Source of the DNA: Gluconobacter wancherniae NBRC 103581
GTDB taxonomy: Bacteria; Pseudomonadota; Alphaproteobacteria; Acetobacterales; Acetobacteraceae
Assembly: GCF_007988885.1 (NCBI RefSeq)
Contig: NZ_BJUZ01000003.1
Coordinates: 62,001 to 126,000, forward strand
Reading direction: 5' to 3'
DNA length: 64,000 bases
Made by a program: the position numbers and the translations under genes. The first letter of the stretch is position 1. Every line of letters begins with the position of its first letter. The notes under the pieces are model-generated. The model ran no database searches. It was not told where the DNA came from and saw only the letters and a program-made list of their open reading frames with translations. Positions 1-64,000 of this stretch are shown here, piece by piece.

Positions 1-15
1 TGGCTACAAACACAA

Positions 16-39
16 ACACGCACCACAGAGGGTGCGTGT
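16..39 (-). terminator. Terminator of the ilvBNC operon
   Basis: A perfect 9-bp inverted repeat (16-24 with 31-39) lies just beyond the ilvC stop. Read on the minus strand it is followed by a T-rich tract, the form of an intrinsic terminator. It probably ends the ilv transcript. Confidence 0.75.
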
Positions 40-91
40 TCTCATGGCTCCTGCCAGCCCGATGGGGGCTGCAAAAGCAATAACCGTCAGA

Positions 92-1637
<1,546 letters not shown>

Positions 1638-1638
<1 letters not shown>

Positions 1639-3434
1639 CAGACCAGCATCATCCCTTCTTCGGTCAGACCTGCAGCCTCGGAATCCTGATCCGGGCCAAG
1701 CAGCATCTGATTATGTGCCGCACCCGATGGAATCATCGGATAGCAGTTTTCATTTTCCGCCACGCAGATATCCGCCACGACCGGGCCGTCATGGGCCAGC
1801 ATTCTGCGGATCACATCATCGAGTTCACCGACATTCGTGGCACGCATACCCGTACCGTGGAAAGCTTCCGCCAGCTTGACGAAATCTGGCAGGGCCTCGC
1901 TGTACGACTGAGAATAACGCGAGCCATGCAGCAGTTCCTGCCACTGGCGCACCATCCCCATGTAGCGGTTGTTCAGGATAAAGATCTTCACCGGCAGACG
2001 ATACTGCGCAATGGTTCCCAGCTCCTGAATGTTCATGAGCGTGGAAGCTTCACCGGCGATATCGATCACCAGTGCATCCGGATGTGCAACCTGCGCGCCC
2101 ACAGCAGCAGGCAGCCCATAGCCCATCGTTCCCAGTCCGCCAGATGTCAGCCAGTGATTTGGCTTGTCGAACTGGAAATGCTGAGCCGCCCACATCTGGT
2201 GCTGGCCGACTTCGGTCGAGACAAACGTGTCACGGCCGCTTTCCTGCGTTAGCTCATACAGACGGCGAACAGCGTACTGGGGACGAATGATCGCAGACGG
2301 CGTCATATCCTGCGTGAAGCCGAAGCCATCAACGCTGCGCCATGACGCAATCTGGTTCCACCAAGCAGTCAGATCAGGTGCAGGCGTGTCATCCCAGGCC
2401 TCCAGCAATGCCTCAAGAGTATCGCGCAGATCGCCTTCGAGGCGAACGTCAACCTGAATGATCTTGTCGATCTGGCTTGGATCGATATCCGCATGGACCT
2501 TAAACGAATCCGGCGAGAACGCGTCCACACGTCCCGTCACACGGTCGTCAAAACGCGAACCTAGTGCGATCAGCAGGTCACAGCCATGCGTGGCCATGTT
2601 TGCCTCGACCGAACCATGCATACCCAGCATGCCGAGAAACTGCGGATCCGGAGAGGGGAATGCTCCAAGTCCCATCAACGTGGACGTTACCGGATAACCC
2701 GTCTTGCGAGCGAGACGGCGCAGCAGTTCGGACGCCTCAGGCCCGGAATTGATCACGCCGCCGCCCGTGTAGAACAAAGGACGTCTGGCCGTCTTCATGG
2801 CCTCGATCGTGCGAGCGATCGCCGCAGCGTCCGGGCCACCCTGACGACGGAAACGCTGCAGGCGTGACAGTGCAGGCGGCGTCAATGGCGCACCACCCAC
2901 CGTGATATCCTTGGGCAAATCCACCAGTACGGGTCCGGGGCGACCAGAGCGCGCAACCTCGAAAGCCTCACGCACGGTCTGCGCCAGAGCGCCCGGCTCA
3001 CGAACCAGATAGTTATGCTTGGTTGCAGGCCGCGTGATGCCGGTCGTATCAGCTTCCTGAAAAGCGTCGTTGCCGATCAGTTTCGTAGGAACCTGACCGC
3101 ACAGGCACACAAGCGGAATGGAATCCATCAGCGCATCGACAAGACCCGTTACGGCGTTCGTTGCGCCCGGCCCCGACGTTACCAGCACGACACCGACCTT
3201 ACCCGTCGAGCGGGCATAGGCCTCAGCAGCATGCACGGCAGCCTGCTCATGGCGGACGAGAATATGACGAATCCGGTCCTGCTTGAAGAGCGCGTCGTAG
3301 ATCGGAAGGACTGCGCCCCCCGGATAGCCAAAAATGACCTCTACGCCCTGTTCATCGAGCACACGCAGAAGGACTTCCGCACCATTCAGCGCGTTGTTCC
3401 CCGTCTTCGGCTCTTTGTCAGCAGCACCTGTCAC
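1638..3434 (-). CDS. ilvB: Acetolactate synthase large (catalytic) subunit
   Basis: Thiamine-diphosphate enzyme making acetolactate from two pyruvates, the first common step of branched-chain amino acid synthesis. The 598 residues contain the N-terminal pyrimidine-binding domain (FGYPGGAVLPIYDAL, then RHEQAAVHAAEAYAR with the catalytic Glu), a central FAD domain, and the C-terminal ThDP/Mg motif ending in ILNNRYMG. That motif reads GEAS where GDGS or GDAS is usual, so Glu replaces the Mg-binding Asp. The start is GTG, preceded by GGGGAGGA. Only 30 bases separate it from miaA upstream, so read-through from miaA is possible. Confidence 0.96.
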
Positions 3435-3464
3435 CGTATCCTCCCCAGGTATGAGGCGCGGGAT

Positions 3465-4448
3465 TTAAGACGGGATTGCGCGGACGTCAACTCGATTTGA
3501 TATAAAATTTTCTATTTTTTCATATTCTCTTTCCGAAAGTTGCGTAGATAACGTGTGCCTACGCAACGAAATCATCGCATCATCCTGCTTGCCCAAAGCG
3601 TGATGCCGAAACCATGTTGCCTGACGCCGGGTGTAACGGCCCGTCGCGAGAACTGCGGCGGCCTTTGCTGCCTCCATGGTTTCTTCTCCACGTAGAACGG
3701 CACAAAGCTCAGGCACACCATGGGCCCGCATGGCCGGAAGAGCGGGTGAGAGATCACGCGCAACCAGACGTCGCACTTCATCCATCGCACCCTGTTGGAG
3801 CATGAGACCAAAACGCTCGTTTATTGCGTGACGCAGCTCATCACGCGGAGGATCAAGCTGAACCGACACGAAGCGATAAGGTGCCGCAGGAAGGCCCGGC
3901 TGTGACCGCCACCAGAACAGCCCATACCCCGTTCCACGCCAGACCTCCCATGCGCGAGCGATTCTCTGTGTGTCGTTAGGCCGCAAGGAGGCTGCGGTTT
4001 CAGGGTCAACTGCCTCAAGGCGCGCATGCAGTGCAGCAGGGCCGATTTCGTCTGCCAGTGCGCGTGCTTCGGTCCGTGCTACTTCTCCCGGGTCAGGTAC
4101 TTCTACAAGACCGTCTGTGAGCGCCCGGAGATACATTCCTGTGCCGCCACACAGAATGGGAATCCGGCCCGCATCACACGCAGCCTTCATTTCCCTGAGA
4201 GCCTCCTCTCGCCACCACGCCACGCTTCCGGGTTGGGCGGCATCCAGCACACCATAAAGACGGTGCGGAACAGCGGCCTCATCTGCGGCGTCCGGGCGGG
4301 CCGTGAGGATACGCAGATCACTATAGACCTGCATGGAATCGGCGTTGATAACCGTACCGTCAAAGGCACGAGCGAGATCAAGAGCGAGAGCCGACTTGCC
4401 GGAGCAGGTTGGGCCAGCCACAATGATCGCAGTCTTCGGGGCATTCAT
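3465..4448 (-). CDS. miaA: tRNA dimethylallyltransferase
   Basis: Transfers the dimethylallyl group to A37 of tRNAs that read codons starting with U. The P-loop GPTCSGKS lies at residues 12-19, and the DSMQVYSDL segment and Arg/Trp-rich C-terminus (QATWFRHH) fit MiaA. The frame stays open to 4496, but the ATG at 4448 was preferred: it is preceded by AGGAACGGGG, gives 327 residues close to the family norm, and avoids overlap with the divergent serB. It precedes ilvB on the same strand. Confidence 0.93.
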   Translation of the reverse strand: MNAPKTAIIVAGPTCSGKSALALDLARAFDGTVINADSMQVYSDLRILTARPDAADEAAVPHRLYGVLDAAQPGSVAWWREEALREMKAACDAGRIPILCGGTGMYLRALTDGLVEVPDPGEVARTEARALADEIGPAALHARLEAVDPETAASLRPNDTQRIARAWEVWRGTGYGLFWWRSQPGLPAAPYRFVSVQLDPPRDELRHAINERFGLMLQQGAMDEVRRLVARDLSPALPAMRAHGVPELCAVLRGEETMEAAKAAAVLATGRYTRRQATWFRHHALGKQDDAMISLRRHTLSTQLSEREYEKIENFISNRVDVRAIPS

Positions 4449-4489
4449 TCCCCGTTCCTGCCACACGCGCCGGACCGTTACGAGAGCCC

Positions 4490-5383
4490 ATGTCATTTCC
4501 TTCAGTGCTGACCATCATCGCCGACCGCAAGTCTGGCCCCCTCAAACCCGAAGCCATCGATGTGGCCCGGACACTCGTCAAAGGCAGCAAGCCGGTTGTG
4601 CTGTCCGAAGGTGAGGCCGTCGACATTCCCTGCCCGAAGCCAGGGCCGGGGTCCGCAAGTGCTGCAACCATCCGCGCAACGCTTGCGCCCTATCGCGTGG
4701 ATGCACTGCTCATGAAAACACGCGGGCGCCGCAAGGCGCTGCTTGTTGCAGACATGGATAGCACCATCCTCACCGGCGAGACGCTGGACGATCTCGCGGC
4801 TCTTGCAGGCTGCGGGGAGGAAGTGGCTGCGATCACTCAAGCTTCCATGAACGGAGAGCTTGATTTCGACACAGCACTTGAACGTCGGGTCGCGCTTCTC
4901 GCAGGCAAACCCGCCTCCCTTCTTGAAGACGTCTGGCAGAGCCTGACCCTGACGGATGGAGCCCGCGAGCTCGTCCAGACCATGAAGGCACACAATGCCC
5001 GTACGGCACTTGTTTCAGGCGGATTCACATGGTTCACGCAACGTGTTGCGGAACTGTGCGGCTTCGATGAGCATCATGGCAACGCGCTTGAAATCATTGA
5101 TAACACCATGACCGGCAAGCTCGCAGCGGATATTCTTGGGCCAGATGCCAAACGGGATCATCTGGAACGCCTGACAGAAGAGCGCGGCGTGCAGCTTCGT
5201 GCTGCCCTGACCACGGGTGATGGCGCAAACGACATCCCCATGCTGATGGCTGCCGGTCTTGGCCTAGCCTTCCACGCAAAACCCAATGTTCGCAAGATCG
5301 TTGGCACGCAGATCAATTTCTCAGGTCTGCGTGCCCATCTTTTTGCACAGGGCTATACAGCCGGGACGTTCGTCACCGACTGA
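4490..5383 (+). CDS. serB: Phosphoserine phosphatase
   Basis: Last step of serine synthesis: dephosphorylates O-phosphoserine. HAD superfamily; motif I DMDST (nucleophile Asp) is near residue 87, motif II is SGGF, and motif III is GDGANDIPML. The N-terminal 80 residues resemble the small regulatory domain of alphaproteobacterial SerB; total length 297. Transcribed divergently from miaA, with 41 bases between the chosen starts, and convergent with the glycine-rich gene only six bases downstream. Confidence 0.94.
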   Translation: MSFPSVLTIIADRKSGPLKPEAIDVARTLVKGSKPVVLSEGEAVDIPCPKPGPGSASAATIRATLAPYRVDALLMKTRGRRKALLVADMDSTILTGETLDDLAALAGCGEEVAAITQASMNGELDFDTALERRVALLAGKPASLLEDVWQSLTLTDGARELVQTMKAHNARTALVSGGFTWFTQRVAELCGFDEHHGNALEIIDNTMTGKLAADILGPDAKRDHLERLTEERGVQLRAALTTGDGANDIPMLMAAGLGLAFHAKPNVRKIVGTQINFSGLRAHLFAQGYTAGTFVTD

Positions 5384-5389
5384 AGAACC

Positions 5390-5980
5390 TCAATATCCCC
5401 AGGTGTATGGCGGTGGTCCGCCGCCATATGGGGTGTATGGAACAACATATCCGGGCTGCGGCGCGTAATAGACAGGTGGCGGGGCATAGCCCTGATAAGG
5501 CGCGTAACCGTAGCCGTTATAGTAGGACGACGTTGCAGCGCCCACAGCGAGGCCGGTTGCAAGCCCAGCGCCTATGCCCCAGCCACCCCAACCCCAGCCG
5601 CCGCCCCAGCCTGGCATACCCCAGCCATAGCCGAACCAGCCGGGTCCACCCCAGCCGTTCCAGCCAGCGCCACGCCAGCCAGAGAAACGGGGGCCACCCC
5701 ATCCGCCTCCCCAACCGCCACCGGGACGAAACCCCCAACCGGGACCGCCGCGATACCCACCACCACCGGGGCCGCCACGAAAGCCGCCGCCTCCACCAAA
5801 GCCACCACGCGGGCCGCCACCGTGAAAACCACCGCCACCTCCCCAACCGCCGCCATGGAAACCACCTCCCCCGCCACCATGACCGCCGCCACCGCCAGGA
5901 AATGCCTGCGCAGGAAGGGACACAGCACCTGTCATCAGGGCCAGAGCAAATACCGCGCCAACCTTTGTAAATCGTTTCAT
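5390..5980 (-). CDS. Glycine-rich secreted or surface protein
   Basis: No family is recognised. The 196-residue product opens with a clear Sec signal peptide (KRFTKVGAVFALALMTGA, cleavage likely after AQA, residue 26). A Gly/Trp/Phe/His-rich low-complexity region follows, built from short units such as GGGFHGG and GGWGG. Next is a short apolar glycine segment (IGAGLATGLAVGAA), and the tail is Tyr/Pro-rich. This pattern occurs in many uncharacterised alphaproteobacterial envelope proteins. The glycine-zipper-like stretch suggests membrane association, which is inference. Part of the repeat-like DNA is GC-rich and prone to shadow ORFs in other frames. Confidence 0.8.
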   Translation of the reverse strand: MKRFTKVGAVFALALMTGAVSLPAQAFPGGGGGHGGGGGGFHGGGWGGGGGFHGGGPRGGFGGGGGFRGGPGGGGYRGGPGWGFRPGGGWGGGWGGPRFSGWRGAGWNGWGGPGWFGYGWGMPGWGGGWGWGGWGIGAGLATGLAVGAATSSYYNGYGYAPYQGYAPPPVYYAPQPGYVVPYTPYGGGPPPYTWGY

Positions 5981-6082
5981 GGTCCGTCTCCTCCGGCCCA
6001 GTCATTGGCAAAAATGCCAGAGCCTCTCATATCGGTGCAGGTTGAGCGCGAAAAAAGGGCGAAATACGGTAGTGGAACATTC

Positions 6083-6098
6083 TGTTTCACGTGAAACA
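6083..6098. promoter_or_regulatory. parS centromere site 1
   Basis: A perfect 16-bp match to the bacterial parS palindrome TGTTTCACGTGAAACA, in the gap between the glycine-rich gene and dciA. ParB binds this sequence and spreads to form the partition complex. Two more sites lie at 27,639 and 29,925, and parAB is in the same window. Confidence 0.95.
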
Positions 6099-6108
6099 TC
6101 CAGTCGCA

Positions 6109-6624
6109 TTATCTTCGGCGGCGCCGGGCACTCACATGCCCTCCAAGGCGCTCCAGAGCCTGACGCAAATCCTCATCATCAATATCCGCTACATTCACCT
6201 GAAGGGGTTTCGGTCTAACGGGACGCGGTGTCTCGAATGCCGTCATGTCCTGAACGACCTTCAACCGCTTAAGTGTATGTTCACCACGCAGCCCGCAGGC
6301 CGTGTTGATGCGTTCGAGAATCTGCGGAGCAAAATGCTGGAGTTCCATCGCCACCGGCCCCGAGCAGGCAAGGGTAAGTGTTCCTGCGCTCATGCGTCGT
6401 GGCTCGGTCTCGCGCCCCAGACGTGGGCCGACAAAATCCTCCCAGTCCATCATCAACCGAACAAGCAAGGGCGATTTTTTCTTAAATGCCAGCTTTGTCA
6501 GGCCTGGGATAAAGGTTCCGATCTGGCGCTCGCCCCATTTGCGGGGCTGCCATCCACCATCCTGAGCATTTCCCTGAGTAGAAGACGCTGTCGGGTGCTT
6601 GTTTGAAATGCGATCCTTCGTCAT
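6109..6624 (-). CDS. DciA-like DUF721 protein
   Basis: DUF721 family, which includes DciA, a loader of the replicative helicase in bacteria lacking DnaC or DnaI. The 171-residue protein has the conserved core with W-E-DFVGPRLGRETEP, GTLTLACSGPVAMELQHFAPQI and INTACG. A basic N-terminus and an Arg-rich C-terminus (SARRRRR) flank it. Divergent from mutY, with the 5' ends overlapping; a dciA-mutY neighbourhood is common in alphaproteobacteria. Assignment as the actual helicase loader is inference from family and context. Confidence 0.85.
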   Translation of the reverse strand: MTKDRISNKHPTASSTQGNAQDGGWQPRKWGERQIGTFIPGLTKLAFKKKSPLLVRLMMDWEDFVGPRLGRETEPRRMSAGTLTLACSGPVAMELQHFAPQILERINTACGLRGEHTLKRLKVVQDMTAFETPRPVRPKPLQVNVADIDDEDLRQALERLGGHVSARRRRR

Positions 6625-7702
6625 ATCCGCTCCTGTGACTCCCGATGCATCCGCCCTGCTCCGCTGGTATGATACCCACCGGCGCGTTCTGCCCTGGCGC
6701 AGCCTCCCCGGCCAGCGGCCAGATCCCTATGCCGTATGGCTGAGCGAAATCATGCTTCAGCAAACAACGGTCCGCGCCGTCATATCATATTACGAGCGCT
6801 TCCTGAGCCATTATCCAACCGTTCAGGATCTGGCGGCAGCCCCGCTCGAAGATGTTCTGCATCTCTGGGCAGGTCTTGGCTATTACGCACGCGCCCGGAA
6901 CCTGCATGCCTGCGCCCGGCGCGTTACGGAAATGGGCGGGTTCCCGCAGACGCTCGCAGAACTACTCACTCTTCCCGGCATCGGCGCATATACCGCGCGC
7001 GCCATCGCGGCGATTGCGTTTGGCGTTCCTGTCGTGCCAGTGGATGGCAATGTGGAACGTGTAACGGCGCGTCTGTATTCGATCGAAGACCCCCTGCCTG
7101 CTTCCCGCCCACTCCTCGCGAAACATGCAGCCAGACTGAATACCGACCAGGAAGCACAGGACCGACCATCCGATTTCGCACAGGCTCTGTTTGATCTTGG
7201 CGCAACGATCTGCACCCCGCGCAATCCGTCCTGCCTGACCTGCCCCTGGCAAAAAAAATGCATGGGATTGAAGAATGGAGTCGCGGCGAACCTGCCCCTC
7301 AAAACACCCAAACAGGCAAAGCCTGTTCGTTACGGCGTTCATTTCCTGCTCCATGATCACAATCAGAACATTCTGCTGCGTACGCGACCACCCAAAGGGC
7401 TTCTCGGCGGCATGGACGAAATTCCGGGTACTGAGTGGCGCTCGGAACGATGGTCTCCCGCCGAAGCTCTGGCGGCTGCGCCAGCACTCGTAAACTGGGT
7501 GGCACGCGGAGAAATCAAGCACGTCTTTACGCACTTCACGCTTTATCTGATGGTGTATGAAGCAACGCTCCCTGCGAACCACAATGCCGGGATCGATCCC
7601 TCCTTTGGCGCGTTTCGAACCACGAAGCGGGCCGCACTGCCCGGCGTCATGCAGAAATGCCTGTCCCTTGCTGCCCCCGAAACGGACGCGGAAACACCAT
7701 GA
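6608..7702 (+). CDS. mutY: A/G-specific adenine DNA glycosylase
   Basis: Base-excision repair enzyme removing adenine mispaired with 8-oxoguanine. It contains the helix-hairpin-helix motif LPGIGAYTARAIAAIAFG with the catalytic Asp following in PVVPVDGNV. The [4Fe-4S] cysteines have the exact C-X6-C-X2-C-X5-C spacing (CTPRNPSCLTCPWQKKC), and a Nudix-like C-terminal 8-oxoG domain follows. The ATG at 6608 gives 364 residues and overlaps dciA by 17 bases; GTG 6635 would avoid the overlap, and no clear ribosome site decides between them. The 3' end overlaps the next gene (ATGA). Confidence 0.95.
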   Translation: MRSFVISAPVTPDASALLRWYDTHRRVLPWRSLPGQRPDPYAVWLSEIMLQQTTVRAVISYYERFLSHYPTVQDLAAAPLEDVLHLWAGLGYYARARNLHACARRVTEMGGFPQTLAELLTLPGIGAYTARAIAAIAFGVPVVPVDGNVERVTARLYSIEDPLPASRPLLAKHAARLNTDQEAQDRPSDFAQALFDLGATICTPRNPSCLTCPWQKKCMGLKNGVAANLPLKTPKQAKPVRYGVHFLLHDHNQNILLRTRPPKGLLGGMDEIPGTEWRSERWSPAEALAAAPALVNWVARGEIKHVFTHFTLYLMVYEATLPANHNAGIDPSFGAFRTTKRAALPGVMQKCLSLAAPETDAETP

Positions 7703-8325
7703 ACCTGACTTCTCCCAGCACACGGCTCTGGATCATGGACTGGCATGGCTGGATGCTGGACCATGATCCTGTCAGCGATTCATACGCGCGCAGCCCCTTC
7801 CGTCCGGGGTACTATCCGGGTCTTTCCTTCATAGCCCCGGCAGATTTTTCACTCCCGTGCCCATTAGTCGCGGAAAAGAGCATCTCGATGCCCCGAGCCC
7901 TGCCTCAGCTAACGATGATCGAAACGCCCCGCTCGCCTCTCGTCGCTTTATCACGACAGAAACCCGAAAGCCTTGTAACCTGTGCACCCGTACCCGGTGC
8001 ACGTGGTGAAGTGCATTTTAACGCCACGGTACTCAACGACTGGGAAATGTTCCTTCCCATGACCGGAAACATGGTCCGTGGGTTGGGCATTCTCATGGAA
8101 GCAAGTGCTTCAACAATGAGCTATGCAGACGGCACGCCCTGCGATCAGCTCGTTGTCCGCAGCGCTATGACAGCGCAGACAGGCACTTTTCGGTTTTCTC
8201 TCGCTGCCCATCACGACCAGATCGAAGGGGTCAGCCTGTTGGGCAATGGTGAAACACTCACACTCCATCTCACGAGCGTGGACGGCGAAACCAGCCATAA
8301 TCTGACCGTCAAGCGCGCGGCCTGA
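7699..8325 (+). CDS. Unrecognised protein translationally coupled to mutY
   Basis: 208 residues, no family recognised. The ATG at 7699 overlaps the mutY stop (ATGA), so translation is probably coupled. No signal peptide or strong membrane segment is evident. The N-terminal part is rich in Trp, Tyr and Pro (WIMDWHGWMLDHD). The C-terminal half alternates hydrophobic and polar residues (GTFRFSLAAHHDQIEGVSLL, LTLHLTSVDG), which suggests a beta-rich fold. The reading frame is intact and its codon use looks like that of its neighbours. Function is not inferred. Confidence 0.8.
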   Translation: MNLTSPSTRLWIMDWHGWMLDHDPVSDSYARSPFRPGYYPGLSFIAPADFSLPCPLVAEKSISMPRALPQLTMIETPRSPLVALSRQKPESLVTCAPVPGARGEVHFNATVLNDWEMFLPMTGNMVRGLGILMEASASTMSYADGTPCDQLVVRSAMTAQTGTFRFSLAAHHDQIEGVSLLGNGETLTLHLTSVDGETSHNLTVKRAA

Positions 8326-8327
8326 TC

Positions 8328-8355
8328 CTCAGGGACGTTTCTGCACGTCCCTGAG
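8328..8355. terminator. Hairpin between convergent genes
   Basis: A perfect 11-bp inverted repeat (CTCAGGGACGT, with its complement at 8345-8355) with a 6-base loop lies between the convergent mutY-coupled gene and catalase. No good T run follows on either strand. It may act as a weak bidirectional terminator or an mRNA 3'-end stabiliser. Confidence 0.55.
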
Positions 8356-8374
8356 CAACGACTGATTAATCAGC

Positions 8375-9865
8375 TTAATCAGCAATCACTTCCTGATTGG
8401 TTGCCGCTGAAGCATGACCAACTGGCTTGTCTTTCTCAATCGCCCGGCGAACACCCTGAGCCCATTCAGGATCAGCCTTCTCAAAAAGTGCGAGCTGACG
8501 GTCTACGATATGCTGGGGTACGCCCTGCATGGCCCCTGCAAAGTTCTCAAAGAAGCGCTCCCGCTGCCCAGCATCGAACATCCTGAACAGGACACGGGGC
8601 TGAGCAAAATCATCCCCATCTGCCCGGTGCTCGTAAAAGCCGATGTCCCCGCTGACGCGCAGTGGTGGTTCGATGACGCTTCGGTCTTCCGTAGGGCCAC
8701 CAAATGAGTTCGGCTCGTAATATTCTCCATCACCGGGATGAGGCGCGTCAAAACGCATCGGGCCATCCAGATGGTAATTCTTCACGGGCATTTTCGGACG
8801 GTTTACCGGAAGCATCTCATAATGCGTTCCAACCCGGTAACGGTGTGCATCCGCATATGCAAACAGACGGCCCTGTAACATCCTGTCTGGAGAAAACCCG
8901 ATCCCCGGCACGATATTCGAAGGAGAAAACGAAGCCTGTTCCATCTCCGCAAAATAATTCTGCGGATTACGGTTCAGCTCCATCACACCCACTTCATGAA
9001 GCGGAAAATCCTTCTGTGACCAGACTTTGGTGACGTCAAACGGATTGAAGCTCACGCGCTCCGCCTCAGCCTCCGCCATGATCTGGATGAATACGGTCCA
9101 TTGAGGGTGCTCACCACGCTCGATCGCATGGTAGAGGTCTGCCTGCGAAGATTCGCGGTCCCTGCCAATAACCTCATTGGCCTCGCTGTTCGTCCAGTGC
9201 CGATGTCCCTGCCGGGTTTTGAAGTGAAACTTCACCCAGAACCGCTCACCCTGCGCATTCCACAGGGAATAGGTATGGCTGCCATAACCGTTCATGAACC
9301 GATAGCCCTGAGGAAGGCCACGATCAGAAAACAAAATGGCGACCTGATGCAGGCTCTCCGGGCTCAAGGACCAGAAATCCCACATTGCCGTCGCCGAACG
9401 CATATTGGTTCGCGGATGGCGCTTTTGGGTATGAATGAAATCAGGAAACTTGATCGGGTCACGCACGAAGAAGACCGGCGTGTTGTTCCCCACCAGATCC
9501 CAGTTTCCCTCGTCCGTATAGAATTTCAGTGAAAACCCACGGACATCACGCTCTGCATCTGCTGCTCCGCGCTCTCCAGCAACGGTGGAAAAGCGGGCCA
9601 GCAGCTCCGTCTTCTTACCGACTTCGGAAAAAATGGCAGCACGCGTGTAGGCAGTAATGTCCTTGGTGACCGTGAAGGTCCCATACGCACCTGAGCCCTT
9701 CGCATGAACCGTACGTTCCGGAATGCGCTCTCGGTTCTGGTGCGCCAGTTTTTCGATAAGCTGATAGTTTTCCAGCAGCAGCGGGCCACGGGCACCAACC
9801 GTCTTGCTGTCCTGATTGCTTCCCCAAGGGGCGCCCGCGGTCGTCCGGATCGTATTATCAGTCAT
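8375..9865 (-). CDS. katA: Haem catalase (monofunctional)
   Basis: Disproportionates hydrogen peroxide, which is relevant in a strongly oxidising obligate aerobe. The 496 residues match the small-subunit catalase class. The distal His lies in [13 protein letters not shown], followed by the Asn region [14 protein letters not shown]. The proximal haem-ligand motif [12 protein letters not shown] contains the axial Tyr. No signal peptide is present, so it is probably cytoplasmic. It is a single gene, followed by a hairpin shared with the convergent neighbour. The symbol is by family; subfamily naming is uncertain. Confidence 0.95.
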
Positions 9866-10305
9866 GTCAGGTCTCCTGCTTCAACAAGCTAAGCGGCGTC
9901 AGATTATAAAACCAGGAAAAAAGGTAAAACCGATTTATTCTATCTCTCTGATCGGAAAATATAGTCTTTAAGTATGCACTTGGCTGCTGTGTTCCTGTCG
10001 GGTCCCGGGATTTGCTGAACGAGGTGTCGCCAGTCTGGAGCGAGCGTCAGGAACCATGGCGCTCAGACTGAGCAATGTCTCATCCGGAAAATCTTCAGCC
10101 ACAACATGCCCTCCCTAGACCGGCGTGTCGCTCCGGCAGAGAAACTGGCCCAGATTGGCCTCAAGCACCATTTCGCAGCTGCGGGTGATTCCTGGTTCAA
10201 CGGCGGCGTTGGTGGAGCAGGCGGCCTGGGGCAAGCGTGTTACATCCGCCAACTCCCGCAAGCCACAGCAGGGCTGAGCTTTTCCGAAGAAGTTTGCCCT
10301 TGATA
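9866..10305 (+). other. Gene-less region ending in a strong terminator; possible ncRNA
   Basis: This stretch lies between catalase (leaving leftward) and the Hsp70-like gene. No convincing protein gene is seen; the longest frames are about 65 codons with no family resemblance. A stable hairpin can be drawn at about 10,031-10,073 (CAGTCTGGAGCG with CGCTCAGACTG), itself flanked by TTGCT and AGCAA. The region ends at a 13-bp intrinsic terminator on the plus strand, so a plus-strand transcript probably starts inside it. I could not match it to tmRNA, RNase P RNA or SRP RNA signatures; 6S RNA could not be tested by eye. Confidence 0.4.
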
Positions 10306-10340
10306 CCCCGCTGCAGACTCTGTCTGCAGCGGGGGTTTTT
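10306..10340 (+). terminator. Strong intrinsic terminator with no obvious upstream gene
   Basis: A perfect 13-bp GC-rich stem (10,306-10,318 with 10,322-10,334), a 3-base loop and a run of five T follow on the plus strand. It is one of the strongest terminators in the window, yet the nearest upstream gene points the other way. Confidence 0.9.
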
Positions 10341-10412
10341 GTGTGCTTTTTCGCATCTTTTCCATGATCAAACCGGATGGACTTGCCGAAAGCGCACGTC
10401 TATTGACGCCCG

Positions 10413-11696
10413 ATGTCATCGGTCACGCTCCCCAATACCCTCCGGCTCGGCATCGATTTTGGCACGACCAACAGTGTCATCGTTCTGGCCACACCAGACG
10501 GAGAGACGAAAACCATCCGGTTCTCGTTCCCCGATCATCCGGATTCCGATACCTGTCGGACACTGCTGTGTCTTTGGCAGGATCATGAAGGCGGCCGCCT
10601 CGTTCTGAAAGAAGCCGTAGGCCCGGCAGCTATTGATGCATATCTCGACGATCCGGCGGAAAGCCGCCTGATCATGTCGATGAAAACATATCTGGCTCAG
10701 AAATCATTCCGCGAGACACAGCTGCTGGGTCGCCGGATGACGCTGGACATGCTGATCGCACAGTTCCTGAAATGCCTGCTGGACAATGTTGGCCTTGATC
10801 CCGCTCAGGTCAGCACCACGGTCGGGCGTCCCGTACATTTTGCCGGCGATCGCGCGGATGACGCTTTTGGCGAACAGCGCCTGCGAGAGAGCTTTGCACG
10901 GGCAGGTTTCGGGAAGGTTTCCGTAGCACTAGAGCCCGAAGCTGCGGGCTGGCGGTTTGCCCAGCGCCTCAAGGCACCGGCAACGGTTCTGGTCGGTGAT
11001 TTTGGCGGCGGCACAAGTGATTTTTCGATCCTGCGCCTCGATCCGGATTCTAAAAAAGGTGCTGAAGCACTGGGCTATTCCGGCGTAGGAATTGCGGGAG
11101 ATCAGTTCGATTACCGCATTATCGACAACGTCATTTCGCCACATCTCGGCAAAAACTGCACCTACCGCGTGATGGGCGGCTCCCCCCTGCCCGTGCCGAT
11201 CGAATGGTACGCGAGCCTTGGCCGCTGGCATCGTTTGTCCCTCATGCGAACGCCACAGACCATGCGCAACATACAGGACGTTGCACGCACGGTTTCCGAA
11301 CCGGATAAACTTCAGGCACTCCTCACCATCATCGAGGACCAGCAGGGTCAGGAGCTTTACAAATCCGTCGGAGAAGCCAAGCGCGCGCTCTCTTCCGCAG
11401 AGAGCACCGTGCTGCGTTTTGCGTACGAAAACATCCGGATCGAGGAAGAGGTCACCCGCGCCGATTTCGAACGCTGGATTGCACCGGATGTCGCGCGCTT
11501 CGAACAGGCGGTAGAGGAGGCACTCTCACAAGCCGGTCTGAGCGCTGACGGCGTTGACCACGTCTTCCTGACGGGTGGAACATCATTCGTCCCGGCAGTG
11601 CGCGACATGTTCATCCGCAAATTCGGTGCAGAGCGCGTCGATATGGGTGGCGAATTTGTTTCCGTCGCTGAGGGTCTGGCGCTGATGGAGGGATAA
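10413..11696 (+). CDS. Hsp70-family ATPase (YegD-like)
   Basis: Actin-fold ATPase of the Hsp70 superfamily. It shows the phosphate-1 loop IDFGTTNS near residue 14, the connect/phosphate-2 motif VGDFGGGTSDF, and the adenosine motif FLTGGTSFVPAV near the C-terminus. At 427 residues it consists of the nucleotide-binding domain and lacks the substrate-binding beta domain of DnaK. This matches the YegD-type proteins, whose role is poorly defined. No DnaJ or GrpE gene is adjacent. The symbol yegD was not assigned because orthology cannot be shown here. Confidence 0.88.
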   Translation: MSSVTLPNTLRLGIDFGTTNSVIVLATPDGETKTIRFSFPDHPDSDTCRTLLCLWQDHEGGRLVLKEAVGPAAIDAYLDDPAESRLIMSMKTYLAQKSFRETQLLGRRMTLDMLIAQFLKCLLDNVGLDPAQVSTTVGRPVHFAGDRADDAFGEQRLRESFARAGFGKVSVALEPEAAGWRFAQRLKAPATVLVGDFGGGTSDFSILRLDPDSKKGAEALGYSGVGIAGDQFDYRIIDNVISPHLGKNCTYRVMGGSPLPVPIEWYASLGRWHRLSLMRTPQTMRNIQDVARTVSEPDKLQALLTIIEDQQGQELYKSVGEAKRALSSAESTVLRFAYENIRIEEEVTRADFERWIAPDVARFEQAVEEALSQAGLSADGVDHVFLTGGTSFVPAVRDMFIRKFGAERVDMGGEFVSVAEGLALMEG

Positions 11697-11714
11697 TTTC
11701 CCTCCTGCGGCCAG

Positions 11715-12779
11715 TCAGAGCAGGCGCAGCAGCTTCATAAACAAGAATGTCACGCCCATGAACACGAAGCAGACAACCCCTGCTTCGACGGTTCCAAACG
11801 TTCCCTGAGCCAGAAACATTCCGCCCGTATTCATGCCAAAAAATCCGGTCACGAATGTAGCGGGGAGCATGAGGGTCGTTGCGACCGAAACGATATACAG
11901 GCGCCGGTTCGTCTCTTCCGCCTGGCTTGATCCCAGCTCATCCTGAAGAGACCGCGCACGGTCCTGAAGCGCAATAAGATCGTCCAGTGCCGCGTGTACC
12001 TGACGTTCCGCCCGGTCACGCAAATCGTCTTCGGCCCATTCCGGAAGACTCAGATCCTCGTCCTTAAGCACACGGTCGATCGGGGTCACAACACGACGCA
12101 GTTCCGTCGCACGTCTGCGGACCTTGCCCACGATTCCGCCCAGATGACCCAGATCCGAACGATGCTCAATTACAAGCAACACGTCCTCCGCGCGGTCCAG
12201 TTCATCATCGACCTGAGCAAGCTGCCTGCGGACAATTCCCGTAAATTCACGCAATGCACGATCAATGACCCCCGCAGGCGTGCGGGGAATCGTATCCGGC
12301 CGTAGCGAGCGATATGCAGCACCCAGCACCGGAATCGGGTTGCGTCGTGTGGTAATGAGAAGCTCTGGGCGCATGGCGAAACGCCACGCACAGATTTCCC
12401 GATCCTCTTCCGACAGGGCATCGTCGAATGCAGGCAGCGCCCCCCATACGAGATCGCCCCAGGCTTCAAGCGCTATGCCATATTCGGTTTCCGCCAGCAT
12501 CGCACAGACATCTTCCGGGAGGTCCGGAAGATTCGCGACATGCGCACGCGCCGAGCTATGAACGGTATCGAAATGAAGCCAGTACCAGCCATCGCCTGTC
12601 AGCTTCCGGCCCGGTGTGAGCAGAATTTCGACTTCAGACGCCTCAAGGGTACGGATTTCCTGTCCCGGAACCGCGTGAATGGCCCAGACGAGTCCATTTG
12701 CGAAAACCGGCTTGTCTCCCTCGCGGTAAGCGGGGTCGATCACGGTAAACGGGAAATTATAGACAGTGCTGTCTGACAC
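11715..12779 (-). CDS. CorA/ZntB-family divalent cation transporter
   Basis: Inner-membrane pentameric channel-like transporter of the CorA superfamily. Residues 1 to about 290 form the cytoplasmic alpha/beta domain with long charged helices. Two C-terminal membrane helices follow (YIVSVATTLMLPATFVTGF and VVCFVFMGVTFLFMKLLRL), joined by a loop holding the signature GMN in FFGMNTGGMFL. The loop lacks the acidic MPEL-type segment of classical CorA, which leans toward the ZntB or atypical subgroup. Substrate (Mg, Zn or other) cannot be decided from sequence. Convergent with the Hsp70-like gene. Confidence 0.88.
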   Translation of the reverse strand: MSDSTVYNFPFTVIDPAYREGDKPVFANGLVWAIHAVPGQEIRTLEASEVEILLTPGRKLTGDGWYWLHFDTVHSSARAHVANLPDLPEDVCAMLAETEYGIALEAWGDLVWGALPAFDDALSEEDREICAWRFAMRPELLITTRRNPIPVLGAAYRSLRPDTIPRTPAGVIDRALREFTGIVRRQLAQVDDELDRAEDVLLVIEHRSDLGHLGGIVGKVRRRATELRRVVTPIDRVLKDEDLSLPEWAEDDLRDRAERQVHAALDDLIALQDRARSLQDELGSSQAEETNRRLYIVSVATTLMLPATFVTGFFGMNTGGMFLAQGTFGTVEAGVVCFVFMGVTFLFMKLLRLL

Positions 12780-12969
12780 GGCATCCTCCCGTCTTCCGAG
12801 GCTCTGTGCGACCGGCCGGAAGGCCAGGGTTCAGTTTGGTAACCGGAGGCTGTCTGACACGACGTTCCCCCACACGCAATATGCTCCACAACGCAACTGT
12901 TCGCGCCACCCAGAGTTATCAACGTATCCCCTACAGGACCAGCTCTCCTCTGAAAAGGAACGAACTGCC

Positions 12970-13344
12970 ATGTCCATTCATCTCAAATCCACTTTTCTCG
13001 CAAGCGCCCTTCTGGTTGCCGCCTCATCCTACGGAGCAACCGCATCCGCACAGGCCGTCAGCACACCCAGCACCGATCAGGCGCAGTCTGCAAACTCGGC
13101 TGTTCAGAAGGCCCAGAATTCAACAGGCACCCAGCCTGTAAACAACCTGCCTTCATCCCAGAACGTCATCAACGAACAGCCCGGCACGAACAACCCGTCC
13201 ACACCACCAACAATGGTCCAGGACCCTTCTGGCAAGACCGGCGCAGTGCCTTCAGCCCAGAAAAACCCGCGCCGCGTAAAGACGCACCATCATGGCCATA
13301 AAACCGCACCAGCCACGCAGAGCACGACATCCAGCCCTGAGTGA
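12970..13344 (+). CDS. Small secreted protein, Ser/Thr/Asn/Gln-rich
   Basis: 124 residues from the ATG at 12,970, chosen because AAAAGGAACG precedes it and a Sec signal peptide follows at once (cleavage likely after ASA, residue 27). The mature part is low-complexity, rich in Ser, Thr, Gln, Asn and Pro. It ends in a basic His cluster (RRVKTHHHGHK) that could bind metal, which is inference. No family recognised. It is divergent from the CorA-like gene and lies upstream of the ahcY leader. Confidence 0.75.
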   Translation: MSIHLKSTFLASALLVAASSYGATASAQAVSTPSTDQAQSANSAVQKAQNSTGTQPVNNLPSSQNVINEQPGTNNPSTPPTMVQDPSGKTGAVPSAQKNPRRVKTHHHGHKTAPATQSTTSSPE

Positions 13345-13365
13345 CATGAAACGGACATTCATTCC

Positions 13366-13445
13366 CTGAGCGCCGGGCACTTTGCGTGCCTCGCGCAAGG
13401 CTCTATACCCTCACTGCATCAGATACCGGCAGTGAGGGCCTCTTC
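13366..13445 (+). promoter_or_regulatory. Structured 5' leader of ahcY with sequestered ribosome site
   Basis: Two hairpins directly precede ahcY. The first has GAGC (13,368-13,371) pairing with GCTC (13,400-13,403) around an inner stem GGCAC/GTGCC (13,376-13,390). The second is a perfect 10-bp stem CCCTCACTGC (13,408-13,417) with its complement at 13,429-13,438. The only plausible Shine-Dalgarno (GAGGG, 13,434-13,438) lies inside the second stem, seven bases before the ATG. This is the architecture of a translational riboswitch or thermosensor. It does not clearly match the known SAH riboswitch consensus by eye. Confidence 0.5.
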
Positions 13446-14741
13446 ATGACCACGCAGGATTACAAGGTTCACGACATTTCCCTGGCCGATTGGGGCCGCA
13501 AGGAAATTTCCATTGCAGAAGGCGAAATGCCGGGCCTGATGGCCCTTCGCGAGGAATACAAGGACAGCCAGCCGCTCAAGGGCGCACGCATTGCGGGTTG
13601 TCTGCACATGACCATTCAGACTGCTGTTCTGATCGAGACGCTGACGGCTCTCGGCGCAACAGTCCGCTGGTCCTCATGTAACATCTTCTCAACCCAGGAC
13701 CATGCTGCTGCTGCAATCGCTGCTGCCGGTATTCCCGTCTTCGCCTGGAAGGGCCTGACGGAAGAAGAGTTCAATTGGTGCATCGAGAAGACAATCACGG
13801 GTCCTGACGGCTGGACGCCAAACATGATCCTCGATGATGGCGGCGACCTGACGGTCATGATGCATGACCACTTCCCTGACCTTCTGAAGGACGTTCGCGG
13901 CCTCTCTGAAGAAACCACAACGGGCGTTCACCGTCTGTGGCAGATGGAAAAGGCTGGCACGCTGAAGGTTCCGGCCATCAACGTGAACGACAGTGTCACG
14001 AAGTCCAAGTTCGACAACCTTTATGGTTGCCGCGAGAGCCTCGTGGATGCAATCCGTCGTGGTACGGACGTCATGATGGCAGGCAAGGTTGCCGTTGTTG
14101 CCGGTTACGGCGACGTCGGAAAGGGCTCCGCCGCATCTCTGCGCAGCGCAGGCTGCCGCGTACTCGTGACGGAAGCAGATCCGATCTGCGCCCTGCAGGC
14201 CGCCATGGAAGGCTATGAAGTCGTCACGATGGAAAACGCTGCACCGCGCGGTGATATCTTCGTCACATGCACAGGCAACGTGGACATCATCACGATCGAC
14301 CACATGCGTGAGATGAAAGACCGGGCAATCGTCTGCAACATCGGTCACTTCGATAGCGAAATTCAGGTTGATGCCCTGCGCAACTATCGCTGGAACAACA
14401 TCAAGCCGCAGGTGGACGAGATCGAACTGTCAGAAGGCCGTCGCATCCTTCTGCTGTCCGAAGGCCGCCTGGTGAACCTTGGTAACGCCACCGGACACCC
14501 ATCCTTCGTGATGTCAGCGTCCTTTACCAACCAGACGCTGGCCCAGATCGAACTATGGACGGCAAAGCCTGGCCAGTACGACGTCAAGGTTTACACCCTG
14601 CCAAAAGCACTCGACGAAAAGGTTGCTGCACTTCACCTCGCAAAGGTTGGCGCAGAATTAACTCAGATGTCGAAGAAACAGGCAGACTACATTGGCGTTC
14701 CTGAACATGGGCCGTTCAAGCACGATCTCTACCGTTACTGA
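13446..14741 (+). CDS. ahcY: Adenosylhomocysteinase
   Basis: Hydrolyses S-adenosylhomocysteine to adenosine and homocysteine, keeping methylation reactions going. The 431-residue product has the substrate domain ([15 protein letters not shown], then the [11 protein letters not shown] segment with the catalytic Lys and Asp). The NAD-binding motif is [13 protein letters not shown], and the C-terminal KHDLYRY supplies the conserved Lys and Tyr contacting NAD of a neighbouring subunit. ATG 13,446 fits the family N-terminus; the frame stays open upstream only through the leader. Expression may be controlled by the leader hairpin that hides the ribosome site. Confidence 0.97.
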
Positions 14742-14756
14742 TCGGACCGGACTGTA

Positions 14757-14779
14757 CGGGGCGAAGTCCTTTCGCCCCG
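14757..14779 (+). terminator. Perfect hairpin after ahcY
   Basis: A 9-bp perfect stem (CGGGGCGAA, complement at 14,771-14,779) with a 5-base loop lies 15 bases after ahcY and 33 bases before the next gene. It has no T run, so it may terminate weakly or act as an RNA processing or stabilising element between the two genes. Confidence 0.5.
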
Positions 14780-14812
14780 GGTCCTCTCCCGTCACAAGTC
14801 AGGAGTATCTCC

Positions 14813-15196
14813 ATGGGTATTTTCAGCACGATCATGTCAAAGATCTTCGGCCATGCCGAAGCCGCGACAACGGGCGCCACGGCTGACGCCCAGCCTGCAG
14901 CAGGCACACCTGCCGCAGCACCCGCCACGCCAGCCGCTCCCGTGGATGTCGATGCCGTTCTGTCTGATCTGGCTTCCAAAGCCGGTCAGCCTCTGAACTA
15001 CAAGACCTCCATTGTGGATCTCCTGAAGCTGCTGGGTCTGGACAGCTCGCTTGATGCCCGCAAAAGCCTCGCTGGCGAACTGCATTATTCAGGCAGCACC
15101 GATGATTCTGCCACGATGAACGTATGGCTCATCAAGCAGGTTTATGCCGAGCTCGCCAAAAACGGCGGCAAGGTACCGGAAGGCTGGGCCCACTAA
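14813..15196 (+). CDS. DUF3597-family protein
   Basis: 127 residues with the DUF3597 core: VDVDAVLSDLASKAGQ, then SIVDLLKLLGLDSSLDARKSLAGEL, ending in MNVWLIKQVYAEL. The N-terminus MGIFSTIMSKIFGHAEA is typical of the family and is followed by an Ala/Pro linker. The family is small and of unknown function. It has its own ribosome site (AGGAG eight bases before the ATG) and is followed by a strong terminator; cotranscription with ahcY is possible. Confidence 0.85.
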   Translation: MGIFSTIMSKIFGHAEAATTGATADAQPAAGTPAAAPATPAAPVDVDAVLSDLASKAGQPLNYKTSIVDLLKLLGLDSSLDARKSLAGELHYSGSTDDSATMNVWLIKQVYAELAKNGGKVPEGWAH

Positions 15197-15225
15197 GTCC
15201 TCATCTTTCCGTATACAAAAGAAAA

Positions 15226-15254
15226 GCCCGGGTCATTTGCCCGGGCTTTTTTTA
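15226..15254 (+). terminator. Intrinsic terminator after the DUF3597 gene
   Basis: A perfect 7-bp stem GCCCGGG with 7-base loop, preceded by AAAA and followed by a run of seven T on the plus strand. Confidence 0.9.
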
Positions 15255-15411
15255 TTCTAATTCCAATTCATATTTCAGATACGGAGCACCACAAAAAGTC
15301 CGTCAGGCTGGGGGGGGCTCTTATGAGAAACTCTACCGTAGTTTTGTGCTCATATTGAACAGTGCGAAGAAATTGTTTCTAAACAAAAACATTACTTTTA
15401 GAGAATATTAT

Positions 15412-16398
15412 TCAGGGAATTTGTCTCTTGTCTGCTAACGGGTCAATTTTCGGCTCCGTCTGAGGCCCGGAATCAACCACGACAATCAGATCCCCAGCAA
15501 TTTTGACAGGCTCACGATCCTTGGGAAGCAAAGCGCGAAAGCGCGTGTCATAACTTGCAGCCTGCTCGTACAAAACATCTATAAGTCCATAATGATCCAT
15601 GAAGTGGTTCATTGTCGCAGGAATACGGATACACCCTTCAGAGGCAGGATGCCCGAGACGCCATTCCAGAAAGTGAGGATCCGTTGCATGAATTTCCAAA
15701 CGGATCTGACCGGTCTCGTGCTTGGGTAACCATCCCTTGGTCGCCGTCTGCCACCCCAGATCCCAGACGCGCGATCCTTTGGCACCAATTCCCATAATGC
15801 CATTCTTGTTCTTTGTGCCCTCAGCGCGATAGCCAAGTCTATCTGCACTGTTCTGGAATACACCCGTTGGGGTTATGTAATAATATTTGCGCCCCGTATT
15901 CCCTGTCGAAACAGGACTTCCCCCCAAAGACACCCACGGCGCATCAGGTAGCGCCAGAACATAATCCATCCTCTGCACGTTTTCGTTGCGGTCAACAATC
16001 ATGATCAGTTGCGGCCGGTCGATGACCGTTCCTGCTGCCTGAATTTCAGTCTGTGCCAGCGCAATGAAACGTGCGCGATGTTCAGGGGTGTATGTTGTAA
16101 AGCGCTTGATCTGCTGCCGCATTTTCAAAACCAGAGCAGCGGCTTCTTCACGCGCCTCCCCATCACTCACGACGGGCAGTGGTGGGATCACGACCGGAGA
16201 TGGAATCGGCGCCGCATCAGTTGGTGGGTTAGATGCAGGAGTTGCGGTCGGATCACTGATCGGCGGTACCGGCTGGGCGGCACTAGGTTCAATCGCATCC
16301 GGATGTGCACATGCATTGAGCGGCAAGGCAGCACTCACCAGAACTGTAACGGCAAAAGCCTTTGCGAAAGGTTGGGTCAGTCGGGCGATCTGCCACAT
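15412..16398 (-). CDS. L,D-transpeptidase (YkuD family) lipoprotein
   Basis: Probable periplasmic peptidoglycan cross-linking enzyme of 328 residues. The N-terminal signal ends in a lipobox-like LPLNAC (Cys about residue 30), so it is likely lipidated. A Pro/Ala/Thr-rich linker (about residues 32-75) and a helical segment precede the YkuD domain. That domain carries the catalytic signature: His in EIHATDP, then SEGCIRIP with the active-site Cys. The region from 16,399 to the odhB stop contains a GGGCAC/GTGCCC hairpin but no strong terminator, so some read-through from odhB is possible. Confidence 0.9.
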   Translation of the reverse strand: MWQIARLTQPFAKAFAVTVLVSAALPLNACAHPDAIEPSAAQPVPPISDPTATPASNPPTDAAPIPSPVVIPPLPVVSDGEAREEAAALVLKMRQQIKRFTTYTPEHRARFIALAQTEIQAAGTVIDRPQLIMIVDRNENVQRMDYVLALPDAPWVSLGGSPVSTGNTGRKYYYITPTGVFQNSADRLGYRAEGTKNKNGIMGIGAKGSRVWDLGWQTATKGWLPKHETGQIRLEIHATDPHFLEWRLGHPASEGCIRIPATMNHFMDHYGLIDVLYEQAASYDTRFRALLPKDREPVKIAGDLIVVVDSGPQTEPKIDPLADKRQIP

Positions 16399-16508
16399 TC
16401 AGAAATTTCCTCGGGTCCAATATTACAGTTGAACGCGAGGGGGCACACAAAAGTGCCCAGCGTTCGATGAATGAGCGGTATTTTAATTATGCCCCTCCCC
16501 ATTCAAGG

Positions 16509-17600
16509 TTACAGATCAAGCAGCAATCGGCGTGGGTCCTCCACAAGCTGCTTCACCCTTACAAGAAAGCTGACAGCTTCCCGACCATCTACCAGACGGT
16601 GATCATAGGAAAGCGCGACATACATCATTGGCCTGATAACAACCTGACCATCGCGCGCGACAGGCCGATCCTGAATCGCATGCATTCCCAAAATACCCGA
16701 TTGCGGGGTGTTCAAGATCGGGGTGGAAAGCAGGGAGCCGAAAATCCCACCATTCGTGATGGAAAACGTTCCGTGTGAGAGTTCTTCGAGTTTGAGCCCC
16801 CCCGTGCGTGCGCGCTTTCCATAATCCGCGATCCGACGCTCAAGCTCGGCAAACCCCATCTTGTCCGCATCATGCAACACCGGAACGACAAGCCCGCGCT
16901 CTGTTCCAACAGCGATACCGAGATTGACGAAATCACGATAGACAATCTCGTCCCCTTCGATCTGCGCATTCAGAGCAGGATAATCCTTCAGCGCCCCGAC
17001 AACAGCCTGCGCGAAAAAGGACATGAAGCCCAACCTTGCGCCGTCGTGCTTCTTCTCAAACGCTTCACGATACTCTGCGCGTAGTTCCCGAGCGGCACTC
17101 ATATCGATTTCGTTGAACGTCGTCAGAATAGCAGCAGTGTTTTGAGCTACCTTCAGATTACGGGCGATGGTCTGACGCAGGCGCGATAACGGAACCCGGC
17201 GCTCCCGCGTATCGGAACTGGACGGAATTTCGGCTGCAGGCGCACGTGCCGTCACCGCGACGGGCTCGGGAGATTTCGGCGGAACAGGCTTCTCCGGCAC
17301 TGGTGTCGGTTCGGCTGCAATAACAGGTTCAGGCTTTGGGGCAGCTTCCCGCACAGGGGCACTCGCCGTCTCATCCACAGCCCCCAGAACGGACCCGATT
17401 TCCACCTCGGTTCCTACGACAACGCAGGCCTCAAGAACACCGCTGGTCGGCGCAGGAACTTCAACACTGACCTTGTCTGTTTCCAGTTCAAGAATGGTTT
17501 CGTCATGCTGAACATAGTCGCCAGGCTGTTTCAGCCAGCGCGCAACGATCGCTGTCGTCAGGCTTTCACCCAGAACCGGCACCCTGATCTCGACCGTCAT
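16509..17600 (-). CDS. odhB: 2-oxoglutarate dehydrogenase E2 (dihydrolipoyl succinyltransferase), short form
   Basis: Acyltransferase core of the 2-oxoglutarate dehydrogenase complex. The lipoyl domain spans residues 1-79 with the lipoylated Lys43 in [11 protein letters not shown] Pro/Ala/Glu linker (about 80-132) leads straight into the catalytic domain, which has SYDHRLVDG near the end. The usual peripheral subunit-binding domain between linker and core is not visible, and 363 residues is short for the family. ATG 17,600 was chosen over GTG 17,606 because AGGAG lies five bases upstream. No sucA or lpd gene is adjacent. The symbol sucB is equivalent. Confidence 0.9.
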
Positions 17601-17764
17601 CACCACTCCTCAACTGTCCGAACCCGGAAAGGGTATGTATCGTGTCTGCATGCCCGACCATCGGGCACGGTTTTCAGAGTGACGATACTGCATCTTCTCC
17701 GCAAGCGGGAGGCGGAACCATCTCTAATGCCGGGACTTTGAGACCAAAGCAAAAGGAGGCCGAC

Positions 17765-18400
17765 ATGACACCGACCCCCAACATCACAGATTTCCTGAGT
17801 TCGGACCATATTTCCGAACGCACCCGAGCCATTCTCCAGCAGCGGGCCACACCGGTTCCCGAGGATTATGCCCCAGGGCAACTGTCTCCCGAAAGCTTCC
17901 GGATTTTACGGAGCGTCACAAATGACCTCCTCCCACAAGAAACAGTACTGGGTACACAGGCTCTCGATCTCGCAGCACGCATCGACATGTCATTGGCAGG
18001 CAAGCGAGACGGCTGGCGTTATGCTGAGCTTCCATCTGATATTCAGGCCTGGGAAGCAGGTCTTCTGACCATCACCGATCTGGCTTTCACCCAACACGGC
18101 TCTTCATACCCGGACCTGACACCCGAACAGCGTGGCACTCTTCTTGATGATGTGACGAAAGGGCTAGCGGGAATAGATCAGGCAAACCGCCTCAATGCCC
18201 CTCAGATGAAGCTCTGGACCAGCGATCTACGCGCTGAAACAGTGGCATGTTTCATGTCACATCCTGCTGTTCAGTGCGCGTTGGGTATTTCCTCCTCCAT
18301 GACCGGTGGAGACAATGTGTTCCAGGGCTTTGCAAATGTGACACCAGACAGCAAAGAAGCCTTTGAACCCGAGGCCATCGTTGCGGAGGCCCGTGTATGA
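17765..18400 (+). CDS. Small subunit of a GMC dehydrogenase (gluconate 2-dehydrogenase subunit 3-like)
   Basis: 211 residues resembling the gluconate 2-dehydrogenase subunit 3 family, which pairs with FAD-containing GMC large subunits. The segments PESFRILRSVTNDLLPQ and LDLAARIDMSLAGKRDGWRYAELP fit this family. The ATG at 17,765 follows AAAAGGAGG. No Tat or Sec signal is visible, unlike the periplasmic gluconate and sorbitol dehydrogenases whose small subunit carries the export signal. Its stop overlaps the next start (ATGA). Confidence 0.75.
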   Translation: MTPTPNITDFLSSDHISERTRAILQQRATPVPEDYAPGQLSPESFRILRSVTNDLLPQETVLGTQALDLAARIDMSLAGKRDGWRYAELPSDIQAWEAGLLTITDLAFTQHGSSYPDLTPEQRGTLLDDVTKGLAGIDQANRLNAPQMKLWTSDLRAETVACFMSHPAVQCALGISSSMTGGDNVFQGFANVTPDSKEAFEPEAIVAEARV

Positions 18401-19944
18401 ATATGGAAACAGCAATGCGTCATTACGCGAATACCGACTGCGTGGATGTCGTCGTGGTCGGAGCTGGCGCTGGTGGCTCTCCGTTGGCAGCCGAACTCGC
18501 CAGACATGGCAAAAGCGTTGTCGTTCTTGAAGCAGGCCCGCGCTTTCGGCCAGAGGGCCATACGCCGGACGAACCAGTCGCCAATGAGCTTTACTGGCTA
18601 AACGAGCGCCTCTCCGGAGGGGAATCACCACAGGCTTTCGGCGGCAACAACAGCGGCACCGGGCTTGGTGGCTCTTTGCTGCACTACGGCGCCTTCATGC
18701 CACGCATCGATGCCCGTGATTTTTATCTGCATCGCGAGACGGGAAAAGGCTTTGACTGGCCCTTCGGACTGGAAACGCTTCTTCCTTATATAGAGCGCGT
18801 AGAATCTTTCATCGGGGTCTCTGGCCCCGCGCAATACCCTTGGGATGCAAAGCGCCGCTACGCTTATGCTCCTCCTCCCGCCAACTCCGCGGCCCTACGG
18901 ATGCGCGAAGGGTGCGAAGCCGTAGGCCTAAAACATGCGGACGGACCGGCTGCCGTCATTACACGCGATATCGAACAGCCCCATTTCGGCACCAGACATG
19001 CCTGCGCAAACTGTGGCGCGTGCCATCAGGGCTGCCGGAACGGAGCCAAATCGGGCACCGACAACACTTGGCTGCCCATGGCCGTGGCTTATGGTGCAGA
19101 GCTTCGCGATGGCTGCTTCGTCCACGACATCGAGCGTGATCAAGCTGGCCGCATCATTGCCGTGGTCTATCTGCGGGATGGCAAGCAACATCGCCAACGC
19201 TGTGCTGCCCTTGTCCTCGCAGCGGGAGCTGTCGAGACACCCCGCCTGCTGCTCCATACCGGCCTGGCGAACAGTTCGGGTCAGGTTGGCGAAAACTACA
19301 TGACCCATGTTTCGACGCAGGTTTGGGGAACATTTGATCAGGATATGCGCCCCAACCGCGGCTATCCATCGCTTACAATCACGGAAGATCTTGTGCGTCC
19401 CAAGGATGCAGATTTCGTTGGGGGTTATCTTGTTCAGTCCCTGGGTATGATGCCCGTAACATGGGGCCTGAACATGGTACGCGGCACCACCATTCGTGGT
19501 CAGAGCCTGACCGACGCCCTTTCACGCTACAATCGCAGCGCTGGCATCGGGATCAACGGTGAATGCCTGCCACGCCCGGAAAACCGTGTCAGTCTTTCGG
19601 ATGAGACAGATGCAACAGGGATGCGCAAACCCCGGATCGATCATTCATACGGACCTAATGAGCTGGCAATGCACAACCATGCAGCCCGAACGCTCTCGGA
19701 TATCTGGAAAGCTGCAGGCGCGCAGGACATCCGCGTGATCGACCGCGCAGCTCATATGAGTGGCACATGCCGCATGGGCACCGATGGCAGTTCATGTGTT
19801 GTCGATCCGGTGGGAAGAAGCTTCGATATCGAAAACCTCTGGATCTGTGACCACTCGGTCTTCCCCAGCGCAACCGCGGCAAACCCTGCGCTGGCAATCA
19901 TGGCACTTTCTTTGCGCACGGCAGAAGCCATGCTGGCAGCGTAA
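18397..19944 (+). CDS. GMC-family FAD oxidoreductase with Cys cluster
   Basis: 515-residue flavoprotein dehydrogenase. The FAD dinucleotide-binding motif VVVGAGAGGSPLAAEL is near residue 23. GMC C-terminal elements include HMSGTCRMG and a final SVFPSATAANPALAIMALS segment. A cysteine motif CANCGACHQGC (about residues 205-215) could hold an Fe-S cluster, as in the large subunits of gluconate or FAD-glucose dehydrogenases; that is inference. No cytochrome c gene follows, so the electron acceptor is unknown. Substrate cannot be predicted, though a sugar, polyol or sugar acid is likely for this family. Confidence 0.85.
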   Translation: MNMETAMRHYANTDCVDVVVVGAGAGGSPLAAELARHGKSVVVLEAGPRFRPEGHTPDEPVANELYWLNERLSGGESPQAFGGNNSGTGLGGSLLHYGAFMPRIDARDFYLHRETGKGFDWPFGLETLLPYIERVESFIGVSGPAQYPWDAKRRYAYAPPPANSAALRMREGCEAVGLKHADGPAAVITRDIEQPHFGTRHACANCGACHQGCRNGAKSGTDNTWLPMAVAYGAELRDGCFVHDIERDQAGRIIAVVYLRDGKQHRQRCAALVLAAGAVETPRLLLHTGLANSSGQVGENYMTHVSTQVWGTFDQDMRPNRGYPSLTITEDLVRPKDADFVGGYLVQSLGMMPVTWGLNMVRGTTIRGQSLTDALSRYNRSAGIGINGECLPRPENRVSLSDETDATGMRKPRIDHSYGPNELAMHNHAARTLSDIWKAAGAQDIRVIDRAAHMSGTCRMGTDGSSCVVDPVGRSFDIENLWICDHSVFPSATAANPALAIMALSLRTAEAMLAA

Positions 19945-19978
19945 TTCCTGCGAAGAACCGGCCTTTACAAGGGAAAAC

Positions 19979-20006
19979 TTGACACCGGATCAGGCACTCA
20001 GGTAAT
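19979..20006 (+). promoter_or_regulatory. Possible promoter of rho
   Basis: A perfect -35 hexamer TTGACA is followed 16 bases later by GGTAAT as a weak -10. It lies about 200 bases before rho, leaving room for a long leader. By-eye call only. Confidence 0.3.
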
Positions 20007-20203
20007 CGGACAGAGACTTCCTGGTGGTGTTCCATCGCCGGGGCTCCCCTCCCAACCGGATGACGCCTGCTTCCGGTGTCGGGCTTTACCACCTCGAAAA
20101 GCCTGACATCCGAAGCCTCCGCTTCTGGCTTCTGTCATTAACAGACCGGCGCATCCTCCCGTATCAGGTCTCGCCCCCTGCGGCACATCAAGGCGCGTAT
20201 TTC

Positions 20204-21496
20204 ATGCATCTCGCCGAACTGAAGAAGAAGTCTCCCGCCGATCTGCTCGATTATGCAGAAGAGCTGGAGATCGAAAATGCTTCGTCCATGCGCAAGCAGG
20301 ACATCATGTTCGCTATCCTCAAATCCCTTGCCGAGCGCGATCAGGCGATCTACGGCGAGGGTACACTCGAAATCCTGTCAGACGGCTTCGGCTTCCTGAG
20401 AAGCCCGGAAGCCAATTATCTTCCTGGCCCGGATGACATCTACATTTCCCCGACCCAGGTGCGCCGCTTTGGCCTGCGCCCGGGCGATACGGTGGAAGGC
20501 CAGATCCGCGCACCGCGCGATGGCGAGCGTTATTTTGCGCTGCTGAAGGTCAACACCATCAACTTCGAAGCGCCGGAAACCGTCCGGACACGGATCAACT
20601 TCGACAATCTCACGCCGCTCTACCCAGAGCGTCGCCTGAAAATGGAAGTTGAACAAAAAGAAGCCCCTGCCCCAGTCTCCGGCCGTGGAAAGAAGGATCA
20701 GCGCGACTATACACCGCGCGTAATCGATCTTGTTTCCCCGATCGGCATGGGACAGCGCGCGCTCATCGTGGCACCTCCGCGCACCGGTAAGACCGTAATG
20801 CTCCAGAGCATTGCAGCCTCCATTTCCGCCAATCATCCTGAAGTGTTCCTGATCGTCCTGCTGATCGACGAGCGCCCGGAAGAAGTGACGGACATGGCGC
20901 GCTCGGTCCGTGGTGAAGTCGTTTCCTCCACCTTTGACGAGCCGGCAACCCGCCACGTCCAGGTTACGGAAATGGTTCTCGAAAAAGCCAAGCGCCTGGT
21001 CGAGCACAAGCGCGACGTCGTGATCCTTCTGGATTCCATCACGCGTCTTGCACGTGCTTACAACACCGTTGTGCCGTCATCGGGCAAGGTGCTGACCGGT
21101 GGTGTGGATGCCAATGCCCTGCAGCGCCCGAAGCGCTTCTTCGGTGCAGCACGAAACATCGAAGAAGGCGGTTCCCTCACGATCATTGCAACAGCGCTGA
21201 TCGACACGGGCTCTCGCATGGACGAAGTCATCTTCGAAGAATTCAAGGGTACCGGTAACTCGGAACTCATCCTGGACCGCAAGCTCGCCGACAAGCGCAC
21301 CTTCCCTGCCATCGACATCACCAAGTCGGGCACGCGAAAGGAAGAGCTTCTGGTCGACCGCTCCGAGCTTTCCAAGATGTGGGTACTGCGTCGTATCCTC
21401 GCGCCAATGGGCACTATGGATGCGATGGACTTCCTGCTGGACAAGCTCAAATACAGCAAGTCCAATCAGGATTTCTTCGACGCTATGAACAACTGA
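20204..21496 (+). CDS. rho: Transcription termination factor Rho
   Basis: Hexameric RNA-dependent ATPase that terminates transcription. The 430 residues start at [15 protein letters not shown], the standard N-terminus. The cold-shock-like RNA-binding domain ([18 protein letters not shown]) is near residue 45, Walker A is PPRTGKT, and the Walker B region is [16 protein letters not shown]. The frame stays open a further 60 codons upstream with no stop, but that segment has no family counterpart. The gene is followed by an intrinsic terminator. Confidence 0.97.
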
Positions 21497-21527
21497 CGGA
21501 CCTGTCCGCCAGAAAGCGTTACGGATC

Positions 21528-21551
21528 AGGGGGGCTTAGGCTCCCCTTTTT
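21528..21551 (+). terminator. Terminator after rho
   Basis: An AGGGG/CCCCT stem around GGCTTAGGCT is followed by five T on the plus strand, just before the convergent ogt gene. Confidence 0.75.
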
Positions 21552-21561
21552 CATGTCTGCT

Positions 21562-22008
21562 TTATTCGCCGGTTTCCAACCCAAGCAGCATCGTCTTGTC
21601 ATCAAGGCCACCTGCTCCGGAATATCCCCCAAGATGACTAGTACCGACCACACGATGACAGGGGATAAGGATAGGAATCGGATTGGCGCCCGCTGCTCCC
21701 CCTACAGACCGAGGAGAGCCACCGGCAAGAGCTGCAACCTGCGCATAACTCCTGGTTTCGCCATAAGGAATGCCCCTAAGTACTTCCCAAACGCGCAGAC
21801 GGTATGAAGTCCCGTATGGCTCCATTGGAATCGTTCTGAAATCAACGGAATCACCGTCGAAATAGCGTTCAAGAAGATCTCTAACCTCGACAAGAAGAGG
21901 TGTTTCCTCCTGATCACGGCCCCACCCCCAGTCCAGAGCGACTATTTTGCCGTTATCCTCACTGATTGTGAGGGCACCAAGGGGGGAATGAAGAGAAATC
22001 TGAGGCAT
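21562..22008 (-). CDS. ogt: Methylated-DNA--protein-cysteine methyltransferase
   Basis: Suicide repair protein that takes the methyl group from O6-methylguanine onto its active-site Cys. The PCHRV motif is present (residues 116-120), preceded by the helix-turn-helix region RVWEVLRGIPYGETRSYAQVA with the Arg finger. 148 residues is a short single-domain form, with no Ada N-terminal domain. Convergent with rho. The name ogt is by family. Confidence 0.92.
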   Translation of the reverse strand: MPQISLHSPLGALTISEDNGKIVALDWGWGRDQEETPLLVEVRDLLERYFDGDSVDFRTIPMEPYGTSYRLRVWEVLRGIPYGETRSYAQVAALAGGSPRSVGGAAGANPIPILIPCHRVVGTSHLGGYSGAGGLDDKTMLLGLETGE

Positions 22009-22235
22009 ATCTCACGCTGCCCGAGCGCCGGAAAAGCGTCAATATCCCTTTGACGTCTCTAGGAATCCCGCATCAAGGCATGTTTGTGATGCATAATTGG
22101 TACAGTCGATATACCAAAAAAACATATGGGACCTATTTAGGACCCTTTTTGACACATTGTGTAATTCGTTGAGAAACTGCCGTTTTCATGTCAAGTATTA
22201 GTTAGATGCAAATGCGATCCATTATCATATAGATC

Positions 22236-22424
22236 CTAAATGTTTCGTAAGACCCCATCAAGGCATCTGTCATCTGTTCTGATCACGGAAACGTCAGAGA
22301 CTGCGCCTTCAACAAGGAATAAAGAAGGGACATGAAGTTCTTGTGTTGCTGGAGTTTCAGCGACTTGTTTTCTGCCTTTGGGACCATGAGCAATCACGGT
22401 CATAACTGGACCAAACAAGTCTGA
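22236..22424 (-). pseudogene. Possible remnant of a Gfo/Idh-type oxidoreductase
   Basis: A 60-odd codon minus-strand frame whose translation (LFGPVMTVIAHG, then ELHVPSLFLVEGAVSDVSV) resembles the C-terminal half of Gfo/Idh/MocA dehydrogenases, where LFGPV and a HV-x-GAV segment recur. No start, no N-terminal NAD domain and no continuation are seen, so if real it is a small relic. The rest of the gap from 22,009 to the adhA start is AT-rich and holds no other gene I can support; it must contain the adhA promoter. Confidence 0.25.
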
Positions 22425-22468
22425 TAACCAGTGACGGGAACAGTCTTTACAAAGAGGACAGCCGGATC

Positions 22469-24754
22469 ATGGTTTCTGGTCTATTGGCGCCGATCAAGCA
22501 TACGAGACAGCGCCTTCTTACCTGCGCCGCCGCCCTGGCGCTCTGTGCAGCGGCACCTGCCGCACTCGCGCAGGAAGATACGGGCTCTGCCATCGTCAAC
22601 GCCGACCAACATCCAGGAGACTGGATGACGTATGGCCGGACCTATTCCGAGCAGCGTTTCAGCCCGCTCGACCAGATCAACAAGGACAATGTCGGCAAGC
22701 TAAAGCTCGCATGGCACTATGACCTGGATACGAACCGTGGCCAGGAAGGCACTCCGCTGATCGTCAATGGCGTCATGTATGCCACGACCAACTGGAGCAA
22801 AATGAAGGCGCTGGACGCAGCGACCGGCAAGCTGCTCTGGGCCTATGACCCAAAAGTTCCCGGCAACATCGCTGACCGCGGCTGCTGTGACACCGTCAAC
22901 CGCGGTGCGGCATACTGGAACGGCAAAGTCTATTTCGGCACTTTTGACGGCCGCCTGATCGCCCTTGATGCCAAGACCGGCAAGCTGGTCTGGAGCGTCA
23001 ACACGATCCCGCAGGACGCCTCCCTTGGTCACCAGAAATCCTATACGGTTGATGGCGCACCGCGCATCGCCAAGGGCCGCGTGATCATCGGAAACGGTGG
23101 TGCAGAATTCGGCGCACGTGGCTTTGTGTCTGCTTTCGATGCAGAAACAGGCAAGCTCGACTGGCGTTTCTTCACGGTTCCAAACGCCGAGAACAAGCCT
23201 GACGGCGCTGCTTCAGACAAAATCCTGATGTCCAAGGCTTACCAGACCTGGAGCAAGGGTGGCGCCTGGCGTAAGCAGGGCGGCGGCGGAACGGTCTGGG
23301 ATTCTCTGATCTATGATCCCGTCTCTGACCTGATCTATCTTGGCGTCGGCAACGGCTCACCCTGGAACTACAAGTATCGTTCTGAGGGTAAGGGAGACAA
23401 CTGGTTCCTTGGTAGCATTGTCGCCATCAAGCCGGAGACCGGCGAGTATGTGTGGCACTTCCAGGAAACCCCGATGGACCAGTGGGATTACACCTCTGTC
23501 CAGCAGATCATGACCATCGACATGCCGATCAATGGCCAGATGCGCCATGTGATCGTCCATGCTCCGAAAAACGGTTTCTTCTACATTCTGGATGCAAAGA
23601 CGGGTGAATTCCTGTCCGGCAAGCCGTATGTTTACGAGAACTGGGCAAAGGGTCTGGACCCGCAGACGGGCCGCCCCAACTACAACCCAGACGCTCTGTG
23701 GACTCTGACAGGCAAGCCCTGGTACGGCATTCCCGGCGATCTTGGTGGCCATAACTTCGCTTCCATGGCCTACAGCCCGCAGACAAAGCTGGTCTATATC
23801 CCGGCTCAGCAGGTTCCTTTCGTTTACGATCCGCAGAAGGGTGGCTTCAAGGCTCACCACGATAGCTGGAACCTTGGTCTGGACATGAACAAGGTCGGCC
23901 TGCTGGACGACAACAAGCCCGAGGATAAGGCTGCGAAAGAGCAGTTCTTCCGTGACCTGAAGGGCTGGATTGTCGCGTGGGATCCTGCAAAGCAGCAGGC
24001 AGCTTTCCGCATTGATCACAAGGGCCCGTGGAACGGCGGCATCCTCGCCACTGGCGGCGGACTGCTTTTCCAGGGTCTCGCAAACGGCGATTTCCACGCC
24101 TACGACGCGACCAATGGCAACGACCTGTTCAGCTTCCCCGCACAGAGCGCCATCATTGCTCCTCCGGTGACCTACACGGCCAACGGCAAGCAGTATGTCG
24201 CGATGGAAGTGGGCTGGGGCGGCATCTATCCGTTCTTCCTTGGCGGTGCAGCACGCACATCCGGCTGGACTGTCAACCACTCGCGCATCATCGCCTTCGC
24301 GCTTGATGGCAACGACAAGCTTCCCCCGCAGAACGACAAGGGCTTCCTGCCCGTTAAGCCGCCTGCAAAATGGGATGAAGCGCGCACCAAGGATGGCTAC
24401 TTCCAGTTCCAGACCTATTGCGCAGCATGCCATGGTGACAACAGCATGTCCGGTGGTGTTCTGCCAGATCTTCGCTGGTCCGGTGCGATCCATAACAAGG
24501 AGCGCTTCTACAATCTGGTCGGTCGCGGTGCTCTGACCGCTTACGGCATGGATCGCTTCGACACATCCATGACACCGGATCAGATCGAGGACATCCGCAA
24601 CTTCATCGTCAAGCGTGCCAACGAAACCTTCGAAGACGAAGTGAAGGCCCGCGACAACCGCGAAGGCACCCCTGACAAACAGACGCTCGGCGTTCCCCAG
24701 GGTCCAACGCCAGCTCCCACCATTGGCCCGGTTTCAGCACCGGATCACCCATGA
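22469..24754 (+). CDS. adhA: PQQ-dependent alcohol dehydrogenase, quinohaemoprotein subunit I
   Basis: Large subunit of the membrane-bound ethanol dehydrogenase of acetic acid bacteria; it oxidises ethanol to acetaldehyde on the periplasmic side and passes electrons to subunit II. The 761-residue precursor has a Sec signal cleaved after ALA34. The body is an eight-bladed PQQ propeller with the adjacent-cysteine pair Cys139-Cys140 over the cofactor and repeated W-docking motifs (LDAATGKLLWAY, LDAKTGKLVW). A C-terminal cytochrome c domain binds haem through CAACH (651-655). Near-identical over long stretches to the Gluconobacter protein as I recall it. Operon with adhB; the third, 15-kDa subunit is not nearby. 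Confidence 0.97.
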   Translation: MVSGLLAPIKHTRQRLLTCAAALALCAAAPAALAQEDTGSAIVNADQHPGDWMTYGRTYSEQRFSPLDQINKDNVGKLKLAWHYDLDTNRGQEGTPLIVNGVMYATTNWSKMKALDAATGKLLWAYDPKVPGNIADRGCCDTVNRGAAYWNGKVYFGTFDGRLIALDAKTGKLVWSVNTIPQDASLGHQKSYTVDGAPRIAKGRVIIGNGGAEFGARGFVSAFDAETGKLDWRFFTVPNAENKPDGAASDKILMSKAYQTWSKGGAWRKQGGGGTVWDSLIYDPVSDLIYLGVGNGSPWNYKYRSEGKGDNWFLGSIVAIKPETGEYVWHFQETPMDQWDYTSVQQIMTIDMPINGQMRHVIVHAPKNGFFYILDAKTGEFLSGKPYVYENWAKGLDPQTGRPNYNPDALWTLTGKPWYGIPGDLGGHNFASMAYSPQTKLVYIPAQQVPFVYDPQKGGFKAHHDSWNLGLDMNKVGLLDDNKPEDKAAKEQFFRDLKGWIVAWDPAKQQAAFRIDHKGPWNGGILATGGGLLFQGLANGDFHAYDATNGNDLFSFPAQSAIIAPPVTYTANGKQYVAMEVGWGGIYPFFLGGAARTSGWTVNHSRIIAFALDGNDKLPPQNDKGFLPVKPPAKWDEARTKDGYFQFQTYCAACHGDNSMSGGVLPDLRWSGAIHNKERFYNLVGRGALTAYGMDRFDTSMTPDQIEDIRNFIVKRANETFEDEVKARDNREGTPDKQTLGVPQGPTPAPTIGPVSAPDHP

Positions 24755-24778
24755 TTCATGGTGAGGAGGGCTTGAGAG

Positions 24779-26215
24779 ATGCTTACGGGATCAACACGCG
24801 ACAGGCTGGTATGTAACATGAAACAGGGATGGAAATACGCGGCCGTAATTGGCCTCATGGCGGTGTCTTTCGGCGCCGCCCACGCCCAGGATGCTGACGA
24901 GGCCCTGATCAAGAAGGGCGAGTATATCTCCCGTCTGTCTGACTGCGTTGCCTGCCACACCGCACTGCACGGTCAGGCTTTTGCTGGTGGTCTGGAGATC
25001 AAGAGCCCGATCGGCACGATCTACTCCACCAACATCACGCCGGACCCGACCTACGGTATCGGCAAGTACACACTGCAGGACTTCACCAAGGCAGTTCGTC
25101 AGGGAATCCGCAAGGATGGCAGCACGGTCTATCCGGCTATGCCATACCCTGAGTTCGCACGCCTGTCCGACGAGGACATCAGCGCGCTTTACGCCTATTT
25201 CATGCACGGCGTGAAACCAGTCGCACGGCAGAACAAGCAGCCAGACATCAGCTGGCCGCTTTCCATGCGCTGGCCGCTGTCGATCTGGCGTTCAATGTTC
25301 GTGCCATCCGTCCCCAAGGGAAATGACCCGAGCATTCAGGACCCAGAAATTGCCCGCGGCGAATATCTCGTCAACGGCCCGGGCCATTGCGGCGAATGCC
25401 ATACACCTCGCGGCTTCGGCATGCAGGTTAAGGCGTATGATGCCAAGGGCGGCCCGGTTTACCTCTCCGGCGGCGCACCGATCGACAACTGGATTGCTCC
25501 AAGCCTGCGCAGCAACAGCGATACAGGTCTGGGACGCTGGTCTGAAGACGATATCTTCTTCTTCCTGAAGACAGGCCGTATCGATCATTCCGCAGTATTC
25601 GGTGGAATGGCCGATGTGGTTGCTTACAGCACGCAACACTGGACGGATGACGACCTGCGCGCCACCGCGAAGTACCTGAAGAGCATGCCTGCTGTTCCGG
25701 AAGGCAAGAACCTTGGTCAGGACGATGGCCAGACCGTGGCTCTGCTGGAAAAGGGCGGTCAGGGCAACGCTGGTGCGGAAGTCTATCTGCACAACTGCGC
25801 CATCTGCCACATGAATGACGGCTCAGGCGTCAACCGTATGTTCCCACCACTGGCAGGAAACCCGGTTGTTCTGACTGACAACCCGACATCCCTCGCAAAC
25901 GTCGTTGCGTTCGGTGGCATCCTGCCTCCAACCAACTGGGCACCGTCCGCAGTTGCCATGCCGGGCTTCAAGGATCACCTCTCTGACCAGCAGATGGCAG
26001 ATGTCGTGAACTTTATGCGCAAGGCCTGGGGCAACAATGCACCGGGAACCGTGTCGGCTTCTGATATCAGTAAGCTGCGCACCACTGGCGCACCAGTTTC
26101 CACCGCAGGCTGGAACACATCGAGCCAGGGTTGGATGGCATACGTGCCGCAGCCATACGGTCATGGCTGGACCTTCTCTCCGCAGACTCACTCCGGCGTG
26201 GACAACGCCCAGTAA
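24779..26215 (+). CDS. adhB: Alcohol dehydrogenase cytochrome c subunit II
   Basis: Membrane-anchored triple-haem cytochrome that accepts electrons from AdhA and reduces ubiquinone. The 478-residue precursor has a signal peptide cut after AHA (36). Three haem sites are CVACH (56-60), CGECH (204-208) and CAICH (340-344). Met residues in PAMPYP, FGGMADV and VAMPGF are candidate sixth ligands. It lies 24 bases after adhA behind a strong GAGGAGG ribosome site, and the operon ends at the terminator beyond it. Confidence 0.97.
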   Translation: MLTGSTRDRLVCNMKQGWKYAAVIGLMAVSFGAAHAQDADEALIKKGEYISRLSDCVACHTALHGQAFAGGLEIKSPIGTIYSTNITPDPTYGIGKYTLQDFTKAVRQGIRKDGSTVYPAMPYPEFARLSDEDISALYAYFMHGVKPVARQNKQPDISWPLSMRWPLSIWRSMFVPSVPKGNDPSIQDPEIARGEYLVNGPGHCGECHTPRGFGMQVKAYDAKGGPVYLSGGAPIDNWIAPSLRSNSDTGLGRWSEDDIFFFLKTGRIDHSAVFGGMADVVAYSTQHWTDDDLRATAKYLKSMPAVPEGKNLGQDDGQTVALLEKGGQGNAGAEVYLHNCAICHMNDGSGVNRMFPPLAGNPVVLTDNPTSLANVVAFGGILPPTNWAPSAVAMPGFKDHLSDQQMADVVNFMRKAWGNNAPGTVSASDISKLRTTGAPVSTAGWNTSSQGWMAYVPQPYGHGWTFSPQTHSGVDNAQ

Positions 26216-26240
26216 GTTACGCGACAGAGTTCTGGTTAAA

Positions 26241-26278
26241 AAAAGGGGGGGACCGGAAACGGTCCTCCTCTTTTTTTT
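26241..26278 (+). terminator. Terminator of the adhAB operon
   Basis: An 11-bp stem with two G-T pairs (26,245-26,255 with 26,260-26,270) and a GAAA tetraloop, preceded by an A run and followed by eight T. Confidence 0.92.
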
Positions 26279-26317
26279 GCGCAGGCCACCCGCTCTCAAA
26301 CCGACAAAGGCAATCAA

Positions 26318-26713
26318 ATGCCTCCCCCACAATCAGTAGAAGTTACTCTGCCGGTGCAAAAACAGCTTGAGGCGTACAACCTACGCGACATCGAAAACTT
26401 CATGCTGTGGTGGGCGGAGGATTGTCAGTATTACGCTTTCCCCTCAACCCTCTTGGCAGCAAATGCCACAGAGATACGCGCGCGCCATATCGAACGGTTC
26501 AAGGAGCCTAATCTGTTTGGGAAACTGCACACACGGACAGTGGTAGGCAACGTCGTTGTTGATCATGAAACTGTTCAGCGAAATTTCCCGGACGGCGCAG
26601 GACAAGTCGACGTGATCTGCATCTATGAGGTCCAAAATAGTAAGATCACGAAAGCATGGTTCAAAGTTGGTGAGCCGCGTCTCCATCAGCAGATCTCGCC
26701 ATTGAAAATCTGA
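26318..26713 (+). CDS. SnoaL/NTF2-like protein
   Basis: 131 residues with the pattern of the NTF2-like superfamily (SnoaL or ketosteroid-isomerase type). An N-terminal helix (VQKQLEAYNLRDIENFMLWWAEDCQYYAFP) leads into the cone-shaped sheet, with DVICIYEVQNSKITKAWF as the last strands. Such proteins range from small enzymes to binding proteins, so no substrate is proposed. It lies alone between the adhAB terminator and mnmE. Confidence 0.75.
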   Translation: MPPPQSVEVTLPVQKQLEAYNLRDIENFMLWWAEDCQYYAFPSTLLAANATEIRARHIERFKEPNLFGKLHTRTVVGNVVVDHETVQRNFPDGAGQVDVICIYEVQNSKITKAWFKVGEPRLHQQISPLKI

Positions 26714-26764
26714 TCAGCACGGAAGGAGATTTCGCCGCGCGCGCTCCTGCTCTACAGTGAAGCC

Positions 26765-28060
26765 ATGACGTCTAATTCCTTATCGGGCTCCAGAGTTATC
26801 TTCGCACTGGCAACAGGTGCAGGTCGCGGCGCGATCGCAATTATGCGCGCGAGTGGCCCCGGCAGCTCAGAAATTCTGACGGCTCTGTGTGGCAGCCTCC
26901 CTGCCCCCCGTCGTGCAAGCCTTCGCGCCCTTAAACATGGTGGAGACATTCTGGATCACGCCGTAGCGCTCTGGTTTCCCGGCCCCAACTCCTACACGGG
27001 CGAAGACGGTTTCGAACTGCACCTCCATGCAGGACCCGCAATCATTTCCCGGGTCGCAGATGCTCTCCTTGATCTCGGCGCGCGCCCTGCCGAACCCGGT
27101 GAATTTACACGTCGTGCTGTTCAGAAGGGGCGGCTGGATCTGCTTCAGGCCGAAGCGATAGCTGATCTTGTCGAGGCAGAAACCGAGAGCCAGCGCAAGC
27201 AGGCACTCAAGCAGGCAGATGGCGCATTGAGCCGCCTTTATGATTCCTGGGCGCACAGGCTACGGCTGGTACTGGCGCATCAGGAAGCCCTGATCGACTT
27301 TCCAGACGAAGACCTCCCGGAGGAGATCGAGCACAGCCTGATCCGTGAATTTACGGCGCTCCACAACGAGATGAACGCACATCTACAGGATAATCGCGGC
27401 GAACTGATGCGTCAGGGCCTGACAGTTGTCATCGCAGGCTCTCCAAACGTCGGAAAATCCAGCCTTCTCAATGCCTTGTCGGGGCAAGACGCCGCAATTG
27501 TCACCCATCGTGCAGGCACAACCCGCGATGCCATCGCCGTGGATTGGGTTCTTAATGGCGTCAGGCTCCGATTGATCGACACAGCGGGGTTGCGTGAGAC
27601 TGAAGACGAAATAGAGGCCGAAGGAATCCGGCGTGCACTGTTTCACGTGAAACAGGCAGACGTCGTGCTGCATCTCCTTGCGCCGGACGAAAGCGCCGCG
27701 TGCCTTTCGGCTGAAGAAATTCCTGTCCGAACCAAAATCGACATCGCGCCCGCCCCTGAAGGCATGCTAGGCATCAGCACCCTAACGGGAGACGGACTAA
27801 CGGAGCTACGTCGGACGCTGACAGATCGTGTTGCTGCCCTGACGAGTGGCTCGGCAGCCCCTCCTCTCACCAGGGCTCGACACAGGGCAGGCATTCAAGA
27901 GGCCGTCATCCATCTGGAGCGGGCGCAGAATGCATCTTGGCCGGAACTGCGCGGCGAGGAGCTTCGCCTCTCCATGCAGGCTCTCGGTCGTCTGACAGGC
28001 CGGGTCGACATTGAATCCCTGCTCGACGCAATATTCGGGCAGTTCTGTATCGGGAAGTAG
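26765..28060 (+). CDS. mnmE: tRNA modification GTPase MnmE
   Basis: Works with MnmG to add the carboxymethylaminomethyl group to U34 of certain tRNAs. The 431 residues hold an N-terminal folate-binding domain ([13 protein letters not shown]). The inserted G domain carries G1 GSPNVGKS, G2 TTRD and G3 DTAG ([10 protein letters not shown]). The conserved C-terminal FCIGK Cys is present. A parS site is embedded in the coding sequence at 27,639. The next gene starts three bases after the stop. Confidence 0.96.
27639..27654. promoter_or_regulatory. parS centromere site 2 (inside mnmE)
   Basis: A perfect 16-bp TGTTTCACGTGAAACA palindrome inside mnmE, where it encodes the FHVK residues. It is about 2.8 kb upstream of parA. 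Confidence 0.95.
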
Positions 28061-28063
28061 AGT

Positions 28064-29917
28064 TTGAGCGATTTTGACGTCATCGTGATTGGCGGAGGCC
28101 ATGCCGGCTGCGAAGCTGCGGCTGCCTCTGCACGCTTCGGCGCCAGGACTTTATTGCTGACACACAGCATCGAGACAGTTGGCGTCATGTCCTGCAATCC
28201 CGCGATCGGGGGCATCGGAAAAGGTCATCTTGTGCGCGAAATCGATGCGCTTGATGGGCTTATGGGGAAAGCCGCTGACCGGGCGGGCATTCATTTCAAA
28301 CTCCTCAACCGCTCCAAAGGCCCGGCCGTTCATGGCCCACGCGCTCAGGCAGACCGCTCACTCTACCGCACAGCGATTCAGGAACTTCTGGCTGAAACAC
28401 CCAACCTGACACTCATGGCAGGCGCCGTCGGAGACCTGATCGAGAAAGATGGCCGCATTTGCGGTGCAATCTGCGAAGACGGACGAACTTTCACAGCAGG
28501 AGCGGTAGTCCTGACAAGTGGCACCTTTCTTCGTGGCGTCATACATGTCGGACACCAGCAGCAGGCCGCCGGGCGTATTGGCGAAGCACCGGCAACCAAA
28601 CTGGGCGAACGTCTAGAAGCACTCAACCTGCAGATGGGCCGCCTGAAAACCGGCACCCCTGCCCGTCTGGAGCGCAGCACCATCGATTGGGATGCGCTTG
28701 CGGAAGATCGTGGTGACGACGTTCCTGAACCATTCAGCACACTCACCACATCCATCACAAACAATCAGACCTCCTGCAGAATTACGTCTACAACCCCCGA
28801 AACTCACCAGATCATCAACGAAAACCTCCATCTTTCTGCAATGTATGGTGGCGCGATCGCAGGGCGCGGCCCACGATATTGCCCATCCATTGAGGACAAG
28901 GTTGTGCGCTTCGCCGAGCGTTCATCCCATCAGGTCTTTCTGGAGCCTGAGGCACTCCCGGGTAACCCCGGCGGGAATCTGGTTTACCCTAACGGTATCA
29001 GCACAAGCCTTCCCGCCGATGTTCAGGCACTCATGATCGCCTCCATGCCGGGGCTGAAGAACGCCAGGATCGTGACGGCAGGCTATGCGGTCGAATATGA
29101 TTACGTAGATCCACGTGAACTGCTGCCCTCTCTGGAACTGCGTAGCTTGCGAGGTCTGTATCTCGCCGGGCAGATCAACGGTACCACCGGCTACGAAGAA
29201 GCAGGCGCACAGGGTCTCCTCGCCGGGCTTAATGCAGCACGCTCGACCGCCGGGAACGATGCCATCATTTTTGATCGCAGTGAGGCCTATCTCGGCGTCA
29301 TGATCGACGATCTGACTTTGCACGGCATCAGTGAACCATACCGCATGTTTACATCCCGCGCAGAGTATCGACTCAGTCTGCGCGCGGACAACGCCGACCT
29401 GCGCCTGACACCAAAAGGGGTGCTGGCTGGGTGCGTATTACCTGACCGCCAAAAGGCTTTTGATGCTCAGAAGCACGACATCGACGCAGCAATGGCCCGT
29501 GCAACAGAGACGACTTTCCTGCCGCAGGTTCTGCGCGACGCTGGATTTGAAGTCTCGCTTGATGGCCGTCGTCGCACGCTGCTTGATGTTTTGGCCACGA
29601 ATGGCGACCGAGATCAGGCGGGTATTCTGGCGCCCTGGTTTGCTGAGTTACCCCTGCGTGTGAGGCGTCACGTTGAGACCGAGGCCCGTTACGGAGGCTA
29701 CCTGCAACGGCAGGATCGCGAAATCCGGCAGCTTGCCAGCGAAAGCGCAATCGTTCTTCCGGAAAATCTGGACTACAGTGTGATCGGCGGCCTGAGCAGC
29801 GAGATGCGTGAGCGTCTTTCTCAGGCCAGACCACCAAGTTTTGCCGCAGCGCAACGTGTACGGGGCGTAAGCCCAGCTGCACTCGTCGCCCTGCTGGCAC
29901 ATGTAAGGACCCTTTGA
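28064..29917 (+). CDS. mnmG: tRNA uridine-5-carboxymethylaminomethyl synthesis enzyme MnmG
   Basis: FAD partner of MnmE in U34 modification. The 617-residue protein begins with the FAD motif [12 protein letters not shown], followed by the GidA signatures [15 protein letters not shown] and the [13 protein letters not shown] segment. The start is an unusual TTG, fixed by the family N-terminus ([11 protein letters not shown]) and by the three-base gap after mnmE. The stop overlaps the rsmG start. Confidence 0.97.
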
Positions 29918-30498
29918 TGACCACCGTTTCACGTGAAACAAAAGCGCGGCTGGAGTGCTTTGCCGAGGTGCTCGCGCAGTGGAACGCGAAAATCAATCTC
30001 GTCAGCCCACGAGACATGCGCTTCATCTGGCCTCGCCACATTGATGATAGCCTTCAGCTCGTGCCCATGATCCCTGAAGGCGCAACCATCACCGACCTCG
30101 GGTCGGGGGGTGGATTTCCGGGGCTTATTCTGGCGATCGCCACCAGTAACCCCGTGACGCTGATCGAGTCAGATCAGCGTAAATGTGCTTTCCTTCGCGA
30201 AGCAGCGCGGCTGTGCGAGGCAAACGTCACTGTCATTCCCAAACGCATTGAGGCTGCAACTCCCGAGCCCGCCGATATCATCACGGCCCGCGCTCTTGCC
30301 CCACTCGAAAAACTTCTCGGCTGGGCGCGCCCTTTGCTCAAGGAAGATGGATTTTGTCTATTTCTTAAAGGAATAAAGGCACAGTCCGAGTTGACCGACG
30401 CAAGTCGCGACTGGCACATGACCCATAGTATTATTCCCAGCCGCACCGACCCCGGCGGAGCCATCATTAAGGTCAGTGATTTTAAGCGTGTCGTCTAA
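29917..30498 (+). CDS. rsmG: 16S rRNA (guanine-527-N7) methyltransferase
   Basis: Methylates G527 of 16S rRNA using SAM. The 193 residues show the SAM-binding motif DLGSGGGFPGL, the LIESDQRKCAFLREAARL region and the helix LNLVSP-like segment (KINLVSPRD). The ATG at 29,917 overlaps the mnmG stop; an in-frame TTG three bases earlier is less likely. Its first codons (VSRET) are written by a parS site. Part of the mnmE-mnmG-rsmG-parA-parB cluster. Confidence 0.96.
   Translation: MTTVSRETKARLECFAEVLAQWNAKINLVSPRDMRFIWPRHIDDSLQLVPMIPEGATITDLGSGGGFPGLILAIATSNPVTLIESDQRKCAFLREAARLCEANVTVIPKRIEAATPEPADIITARALAPLEKLLGWARPLLKEDGFCLFLKGIKAQSELTDASRDWHMTHSIIPSRTDPGGAIIKVSDFKRVV
29925..29940. promoter_or_regulatory. 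parS centromere site 3 (start of rsmG)
   Basis: CGTTTCACGTGAAACA matches the parS palindrome at 15 of 16 positions and lies in the first codons of rsmG, about 0.5 kb upstream of parA. Confidence 0.9.
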
Positions 30499-31291
30499 TT
30501 CAGAATCCCCCATCACCCGGATCGTCGCAGTCACAAACCAGAAGGGTGGCGTCGGTAAAACGACGACGACCATCAATCTGGCTGCGTCTCTCGCACGTCG
30601 GAACAAGCGTGTGCTGCTCGTTGATCTCGACCCACAGGGCAATGCCTCCACTGGTCTGGGCATCGAATATGACCAGCGCAACGTGGGTACATACGCAGCC
30701 CTGATGCAGGAAGCCGCACCGGCAGACCTTCCCCAGGAAACGCAGTTCGAAAATCTCTCCATTATCACAGCGAATAACGAGCTTGCGGGTGCGGAGATCG
30801 AAATGATCGCGGACGAGCGCCGCGAATATCGTCTTCGGGATGCGCTACGGGCGCTGGAAGGTCAGTACGATATAATCCTGATCGACTGCCCACCCAGCCT
30901 CGGCCTGCTGACGCTGAACGCCCTCGTCGCCTCCGACAGTGTCCTGGTTCCACTCCAGTGCGAGTTCTTTGCACTTGAAGGCATAAGCCAGCTTGTGCGG
31001 ACCATCGACCGCGTGCGACGCGCTTTCAACGCTGATCTGCATCTCGAAGGCATTATCCTTACGATGTATGATCGCCGCAACAATCTCTCGGAACTCGTAG
31101 CCCAGGATGCCAGAGGCTTCTTTGGGGAGCAGGTCTTCGAAACCATCATTCCCAGAAACATCCGCATCTCGGAAGCCCAGAGCCACGGCACGCCCGTGCT
31201 CGACTACGATGCGCGTTCCACGGGAGCCGCAGCATATCTTGCGCTGGCTGACGAACTGCTGACAAAAACGGGTAACGGGAAGAAGGCATAG
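30476..31291 (+). CDS. parA: Chromosome partitioning ATPase ParA
   Basis: Walker-type ATPase that drives separation of ParB-parS complexes. The deviant Walker A motif is NQKGGVGKTTTTINLA, and switch regions appear as DLDPQGNASTGLG and DCPPSLGLLT. The product has 271 residues from GTG 30,476, which overlaps the rsmG stop; GTG 30,488 is an alternative and neither has a well-spaced ribosome site. parB follows after five bases. Confidence 0.96.
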   Translation: MILSVSSNSESPITRIVAVTNQKGGVGKTTTTINLAASLARRNKRVLLVDLDPQGNASTGLGIEYDQRNVGTYAALMQEAAPADLPQETQFENLSIITANNELAGAEIEMIADERREYRLRDALRALEGQYDIILIDCPPSLGLLTLNALVASDSVLVPLQCEFFALEGISQLVRTIDRVRRAFNADLHLEGIILTMYDRRNNLSELVAQDARGFFGEQVFETIIPRNIRISEAQSHGTPVLDYDARSTGAAAYLALADELLTKTGNGKKA

Positions 31292-31296
31292 CCGCA

Positions 31297-32169
31297 ATGG
31301 CCAAGAAGGACATTTCTCCGCGTCTGGGCCGCGGCCTCGCCGCCCTGCTTGGAGATCAGGCGACGCATCTCGCGCGCACCACACGCGGGACAGGTCAGGT
31401 GCCACAACCTGCAACTCTCTCCATCGACGTCATGGAGCCCAGTCCGTTCCAACCACGTCAGGACATGGACCCCGAACGTCTGGCAGAACTCGCCGATTCC
31501 ATTCGTTCACGCGGCGTGCTGCAACCCATTCTGGTACGGCCAGATCCACAAAATCCCGAGCGTTATCAGATCATTGCAGGTGAGCGCCGTTGGCGTGCGT
31601 CTCAGCTTGCGGGCCTGCATAGCGTGCCCGTTCACGTCCGTGCGCTTGATGATACTGACGCAATGGCAGCTGCACTGGTCGAAAACCTCCAGCGCGCAGA
31701 CCTCAACCCGATCGAAGAGGCCGAAGGGCTTCAACGCCTTGTCACGGACTACACACTGACACAGGAAGAGCTTGCAGGCGCAGTCGGCAAGTCCCGCCCC
31801 CACATCACCAACACGATGCGGCTCCTCAATCTGCCCGCAGAGGTGCGTCAGCATGTCCGTAAAGGTGAACTGAGCGCAGGCCATGCCCGTGCGTTGCTTG
31901 CCTATCCTGATCCGGTTGCGGGTGCAAAAATCGTTCTGGAAAAGGGATTGAACGTCCGCCAGACGGAAGCCCTTGCAGCTGGAAAGGAAAAGAAAATTCT
32001 TCCAGCAACACGCAAGCAGGACCCGGAAATCGCACAGCTGGAGCGCGATCTTGCAACCCGTCTGGGGTTAAAAATTCAGATCTCTTTCGATGGAAAAGGG
32101 GGCTCACTGAAGATCGACTACCGCTCTCTGGAACAGTTCGAGAGCATCCTGCGCCTTCTAAAATCATAA
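31297..32169 (+). CDS. parB: Chromosome partitioning protein ParB
   Basis: CTP-dependent DNA clamp that loads at parS. The 290-residue protein has the N-terminal ParB/Srx nuclease-like domain with GERRWRA (CTP-binding region). The helix-turn-helix follows (TQEELAGAVGKSRPHITNTM, then LRLLNLP-like RLLNLP), with a C-terminal dimerisation segment. It ends the partition operon. The three parS sites in this window are its likely targets. Confidence 0.96.
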   Translation: MAKKDISPRLGRGLAALLGDQATHLARTTRGTGQVPQPATLSIDVMEPSPFQPRQDMDPERLAELADSIRSRGVLQPILVRPDPQNPERYQIIAGERRWRASQLAGLHSVPVHVRALDDTDAMAAALVENLQRADLNPIEEAEGLQRLVTDYTLTQEELAGAVGKSRPHITNTMRLLNLPAEVRQHVRKGELSAGHARALLAYPDPVAGAKIVLEKGLNVRQTEALAAGKEKKILPATRKQDPEIAQLERDLATRLGLKIQISFDGKGGSLKIDYRSLEQFESILRLLKS

Positions 32170-32275
32170 TAATACATTGATAATACTGGGTATTTTCATT
32201 TTCCTGAGAAAAATATCGTCCGGATTTGAAAATACCCCTTGCCAGCGTCGGCAACCCATTGCTAAAAGGCGCTCC

Positions 32276-32383
<108 letters not shown>

Positions 32384-32678
32384 CTTTTTCCCTGATTTTA
32401 TGAACGTTGAAATTCCTGATAAGCCTGCTCATTCACTTGAGCAAAATGCTGTATCTACGAGAATTTTCGACATATGAAAATTGATTGTGTTGCGACAGGC
32501 GACACCTGATGCGATCGAGCCATTACAGCCGGAACTTAAAAACATATCCGGTATCTGATACTGCGCTCCAATCATGAAATATCGCCCCCGATATTCGACG
32601 TTTCGAGCCTTCTCGAAGCCTTATCAAAAAAATGAATTGCTGATATCAAGCCAATAAATATTCAGCTTCCTCGCCATA
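32384..32678. other. Gene-less gap after tRNA-Lys
   Basis: About 295 bases that turn AT-rich toward the right. Beyond a short T run next to the tRNA, no gene, repeat of the tRNA 3' end or other signal was seen. It marks the boundary between the core partition cluster and the accessory surface genes. Confidence 0.5.
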
Positions 32679-34175
32679 ATGAGTGAAAAAATGATCTCAA
32701 CAGAAAAATATAAATCACATCATCCTTGGATTTATGTTTTTGCCATTAGTATCATTTTTTCATTTCCGTTATTTTTGGCAAACTCTTATTACATGGATGA
32801 CAATGCGCGAGCTTTATATGGATATGCTTGGAGCCATAGCGGAAGAATTTTCTCAACAGTTCTAATGAACCTGCTCGACCTGAATATCAGAAATGTTTCC
32901 GATATTTCGCCACTTGGGCAGATACTTGGCCTATTGGCACTGTCATATTCAGCACTTTTCCTGACCAGACGCATAACCCGCCTAGAAGCTCCAGATCCGG
33001 TCTCGCTTTATCTATGCGGGCTTCCTCTGGCAGTCCAACCTTTCTTTCTCGAAAACCTCTCCTATAAATTCGATGCTTTACCCATGCTCCTTGGCCAGAG
33101 CTGTGCCGTCATGGCCGCAAGTCTTTTATGGGATGGCGCGCTGCTTCGAAAACTCGCTCTAGGCGTATTTTTTCTGTTCAGTGTTCTGTGTTTCTACCAA
33201 CCTTGCCTAAACACGTTCCTGGCGCTCTGCGTGGTGGTCTTTGTAGCAGACTGTGCTCGCAACGATCTTCGCACAGCCTGGCGTACACTCAGTCTGGAGG
33301 CCTGTGCGTTCATCATTGCAGGCATCGCCTACCACTTCATTGTTGCGAAGCACTTCGTGCACGGAAGCTATGAAGGTGGCCACGCGGTCATGAGAGATAT
33401 GCAAACACTTTCTCTGAGCAGCCTGATGGACAGTATTAGCGGCGGCACAGCTCTGCTGAACAGTCTTTTACATGCAGGCGCCAAGCCCCTGCTCTGCGCT
33501 TTTTATGCCTTGGGGAGTGTTTATGCCGTCAGAAAGGGTCTGGCCTGTATTCGGCAGAAGACATCCCTATCCATAGCCGCCGGACTGTTAGCTGCCCTGT
33601 CTCCAGTGATCCTGCTTCTTTTGCTGGCAGGGATCATGCTGCTCTTACAAAATCCAGTTTACGAGCCGCGGACTTTCACCGCCTTTTCCGCCTGCGTCAT
33701 CTTCGCGAACCTACCTTTCATTTTCATGAAAGATCACAAGATTCGCCTCGTTGCGTTCCTGCCAATGCTCTATTTTTTCGTCATTTCCTACAGCTATGGA
33801 AATGCGTTGGCTGAAAAGAGCCGTTTTGAGAACGCTGGAATTACGCATCTTACGGAAATTCTGAACGATGCAGGCTTCAAAACCGGTGATGACCTGTTCA
33901 TTTATGGAAACGAGCGCGAGGCTCCTGTTGTCCGCAATGCGATTACCATTTTCCCGATACTTGCAAAGCTCCTTCCCCGGCAGGGCCTGCATGACAATGA
34001 TATTTTTGGATATGTCATGCTCCGCAAAAACGGCGCCGACAGCCGAGAACATTCATCCGCAGAATGGAATACGGCTCGGAAACTTCTTCAAAATACCAAT
34101 ATCGTGCGGAACACGCCGGACTTCACGCTTTATCGCACCGGCCGCATCTATTGCCTGACATTGCAGGGAAGTTGA
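32679..34175 (+). CDS. GtrII-like membrane glucosyltransferase
   Basis: 498-residue integral membrane protein of the Glucos_trans_II type, which includes the serotype-converting glucosyltransferases of O-antigen. An N-terminal membrane helix leads to the periplasmic motif SYYMDDNARALYGY with its acidic pair. The family hallmark QPFFLENLSYKFDALPM follows, with many membrane helices (for example LALGVFFLFSVLCFYQPCL) and a soluble C-terminal tail. It probably decorates LPS or capsule with glucose from a lipid carrier. No gtrA or gtrB partners are adjacent. The first 300 bases are AT-rich, which suggests acquisition. Confidence 0.8.
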   Translation: MSEKMISTEKYKSHHPWIYVFAISIIFSFPLFLANSYYMDDNARALYGYAWSHSGRIFSTVLMNLLDLNIRNVSDISPLGQILGLLALSYSALFLTRRITRLEAPDPVSLYLCGLPLAVQPFFLENLSYKFDALPMLLGQSCAVMAASLLWDGALLRKLALGVFFLFSVLCFYQPCLNTFLALCVVVFVADCARNDLRTAWRTLSLEACAFIIAGIAYHFIVAKHFVHGSYEGGHAVMRDMQTLSLSSLMDSISGGTALLNSLLHAGAKPLLCAFYALGSVYAVRKGLACIRQKTSLSIAAGLLAALSPVILLLLLAGIMLLLQNPVYEPRTFTAFSACVIFANLPFIFMKDHKIRLVAFLPMLYFFVISYSYGNALAEKSRFENAGITHLTEILNDAGFKTGDDLFIYGNEREAPVVRNAITIFPILAKLLPRQGLHDNDIFGYVMLRKNGADSREHSSAEWNTARKLLQNTNIVRNTPDFTLYRTGRIYCLTLQGS

Positions 34176-34203
34176 GGGGCCCCTCCCCTCCTCTGCATGA
34201 ACC

Positions 34204-36255
34204 TCACATCGCTGTCTGGCGGTTCATCGTCTTGCGCAACGGATAGAGCTTCACATTCTGTACTGTAGCGCCCGCGTTCGTAGCCTGCAGGCTTAAGGTA
34301 TCAAGTGGGTTGGCCGGGAATACGAGTGCTGTTCCTACGGACATCCCGTCATTGGCAAAGATTTCCAGTGCGCAGGCGTCCAGCACAATGCGCAGAGAGA
34401 AACGACGGTTGTCTGCCGTAAGCGGCGTTGAGAACCGCTCCGTAAAGAAAGGTTGGGAAAAACCATTTAGGTCGCCCCGATCCAACCAAAGCTGGCTGGA
34501 AAAAGCATCAAACCCGATTGTCAGCGTCTCGCCCTGACTGTTGGAAAACGCCACGATAAATCGTCCCGCCCGACCCTGCACGCCGTCTGGCTGCGCGTTT
34601 GGACGTTCGTCAACCGTTACAGTCAGCGAAAATTCGATGGCTGTCGCAGGTGGAATGGCAACCTGAGCACCGCTTTGCGCCGCAATACGTCCAACCGGAA
34701 ACGGAATTTCCGGCCCCCGCAAAGCCTCCAAACCTCTGGGGCGCTGAACCAGCCTCAACCACCCTGCCTCGTCATGCCTCAGGCTGATATCACGCGGCAC
34801 AGTCATCAGACCGCGCCAGCTCCTGTTGGGGACTTCTTCGCAGTACTGCCAGTTTCCGAACCACGCGAAATAAGTCGCTGCACCATTGGGCATGTCATTA
34901 TAGACCTGCATGGCATAGCTGTCTTTTGCGAAGTCCGTCAGACCAATAACGGTGTCTTCGGGCTGAAAGCGCTCACCATCAAAATCGCCAACAAAATACT
35001 GGGTTATGCTGCCGCCCTGGGGTCCACCAGGGTTCACCGATACAAACAAAACCCATCGCGTCCCGTTAGTACGATCCTCGACTTTGAGTTCGATCAGGTT
35101 CGGACACTCATAATCCACGCCAAACAAGCCGGCCGGCCCGAAATCACTCAGATGCATCCAGTGCATAAGATCGATCGAGCCATAAAACGCCACTTTGTGT
35201 TCACGGGCCTTGACCACAACCATGACCCATTTCTGACTCTGCTCATGCCAGAACACTTTTGGGTCACGGAAGGAATTTCGACCGATATCCAAAATGGGGT
35301 TATGGGCGTAATCCATAAAATGCTGGCCACCATCAGGGCTCCAGGCAATATACTGTGTCTGCTTTTGCGGGGTAGCGCGTGTATATATGGCTACCAGCCC
35401 ACCAGGGATTGGCGGCGCAGCAGGTTTAACGGGCGCTGGAGGGACACTCTCAGACGCCTGAATATCTACTTTTTCCAAAGCTGACGAATTCGGCTCACCC
35501 AATACCGGCAAGGAATCAGGGCTCGGTGGCGCTAGCGGGGAGCGGTTTACAGGCTGTCCCGTACTCTGCATGGAGGTGGGGCCCGGCGCCTGATCTTTTG
35601 GAGGAGCGTCGGGTGCATCCAAACGTAACATCGGGGAGAGCGCGTCAACAGCGGCCTGGGTGGCACTGGGCGCAGACGATACTGCAGGCACATCTGCGGA
35701 AGGAAGAGATGTTTCCCCGGATCGTACTGCCGCCGCAGCTGTGCTGGGACGTTGCGGGAACAGCCCGGAGACGTTCTCGCGGTCCATCACCACACATCCA
35801 CTATACGCCTCTCCCGCTGCCGTCTGATCAATGGCGATCGGCTGATCCTGCCAGCTATAAAGGTCTGTGCTGATAGCGTGCCCCCAATGCACACGACCGG
35901 CATAAGGCGCGGTGGGATCATACTGATAATACAGATGAAAATACTGCCCATCGAAAATCAGACCGTTCGGGTCGTTCATGAATCCCGCAACGGGAGAGAA
36001 ATGGATGCTTGGGCGATAGAAATAATCGCTCTGCGTTTTGATGACAGGTCGCATATTCGCGCCAGGCTGATTGGCAGGCTCGGCATGCGAATTATTCGGC
36101 TGGTTACGCTTCTCGTTCGACGCAGGACCGGAGGGAGCCCCGGGTGCAACATCGGCCCTTGCTGTGCGGGCAGTGCCCACAAACGTACCCGCAGCAAGAA
36201 GGGAGGTCAGGGCCCTGCGGCGACCAAGGGAGAGCCTGTCTTCACGATCCGTCAT
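34204..36255 (-). CDS. GH32 levanase/fructan hydrolase, secreted
   Basis: Glycoside hydrolase family 32 enzyme cleaving beta-fructosides such as levan, inulin or sucrose. A Tat-like signal (GRRRALTSLLAAG, cut near residue 34) suggests export. Catalytic motifs are present: FMNDPNG (nucleophile Asp95), FRDP (Asp331 region) and YECPN (acid/base Glu383). A C-terminal beta-sandwich follows (SQLWLDRGDLNGFSQPFF). Residues of about 168-284 form a Pro/Ala/Ser-rich insertion between the first propeller blades, absent from standard GH32 enzymes. ATG 36,255 was chosen because it places the twin-arginine motif correctly. Exo or endo action is undecided. Confidence 0.9.
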   Translation of the reverse strand: MTDREDRLSLGRRRALTSLLAAGTFVGTARTARADVAPGAPSGPASNEKRNQPNNSHAEPANQPGANMRPVIKTQSDYFYRPSIHFSPVAGFMNDPNGLIFDGQYFHLYYQYDPTAPYAGRVHWGHAISTDLYSWQDQPIAIDQTAAGEAYSGCVVMDRENVSGLFPQRPSTAAAAVRSGETSLPSADVPAVSSAPSATQAAVDALSPMLRLDAPDAPPKDQAPGPTSMQSTGQPVNRSPLAPPSPDSLPVLGEPNSSALEKVDIQASESVPPAPVKPAAPPIPGGLVAIYTRATPQKQTQYIAWSPDGGQHFMDYAHNPILDIGRNSFRDPKVFWHEQSQKWVMVVVKAREHKVAFYGSIDLMHWMHLSDFGPAGLFGVDYECPNLIELKVEDRTNGTRWVLFVSVNPGGPQGGSITQYFVGDFDGERFQPEDTVIGLTDFAKDSYAMQVYNDMPNGAATYFAWFGNWQYCEEVPNRSWRGLMTVPRDISLRHDEAGWLRLVQRPRGLEALRGPEIPFPVGRIAAQSGAQVAIPPATAIEFSLTVTVDERPNAQPDGVQGRAGRFIVAFSNSQGETLTIGFDAFSSQLWLDRGDLNGFSQPFFTERFSTPLTADNRRFSLRIVLDACALEIFANDGMSVGTALVFPANPLDTLSLQATNAGATVQNVKLYPLRKTMNRQTAM

Positions 36256-36367
36256 GATGGCAGGATATACACACCTGACCCTCTTCGTAACCGCCGCAGA
36301 CATTTTATGGCGTTACAAAGACTGGCAGCCGTTGCCAGATCCTTGCGTCTGCGAACATACATATCGC

Positions 36368-37339
36368 ATGAAACGCGTCGATCCTTTTTTGCTTTCCCTG
36401 ATCTGTGCCATCGCAATGGCCTCTTTCCTGCCCTGCACAGGGCAGATGCGACACCTGCTTGAAGGCCTGACGACCACTCTCATCACCTTGATGTTCTTCT
36501 TTCAGGGCGCGAAACTGGAACGTCATGCGATCATCGACAGCGTGAAGGACTGGCGCCTGCAAGGCAGTGTCCTGCTCTCGACATTCGCCCTCTTTCCTCT
36601 TCTTGGGCTGGGGCTTCATGCCCTGTTCCGTACGCTCATTCCTGGCGCGCTGATTGGTGAGGAACTGTGGTCCGGGATCCTGTTTCTCTGCTGCCTTCCT
36701 TCAACCGTACAGTCCTCAATTGCCCTGACATCCATTGCCCGCGGCAACGTCCCTGCGTCCATCTGCGCTGCAACCGTATCGAATATCGCCGGTATCGTTC
36801 TGACGCCCCTTCTGACTGGTATGGTGCTCGGTCATGTGGGCGCCGGGCACTCCCCTCTGGAATCCGTGCTGGATGTTGGAAAAGAGCTGCTGCTGCCCTT
36901 TGCTTTGGGTCAGGCACTCCAGACCTGGATTGGCCCGATCGTACGCAAGCACAAGGTTCTGATCTCATTCACAGATCGTGGGTCCATCGTGCTGGTCGTA
37001 TACACAGCTTTCAGTTCAGCCGTGGTCGAAGGTATCTGGCACCGCGTTCCCGCCCTGCACCTACTGGATGTAGCACTGCTGGACAGCGCCATCCTCGGCC
37101 TTGTACTGGCGATGACATATGCGATGGGCCGTCTCATTGGGCAGCCAACCGAAAGTGATATTTCCCTTCAGTTCTGCGGCTCCAAAAAATCGCTGGCTTC
37201 AGGAATTCCCATGGCCAGCGTTATTTTTCCGGCTACATCCGTCGGCATTATTGTACTGCCCCTCATGATCTATCATCAGATACAGCTTTTCACATGCACT
37301 CTGCTTGCCAGACACTATGCGAAACGCTCACACCTGTAA
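36368..37339 (+). CDS. Bile acid:sodium symporter-family (SBF-like) transporter
   Basis: 323-residue membrane protein with about nine hydrophobic segments (LTTTLITLMFFFQGAKL, GSVLLSTFALFPLLGLGL and others). The features FFFQGAKL, GGSKKSLASG-like CGSKKSLASGIPMA and ILFLCCLPSTVQSS are typical of the SBF-like branch of the BASS superfamily. Substrate unknown; organic anions coupled to a cation are usual. ATG 36,368 starts at a normal N-terminus; the longer open frame overlaps the divergent GH32 gene. Confidence 0.85.
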   Translation: MKRVDPFLLSLICAIAMASFLPCTGQMRHLLEGLTTTLITLMFFFQGAKLERHAIIDSVKDWRLQGSVLLSTFALFPLLGLGLHALFRTLIPGALIGEELWSGILFLCCLPSTVQSSIALTSIARGNVPASICAATVSNIAGIVLTPLLTGMVLGHVGAGHSPLESVLDVGKELLLPFALGQALQTWIGPIVRKHKVLISFTDRGSIVLVVYTAFSSAVVEGIWHRVPALHLLDVALLDSAILGLVLAMTYAMGRLIGQPTESDISLQFCGSKKSLASGIPMASVIFPATSVGIIVLPLMIYHQIQLFTCTLLARHYAKRSHL

Positions 37340-37426
37340 TCACCAGAAAATTTTACGCCATTTTCAGGTCCGATCTTCAAATAATAAAAATATACAGACA
37401 GGAAAGGTATACAAATACTCATTCAA

Positions 37427-37440
37427 GTCACATTTGTGAC
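37427..37440. promoter_or_regulatory. Palindrome upstream of the sulfotransferase gene
   Basis: GTCACATTTGTGAC is a 6-bp perfect inverted repeat with a 2-base centre, in an AT-rich gap 82 bases before the start codon. It could be an operator for a dimeric regulator. No known consensus matched with confidence. Confidence 0.3.
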
Positions 37441-37522
37441 GATCCGTTACATATGTTTTTTTGACCTGAGAGCCATATCTTTCCAGTATTTCCTGAGGAA
37501 CAGTGGGAAAGACGGTCGGATC

Positions 37523-38296
37523 ATGAGCATTTACAGCAGGACAACGCCCAATGCGCGCGCTCTGTTCCCAAATGCCCCCCCTGCCCCACTCCCTGAGACT
37601 GAAAGCGCTGGTCGCAGAGCTATCCAGTCAGTTTTCAAGGTCAAACAGTTCAATGACATCCACGAACGCGCCGCTGACCTGAAGTTGAGGCTCCCTGCTG
37701 GCGGCAAGCGCGCTCAACGCATTGAGCGTATCCGCCAGGCAGGCGTTCTGTTTGTGCACGTTCCGAAAAATGCTGGGACATCTATTTGTAACCAGCTGTA
37801 TGGAGGAATCATGATGCATGAGAGCGCGCGCTATTATCGTCATGTCGCTCCTGAGCTATTCCGGAGTGTGCCAAGCTTCGCTATCTGGCGTCATCCTGTG
37901 GAGCGTTTTGTCTCCGCATATGCATTCGCCCGTCGCGGCGGGACATCCCGGGTGAGCATTCACCCGTCCGTCCGCGACACCTATTCGGCATTCTCGTGTC
38001 TGGACGATGCAATAACCCACGTCGAAAATACACGTTCACCCTATGATCTGGATCACGTGTTCCGCCCACAGAGCTGGTATGTCTGCGATCGTAATAATAA
38101 CCTCATCGTAGACCAGCTTTTCAGCATGGATATGCTATCCCACCTTCAGCAACACGTCCCTGCCTTGCAGAATCACCCGATTTCACATCTCAACGAGAAC
38201 AAAAATAGCGTCCAAGCCACGGAAAAACAGGCAGCCAGAATCCTGAACATTTATGCCCAGGATAAAAAATTGGCCCAGCACCTGTTCCAAATATGA
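37523..38296 (+). CDS. Sulfotransferase-family protein
   Basis: 257 residues with both PAPS-binding elements of sulfotransferases: the 5'-phosphosulfate loop FVHVPKNAGTSI (about residues 75-86) and the 3'-phosphate motif WRHPVERFVSAY. This resembles the Golgi-type and bacterial carbohydrate sulfotransferases. The likely acceptor is a surface glycan, given the neighbouring glycosyltransferases, but this is inference. No PAPS-synthesis genes are near. ATG 37,523 was chosen because the upstream extension is AT-rich and unlike the family. Confidence 0.75.
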   Translation: MSIYSRTTPNARALFPNAPPAPLPETESAGRRAIQSVFKVKQFNDIHERAADLKLRLPAGGKRAQRIERIRQAGVLFVHVPKNAGTSICNQLYGGIMMHESARYYRHVAPELFRSVPSFAIWRHPVERFVSAYAFARRGGTSRVSIHPSVRDTYSAFSCLDDAITHVENTRSPYDLDHVFRPQSWYVCDRNNNLIVDQLFSMDMLSHLQQHVPALQNHPISHLNENKNSVQATEKQAARILNIYAQDKKLAQHLFQI

Positions 38297-38515
38297 ATTT
38301 GTATCATTGAGAAATATATTTTCTGACCTGAAAATGTCATAAAAAATCGCTATTCCGCAGTTTTCTGAGCGAAATCCGGGGGTTTTGTGGCGCAAAAGCC
38401 ATAACCCTCCCGTATCATAATATGTCAGTCTGATCTTGATTGAACACGATCTGCAGTCGTGATTTTTCTCCCCCTCGGTTACCTTCAATTTTGGCCGAGA
38501 AAGATCTCAAACACG

Positions 38516-41008
38516 ATGCGCCTAGCCCGCCTCCTCTCGACCTCAGCGTTGATCGCTCTAGGGGTTACACCTGCACTTGCTGCCACACCGGGCGCAACCA
38601 AGCAGGCTGCAACCCCCAAGCATCACGCTGTCGCTCCGAAGAAGATCGACGCACCTTCCATGATGGGCAACACAGCTCCTACCGACCAGAAAGAAGAGCA
38701 CGTTTCGGTCAACGGCCACCGTCGCTATTTCGATGGCGTAACACGCACTGCCGTTGGCGGTGGTCTTATGGAAAAGCAGGATAGCGCGAAATCCGTTTCC
38801 GCTGTCTCGCGTGACTTCATCGAGAAGCAGGCTCCGGGCCAGGATCCGATGCAGTTGATTGCACTACTTCCGGGTGCCAACGTGTCCTCATCTGATCCGG
38901 CAGGCCTCACCGGCAGCAACATGAGTGTTCGCGGTCTGGATCAAACCCAGATGGGCTTCACACTTGAAGGCTTTCCAATCAACGATATCGGCAACTTTGC
39001 TGTATATTCGCAGGAAATCGTTGATTCAGAAAACCTGAAGACGATTTCTCTCGCACAGGGTTCTGCAGATCTCGACAGCCCGCATCTCAGTGCAACGGGC
39101 GGCGTAGTCGACATGTACATGATCGACCCGAAAATGAAGAAAGGCGGCGCATTCGACGTCAGCTACGGTTCATACGATTACACACGCGGCTTCCTGCGAC
39201 TGGACACGGGAAGAATTGGCCACACAAATCTGCGCGCCTATTTTTCTGGTTCCTACGTTACGGAAGGTGTTAAAAACACCGATTACACAAACAGCAAGCT
39301 TCATGCCGAAGCCAAGTTCGTAAACGATTGGGGCCAGAACAACCGCGTCTCCCTCGCCATCGTTGGCAACCGGCTTTACAACTATCTTTCAAACAGCGTG
39401 AACAAGCAGTCCTGGGAAACATATGGCCGCGGCGTGAACGGCTATGTTGCCCCCAAGACCGTAAATGGCGTGTCCGTACAGAACACGGTTTGGAACTCGA
39501 CCTATAATCCAAACGGCTCTGACAAAGGCGCATCTTACTACAAGCTGCACCAGAACCCATTCACCAATATCTATGCCAGTGCGCCTTCGCACTTCACACT
39601 CACCGACAACCTAACGCTGACTGAAACGCCATATTTCTGGTACGGTGACGGCAGTGGTGGCGGTGCATACAACACCAATTTAGAAAACCTCTCCTACGGT
39701 GCGACCAAGACGACCGGCACCCTGAACGGCCGGGGCGGCACACAAATGCTGTATAACCCGTCTATCACAACCACATATCGTCCAGGTGCAGTCACAAAGC
39801 TTACACTGACCACAGGGTTTAACCGCCTGATGGTTGGTTACTGGTTCGAATATTCAAAGCAGAAACAGCAGGGTCCTTACACAGGCGTCGGCGCCGACGG
39901 AAACCCATGGAATGTCTGGGGCTCCTCACCGGAAGTCGTGTTGGCAAACGGCCAGACCTATCAGTACCGCAGTACTCTCACCCAGACCCGCGTCCATACG
40001 ATGTTCATCGGTGACAGCATGTCCCTGCTGCACAACAAGCTGACAATTGACGCAGGCCTGAAATATTCGATCGTAAGTCGCAGCGGCACGAACATGCTGC
40101 CAGACACCTCCACCGGCCGTAACATCAGCCAGACCTACTACGAGCCACTGCCAACTGCTTCGATCCGCTATCAGATCAACCCGGAAAACCAGGTCTTCGT
40201 CTCTGGCGCAACCAACTTCCGCATGCCGACAAACTACTCGCTGTATGACTCAGGCGCGTATTATGCCGGTTCGGGCTACTCAACCCACGCCAACACCAAT
40301 CAAAGCCCTGAAATTTCGATTTCGGAAGAAGCTGGATATCGTTACACGGGCTCCACCATCATGGGTTCCGTTACGTATTTCCATTATGACTTCACCAACC
40401 GCCTAATCTCTCAGACGCAATGTCAGGATGCGGCCTGCAACAACTACTTCACCACGAATATCAATGCTGGTGGGCAGACCACGAACGGTGTGGATGCAGA
40501 AATTGGTACGCGCCCCATTTTCTACCACATCCGCCCCTATGCTTCGTTCGAGTATGTTGATGCGCGCCTTGGAAGCAACCTGCTTGGCGGCAGTGGTAGC
40601 AGCGCTGCGTACCTGCCCACCAAAGGAAAATTCGCACCTGAAACACCCAAGTATCAGGTAGGCTTCAACCTGGACTATGACGACGGCAGCCTCTTCGGTG
40701 GCTACAACCTGAAATACATTGCTCGCCAGTATTCCACCTTCATGAACGACCAGTCCATCCCGGGTTATGTCCGCATGAACCTGAATATCGGTTACCGCTT
40801 CCACAACGTTGGCTTCCTGCAGAGCCCGAACATCAAGCTGAACCTCAGCAACCTGACAAACAAGGGCTATCTGGGCTTCGTGAAGAGCGTGCAGACCAAC
40901 GCACTTCCGACGGTCGGCCTCAATGGCAAGACAGTTAAAGCTGCAATCCCAACCTACTCTATCGGCGCACCTTTCGCGGCGATGGCAACAGTTAGCGCAG
41001 GTTTCTAA
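38516..41008 (+). CDS. TonB-dependent receptor
   Basis: Outer-membrane active transporter, 830 residues. The signal peptide is cut after ALA (about residue 22). A plug domain follows (SAVSRDFIEKQAPGQDPMQLIALLPG, then SNMSVRGLDQTQMGFTLEG), then a long beta-barrel of alternating aromatic strands. The protein ends in Phe, as expected for barrel insertion. Siderophore, metal or carbohydrate cargo is not evident from sequence. ATG 38,516 sets the signal peptide; the frame is open slightly further upstream. Followed by a strong terminator. Confidence 0.92.
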   Translation: MRLARLLSTSALIALGVTPALAATPGATKQAATPKHHAVAPKKIDAPSMMGNTAPTDQKEEHVSVNGHRRYFDGVTRTAVGGGLMEKQDSAKSVSAVSRDFIEKQAPGQDPMQLIALLPGANVSSSDPAGLTGSNMSVRGLDQTQMGFTLEGFPINDIGNFAVYSQEIVDSENLKTISLAQGSADLDSPHLSATGGVVDMYMIDPKMKKGGAFDVSYGSYDYTRGFLRLDTGRIGHTNLRAYFSGSYVTEGVKNTDYTNSKLHAEAKFVNDWGQNNRVSLAIVGNRLYNYLSNSVNKQSWETYGRGVNGYVAPKTVNGVSVQNTVWNSTYNPNGSDKGASYYKLHQNPFTNIYASAPSHFTLTDNLTLTETPYFWYGDGSGGGAYNTNLENLSYGATKTTGTLNGRGGTQMLYNPSITTTYRPGAVTKLTLTTGFNRLMVGYWFEYSKQKQQGPYTGVGADGNPWNVWGSSPEVVLANGQTYQYRSTLTQTRVHTMFIGDSMSLLHNKLTIDAGLKYSIVSRSGTNMLPDTSTGRNISQTYYEPLPTASIRYQINPENQVFVSGATNFRMPTNYSLYDSGAYYAGSGYSTHANTNQSPEISISEEAGYRYTGSTIMGSVTYFHYDFTNRLISQTQCQDAACNNYFTTNINAGGQTTNGVDAEIGTRPIFYHIRPYASFEYVDARLGSNLLGGSGSSAAYLPTKGKFAPETPKYQVGFNLDYDDGSLFGGYNLKYIARQYSTFMNDQSIPGYVRMNLNIGYRFHNVGFLQSPNIKLNLSNLTNKGYLGFVKSVQTNALPTVGLNGKTVKAAIPTYSIGAPFAAMATVSAGF

Positions 41009-41036
41009 GCCTTCGCTCTGTAAGGTTCAATAAAGG

Positions 41037-41067
41037 CCGCGTCGGATATTCCGGCGCGGTTTTTTTT
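41037..41067 (+). terminator. Terminator after the TonB receptor gene
   Basis: Stem CCGCGtCGG/CCGgCGCGG with an ATATT loop, followed by eight T on the plus strand. Confidence 0.9.
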
Positions 41068-41196
41068 GTGCCTGAAGCGCACGAGATCCTCACTCAAACT
41101 CAAGCGTTCTCCAATTGAAACCATCAAGGCAAAAGCCTTGCGCTTACTTCCGTGATATGGGCATGTATCTTGCCTAAGTCAGGTAGAGGAAAAACG

Positions 41197-41703
41197 GTGA
41201 GCCGCATTAAATCAGCGAAAAAATCGCCACTTGAGGTCTATCAAACCAGACTTGAAGAGCACCTCTCCATCGTCTCCAAAGCGGTGGATACAATGCTGAT
41301 CGAGCTTCCGCGAGCTATCAATTATCCAGAACTTCATTCCAGAATGAATTTCGATCTTTCCATGGCTAGATCTCATCTTGAGCAAATCGAAAATCTTGTA
41401 GCTCAACGAGGGATTGCGGCCCCCTTCTCTCTCGAAACTGTCTCCAGCGTCATCGATAATGTCTCAAGCCTGCTGCATGGAGGAGAAACAAACGACGTTC
41501 TAACCAACGCGATGGCTGCGGCTGGATACAAAGCACACCAGATTGCGTCTTTTGATGCCTTAATTGCCTTAGCTGCACATCTTGGCTTTGAAGCCGATCT
41601 GAAGACATTGAGTTCAATGCGGGAAGAAGAATATAGCTCCGCAAGGTGGCTCGAACGAAATATGGGCGCAATCGTCAAGCGCTACCTCACCTGCCAGAAT
41701 TAA
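41197..41703 (+). CDS. Ferritin-like DUF892 protein
   Basis: 168 residues predicted all-helical, resembling the ferritin-like DUF892 (YciE/YciF) family. The fit is best in the C-terminal half (AYKAHQIASFDALIALA-type helix, EEEYSSARWLERNM helix). An N-terminal coil follows the basic start. GTG 41,197 was chosen because AGAGGA lies eight bases upstream; an in-frame ATG at 41,152 is the alternative. Members are linked to stress responses, but the biochemical role is uncertain. Some canonical Glu/His iron ligands are not obvious here. Confidence 0.65.
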   Translation: MSRIKSAKKSPLEVYQTRLEEHLSIVSKAVDTMLIELPRAINYPELHSRMNFDLSMARSHLEQIENLVAQRGIAAPFSLETVSSVIDNVSSLLHGGETNDVLTNAMAAAGYKAHQIASFDALIALAAHLGFEADLKTLSSMREEEYSSARWLERNMGAIVKRYLTCQN

Positions 41704-41727
41704 AGTACGTAATCTCCAAAGCTGCTG

Positions 41728-43134
41728 TTACCAGGACGCTATACCGAATACCTGCACCTGACAGAAATGAAGATATATCTGCTGACCAAGTAGTGTAATT
41801 TTTACAAAACGCGCAGGTACGCCTTCTTCGTTTCTCCAGATGTAAGGAGAACCATCTGCACCTCCATATGAAATATTGTCATCTTTACGGTGAATAATAA
41901 CCCAACTGTTATCATCATCAGATACAGATATTTCCAAATTGGCACTGCGCTCGATAGCGTCATCAAGCCTGTTAAAAAGGCGTATCTCATGAATTCGAGC
42001 GACTTTCCCCAAGTCAACACGCCACCAAGGATTATCTTCACATGCTGTGTGATGCGCGGGAAAATTAGGAATTTGCCCGGAAAGCGGACCTTCCGCGTTT
42101 TCTTCAACCGGCATATCACCTAGAACTGATGACTGCGTGGCAAGGCATCCCTCAGAAATTAGCGGCCATTCAGGTAAGGGAAAAACACAGCACGAAGCCG
42201 GATTTGAAATTTCTGACCAATAATTTTTCAAATATGGATCAAATACTGCATTTGTCGCTGCAAGAAATCTATCGCGCTCACTACGTGACATACCGCCCCA
42301 ACGGCTTTGCTCAACGTAATTTCCAGAGATACTTCTGCGGGATCTTATATCAAAATCCTGTTCTGACTTAATATTATAATGTGCAATAAAAGCAATATCA
42401 ATAATCTTCTTATTTCGGTCGTCTTCTTTCAGGTAACTCCAAGCCTGATGTGGAAAATTATCATAATATCCTTTTAGGGAATCCCCTAAAACGTTTACAG
42501 CTTTCAGATCTGGTGCCAACCCAAGAAGGTTATGATGAATTGCTTCTGAAGGATGGAGAAAGACCTTTCTATATGGTATCTCAGTACTTCTAACGAGAAT
42601 TTTAGTAAACGGTGTTGCTCCATCTTCACGGCGCGTATAGTTTTTCAATACTGACCCTTTAGGTCTAATTTTATGATCGTTATTCCCAAAAAAAGACCAG
42701 TTAAAGTATAGAGCATCAATATCTGTATATTTTTCTATAAATTCTCCAATATTATTTATATTTTTCAAACAAATAAATTCATCAACATCCAGAAACATTA
42801 TCCATTCGCTTTCTGTAGAATAGTGTCTCAGAAAATGAAAAAACATCTGGAATTGTGCTCCAGTGACTCCATAATGGCGAAAAGTTACTTTAGGAGTATT
42901 CCCTACTGTAAACGGGAAAACTGCCTCAAACATTTCTTCTGGATTATCATCATTACAATAAATATAAATATGGTCAAAGCCAATGGAGAGATGGTATGAA
43001 ATCCACTCGACGATATATGGTGTTTCCCAACGGGCCGTCGTCACCAGACTAAACTGGTGCTTGGGGGCAGGACGAGCGCCGCCTTGAGAAATCACGTCCA
43101 GAGGCGCAAAGCCGTAATCAGTCCAATTTTCCAT
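41728..43134 (-). CDS. GT92-like glycosyltransferase fused to a discoidin-like (F5/8 type C) domain
   Basis: 468 residues in two parts. Residues 27 to about 300 are a GT-A glycosyltransferase of the DUF23/GT92 or Glyco_tranf_2_4 type. They include ARWETPYIVEWISYHLSIGFDHIYIY, the DXD motif FLDVDEF, and conserved downstream Asp, His and Arg residues. Residues from about 330 to the end resemble a galactose-binding discoidin domain (DNPWWRVDLGKVARIHEIRLFNR, ARFVKITLLGQQIYLHFCQVQVFG). No signal or membrane segment is seen. The DNA is markedly AT-rich relative to the window, which suggests transfer. Substrates unknown. Confidence 0.8.
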   Translation of the reverse strand: MENWTDYGFAPLDVISQGGARPAPKHQFSLVTTARWETPYIVEWISYHLSIGFDHIYIYCNDDNPEEMFEAVFPFTVGNTPKVTFRHYGVTGAQFQMFFHFLRHYSTESEWIMFLDVDEFICLKNINNIGEFIEKYTDIDALYFNWSFFGNNDHKIRPKGSVLKNYTRREDGATPFTKILVRSTEIPYRKVFLHPSEAIHHNLLGLAPDLKAVNVLGDSLKGYYDNFPHQAWSYLKEDDRNKKIIDIAFIAHYNIKSEQDFDIRSRRSISGNYVEQSRWGGMSRSERDRFLAATNAVFDPYLKNYWSEISNPASCCVFPLPEWPLISEGCLATQSSVLGDMPVEENAEGPLSGQIPNFPAHHTACEDNPWWRVDLGKVARIHEIRLFNRLDDAIERSANLEISVSDDDNSWVIIHRKDDNISYGGADGSPYIWRNEEGVPARFVKITLLGQQIYLHFCQVQVFGIASW

Positions 43135-43515
43135 GTTTTACAGAGTACGTTGAGCCACTCCTTGACGTCAAGTATTTATGATCAATATTTAAAGTTAAAA
43201 AATTTCTTTGAAAGAAAATTATAAGAAACCGTGAATTAATATTGAGTGATTAAAGATAATTGTTTTTTATTACAGAATAGATAAACCATATCGATATCAA
43301 TAAAATAAAGTAATATTTTATTTTTAAAGCCCATAAAATGTTTTAAAACAAAGATAATATCCCATATCAAAATATTTCTATGTGACGAGATAAGAAACGT
43401 GCCATATTGTTTTTTCTTACTGCCGCTCCTTGAAATGCGCCAAGGAGATGGCATGTCTGAATATCTTTCGTTTCTGGGCCTCTGGCTCTATTACAGGTCG
43501 TAATTCTGAACAGTC
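43135..43515. other. Very AT-rich intergenic gap
   Basis: About 380 bases between divergent genes, with long A and T runs and an obviously low GC content from 43,180 to 43,420. A 72-codon minus-strand frame exists but has no plausible start or family and was not accepted. Promoters of both flanking genes must lie here. Confidence 0.6.
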
Positions 43516-44385
43516 ATGACTGCTTCACCGCCACCTTCCGGTCACCGTATTCTGCCGCTGGCCACGCTCGCTGTGCCAAACAAGGCGCAGCTTGAGCCAC
43601 AGATTAGTCGGCCATTCATGAATGGCCATTTAACGGCGGGCAGACCAGATCCGCAGAACATTGCCACTCATGGACAAGCTGCCATCATTCTGGATGCCAG
43701 GCATGGTGTCCTTCATTTGAATACTACCTCCACCTTGTTCATGGACAATCAGCAGGACGACACTGGTGCAAACCAAACACATAAAGTCGTCTTGGATAGC
43801 TCTACCTTACTATTACAGGTAAACAAGGAAAGCTTGCTCACCCAACTGCCTGCTTTGGCAGGGCTCCCGCCTGTTTCCTTTTCGACCGATCAGGGCCCTG
43901 GGGTATTTCTTTTCACGGCTTGTGACCTGCTTGAAAAGGGATCGCTCAGAAACTCGTCAGAACAGGCGCGCAAACGACTACTCCGTCATATGATGGAAAC
44001 TCTGATCACGACCCTGCTGGAAGCTCTTGATCTTGAAGTCAGCGTCGCAGGCCGCCGTCGGCACAGACAGAAGCTCGTTCGCGAATATATTGAAAAACGC
44101 CTCGCAGACCCAACGCTCACTCCTCAAAAAATCGCTCAGGCTTACGGTATTTCCGCTCGCGCTCTTTATCTTCTTTTTGATGGGGAGCCTGGAGCTGTAG
44201 CCGGGTGGATTTTAAATCGCCGTCTTGAGCGCATACATGCGGACCTGATCAACCCAGCCTGTTCGACAGACGCAATCGCTGTGATCGCATATCGCCATGG
44301 TTTTCGAAACGCAGCACATCTCTCACGACGTTTCAGGCAGAAATTTGATATGTCCCCTCGGGAAGCACGGCAAAAAGCCAGCTGA
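43516..44385 (+). CDS. AraC-family transcriptional regulator
   Basis: 289 residues. The C-terminal 100 form the two helix-turn-helix AraC domain (LTPQKIAQAYGISARALYLLF, then VIAYRHGFRNAAHLSRRFRQKFDMSPREAR). The N-terminal part resembles the AraC-binding-like domain of regulators such as FeaR (IILDARHGVLHLN). The effector is unknown. It is divergent from the discoidin-fused glycosyltransferase across an AT-rich gap and could control it. A terminator follows. Confidence 0.88.
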   Translation: MTASPPPSGHRILPLATLAVPNKAQLEPQISRPFMNGHLTAGRPDPQNIATHGQAAIILDARHGVLHLNTTSTLFMDNQQDDTGANQTHKVVLDSSTLLLQVNKESLLTQLPALAGLPPVSFSTDQGPGVFLFTACDLLEKGSLRNSSEQARKRLLRHMMETLITTLLEALDLEVSVAGRRRHRQKLVREYIEKRLADPTLTPQKIAQAYGISARALYLLFDGEPGAVAGWILNRRLERIHADLINPACSTDAIAVIAYRHGFRNAAHLSRRFRQKFDMSPREARQKAS

Positions 44386-44392
44386 AAGCCAG

Positions 44393-44417
44393 CCCTCACA
44401 CTGATTGTGAGGGTTTT
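44393..44417 (+). terminator. Terminator after the AraC-family gene
   Basis: A perfect 8-bp stem CCCTCACA with a 5-base loop and four T. It overlaps the last codons of the hldE remnant coming from the other side. Confidence 0.8.
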
Positions 44418-44976
44418 ATGGATTGCACAATCCGGGACGTCGACTGGTTGTTGACCAGCTCAACAAGTGCCACACGTCCCCCATTTTCCTTAACGAAACG
44501 GCCTCCTACCACTTCATCCTCACGATAGTCAGCGCCTTTAACAAGCACATCTGGGCAAAGCGTCTGAATGACCTGAAGCGGCGTCTCTTCATCGAAGAGA
44601 ACAACCAGATCTACATGCCTTAAAGCCCCCATGACGATCGCTCTGGCCTGTTCATTCTGAATCGGTCGTGAAGGACCTTTGAGACGCGACACAGAGCGGT
44701 CAGTATTCGGGGCTTATTCTCAGGTTGTCATACCATCTTCAGGGTGGGTAATCAGGAGCACTTTACCGCTAAATTGCTCTGATATGAGTTCATAACCTTC
44801 GAGAACCTCTGCTCCGGAAGACCATACACCAGCACTGCCTCCTGCCAGTTATGCGAAATAGCTCCCACAAGGAATAGGCGCCTCAGGGGAGATCCTGCTG
44901 ACATCTCCGGACACGTATCGATCCAGAAGAAGGTACCGATGACCGCCACACGACCAAACTGAAAATCCTTGATCAT
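44396..44976 (-). pseudogene. hldE: Decayed bifunctional heptose kinase/adenylyltransferase
   Basis: HldE (RfaE) makes ADP-heptose for LPS inner core and is normally about 480 residues. Here only pieces remain. The kinase start reads KDFQFGRVAVIG from ATG 44,976, then after a frameshift LLDRYVSGDVSRISPEAPIP, then a stop. A middle kinase piece follows in the same frame (KVLLITHPEDGMT). After a large deletion the C-terminal adenylyltransferase part remains (NTDRSVSRLKGPSRPI, VDLVVLFDEETPLQVI, LVKGADYRE). The GxFDxxHxGH catalytic region is lost. A normal AGGA ribosome site still precedes the old start. Confidence 0.85.
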
Positions 44977-45043
44977 TGCAGTCTCTTCCTCATTTCTGCA
45001 CAGCAGCCAAGCAGCCTCTCTGGCTTAGTTTCCCAAGAAGGCG

Positions 45044-45084
45044 GCCAAAAGAAAAGGGGCGGCAGGACAATGCCCCACCGCCCC
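45044..45084 (-). terminator. Terminator of htpG
   Basis: A 7-bp GGGGCGG/CCGCCCC stem around a 15-base loop, with a TTTTCTTTT tract on the minus strand just downstream of the htpG stop. Confidence 0.75.
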
Positions 45085-45102
45085 CTTAGCAGAACAGGGT
45101 GA

Positions 45103-46986
45103 TCAGTCTGCGGCATTCCCGGCCAGCAATGTTGCCAGAATCCTGGCGAACCCACTGGCATCAGGAAGAGCCTCTCCTTCCTGAACACGCGCAATATCAA
45201 GCAGAACACGTGCGTGGTCGGCGATGTTTTCTCCCTTGGCCACGCGCTCTGACAGAGAGCGGATCAAAGGATGACGCGGGTTGATCTCAAGAATAGGAGG
45301 CGTCGCAGGCATTGCCTGTCCAGAGCGACGCAGGAGGCGCTGCATCGCCATGTCTGGGCCACCTTCGGAGGTGATAACAACAGCGCTTCCCGTCAGCCTG
45401 ACCGTGCTGCGCACATCCTTCACCTGATCTCCAAGAGCATCCTTGAGAGCGGGAATCAGGGCATCGAGATCCGCTGGCTCGGCTGTATCTGCACTGGCGG
45501 CCTCAAATTTCTCCAGATCCCCATGGGACTGGCTGACAGAACGGAACGTTTTATCCTGATATGAATTCAGCCGCTCCGGCCAGAAGCCATCCACTGGATC
45601 CGTCAGCAACAGAACTTCTAGGCCGCGCGCCGTAAAGCCTTCCAGCTGAGCAGAAGCTTTCAGAGCATCCATATTATCACCCGTGAGATAATAAATGACG
45701 TCCTGACCATCCTTCATACGGGAAATATAGTCGTCCAGTGTTGTCAGCGCAGCATCATGGGTTGAATGGAAGCGCGCAAAACCCGCAATTTCCTGACGGT
45801 GCTCACCATCTTCCCATAGCCCTTCCTTGATGACAGGGCCGAAATTCTCCCAGAATGCATCGAAACCGGACTCAGCGTCCTTAGCGCGGGTCTTGATTTC
45901 ATTCAGCACGCGCTTGGTAACAGCTTTACGAATACGGGAAAGAACCGGTGTCGCCTGAAGCATCTCACGCGACACATTTAGAGGAAGATCTTCCGTATCG
46001 ACTACGCCCTGAACAAAGCGCATCCAGTTTGGAACCAGTTCTGCTTCATCCGTGATAAACATCCGACGGACATGAAGGTGAATCTTGCTCTCGCGAGATT
46101 GCTCCATGAAGTCGAACGGACGCGCACCCGGCAGAAAAAGGAGCGCTGTAAATTCAGTTGTGCCTTCTGCGTGCCAGTGCAGGGTTGCATATGGCTCTTC
46201 AAAAGCATGAGCGACATGACGATAAAATTCGGCATACTGCTCAGGGGTAATCTCGGATTTCGGCTTTCTCCATAGAGCCGTACCCTCATTCGCAGACTTA
46301 TCTTCGCTGGTTCCATCTTCGTTGGTTTCACGAAGAGTGATGGGCCACGAAATATGATCAGCCCATTTGCGCACAATCGAGCGCAACCGCCATGTGTCCA
46401 AAAACTCTTCCGCATCGTCCTTCATATGCATGACGATATCGGTGCCCGGCGTAGATCGGGATGCTGGCGAAAGGGTATAGGACCCTTTTCCATCAGAAGA
46501 CCACATCCACGCATCATCAGAACCAGCCTTGCGCGATGTCACATCGACACGGTCAGCCACCATGAATGCCGCATAGAAGCCGACACCAAACTGACCAATC
46601 AGGCTGGGGCGATCCTCAGGCTTTGCTGAATCCAGTTTCTGACCAAAAGCCCGCGTCCCTGAGCGGGCAATAGTGCCCAGATTCTGGGTCAGCTCTTCAC
46701 GGGTCATGCCTGTTCCATCATCGGAGATGGTCAAAAGCTTGGACGTTTTGTCAGGATTGATACGAATGGATGCATTACCCGGAAGGGCCAGAGCAGTATC
46801 CGTCAGAGCTTCGAAACGACGCTTGTCTGTGGCATCTGCTGCATTTGCAACCAGCTCGCGCAGAAAGATCTCACGATCTGAATACAGCGCATGGACCACG
46901 AGATCGAGAAGACGCCCGACCTCTGCGCTGAATTCATGCTGCTCAGCCTGTGGTGCCGTATTTTCTGTATGTGTTGTTTCGCTCAT
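45103..46986 (-). CDS. htpG: Molecular chaperone HtpG (Hsp90)
   Basis: Cytoplasmic ATP-dependent Hsp90 chaperone, 627 residues. The GHKL ATPase motifs are present: [28 protein letters not shown] and [15 protein letters not shown]. The middle domain has the catalytic Arg loop region ([11 protein letters not shown]), and a C-terminal dimerisation domain follows. A possible heat-type promoter lies upstream and a terminator downstream, so it is a single-gene unit. Confidence 0.97.
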
Positions 46987-47019
46987 GTCTCACATTGTCC
47001 AGTAAAGGAAAGTGCCTAG

Positions 47020-47048
47020 AATATGCGTGCAGGGTCGTGCTTTTTCAA
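47020..47048 (-). promoter_or_regulatory. Possible promoter of htpG
   Basis: Read on the minus strand, TTGAAA is followed after 17 bases by CATATT, 33 bases before the ATG. This fits a sigma-70 or sigma-32 (RpoH) promoter, and heat control of htpG is usual. By-eye call. Confidence 0.4.
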
Positions 47049-47175
47049 CAGGCTCAAGATATGCCTTTGCAGATTCTGAGCCACGCAGAGCATGCGTCAT
47101 TTTGCACATTCAATCCCAGGCGGATGGTGAGCGACATTCTTAAATGACGGTTTTTACTGAAAAAGGATGATGGTG

Positions 47176-47514
47176 ATGAGAGAAAATTATACGGATCAGG
47201 AAGGTCAAGATCCCTGTCATTACCATCAGACGGCAGATGACAGACGGGTAGAGCAACCCCAAAAAAAAGCTCTCATCAATCGCCTCAGACGTATCGAGGG
47301 GCAGCTTGGTGGTGTGCGCAACATGATCGAGAATGATCGCTATTGTGTAGACGTTCTTACACAGATTTCTGCGATCAAATCTGCACTCGACGGTGTCGCT
47401 ATCCAGCTTCTTTCAACACATGCAAACGGGTGCGTCCGGAATGCTGTAATTGAAAATGGAGGCGATGAAGCTATGGAAGAACTTTTGGGCGTCATCCGGA
47501 AAATGATCCGCTGA
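47176..47514 (+). CDS. CsoR/RcnR/FrmR-family metal- or formaldehyde-sensing repressor
   Basis: 112 residues, all-helical DUF156 repressor. KKALINRLRRIEGQLGGVRNMI is the first helix with DNA contacts. The sensor residues Cys (RYCVDVL) and the HANGC His and Cys match the Cys-His-Cys copper site of CsoR. ATG 47,176 was preferred to 47,167 because AAGGA is correctly spaced before it. The N-terminus has a Cys-His-rich start (CHYHQ). No copper exporter or chaperone is adjacent, so the target is unknown. Confidence 0.85.
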   Translation: MRENYTDQEGQDPCHYHQTADDRRVEQPQKKALINRLRRIEGQLGGVRNMIENDRYCVDVLTQISAIKSALDGVAIQLLSTHANGCVRNAVIENGGDEAMEELLGVIRKMIR

Positions 47515-47551
47515 TCTCTATATCCGAATCATAACCTACCCCCTGGGCGTC

Positions 47552-48625
47552 TTAAAGGTAACTTGCGAGCGTCATGCCCTTCATCTTTGAGATGATGGAA
47601 TACGAAGCCTCCAACTGGTTCTGCGTATCTGTCATCTGAACAGAAAGCTGGGCCAGATCCACATCTTTCGCCTTACCGAGCTGATCCGTCAGCATCGAAT
47701 TCATTTGACCCAGCGCTGAACTCTGCACGGTCAATGAGTTTTGAGTAACACCCATCTGTCCAGCCATATCCGACAGGCCTGTAACAACGGATGTGTTGGT
47801 CTGCTGCAATCCTTTTACAATCGCATTAAAAGAATCACTCCCTGCGGATACACTTCCCAAAGAAGCAACGACCATAAGGTTGCGCATCAGATCCCGGATC
47901 GGTGACCCCGTGGAAACATCTGTGGCAGCTCCGCCCTGCGTCGCCACGACACCAATTGCAACGGGAGCTCCTTGGCTAACAATAGCTTTCACACTTTGTC
48001 CGGAAGCAGTCTCGGGATCAGTGGAAAGGGACGCAGAAAATGGATCACCCGCGGTCGTGTCAGCGCTCGCCTGAAGTGTGCTAGCAAGCACGTCCTGTGC
48101 GCTTGTGCTACCCGTGGACGCAACTATCGACTGAATATTGCTCGCCAGCGTGCTGTTAACCAAATTACCATTATCGCTGACCGGCGCCGTCTGAAGGTCC
48201 TGACCGGAAAACACATAGGTGCTGCCCTGCTTCGTATTCAGCAGGCTGCCCAGACTATTCAGTGCGTTCTTCGCTGCAGAAACAGCCGTTGCCACACCAT
48301 CTGCCGATACATTGCTCTGCAACGTCGCAAGTGTGTCATTAAGATCATTGGCGATGCTCGAGATCTGCTGAACTGCGGTCTGGGTTGTGCTAAGCGTGTT
48401 CTGAGCAGTCGTAATATTTCCGGTCCATGCCCCAATCTGAGTAATGGCTGGCTGAAGGGATATTGCCTGACTTCTGGACGATCCAAGGCCAGCATATGTC
48501 GTGGATTTCACACCACTTGCAGTCGCTGTTTTCTGGCTATCATTCAGTTGTGACAGATTGGAAACACCCAGCAATAACTGACTGGACGCTGTATTATACG
48601 CATAAGTCGCGACGACACCCGCCAT
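47552..48625 (-). CDS. flgL: Flagellar hook-associated protein 3 (hook-filament junction)
   Basis: 357 residues, flagellin-like ends: an N-terminal coiled segment (YNTASSQLLLGVSNLSQLNDSQKT), Ser/Thr/Ala-rich middle, and C-terminal helix (DLAQLSVQMTDTQNQLEASYSIISKM). It joins hook to filament together with FlgK. It begins two bases after the flgK stop and is the last gene of the flgEKL cluster. Confidence 0.88.
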   Translation of the reverse strand: MAGVVATYAYNTASSQLLLGVSNLSQLNDSQKTATASGVKSTTYAGLGSSRSQAISLQPAITQIGAWTGNITTAQNTLSTTQTAVQQISSIANDLNDTLATLQSNVSADGVATAVSAAKNALNSLGSLLNTKQGSTYVFSGQDLQTAPVSDNGNLVNSTLASNIQSIVASTGSTSAQDVLASTLQASADTTAGDPFSASLSTDPETASGQSVKAIVSQGAPVAIGVVATQGGAATDVSTGSPIRDLMRNLMVVASLGSVSAGSDSFNAIVKGLQQTNTSVVTGLSDMAGQMGVTQNSLTVQSSALGQMNSMLTDQLGKAKDVDLAQLSVQMTDTQNQLEASYSIISKMKGMTLASYL

Positions 48626-48627
48626 GA

Positions 48628-50154
48628 TCAGCTTCCTACTGCATTGAGAAGAGCCGAGAACATGCTCTGAACCGTCGAAACGACTTTGGCATTGGCGGCA
48701 TATGCGTTCTGAAGGCTCACTACATTAGCCATTTCCGTGTCCACCGAGACACCAGAACTGGTATTGAAACTGGTGGAGATATTGCTCTGGGACGTCTGCG
48801 ACAGCGTCAGGCTGTTTGAAGCCGAATTGGCTGTCGCTGCCTGACTGGATGTCAGCGTTGTCGCGAGATCCAGAATGGTCTGATTTCCAGAATAGCCCGT
48901 AGAGAGGTTGCCGTTGAGTCCCAGACTGCTGCTGTCCGAAGAAGGCTGTGCTGTGCCGTCAGCAAGCGTCAAGCCAAAGGCATATTGCAAGACGTTCGTG
49001 ACGGTTGTCGTGCTACCGGCACTTCCATTAACAAGCTGAGACGGATCGGCGGTGTATGTCGCCGAAACCTGCATGTCCTGTGCAAACCCTAAAGTACCAG
49101 CCGGCGTGAGCGTGCCGCTCGATGAGCCCGGAAGTGTACCTGTAGACGTGGTAAACAACGTCATGCCCTGTGCTTGAAAACGGTTTGCTGTCGTGGACGC
49201 AAATGCATCCAGCTGTGCCTGCATGGTCGGAAGTGTTGTATCACGCAGCGTAATGTTGGCCCCCAAAGAGCCACCCGAAAGGCTGGAAGTCACGTCACGG
49301 CCATTGAGCATAATGCCGGGAATTGCGTTGGCCGTAGTGGTCCCTGGATAAGCTTTATCGACGGTTACTTCGGCGCTCGAAGTCGTAAGTGGCCACGTCG
49401 AAGAAACGGCTTCCCCCGCGCTTGTCCTGTTATGTGTCGGCAGCGTCGTCCCGTTCGTAGTGGTGATCGTCATGTCGCCGTTCCCGCTGACGCGCCAGTT
49501 CACTCCGATCTCGCTAGACAGAGACGACAGGGCCGTGAAACGTTGGTTTTCGAGATCAGCCGTACTCTGCCCGGAGGCTTTGAGCGTCATGATCTGGGTA
49601 GACAGAGTACCGATCGTCGTAAGGTTGGTATTGATATCTGAAACCGTCGACACGATGCTGTCCTGCGCAGACTGTCTCTGGTTCTGATATGTTTCGCCCA
49701 GCGTATTCACACTTTGGACGAGACTTTGCGCTGCACTCACAACACTGCTTTGCGCTGAACTGCTCGTGGGCGTTGACGAGAGAGAAAGCAGATCGGATTG
49801 CACTTTGCCCAGCAGATCAGAGAGCGTTCCGCTTGAACCTGAATCCGCACTGGTAGAACCCTGCAAAGCTGTAATTGCAGAAAGCGAATTACTGGTCGCC
49901 TGATAGTTCGCCACGTCTGCATTCTGTGCATACAAAACGCGCTGAAGCTGATCATTTGTCGCCAGTGTCGTGGCGACCGTAGACACCCCGTAGCCTATGC
50001 CACCAGCCACATTGGACTGAACATTGGCAATTTCCTTAATATACCCAGACGTTCCTGCATTCGCGACATTCTGGGACGCAACGGCCATGGCCTGCTGTGT
50101 TGCACTCAAGCCGCTGGTCGCAATGGAAAGTGCGTTATTCAGTCCAAGAGACAT
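48628..50154 (-). CDS. flgK: Flagellar hook-associated protein 1
   Basis: 508 residues. The N-terminal flagellar rod/hook motif ALSIATSGLSATQQAMAVASQNVANAGTSGY and the C-terminal helix (VDTEMANVVSLQNAYAANAKVVSTVQSMFSALL) identify FlgK. Middle parts are Ser/Thr-rich and poorly conserved, as is usual. First hook-filament junction protein, exported by the flagellar type III system. It lies 18 bases after flgE. Confidence 0.92.
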   Translation of the reverse strand: MSLGLNNALSIATSGLSATQQAMAVASQNVANAGTSGYIKEIANVQSNVAGGIGYGVSTVATTLATNDQLQRVLYAQNADVANYQATSNSLSAITALQGSTSADSGSSGTLSDLLGKVQSDLLSLSSTPTSSSAQSSVVSAAQSLVQSVNTLGETYQNQRQSAQDSIVSTVSDINTNLTTIGTLSTQIMTLKASGQSTADLENQRFTALSSLSSEIGVNWRVSGNGDMTITTTNGTTLPTHNRTSAGEAVSSTWPLTTSSAEVTVDKAYPGTTTANAIPGIMLNGRDVTSSLSGGSLGANITLRDTTLPTMQAQLDAFASTTANRFQAQGMTLFTTSTGTLPGSSSGTLTPAGTLGFAQDMQVSATYTADPSQLVNGSAGSTTTVTNVLQYAFGLTLADGTAQPSSDSSSLGLNGNLSTGYSGNQTILDLATTLTSSQAATANSASNSLTLSQTSQSNISTSFNTSSGVSVDTEMANVVSLQNAYAANAKVVSTVQSMFSALLNAVGS

Positions 50155-50172
50155 TTTTTCTATCCCTCAGTC

Positions 50173-51423
50173 TTACTGGATCATCGCAAGGGTTGTCTGC
50201 AGCATTTGATTCGCTGTCGTGACGACCTTTGTATTCGCCCCATAAGCCTGCTGATCAACGATCAACTGGGTCAAGTTGCTGGTAAGGTCTGTTGTTGAAC
50301 TCTCGAGAGACCCGACATCCAGCGTTCCAGCGCCATTCGTGTTAACTGCAGTAGGGGCACTCGGGCTGCCGGAAGTGGCTGTCGCCGTGTAGGCCTGACC
50401 GTCCTGAGCAGCGAGACCATTTGGGTTCGAAAAGGTCGTTAGCGGAATTTTGGCAACGAGTTGTGAAAGGCCGTTGTCAAAAGTCGCCATGACCGAGCCA
50501 TCGGACTGGATCGCAATACCACTATAGGTACCCGTCGTTGTGCTGTCCGTGGTCATTGTTGACGTCGTTGCACCAGAAGATGTGCCGCTCGAAAGGCTTA
50601 CGCCAGACGTGCTTCCAATAGTCCCCAGAGACACAGTCATGTTCTGCGGCGTTCCAAGGAACGCGAATGATGCAGTTGCACCTGTAGCCTGCGTAGTATT
50701 ACCCACCTGCTTCAGTGAGCCGTCATCGTTGAATGTGACGGTCGTATTGTTGGTGGGGTCTGCCGTATTGCTGACTGTCCAGGTATCCGTGCCCGTCTGG
50801 GTCCATGTCAAAGAGACATCGTGAGCCACACCCTGACTGTCATAGGCGGTTGCGGTGGTTGTGCTGGTCTGGCCAGTGCCACCCACGCTTCCAATTGCAG
50901 ATGAGACTGTCATGGTCGTGGTCTGCGTAGGGCGGAAAGCAACGTTCTGAATCTGAATTGGCGCCAGTGTCGTGCTCATCTTCCCGGATGAATCGGTCTG
51001 ATACCCCTCAAGGTAGTAATTCGAGGTATTTTTCAGATAACCGTTGGCGTCCTGAGAAAAGTCACCGTTTCGCGTATAATATTGCTGTCCATTGAAAACG
51101 GGCGCTGTTCCTGTCGAATTACCCGAGGCTTGCTGAACATTGAAAAATCCGTTCCCGGAGATTGCAAGTGCCAGCGTATTGGTGGACGCCGTAACTGTAC
51201 CCTGATTATCGTTATGCTGACGGGTGGTTGCCAGCACGCTGTCGCTCATGGACTGGCCATCCTGAACCAGGCTGTTATTCGTTACATAGTCCGCAAAGCT
51301 TGTTGTCGTGGCCTTGTACCCAACGGTCTGGCTGTTGGCGATGTTGTTACTGAGATCCGAAAACGCGTGAGACTGCGCATTGAGGCCGCTTACAGCCGTC
51401 TGGACCGATCCAATAATTGACAT
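50173..51423 (-). CDS. flgE: Flagellar hook protein
   Basis: 416 residues. The N-terminal hook motif is VSGLNAQSHAFSDLSNNIANSQTVGYKA, and the C-terminus LTQLIVDQQAYGANTKVVTTANQMLQTTL is classical for FlgE. It polymerises into the universal-joint hook. First gene of the flgE-flgK-flgL run. The 209-base gap upstream to the divergent MATE gene should hold its promoter, though no sigma-54 or sigma-28 site was convincing by eye. Confidence 0.93.
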   Translation of the reverse strand: MSIIGSVQTAVSGLNAQSHAFSDLSNNIANSQTVGYKATTTSFADYVTNNSLVQDGQSMSDSVLATTRQHNDNQGTVTASTNTLALAISGNGFFNVQQASGNSTGTAPVFNGQQYYTRNGDFSQDANGYLKNTSNYYLEGYQTDSSGKMSTTLAPIQIQNVAFRPTQTTTMTVSSAIGSVGGTGQTSTTTATAYDSQGVAHDVSLTWTQTGTDTWTVSNTADPTNNTTVTFNDDGSLKQVGNTTQATGATASFAFLGTPQNMTVSLGTIGSTSGVSLSSGTSSGATTSTMTTDSTTTGTYSGIAIQSDGSVMATFDNGLSQLVAKIPLTTFSNPNGLAAQDGQAYTATATSGSPSAPTAVNTNGAGTLDVGSLESSTTDLTSNLTQLIVDQQAYGANTKVVTTANQMLQTTLAMIQ

Positions 51424-51632
51424 GACATACTCCGCCAGCAGGTTGGCCTCGGGACGCGCCCCCGGGCATCGTGGTCAGTGCACCATTCCATGAAGAGTCT
51501 TAATAAAGTTCTTATGCCCGCTATGGATTCTGCGCTTTCTGATCACATCAAAGCCAGTAAATCTCACGGTGGATTACCAGTTCCACAGACGGCTCTGGTT
51601 CTTCCGGGGAAAAAAGCGCAGAATGCGAATGC

Positions 51633-53015
51633 ATGCCTCGATCTCAGCCTTCTGCCACCTGCCCTGCTAACCCGCCCCGGATTCCGGACAATTCTCCCGT
51701 AAGACCGGCACGATTTGTCCATGGCAGCATCATGCGGCACGTCATTACAATGGCGGGAACTGGCGCCGTGGGGCTGATGGCTGTTTTTGCCGTCGATCTC
51801 CTGAATTTTGGCTATATTTCCCATCTTCATGACCCAGCGTTGACGGCGGCAATCGCGTTTGCCACCTCACTCAGCTACGTTCAGATTTCAGTCTCTATCG
51901 GTATGACGATCGGCCTTGGAGCATGCACGGGCCGTCTCATCGGGGCATGCAGACATGATGAAGCGCGCAGCCTTGCCTCGGCATTTCTGCTCATCATGGC
52001 GGCCGTCGCGCTGATGCTCGGTATCCTAACGGCTGTTTTTGCAACCCCGCTCCTGACTTTACTTGGCGCACGCGGGCCTGCACTCCACCACGCCGCAACA
52101 TTCCTGCATATTGTTTCGCCCGCGCTCCCACTCGTATGCATGGGCATGGCACTCTCTTCGCTGCTGCGCGCCGTGGGTGATGCAAAACGTGCGATGCGGG
52201 TGACACTCACCGGAGCGATTGTTGCTGCCATTCTGGACCCGATCATGATCTTCGGGCTTCATCTGGGTCTTGAGGGAGCTGCGATCAGCACAATCCTTTC
52301 CCGGTGCATGATCATGGCCAGCGGTTTCATGAACCTGCGCGGACACGACATGATCGAATGGCCGCGCAAGGAAGCGTTTCTACCTGCAGCACGACGCATA
52401 GGCGGCATCGCCCTGCCAGCCATTGCAACCAACCTGGCAACGCCCGTCGGCGCCCTGTTCATGACGCATGCGATGTCCCGCTTTGGTCTGGATGCCGTCT
52501 CCGGGCAGGCAACCATTGATCGTATTGCACCCGTTGCCTTTGCGCTGGTCTTTGCACTGACGGGATCTGTCGGCCCGATCATGGCTCAAAATCTTGGAGC
52601 AGGGCTTATCCCCAGGGTCAAAGAGACCCTTCTCGCAGCTCTTCAGCTAACCGCGCTGTGTGTTGTCACGACATGGTTGATCCTTGCCGTTGGCCACAAT
52701 GTCATTCTGGATCTGTTCAATCTGCATGGATCAGGTGTGGAGATCGTCAGGTTATTCTGCTGTTGGCTGGTGGCAAGCTACATGTTTGTCGGGCTGCTAT
52801 TCGTGGCCAACACAGCATTCAACAATCTTGGCCACCCGTTCTACTCCACGGGTTTCAACTGGGGGCGTGCCACACTGGGAACCATTCCGTTCGTTTGGAT
52901 CGGTTCGAACTATGGTCCTATCGGTGTGCTGGTGGGGCAGTCCCTGGGCGTCGTCGTGTTCGGGACAGCAGCGGTCCTCACTGCTTTCTCTGTCATTAGA
53001 CGCCTCAAGGTCTGA
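51633..53015 (+). CDS. MATE-family efflux transporter
   Basis: 460-residue inner-membrane antiporter with twelve predicted helices in two MATE repeats (GSIMRHVITMAGTGAVGLMAVFAVDLL near residue 32; second repeat near RRIGGIALPAIATNLATPVGALF). It exports drugs or metabolites using Na+ or H+. ATG 51,633 was kept because the RFVHGSIMRHV segment belongs to the MATE domain, so the later ATG at 51,732 would cut it. Convergent with the S9 peptidase, four bases apart. Confidence 0.9.
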   Translation: MPRSQPSATCPANPPRIPDNSPVRPARFVHGSIMRHVITMAGTGAVGLMAVFAVDLLNFGYISHLHDPALTAAIAFATSLSYVQISVSIGMTIGLGACTGRLIGACRHDEARSLASAFLLIMAAVALMLGILTAVFATPLLTLLGARGPALHHAATFLHIVSPALPLVCMGMALSSLLRAVGDAKRAMRVTLTGAIVAAILDPIMIFGLHLGLEGAAISTILSRCMIMASGFMNLRGHDMIEWPRKEAFLPAARRIGGIALPAIATNLATPVGALFMTHAMSRFGLDAVSGQATIDRIAPVAFALVFALTGSVGPIMAQNLGAGLIPRVKETLLAALQLTALCVVTTWLILAVGHNVILDLFNLHGSGVEIVRLFCCWLVASYMFVGLLFVANTAFNNLGHPFYSTGFNWGRATLGTIPFVWIGSNYGPIGVLVGQSLGVVVFGTAAVLTAFSVIRRLKV

Positions 53016-53019
53016 AAGC

Positions 53020-54921
53020 TCAGGAGAGGTCCAGAACCTTCCTGTAAAATGCCAGTTCCCGTGTCAGAGAGTCTTCAATCGAGCTGCTCGTCCGGAAACC
53101 ATGACCTTCTTCCGGATAAACATGCAGTTCTGAGTGTTCCAGTTTTGTGCACATAGCCTGTGCCTGAGCCAGTGGAACGACGTTATCTGCTCCGCCATGC
53201 AGGAACAGCACAGGAACACTGATGCTCTGTGCCTGAGTTACAGGGGAACGTTCCAGATACACGGCTTCGTCCTGTGGGTAAGGGCCAATCAGCCGGTCCA
53301 GATAGCGTGCCTCGAATTTATGGGTTTCAGCAGCAAGGGCGCGCAGATCTGTCACGCCGTAGAGAGAAGTTCCTGCTGCAAAAAGGTCTGACTGAGCAAG
53401 AGCTGCCAGAACGGTCAGACCACCCGCACTGCTTCCACGAATGACGCAACGTGAGGGATCGACAAGGTCGCGTTCAACAACCGCGCGGACGCCAGCAAGA
53501 CAATCCTCCACATCCGCAACACCCCACTCCCCATCAAGGGCTTCACGATAAGCCCGACCAAATCCCGTAGAACCACGATAATTCACGTCCAGCACAGCAA
53601 AACCGCGTGACGTCCACCATTGTACCTTAAATGCAAAGCCGGGATTGGCACGCCCGGTAGGGCCACCATGCGCCATGACCACAAGCGGTGGCTTTTCGTC
53701 TGGACGCAGGGAACTGGAGCTTCTGGATGGTGGATAAAAAAGGGCATGGGCTTCCACGCCATTGGTCGTAGGAAACGTCAGTGGTTGGGGCGCGGCGATG
53801 TCCTCGCCCGTTATTCCGGGCGGTAGGATCACACTCTCCCTGAATCGTTCAAAACCTGTCTCGGGCAATCCAACAGCAATGGCCGGCGGAGCTTCAGAAG
53901 GAGCGTCGATCCAGGCCAGACGACCATCTGCAAGACGCTCTGGCACGTTAACGGGCGCTCCGAGTAAGAGCTCTTCCCAGATATGGCCATCAAAGCGCAG
54001 AACATGATTGAGGCCATGACGTATTCCGAGTGCCAAGAGGCATCCGTCCGGCAGAGGTGTCATTGTCCTCTGGCTGAAAACCCAGTGCGGAAGGCCAATT
54101 TCGGCCCTGGCATCAGGGAGCATGGTAGCCGTCCATTCTCCACCGATCCACTGAAAACGGATGGGAGCCCAGCACCCAGAAATATCAGACGTTGCGTACA
54201 ATGTAGCAGAATCTGCCCATCGCGGCTCGATGATGCTGCAAGGCGTTTGCCCACCAAGCTGATGAGGGACACCAAGCTCCATCGTTGCCCTCTGCAGAAC
54301 AGCGACGTCCAACCGAGTGGCGGTCCAGGGCATTTCTGGATCATCCCAGCTGAACCAGGTCAGAAAATGACCATCGGGAGACGGGCGAGGCGCAGCATAG
54401 AAATCTGCACCGTGCACTAGGACAGTTTTCTGTCCGGCAGAATTCACATGAATGATTGCAGCTTCGGCCTTTCCTATGGAATGACTCTCCTGCACGCAAA
54501 AAACCGAGGCCCCGACAGGATCAAATGTAATATCCGCGTAGCGGTTTTCGGGCATGTTTCCCGCCGGGCACCAGCAATCAAGCTGACCATCCTCCACATA
54601 CCAGAGCCCTCCCTTCCGACGATCACTGAAGGCGATGGACGGTGTTTCTCCATTCAATCGCACATCCCAGGCCCCTCCACCGTATTCATGGACACGGGAG
54701 CCAACGTCTGTTTCAACAGGGGTCAGGTCATGGATGATCCCATCTGGAGACCTACCAACGACGACACCGCGACCTTTCTCCTCGGGACGATTTTCCAACC
54801 AGAAAATCCAGTTCCCGGCGGTTCGAAGTTCGGACAGGGATGTTGTCTTGCCCGCAACGAGAGAGGGGGCAACCCATGAGGGCCAGTTTCCGGCTGAAAG
54901 AGTATGGGCGCGATCGTTCAT
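53020..54921 (-). CDS. S9-family prolyl oligopeptidase/acylaminoacyl peptidase
   Basis: 633 residues: an N-terminal beta-propeller (about 1-370) and a C-terminal alpha/beta-hydrolase domain. The catalytic Ser is in GSSAGGLTVLA, the Asp in HGGADNVVP, and the His in EEGHGFR. The oxyanion motif MAHGGPTG is also present. No signal peptide, so it is probably cytoplasmic, trimming short peptides. The 5' end is close to the divergent DedA gene. Confidence 0.92.
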   Translation of the reverse strand: MNDRAHTLSAGNWPSWVAPSLVAGKTTSLSELRTAGNWIFWLENRPEEKGRGVVVGRSPDGIIHDLTPVETDVGSRVHEYGGGAWDVRLNGETPSIAFSDRRKGGLWYVEDGQLDCWCPAGNMPENRYADITFDPVGASVFCVQESHSIGKAEAAIIHVNSAGQKTVLVHGADFYAAPRPSPDGHFLTWFSWDDPEMPWTATRLDVAVLQRATMELGVPHQLGGQTPCSIIEPRWADSATLYATSDISGCWAPIRFQWIGGEWTATMLPDARAEIGLPHWVFSQRTMTPLPDGCLLALGIRHGLNHVLRFDGHIWEELLLGAPVNVPERLADGRLAWIDAPSEAPPAIAVGLPETGFERFRESVILPPGITGEDIAAPQPLTFPTTNGVEAHALFYPPSRSSSSLRPDEKPPLVVMAHGGPTGRANPGFAFKVQWWTSRGFAVLDVNYRGSTGFGRAYREALDGEWGVADVEDCLAGVRAVVERDLVDPSRCVIRGSSAGGLTVLAALAQSDLFAAGTSLYGVTDLRALAAETHKFEARYLDRLIGPYPQDEAVYLERSPVTQAQSISVPVLFLHGGADNVVPLAQAQAMCTKLEHSELHVYPEEGHGFRTSSSIEDSLTRELAFYRKVLDLS

Positions 54922-55033
54922 TTCTCATCCCGTGGCTGATGGCCTAATATCGTTCGATGATGGCAGTTTCTGCCACTTTTCGCATAGGGCCAAGACACTG
55001 TTCCATCTATCTCATTTCCTCGACCACCTGCTG

Positions 55034-55675
55034 ATGCAATACGGCTATGGCGTGGTCGGTGTAACAGTCATGCTGGAGAGCATGGGACTGCCTCTGCCTG
55101 CGGAAAGTCTTATCATCGCAGCGTCGCTTTATGCCGGCAGCACCCATCACCTTGAAATTCGCTGGATTGCAACCGCCGCGGTGATCGGTGCGATCATGGG
55201 CGATAATTTCGGGTATCTCATCGGTCACACGGTTGGCTACGGCGTTCTCAAGAAATATGGACGCAAGATCGGACTGACAGAAGAACGTCTGATCCTTGGG
55301 CGATACCTTTTCAAACGCCATGGTGGGGTCGTCGTATTCGCCGGGCGCTTTATTGCCGTACTTCGTGTTTTCGTCGCTTTGCTGGCAGGAGCAAACCGGA
55401 TGCCCTGGCATTCGTTCCTGTTCTTCAACGCGATGGGTGGGATCGTCTGGGCCGGGGGCTATGCTTTCGTCACCTATGAACTCGGCCGACAGATTGAGAA
55501 AATTTCTGGTCCACTCGGCATCACCGTGGGCGCTCTCGGATTACTTTGCCTCGGAGGGGCATTCTTCTTCCTGAAGAAAAACGAAAAACGCCTGACGGAA
55601 GAAGCCATGGAACATGCAAGGCTGGAAGAGCAGGAACGGCAGTCCAGACCACACGCCAAAGGGAAACCATCATGA
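55034..55675 (+). CDS. DedA-family membrane protein
   Basis: 213 residues from ATG 55,034. The DedA/VTT features are ESMGLPLPAESLIIAASLYAG, GDNFGYLIGH, the FAGRFIAVLRVFVALLAGANRM signature with its Arg, and terminal membrane helices, then a charged tail. The family works in lipid-carrier or phospholipid flipping and envelope homeostasis. The frame is open well upstream and GTG 54,932 is an alternative start; neither has a clear ribosome site. The stop overlaps the SDR start (ATGA). Confidence 0.85.
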   Translation: MQYGYGVVGVTVMLESMGLPLPAESLIIAASLYAGSTHHLEIRWIATAAVIGAIMGDNFGYLIGHTVGYGVLKKYGRKIGLTEERLILGRYLFKRHGGVVVFAGRFIAVLRVFVALLAGANRMPWHSFLFFNAMGGIVWAGGYAFVTYELGRQIEKISGPLGITVGALGLLCLGGAFFFLKKNEKRLTEEAMEHARLEEQERQSRPHAKGKPS

Positions 55676-56643
55676 TACATGCCTCTGAAACTCCCTGGTC
55701 TCTGGATGCTTTGGAACGCCTTGATAGTCGTACGGCGCTTATCACGGGCTCGACGGGCGGCCTGGGCTTCGAGACAGCCTGTGGTCTGGCTTCCCTAGGC
55801 GCTTCAATCATCCTGAGCGGCCGGAGCCGGGACAAAGGCAGAGCAGCGCTTTTGCGCCTGAGCGAACGTGTTCCGAGTGCAAAAGCTCAATTTGAACTGC
55901 TGGATCTTGCATCCTTGGCCTCAATCGCAGATTTTGCGCAATCCCTGCGAGACAAGGGGCAGCCCCTTCACATGCTTGCGAATAATGCCGGCATCATGGG
56001 CCCTGCAAAGCGCATGATAACCAAAGATGGCTTCGAGCTTCAGTTCGGGACAAACCATCTCGGTCATTTCGCCCTGACTGGTCGCCTTCTTCCACTTCTG
56101 GCAGCAGGAAACGCCACAATCATGACTGTGGCTTCCCTGGCAGCCCTCAAAGGCGACTTGCCGTTCGGAGACCTGAACGCCCGCCATTCCTATAGTCCTA
56201 TGCCGCGATATCGGCAGAGCAAGCTTTCCAACCTTCTCTTCGCAAATGAACTCAATCGCCGGGCGAAGCATGCGCCCTGGCCGATCCATTCCCGCGCAGC
56301 CCATCCCGGCTGGGCTGCGAGCGATATCGTCTCCAATAATGCCTTCCTGGATCAGGGAGGCACTGCAGCAGGTCGCACCATCCGTAAAGCACTTCGCAGT
56401 GTGGCTGGTCCGGTTTTCCACGCTATGGGGCAGAGTGTCGAGGAAGGCGCCAGGCCCTTGTTATACGCCCTTGCTTCGCCGAACGCCTCGGACGGGGGGT
56501 ATTATGGGCCGACAAATTCAAGAGAGCGCAAAGGACCTCCCGGAAAAGCGGCTTTCCCAGAAAAATCTCAGGATGAGAAACTGGCAGAACGGCTCTGGGC
56601 TGTTTCTGAGCAAATGACTGGCGTTAAATATGGCCTCTATTAA
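55672..56643 (+). CDS. Short-chain dehydrogenase/reductase
   Basis: 323 residues, SDR family close to the retinol dehydrogenase/WW-oxidoreductase-like group. The nucleotide motif is TGSTGGLG, followed by NNAG (NNAGIMGP) and the catalytic YxxxK as YRQSK, with Ser in VASLAALKG. Substrate not predictable. Translationally coupled to dedA. Confidence 0.9.
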   Translation: MIHASETPWSLDALERLDSRTALITGSTGGLGFETACGLASLGASIILSGRSRDKGRAALLRLSERVPSAKAQFELLDLASLASIADFAQSLRDKGQPLHMLANNAGIMGPAKRMITKDGFELQFGTNHLGHFALTGRLLPLLAAGNATIMTVASLAALKGDLPFGDLNARHSYSPMPRYRQSKLSNLLFANELNRRAKHAPWPIHSRAAHPGWAASDIVSNNAFLDQGGTAAGRTIRKALRSVAGPVFHAMGQSVEEGARPLLYALASPNASDGGYYGPTNSRERKGPPGKAAFPEKSQDEKLAERLWAVSEQMTGVKYGLY

Positions 56644-56888
56644 ACAGAAACTAAAAATGAGTTTCTCAAATAAAAATTTGTCCGCAACGAAGAGAGCTAA
56701 CGCTTTGTATGTGAACTTATTTACAGGCTAATTTCATAGCTCATGCTAACAAAACACCACCGGCCCCGGGCATCGTTAACTTATTGGTAAGGAACATTCC
56801 TCCTTAATACCAACGAAGATGCCTTGGGCATCATGTCGCATTCATAGAAGTGAACAATGCAGATCCTCGGCATCATTCTCAACTCTTT

Positions 56889-58064
56889 ATGACGCCCGAT
56901 ACTCCCACACTTCTGAGTTGCATTACGGTCATCTGCCTGTTGTTCGGCTCATATTTCATTTTTTCCGAACCCAGTCACAATACGAGAGAAAGAAGATTCT
57001 GGTATGCCAGTCCTTTTCTGGCAGGTGGCATTTCGGGCATTTTTTTTACTGTTCCGTCTATTCTCCCAGGATTATGGGGATTACGGATTGGCGCCATTTT
57101 CATGCTTCTGGCCTACGGTGCCGGATGGCAAGCCATTCGCATAACCATTGGCCATAGACCAAAAGCCGCAAGAATTTTAATACCATGTGCCGTGTCCCTT
57201 AGTCTTTCTGCATTGGCAGGTATTATTGGTTCCGTTCACATATTGAGTTCATTCTGCCGCGCACTGGTCATCACGGGATTCAACGCATGTGCGCTTTATG
57301 AGCTTCAGAAAAAAACCACAGAAAAAACGCATGCTGAAAATATCCTGTGGAACCTTCTTATCGTCTATACTGTCTTAAATGCTCTGATCGTTCCTTTTGT
57401 TCCTTGGTTACCAGCACCCTTTGGCGCAAAGGGTACGACCATATGGTCAGTCACAGCATATAATTTCATGACGATTATTGAAGTAACTGTTGTAGCACTT
57501 GCACTGATTGCCATTCCCCGAGAACGTCTTGCCGCTCTCCATCATAAATTGACCCTTCAGGACCCTTTGACCGGCGCTGGAAACAGGCGCGCTCTGAAGG
57601 AGTGGGTTACAATAAACTATATAAACAAGAAGCCTATAGTTTTACTTGTTCTTGATATTGATCATTTCAAATCAATCAACGATGCCTGCGGTCATGCCAC
57701 CGGTGACAAGGTCATTATTGCTGTTAAAAGTGTTTGCGAACAAATACTGCCGAAGCCATCATCCTTTTTCAGAATTGGTGGAGAAGAATTCATAGCGGTA
57801 TTTCCATATACAACCGTTCATGATGCTTTAACGACAGGGCATAAAATCCGACAGGAATTTACGAAAAGATCTACAAATTTCGTAGGTCAAAACATTGAAG
57901 TGACATTGAGCATAGGCGGTGCAATACGCCTTTCTTCAGGCACCCCATGGCTGACATTATTGGATAGCGCAGACGCTGCGCTCTATACCGCCAAACGTGA
58001 AGGGCGAAACAGGATTATAATCGCCCCTGATAGCGAGGCACCGCTCACTGCGGAAGCCTGCTGA
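56889..58064 (+). CDS. Membrane-bound diguanylate cyclase
   Basis: 391 residues. The N-terminal half has six or more hydrophobic helices. The C-terminal GGDEF domain (from about residue 225, LTLQDPLTGAGNRRAL) carries the active-site motif GGEEF and the DIDHFKSINDACGHATGD region, so it should make cyclic di-GMP. The sensed signal is unknown. The inhibitory RxxD site is not obvious. ATG 56,889 was preferred; GTG 56,850 would add 13 residues. Cyclic di-GMP commonly controls motility and surface polysaccharide, both encoded nearby. Confidence 0.9.
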   Translation: MTPDTPTLLSCITVICLLFGSYFIFSEPSHNTRERRFWYASPFLAGGISGIFFTVPSILPGLWGLRIGAIFMLLAYGAGWQAIRITIGHRPKAARILIPCAVSLSLSALAGIIGSVHILSSFCRALVITGFNACALYELQKKTTEKTHAENILWNLLIVYTVLNALIVPFVPWLPAPFGAKGTTIWSVTAYNFMTIIEVTVVALALIAIPRERLAALHHKLTLQDPLTGAGNRRALKEWVTINYINKKPIVLLVLDIDHFKSINDACGHATGDKVIIAVKSVCEQILPKPSSFFRIGGEEFIAVFPYTTVHDALTTGHKIRQEFTKRSTNFVGQNIEVTLSIGGAIRLSSGTPWLTLLDSADAALYTAKREGRNRIIIAPDSEAPLTAEAC

Positions 58065-58155
58065 TTTAAAAGGTGTCATCTCCAACATTCAAGACGAAAT
58101 ACCGGAGATTACACCCAGAATTATTTTTGACTGATCTATACTGATACCGCAATTT

Positions 58156-58602
58156 TCAGGGACGCACGACTATCATGATCACAATGATCATCATGAGAAC
58201 TGTCGGCACTTCATTGGCGATGCGGTAGTACCGCTCGGGATGGGTGTTACGATCTTCCGCAAAAGACTTGCGCCAGGAGGCACAGGCACCGTGGAAACCC
58301 ATGAGACCCAGTACACAGACGATCTTTGTCCACCACCAGCCGGCGCTCCAGTCCACCACGCCTGGAAGAGCAGACATAATACCCCCTGCCAAAACAGTTA
58401 CGATCATCGCTGGTGTCATGATCTGACGAAGCAGTTTGCGCTCCATGACCTTGAAGCGCTCACTTTCTGTAGATCCGGGAGTGGTCTGACAATGATAGAC
58501 ATACAACCGGGGCAGATAGAATGTCCCTGCCATCCAGGCGATAAACGCCATGATGTGCAGGGATAGGAACCAGCTCCGATAGGATATCAGCATATCCATC
58601 AT
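58156..58602 (-). CDS. hemJ: Protoporphyrinogen oxidase HemJ
   Basis: 148-residue membrane protein of the HemJ (UPF0093) family, which oxidises protoporphyrinogen IX in bacteria lacking HemG or HemY. The conserved His in SLHIMAFIAWMAGTFYLPRLYVYH and the Lys in WWWTKIVCVLGLM(G)FH are present, with four membrane helices. It overlaps the HAD gene by four bases (ATGA), forming a hemE-HAD-hemJ operon; hemE and hemJ are both haem-biosynthesis genes. Confidence 0.92.
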   Translation of the reverse strand: MMDMLISYRSWFLSLHIMAFIAWMAGTFYLPRLYVYHCQTTPGSTESERFKVMERKLLRQIMTPAMIVTVLAGGIMSALPGVVDWSAGWWWTKIVCVLGLMGFHGACASWRKSFAEDRNTHPERYYRIANEVPTVLMMIIVIMIVVRP

Positions 58603-59303
58603 GATTGCTTCTGGGCCGTCAGGGCATTTCTGAGCATAGGAACCAGTTCAGACAGGTGACTGATCCGCACAAAGCCAGGAGCGGGCCAGAAGGCCGGTAA
58701 AGGGGCATCTGCGTCACGAAGAAGCACACAGGCCATACCTGCTTTGAGAGCAGCCTCTGCACCCGTATCACTATCTTCGATCACCACGCATTCCTCTGCC
58801 TTCACGCCCTCAGTACGCGCGGCATGCAGATAGACCTCGGGGGAAGGCTTTGGATGGCCCATGTCATTGGCAGAATGGATGCGCTCTGCGGGAAATGCAT
58901 CCGTCATGTCTGTCCGCTCGAATTTCGCTTCCATTTCCTTGATAGAGGAATTGGAACCAACACGTATGGGCAAACCAGCAGCAAGAACACCAGCAAGCAT
59001 ATGCGCTGCGCCATCAACCGGCTCCGCCTGTTCTTCCATCAGACGGATCAGGTTGTCTCGCAGCCTCGCGGCAGTATCTTGAGGAAGCTCGTGGCCCACG
59101 TCTTCCTCAAGCTCTTTCACGATCTGTGGGAGCGCTTTTCCTGCAAAGCGCTCGAAGGCCTCGTGTTCCGTTATGGACAGGCCAAGAGACTGTGCAAACT
59201 GAGCGGTAGCCCGACAGGATGGGCCTTCGCTGTCCACAAGGACACCGTCACAGTCAAAAATAACCAGCTTCAGATGGCCGGAATCATCAAGGGCTGAACT
59301 CAT
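58599..59303 (-). CDS. HAD-family sugar phosphatase/phosphatase
   Basis: 234 residues of the HAD subfamily I (beta-phosphoglucomutase or phosphoglycolate phosphatase-like). Motif I is FDCDGVLVDSE, motif II GSNSS, motif III with Lys in MGHPKPSPE, and motif IV EDSDTGAEAA. Substrate unknown; sugar phosphates are usual. Both ends overlap its operon neighbours by four bases (hemE before, hemJ after). Confidence 0.88.
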   Translation of the reverse strand: MSSALDDSGHLKLVIFDCDGVLVDSEGPSCRATAQFAQSLGLSITEHEAFERFAGKALPQIVKELEEDVGHELPQDTAARLRDNLIRLMEEQAEPVDGAAHMLAGVLAAGLPIRVGSNSSIKEMEAKFERTDMTDAFPAERIHSANDMGHPKPSPEVYLHAARTEGVKAEECVVIEDSDTGAEAALKAGMACVLLRDADAPLPAFWPAPGFVRISHLSELVPMLRNALTAQKQS

Positions 59304-60349
59304 GGTGCACGTACCGCTTCGATCAGGGTTGCGACATTCTCCGGCGGCGTATGCTGCATGACGCCATGTCCAAGATTGAAGACATGTGGGCGGCCACGCA
59401 ATGCGTTGCGGATGGCATCAACTTCCTGGATCATGGACTGACCACCAGAGAACAGAACCATAGGATCAAGGTTCCCTTGAAGGGTCAGATTCGGCACGAG
59501 TTTTGCAACTTCTGCCGGATCAGCAACCGTATCCATCGCCAGAGTACCTACTCCAGTCTGCTCGGCATATTCCTTGACCATGACACCTGCGAGACGGGGA
59601 AAACCGATGATCGGAGTGTTCGGGTAGCGACTGCGGATATGGGAAACGATCTGACGCGTCGGCTCGATCACATATCGGCGGAAGGCGCTTGGTGGGAGTA
59701 TTCCTGCCCAGGAATCGAACAGCATCACAGCCTCAGCACCTGCTTCAATCTGACCACACAGCATTTCGGCAGTTTGGCAGGTAAGGAGATCGATCAGACG
59801 GTCGAAAAGAGCGGGATCAGTCTGCATCATACGGCGGGTTTCTGCGAAATCTCGCGATCCACCACCTTCAACCATGTAGCACGAAACGGTAAAAGGACTG
59901 CCAGCAAACCCCAGCAGAGTTGTGGCCCCAGGAAGCTGTTTAGTGAGGCGGGACAACGTTTCTCGCACAGGAGCCGTCGCATCCTGTACGCGTTTTGGAT
60001 CGAGCTTATCGAGGTCTGCGGCTGACCGAATGGCTCCTAGCACAGGGCCACGGCCATCAATGAATTCGAGGCTCTGCCCCATCGCCCACGGAAGAATCAG
60101 GATGTCGGAGAACAAGATTGCGCCATCCATGCCATAACGGCGGATTGGCTGGATCGTGAGTTCTGTCGCGATGTCCGGTGTCATGCATCTGGTGAGGAAA
60201 TCTGCCCGCTCCCGCATGGCCCGGAACTCAGGAAGATAGCGGCCTGCCTGTCGCATCAACCAGACCGGAGGTGGCCACACTGCCTCACCCCGCAGGGCCC
60301 GGAGGAGCGGTTTGGACGAAGGGGAGAGGGTGTGTTTTTCCGAAATCAT
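59300..60349 (-). CDS. hemE: Uroporphyrinogen decarboxylase
   Basis: Decarboxylates uroporphyrinogen III to coproporphyrinogen in haem synthesis. The 349 residues include the N-terminal signature PPPVWLMRQAGRYLPEFR (substrate-binding Arg), SDILILPWAMG with the catalytic Asp, and the GHGVMQHTPPENV end. ATG 60,349 is fixed by the conserved N-terminus; the longer open frame runs into the putative origin. hemE next to the replication origin is a known arrangement in Caulobacter and other alphaproteobacteria. Confidence 0.97.
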   Translation of the reverse strand: MISEKHTLSPSSKPLLRALRGEAVWPPPVWLMRQAGRYLPEFRAMRERADFLTRCMTPDIATELTIQPIRRYGMDGAILFSDILILPWAMGQSLEFIDGRGPVLGAIRSAADLDKLDPKRVQDATAPVRETLSRLTKQLPGATTLLGFAGSPFTVSCYMVEGGGSRDFAETRRMMQTDPALFDRLIDLLTCQTAEMLCGQIEAGAEAVMLFDSWAGILPPSAFRRYVIEPTRQIVSHIRSRYPNTPIIGFPRLAGVMVKEYAEQTGVGTLAMDTVADPAEVAKLVPNLTLQGNLDPMVLFSGGQSMIQEVDAIRNALRGRPHVFNLGHGVMQHTPPENVATLIEAVRAP

Positions 60350-60701
60350 GCAGCCCACTAACCATGAAAGAAAAAAGAAAGAAATCCTGACGGAGTAGTT
60401 GATACCTGTGGATACCGGGGTACCCGGCTTTCGAGAAATGTACCCCGACTTGCCCACACTGTGTACAACTTCAGGAATGAGAGCCTGCAAGGGCTACAGG
60501 ATTCTATCCCGAATTTCCCACAGGAGCCCTGTGTACAACCCCCATTTTCAGGCTTTGGACGTACAATCCACGGTACTCGGTACTGACATCATCAAAACCA
60601 TGTACCATCCCCATGTACCCCAGTACTGACGCAAACTCTTCACCGGTTCATTTGCAGTACTGCCAACAATTCAACCAGTCGAGAGTACGGAGTCGTACAT
60701 C
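60350..60701. other. Putative chromosomal replication origin (oriC)
   Basis: Gene-free gap between divergent hemE and maf, the position of the origin in Caulobacter and Rickettsia. It has an AT-rich purine stretch (60,362-60,387). DnaA-box-like 9-mers include TGTGGATAC (60,407), TTGCCCACA (60,450), TGTGTACAA (60,460 and 60,530) and TTTCCCACA (60,514). Thirteen GTAC palindromes fall between 60,420 and 60,698. Two GANTC sites (60,500; 60,690) could be CcrM methylation targets. parAB and three parS sites lie in the same window. Confidence 0.75.
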
Positions 60702-61313
60702 ATGAATTCCCTGAGTACTTCCCTCACGCTTGCCAGCGCTTCCAGCGCCAGGCGCATGCTCCTTGAGGATGCTGGCCTTCATATAAGAATCAGGCCCGTT
60801 GATCTTGATGAGGAAACGCTTCGAAAAGCTTGTACGGATGCGGGTCTTTCTTTAGGAAAAACCGCAGTCTCTCTAGCAGAATCAAAGGCCAGGCAAGCTG
60901 CCTCACTGGCAGAAAAAGACGAGTTGATCTTGGCAGCAGATCAGATTCTGGACTTCAAGGGAGCTGTTTTCAGTAAGCCAGCCGCCATTTCTGAGGCGCG
61001 GGAGCAACTTTTGGCCCTTCGTGGAGGGGTGCATATTCTGCGTACTGCCATCGTGCTTTGGCGTGGTGAAAAGAAGCTATGGGAGCATCTCGCTAGCCCG
61101 TCCCTGACGATGCGCTCGTTCTCAGAAGCATTTCTCGACGCCTATCTGGAGGAGGAGGGTGAAAGGATACTCTCCTGCGTTGGGGCATACCGACTGGAGG
61201 GACCCGGTGTACATCTGTTTTCCAGCATAGAGGGTTCTCAGGACGCCATCCTTGGTCTGCCGCGTTTGCCATTACTGAATGAACTGCGCAGAATGGGTGT
61301 GTTGATGAGCTGA
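60702..61313 (+). CDS. maf: Maf-family nucleotide pyrophosphatase
   Basis: 203 residues. The Maf/YceF/YhdE fold hydrolyses non-canonical or specific nucleoside triphosphates and is linked to septum inhibition. The signature LASASSARRMLLEDAG is at the N-terminus; the catalytic Asp lies in AADQIL, and the SFSEAFLDAYL and YRLEGPGVHLFSSIEGSQDAILGLPRLPL regions follow. It begins directly at the putative origin, as does its counterpart in Caulobacter and Rickettsia. Confidence 0.93.
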   Translation: MNSLSTSLTLASASSARRMLLEDAGLHIRIRPVDLDEETLRKACTDAGLSLGKTAVSLAESKARQAASLAEKDELILAADQILDFKGAVFSKPAAISEAREQLLALRGGVHILRTAIVLWRGEKKLWEHLASPSLTMRSFSEAFLDAYLEEEGERILSCVGAYRLEGPGVHLFSSIEGSQDAILGLPRLPLLNELRRMGVLMS

Positions 61314-61403
61314 AAAAACCTCTTTTTTGGCTTGTCATAAGTGGCGGGTGTCGATATACCGCCCTCATCCGACCTTATCCCAAAGAGGTCGATGAAAAAC
61401 GGC

Positions 61404-61479
61404 GGGGCCATAGCTCAGTTGGGAGAGCGCCTGAATGGCATTCAGGAGGTCGTCGGTTCGATCCCGATTGGCTCCACCA
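61404..61479 (+). tRNA. tRNA-Ala (anticodon GGC)
   Basis: A 76-base cloverleaf with encoded CCA. The acceptor stem is GGGGCCA/TGGCTCC with one G-T pair, and the D-arm is AGCTCAGTTGGGAGAGC. The anticodon arm CCTGA-ATGGCAT-TCAGG gives GGC, and the T-arm contains GGTTCGATCC. Confidence 0.97.
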
Positions 61480-61641
61480 GTTTTAAAAAATCTTCTAGAC
61501 TACAGTTTTTGCGGCTGTGAGAGTCTACTTCTTTTTCTGAGCGACGAAAAAGTAGAGAGTGTTGAAAGCCTCAACACCTTATAGATCGAAAAAACGAACA
61601 GCAGCCTTTTGTGAAAAGATCAGGGACGCTACTGTCGCGGT

Positions 61642-62757
61642 ATGAAGATCATTCATTCTGCTGACTGGCAGTTGGGCAAGTCCTTTGGTCGTTTTGAAAG
61701 TGCTCTTCGTAGCGTTCTGACAGAGGCGCGCTTCGACGCCATTGATGCTCTGGGTCACGCTGCCGCTCAGCATGATGCGCGGCATATCGTGGTGGCAGGG
61801 GATGTTTTCGACACGGAAGGCCCTGAAGATCGAACAATCGTCCAAGCTATCTCGCGTATGGCGCGGCATGATTGCTACTGGTGGCTTCTTCCAGGAAATC
61901 ATGATTTTTCCCGAAATGGCGGTCTGTGGAACCGCTTTCGGCAAAGGGCCACAGGTAATGACAGGATTACCGTATTATCCGAGCCCAAGCCTTGTGAAAT
62001 TGAAGCTGGCATATGGATTTTGCCTGCTCCGCTGATATTCCGGCATTCTCTTGAAGACCCGACCGAGGTTTTTGACACGATGCAGACGCCGGGCGCAAAG
62101 ATCCGCCTGGGGGTCGCACATGGCTCTATCAGGGATTTCGGTGCTCAGGGTGATACGAAAAATCAGATCACGCCTGATCGGGCGAAAAGATCAAACCTCG
62201 ATTATCTCGCGCTGGGCGACTGGCATGGAATGCTCAGGGTAGATGCCAGGACCTGGTATTCAGGCACACCAGAAACAGACCGTTTTCAACGTGATGCGCC
62301 AGGACAGGCTCTGGTTGTTGAACTCAGATCAGGTGATGAGCCTGTTGTGACGCCTATCAGAACCGGGCGCTTCCAGTGGTTGAAGCGTGAGTGCACCATT
62401 CATGATCAAGCCTCGTTTGAGGCTGATCTCAGGCAATTGCTTGAGGATATAAATTCGTCCGATACGCTTTTGGATCTGACACTGGATGGTATTGTTAGTC
62501 TTGGTGAGCGCGTCTCTATTTTGCGGATGTTGGAAAATGATCTCAGACATCGCCTGCGCTATCTGGAAGTAAATGCTGACAATTTGATCGCGCAGCCAAG
62601 TGCAGATGACCTCGATGAGCTGGCGCATGAAGGCATTCTGGGCGCGGCAGCTGCACAGCTCAAAGCCTTGAGCGAGGCTCAAGGTCCGGAAGCCATCACA
62701 GCGCGTCGTGCGCTTGAGAGACTGTTTATCGAATATAACCGTGAGGAGCGGACATGA
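61642..62757 (+). CDS. DNA repair metallophosphoesterase, SbcD/YhaO-like
   Basis: 371 residues, calcineurin-like phosphoesterase of the Mre11/SbcD type. Metal-binding motifs are HSADWQLG, VAGDVFD, LPGNHD and GDWHG. A C-terminal accessory domain follows. It resembles the YhaO group more than canonical SbcD. The next gene, an SMC-like ATPase, starts at an ATGA overlap, so the two are coupled and should form a Mre11-Rad50-like nuclease complex acting on DNA ends. Confidence 0.9.
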   Translation: MKIIHSADWQLGKSFGRFESALRSVLTEARFDAIDALGHAAAQHDARHIVVAGDVFDTEGPEDRTIVQAISRMARHDCYWWLLPGNHDFSRNGGLWNRFRQRATGNDRITVLSEPKPCEIEAGIWILPAPLIFRHSLEDPTEVFDTMQTPGAKIRLGVAHGSIRDFGAQGDTKNQITPDRAKRSNLDYLALGDWHGMLRVDARTWYSGTPETDRFQRDAPGQALVVELRSGDEPVVTPIRTGRFQWLKRECTIHDQASFEADLRQLLEDINSSDTLLDLTLDGIVSLGERVSILRMLENDLRHRLRYLEVNADNLIAQPSADDLDELAHEGILGAAAAQLKALSEAQGPEAITARRALERLFIEYNREERT

Positions 62758-64000
62758 GTTTTGCCATCCGCAAGGTCAGGCTCGAGCAGTTTCGTAAATT
62801 CCGGGCACCTTTGACGCTGGATGGTCTGGGCTCAGGCCTCAATATTATTATTGAACCCAACGAAACTGGTAAATCGACTCTTCTGGAAGCGTTGCGGGCA
62901 GCATTTTTCGTCCGCCACAATACACGCAACCAACTGGCCCAGTCATTTGCGCCTTATGGTGAGGCTGTTGGCCCGGAAATCACGGTCGCATTCGAAGTTG
63001 ATGGTGATGAGTGGAGCGTTCAGAAGCGCTTTCTCAGAGGTCCGTCGATCGCTGTTACAGGTCCTGCTGGGCGTAGTCAGGGAGATGAGGCTGAGGTCCG
63101 GCTGAATGATCTGTTTGGTGCAGTAAGAGATACCAGCCGGAACGGAGACATCGCGAATTACGGCCCTCTTGGGCTGCTATGGGTTGCACAGACAGAAGCG
63201 CTTGCCGTTTCCGCTCCTGGCCATATCGTCCGTGCGACGGTGACATCTGCGCTTGAGACAGAAGTGGGCTCTATTCTGGGTGGAGAAGCCTACCAGAAAG
63301 TCAGGGACAGAGTGGACATTCAGTATCAGAAATACTGGAGCCCAAGTGGTCAGAAGCGGGAATTGCAGAAAGCTGCACAGGAGCAGAGCGACAGGGCCGC
63401 AGAACATTTACGCGAAGTGAGTGAGCGACTTGTTGTTCTGGAAAGAACATTTTCAGAGCGCGATAATCTCCAGCTTCGCCTGAAAGTTCTCCAGCGTGAA
63501 CTGCAGGATGAGACCGATCAGGTGGAACGGGAAAATCTCCTCCAATCTCTCGAAATTGCACGCGCTGCAGGACAAATTCTAAAGACCCGGCAAGCTGAAC
63601 AGGATACTGCAAAGGCGAAATTGCAAAGCCTGGAAGATCTGAAGGTACGTCATCAGAAAGCTGTTCAGGCGCGTGATAAAGCGACGCTTTCCGTCGACGA
63701 TATTAAAGCTCGGCGCTCCAGAACAACGGAAGCTTTGATTGCCGCCAGAGAAAAATCGATTGAGGCCCGAAACGCTCTGGATCTTGCCAGGAAAACTTGG
63801 CAGGAGGCACGGCACAGGCTTGAAACTGCTCAAACAGCCTTGCTTCAAAATCAAAGACAGGCAGCGATAAAGCTTGCCCGACAACGTTTTGAAGACATGC
63901 TGGTTTTGGAAGAGAAATCTCAGAACGCTACGGCACTTGTAGCATTGAAAATTCCATCTGCTCAGATGGCTGTGCTCGAAGCCTGTGAGCAGGAAAAAAT
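62754..64000 (+). CDS. SMC-like AAA ATPase, YhaN/SbcC-type (partial, runs off window)
   Basis: The first 415 codons are visible and the gene continues past the window end. The N-terminal ABC-type head has Walker A EPNETGKST (about residues 34-42), followed by a YGPLGLLWVAQTEAL segment. Long coiled-coil sequence follows (REVSERLVVLERTFSERDNL onward, rich in Glu, Arg, Gln). This matches YhaN-like Rad50/SbcC relatives. It overlaps the upstream nuclease gene by four bases. Walker B and signature motifs would lie beyond the window. Confidence 0.88.
   Translation, partial: MSFAIRKVRLEQFRKFRAPLTLDGLGSGLNIIIEPNETGKSTLLEALRAAFFVRHNTRNQLAQSFAPYGEAVGPEITVAFEVDGDEWSVQKRFLRGPSIAVTGPAGRSQGDEAEVRLNDLFGAVRDTSRNGDIANYGPLGLLWVAQTEALAVSAPGHIVRATVTSALETEVGSILGGEAYQKVRDRVDIQYQKYWSPSGQKRELQKAAQEQSDRAAEHLREVSERLVVLERTFSERDNLQLRLKVLQRELQDETDQVERENLLQSLEIARAAGQILKTRQAEQDTAKAKLQSLEDLKVRHQKAVQARDKATLSVDDIKARRSRTTEALIAAREKSIEARNALDLARKTWQEARHRLETAQTALLQNQRQAAIKLARQRFEDMLVLEEKSQNATALVALKIPSAQMAVLEACEQEK

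Follow-up and report, generated by a model that had tools for sequence, protein, structure and literature searches.

Control of replication initiation by methylation is known in detail for the GATC/Dam/SeqA system of the gammaproteobacteria. In E. coli, oriC is packed with GATC palindromes that lie beside DnaA boxes, are methylated by Dam, an orphan methyltransferase, and are read by SeqA. The consensus of the DnaA box is TTATCCACA. In the alphaproteobacteria, CtrA sites are not universal at replication origins, according to the available part of PMC1914354. The word GTAC is the site of RsaI, and SMRT data from the source strain, R. blasticus, showed N4-methylcytosine (m4C) in GTAC, assigned by prediction to M.RsaI (PMC6256690); GTAC is also methylated by M.PabI, which produces m6A (PMC4357717, available part). 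For M.Ssp6803II of Synechocystis (GGm4CC), the available part of PMC6560206 has the authors tie N4-cytosine methylation to the fine-tuning of replication. A search of the open-licence literature by titles and abstract starts gave, among the matches listed, none that deals with GTAC at oriC or with GTAC methylation in acetic acid bacteria.

We analysed a stretch of 64,000 nucleotides from Gluconobacter wancherniae NBRC 103581 (hereafter, the window), in which the gap between hemE and maf is packed with GTAC palindromes. This gap is probably the chromosomal replication origin.

The GTAC cluster between hemE and maf

The gap is flanked on the left by hemE (uroporphyrinogen decarboxylase, 59300..60349, minus strand, PF01208, E=1e-116, start codon chosen at 60349) and on the right by maf (60702..61313, plus strand, PF02545, E=4e-37). 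Downstream of maf lies a gene for a metallophosphoesterase (PF00149; 61642-62757), possibly an SbcD-like exonuclease. The gap holds 13 GTAC in 279 bp (60420..60698), with starts at 60420, 60440, 60463, 60533, 60561, 60573, 60580, 60602, 60615, 60623, 60657, 60685, and 60695, which is the highest density of any 280-bp stretch in the window. The composition of the window gives an expectation of 0.6 for the gap, and dinucleotide shuffles of the gap (n=5000) gave a mean of 1.75 (sd 1.2) and a maximum of 7. A sequence-only reading of this DNA had already counted 13 sites in about 280 bases, far above chance, and had listed repeated words around them. Both observations hold, and all copies of the words were located: TGTGTACAA occurs twice (60460, 60530), ATGTACC three times (60438, 60600, 60613), AGTACTG twice (60622, 60656), and GGTACTG once (60579). 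Triplets of GTAC whose spacers do not exceed 30 are found at 21 places in the genome (2.78 Mb, 9 contigs). Ten of these start inside the gap, and no second cluster of overlapping triplets exists elsewhere in the genome. One triplet lies about 370 bp behind the C-terminal match of DnaA (G000 C1:1236664); its counterpart was not found near dnaA in another genome, G136.

The gap also holds candidate origin elements. Next to hemE lies an A-rich purine tract, ATGAAAGAAAAAAGAAAGAAAT (60364..60385, plus strand), a candidate unwinding region that is largely kept in an alignment of 18 gaps. A near-canonical DnaA box on the minus strand (60407..60415; GTATCCACA, reading TGTGGATAC on the plus strand) agrees with the consensus at 8 of 9 positions. 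The first GTAC (60420..60423), at +13 from the start of this box, belongs to a module, TGTG-N9-GTAC, that is common to more distant Acetobacteraceae, and the canonical-type box TGTGGAT is kept beside it in most of the 18 aligned gaps. Two DnaA-like boxes of sequence TTGTACACA contain a GTAC themselves, both on the minus strand. The core TGTACA of the one at 60460..60468 is invariant in the 18 aligned gaps, as is CTGTGTACAA in the one at 60530..60538. Weak matches on the plus strand are TTGCCCACA (60450..60458, 7/9) and TTTCCCACA (60514..60522). The gap of the window thus has one box at 8/9, several at 7/9, and no perfect TTATCCACA. The earlier statement that variants replace the canonical boxes missed the near-canonical one at 60407-60415. 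Finally, a word match to the CcrM-type site GANTC (GAGTC, 60690..60694) adjoins the last GTAC. Each of the 56 clustered gaps described below has at least one GANTC, often as GGAGTCG near maf, and the CtrA site TTAA-N7-TTAA was found in none of them.

Conservation and position of the cluster

We retrieved 79 loci with matches to hemE and maf and dropped nine in which maf is more than 1 kb away, which left 70 gaps, 64 of them nonredundant. Clusters of 6 to 16 GTAC are present in 56 of the 64, from Gluconobacter, Acetobacter, Komagataeibacter, Gluconacetobacter, Novacetimonas, Acidomonas, Endobacter, and relatives. GTAC is the most over-represented of the 136 tetranucleotides in every one of the 56, with a total of 689 copies observed and 117 expected. 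The loss of GTAC words in close relatives, which the sequence-only reading had named as evidence against itself, did not occur: ten Gluconobacter loci hold 11-14 GTAC each (the hemE of named Gluconobacter is 84-86% identical to that of the window). Three Commensalibacter loci, where maf was not found, have 10-11 GTAC per 300 bp, and the cluster is kept there although the upstream stretch has 29-37% G+C. More distant named loci (L072-L111, minus those of Commensalibacter and a Novacetimonas locus) have at most 3 GTAC per 300 bp. Three records of metagenome-assembled genomes titled Asaia bogorensis or Nitrosovibrio (L075, L080, L100) have a hemE 59-61% identical to that of the window and are without a GTAC cluster; these records are probably mistitled.

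Across the 18 aligned gaps, several GTAC keep their position and have conserved neighbours, and others come and go. When sites are pooled, no common flanks emerge: the flanks are nearly free, and the 56 clustered gaps show 67 different NNGTACNN contexts. The half-sites GTA and TAC outside GTAC are rarer in the gaps (0.17 and 0.20 of expectation) than in the flanks (0.37 and 0.34). Free flanks, the number of contexts, and the lack of a half-site excess together point to an all-or-none site of 4 bp, the signature expected if selection acts on the bare GTAC word. The conservation of a GTAC layer at the origin is firm.

The position of the cluster was compared with the GC skew. The cumulative skew of the contig that contains the window (C3; 202 kb, less 2 kb) is lowest in a 5-kb bin whose end is 122000, and rises thereafter; in the coordinates of this contig the cluster spans 122420-122698. 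The cluster sits at the skew minimum of its contig. In G060, a 3.0-Mb contig sampled at 20 points of 15 kb (noisy over the first 450 kb), the sign turns from negative to positive between the samples that begin at 1.945 and 1.968 Mb, and the gap lies near 1.967 Mb. The flip in G025 is at about 1.84 Mb, with the gap at about 1.8745 Mb; because these are some 30 kb apart, the fit is approximate. An oriC is annotated near dnaA in the complete genome of A. pasteurianus 386B (PMC3751514, available part). In G060 and G025, dnaA is not at the negative-to-positive turn of the skew; the contig of G060 begins at dnaA (1.2 kb).

Low counts (0-2 GTAC) are seen in eight of the 64 gaps, seven of them from Bombella, Parasaccharibacter, Saccharibacter, or near relatives and one from G066; among the loci of the Bombella group, L003-L005, L038-L042, and L044 show such gaps. 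Loss of the cluster in this group was rejected on the strength of three genomes. The same sequence is found on the same contig 25-26 kb from hemE in two of them (G118:C28:887196-887403, L267, and G032:C21:59534-59699). It is also present in G150, the genome of L044, at C6:49031-49195, away from the hemE-maf gap; provided that C6 is the contig of L044, the distance to hemE is 24 kb. The moved cluster of G118, a Bombella-type genome, has 11 GTAC in 300 bp. The skew minimum of this genome falls in the 2.5-kb bin 885001-887500, together with the moved cluster, and not at hemE (912 kb). It is therefore the GTAC cluster that marks the origin, and the GTAC unit moves with it. The assignment of oriC made by the sequence-only reading is well supported by the skew minimum of C3, the flip in G060, and the minimum at the moved copy, with G025 about 30 kb off. 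The GTAC signature offers a simple sequence marker for oriC in industrial acetic acid bacteria.

An orphan methyltransferase and its distribution

We searched 30 genomes for the domain PF01555. Each has one strong match (E 2e-59 or better), taken as CcrM, plus a second match. CcrM methylates GANTC and was rejected as the GTAC enzyme, since this site does not explain GTAC. Of the second matches, 20 were fetched, of which 19 are the same protein, hereafter MTase2, and the one from G066 is another, type III-like protein. The MTase2 gene of the genome studied here lies outside the window (G000:C1:582316-583143). It encodes a protein of about 276 residues (PF01555, E=1e-40) with the features of the beta class: the PF01555 domain, the catalytic SPPY (motif IV, TSPPY), the SAM motif, and the beta order of motifs. 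TSPPYN and DPF.G.G are invariant in the 19 sequences. With a profile built from these, MTase2 was detected in 71 of the 150 Acetobacteraceae searched (E up to 1e-30). Among 385 Alphaproteobacteria there were 4 with the protein (E up to 1e-40), and each of these belongs to the Acetobacteraceae. Within about 1 kb to either side of MTase2, the open reading frames that recur in four or more of the 19 loci, inspected by eye, include an apparent MltA (18/19), a cytochrome-like frame (11), and a frame that looks like an Smr protein (7), and no endonuclease was recognised among them. In the more distant Acetobacteraceae G067, G143, G109, G010, G064, and G105, MTase2 is about 4-9 kb from hemE and thereby from the origin.

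The specificity of MTase2 can be approached through its homologues. It is 43% and 42% identical over 255-257 residues to methyltransferases of the Synechococcus phages ACG-2014j and Syn19, whose genes lie directly behind genes annotated as R.RsaI endonuclease, and the alignment extends through the middle region expected to read the target; the identity to the presumed CcrM of its own genome is 26%. The name R.RsaI is the submitter's label, and the proteins that bear it (L414 2008-2511, L415 974-1489) have no Pfam match at E 0.001. Other phage matches are slightly closer (45-46%), and homologues in Paracoccus are closer still (49-50%, with the enzyme of this genome 49% identical to a Paracoccus plasmid protein); no annotated endonuclease lies beside the latter. 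MTase2 likely methylates GTAC at the origin, as an M.RsaI-like orphan enzyme, a kinship drawn through the phage homologues rather than the sequence of M.RsaI itself. The modified base is probably the cytosine, at N4. The SPPY motif fits m4C methyltransferases, without proving m4C. The submitters' label of the Syn19 enzyme, DNA adenine methylase, does not favour m4C. A structure model (mean pLDDT 76, with lower values in parts of residues 41-51 and 125-202) matches the folds of CcrM, a rotifer N4C enzyme, and M.PvuII; as modelled, the protein would fit the beta class whether it makes m6A or m4C, so that the base is left undecided by the fold.

We then compared the presence of the enzyme with that of its presumed sites. 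Of the 145 genomes that match hemE, 110 were read up to 600 nt upstream of the gene, and G101, G118, and G032 were set aside as moved origins (G101 on the strength of its relatives). GTAC occurs within 600 nt of hemE in 66/66 genomes with MTase2 and 19/41 without it, and the TGTG-N9-GTAC module in 60/66 and 13/41, respectively (Fisher p 6e-12 for GTAC and 2e-10 for the module, kinship ignored). In a partly overlapping set of 90 regions, which includes named loci (MTase2 was sought in 50/80 of them), GTAC is present in 46/46 with MTase2 and 14/44 without. In many genomes without MTase2, GGGGAGGCA or similar follows the DnaA box at the place where the other genomes have GGGTACCC. An independent-pairs test that used a tree of hemE from 106 genomes (one was dropped as too short) gave 8 supported pairs and was not significant: for the module, 1.6 pairs differ the same way, 2.0 the other way, and 4.4 show no difference, and for the presence of GTAC the values are 0.9, 0, and 7.1. 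The reason is that the association rests mainly on two groups that lack both MTase2 and the module. Twenty-one more distant genomes, which form one group, are without either, and one of them has a single GTAC. The acetic acid bacteria G066, G029, and G116 are likewise without either and have 0-1 GTAC. In other parts of the tree, several genomes have kept the module but not MTase2.

In G066 (L031; 2.0 Mb), which lacks MTase2, the hemE-maf gap of 755 bp has no GTAC and holds 14 perfect TTATCCACA boxes, which suggests that loss of the GTAC/MTase2 system was compensated by a stronger conventional origin. G029 and G116 have 5 and 9 DnaA boxes with at most one mismatch. The 13 of 41 genomes that keep the module without MTase2 (e.g., G092, G148, G084, G114), 10 of which are over 95% complete, are the strongest result against a methylation reading. 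A search for a PF01555 protein that might substitute for MTase2 where the module is kept gave no clear common candidate.

Probable methylation, rival readings, and known systems

It seems fairly probable that this is a methylation-marked origin, Dam/GATC-like in kind, in which GTAC and an M.RsaI-like MTase2 take the parts of GATC and Dam. The conserved GTAC and the probable GTAC methyltransferase suggest a second, independently evolved system of timing by methylation, and control of initiation by GTAC methylation is plausible. Canonical DnaA would start replication from a few DnaA-like boxes beside the A-rich tract. A second code would be overlaid on these, made of GTAC palindromes selected as bare 4-bp sites, which the conserved orphan MTase2 would methylate, probably at N4 of the cytosine. 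After replication, many GTAC would be hemimethylated for a time, and this state might alter the access of DnaA or attract a reader, thereby limiting initiation to once per cycle as GATC, Dam, and SeqA do in E. coli. With one DnaA box beginning 13 nt ahead of the first GTAC and a GTAC inside each of the two TTGTACACA boxes, the mark could act on DnaA binding directly or via a sequestering reader. SeqA (PF03925) was found in none of 22 acetic acid bacteria, with a positive control in E. coli; a reader unrelated to SeqA may exist. The full proposal, namely that the Acetobacteraceae have a second, independent methylation clock in which m4C is placed in GTAC at oriC and the hemimethylated state, read by a novel protein or by DnaA, blocks re-initiation, is more tentative, and we give it slightly less than an even chance. 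If true, it would have converged on the gammaproteobacterial solution with a different word, class of enzyme, and reader, in strains that are easy to handle in the laboratory, and it would mean replication licensing by N4-methylcytosine.

Three other readings of the cluster can be set against this one. GTAC might be the core site of a dimeric, palindrome-reading protein that binds the origin independently of methylation, MTase2 being incidental. The module kept in 13 of the 41 genomes without MTase2 speaks for it, as do the nonsignificant pairs test and the position-specific conserved flanks of some sites. We nevertheless find it unlikely, since 67 contexts with no half-site excess are unusual for a binding site, GTAC is at the origin in all 66 MTase2-positive genomes, and the kinship of the enzyme to partners of annotated R.RsaI would have to be coincidence. 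The second origin-binding protein suggested by the sequence-only reading came closer to the present view than its other proposal (below): the best candidate is the orphan GTAC methyltransferase, a classical binding protein is less so, and a reader may exist. That the build-up has nothing to do with replication, as a mutational or compositional quirk or a promoter feature of hemE and maf, is hardly credible. A gap between divergent genes should indeed hold promoters, but GTAC ranks first in all 56 clustered gaps, the cluster persists at 29% G+C and has no second of its kind in the genome, and in G118 it lies away from hemE and maf, yet at the skew minimum.

The third reading concerns DnaA itself, which in acetic acid bacteria might read GTAC-containing boxes such as TTGTACACA instead of TTATCCACA. 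This box occurs twice in the window, the cores TGTACA and CTGTGTACAA do not vary in the 18 aligned gaps, and the gap of G066, without GTAC, has 14 canonical boxes. Few of the 13 GTAC sites resemble a DnaA box, however, and TGTGGAT is retained beside the first GTAC in most aligned gaps. All 30 genomes looked at (a set without G029 and G116) have the segments RDHTT and ARPRQ in domain IV of DnaA, which we take to be canonical from the E. coli protein. The 30 include the GTAC-free G066, whose DnaA differs at other residues nearby. To judge from these segments, the DNA-binding domain looks canonical, so that DnaA should still read ordinary boxes and neither an altered specificity nor a rewritten code is supported. 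We consider this reading very unlikely, and the lineage-specific initiator-binding code proposed earlier, which would also sit uneasily with pooled GTAC sites that share no flanks, is not retained.

Returning to a methylation-marked origin, the locus can be compared with four known systems. With the RsaI system (Rhodobacter blasticus 28/5; GTAC, m4C) it has in common the word and an enzyme related, through two cyanophages, to those paired with annotated R.RsaI. Unlike that system, no endonuclease was recognised beside MTase2, which is widespread in one family and not a scattered cassette. M.Ssp6803II, to which the GTAC enzyme would be akin in linking N4-cytosine methylation with replication, differs in its site, and no clustering at the origin is seen for it in the available part of PMC6560206. 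As in the Cori of Caulobacter crescentus, on which DnaA, CtrA, and IHF act, the origin is on the hemE side and has DnaA boxes (PMC1914354, available part). In contrast to Cori, as far as the same part of that source describes it, the 56 clustered gaps have no TTAA-N7-TTAA CtrA site, maf adjoins the gap where Cori has COG1806, and there is a GTAC layer, of which none is seen for Cori. GANTC and a presumed CcrM gene are present, as in Caulobacter. The likeness to the oriC of E. coli is in the arrangement: one 4-bp palindrome, a probable methylation site, is packed beside DnaA boxes and goes with an orphan methyltransferase. The parts differ, the word being GTAC rather than GATC, the enzyme a beta-class protein with SPPY (probably making m4C) outside the Dam family, and SeqA not being found in the 22 genomes searched. 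By this analogy, the GTAC origin would be functionally Dam/GATC-like without being a member of that system.
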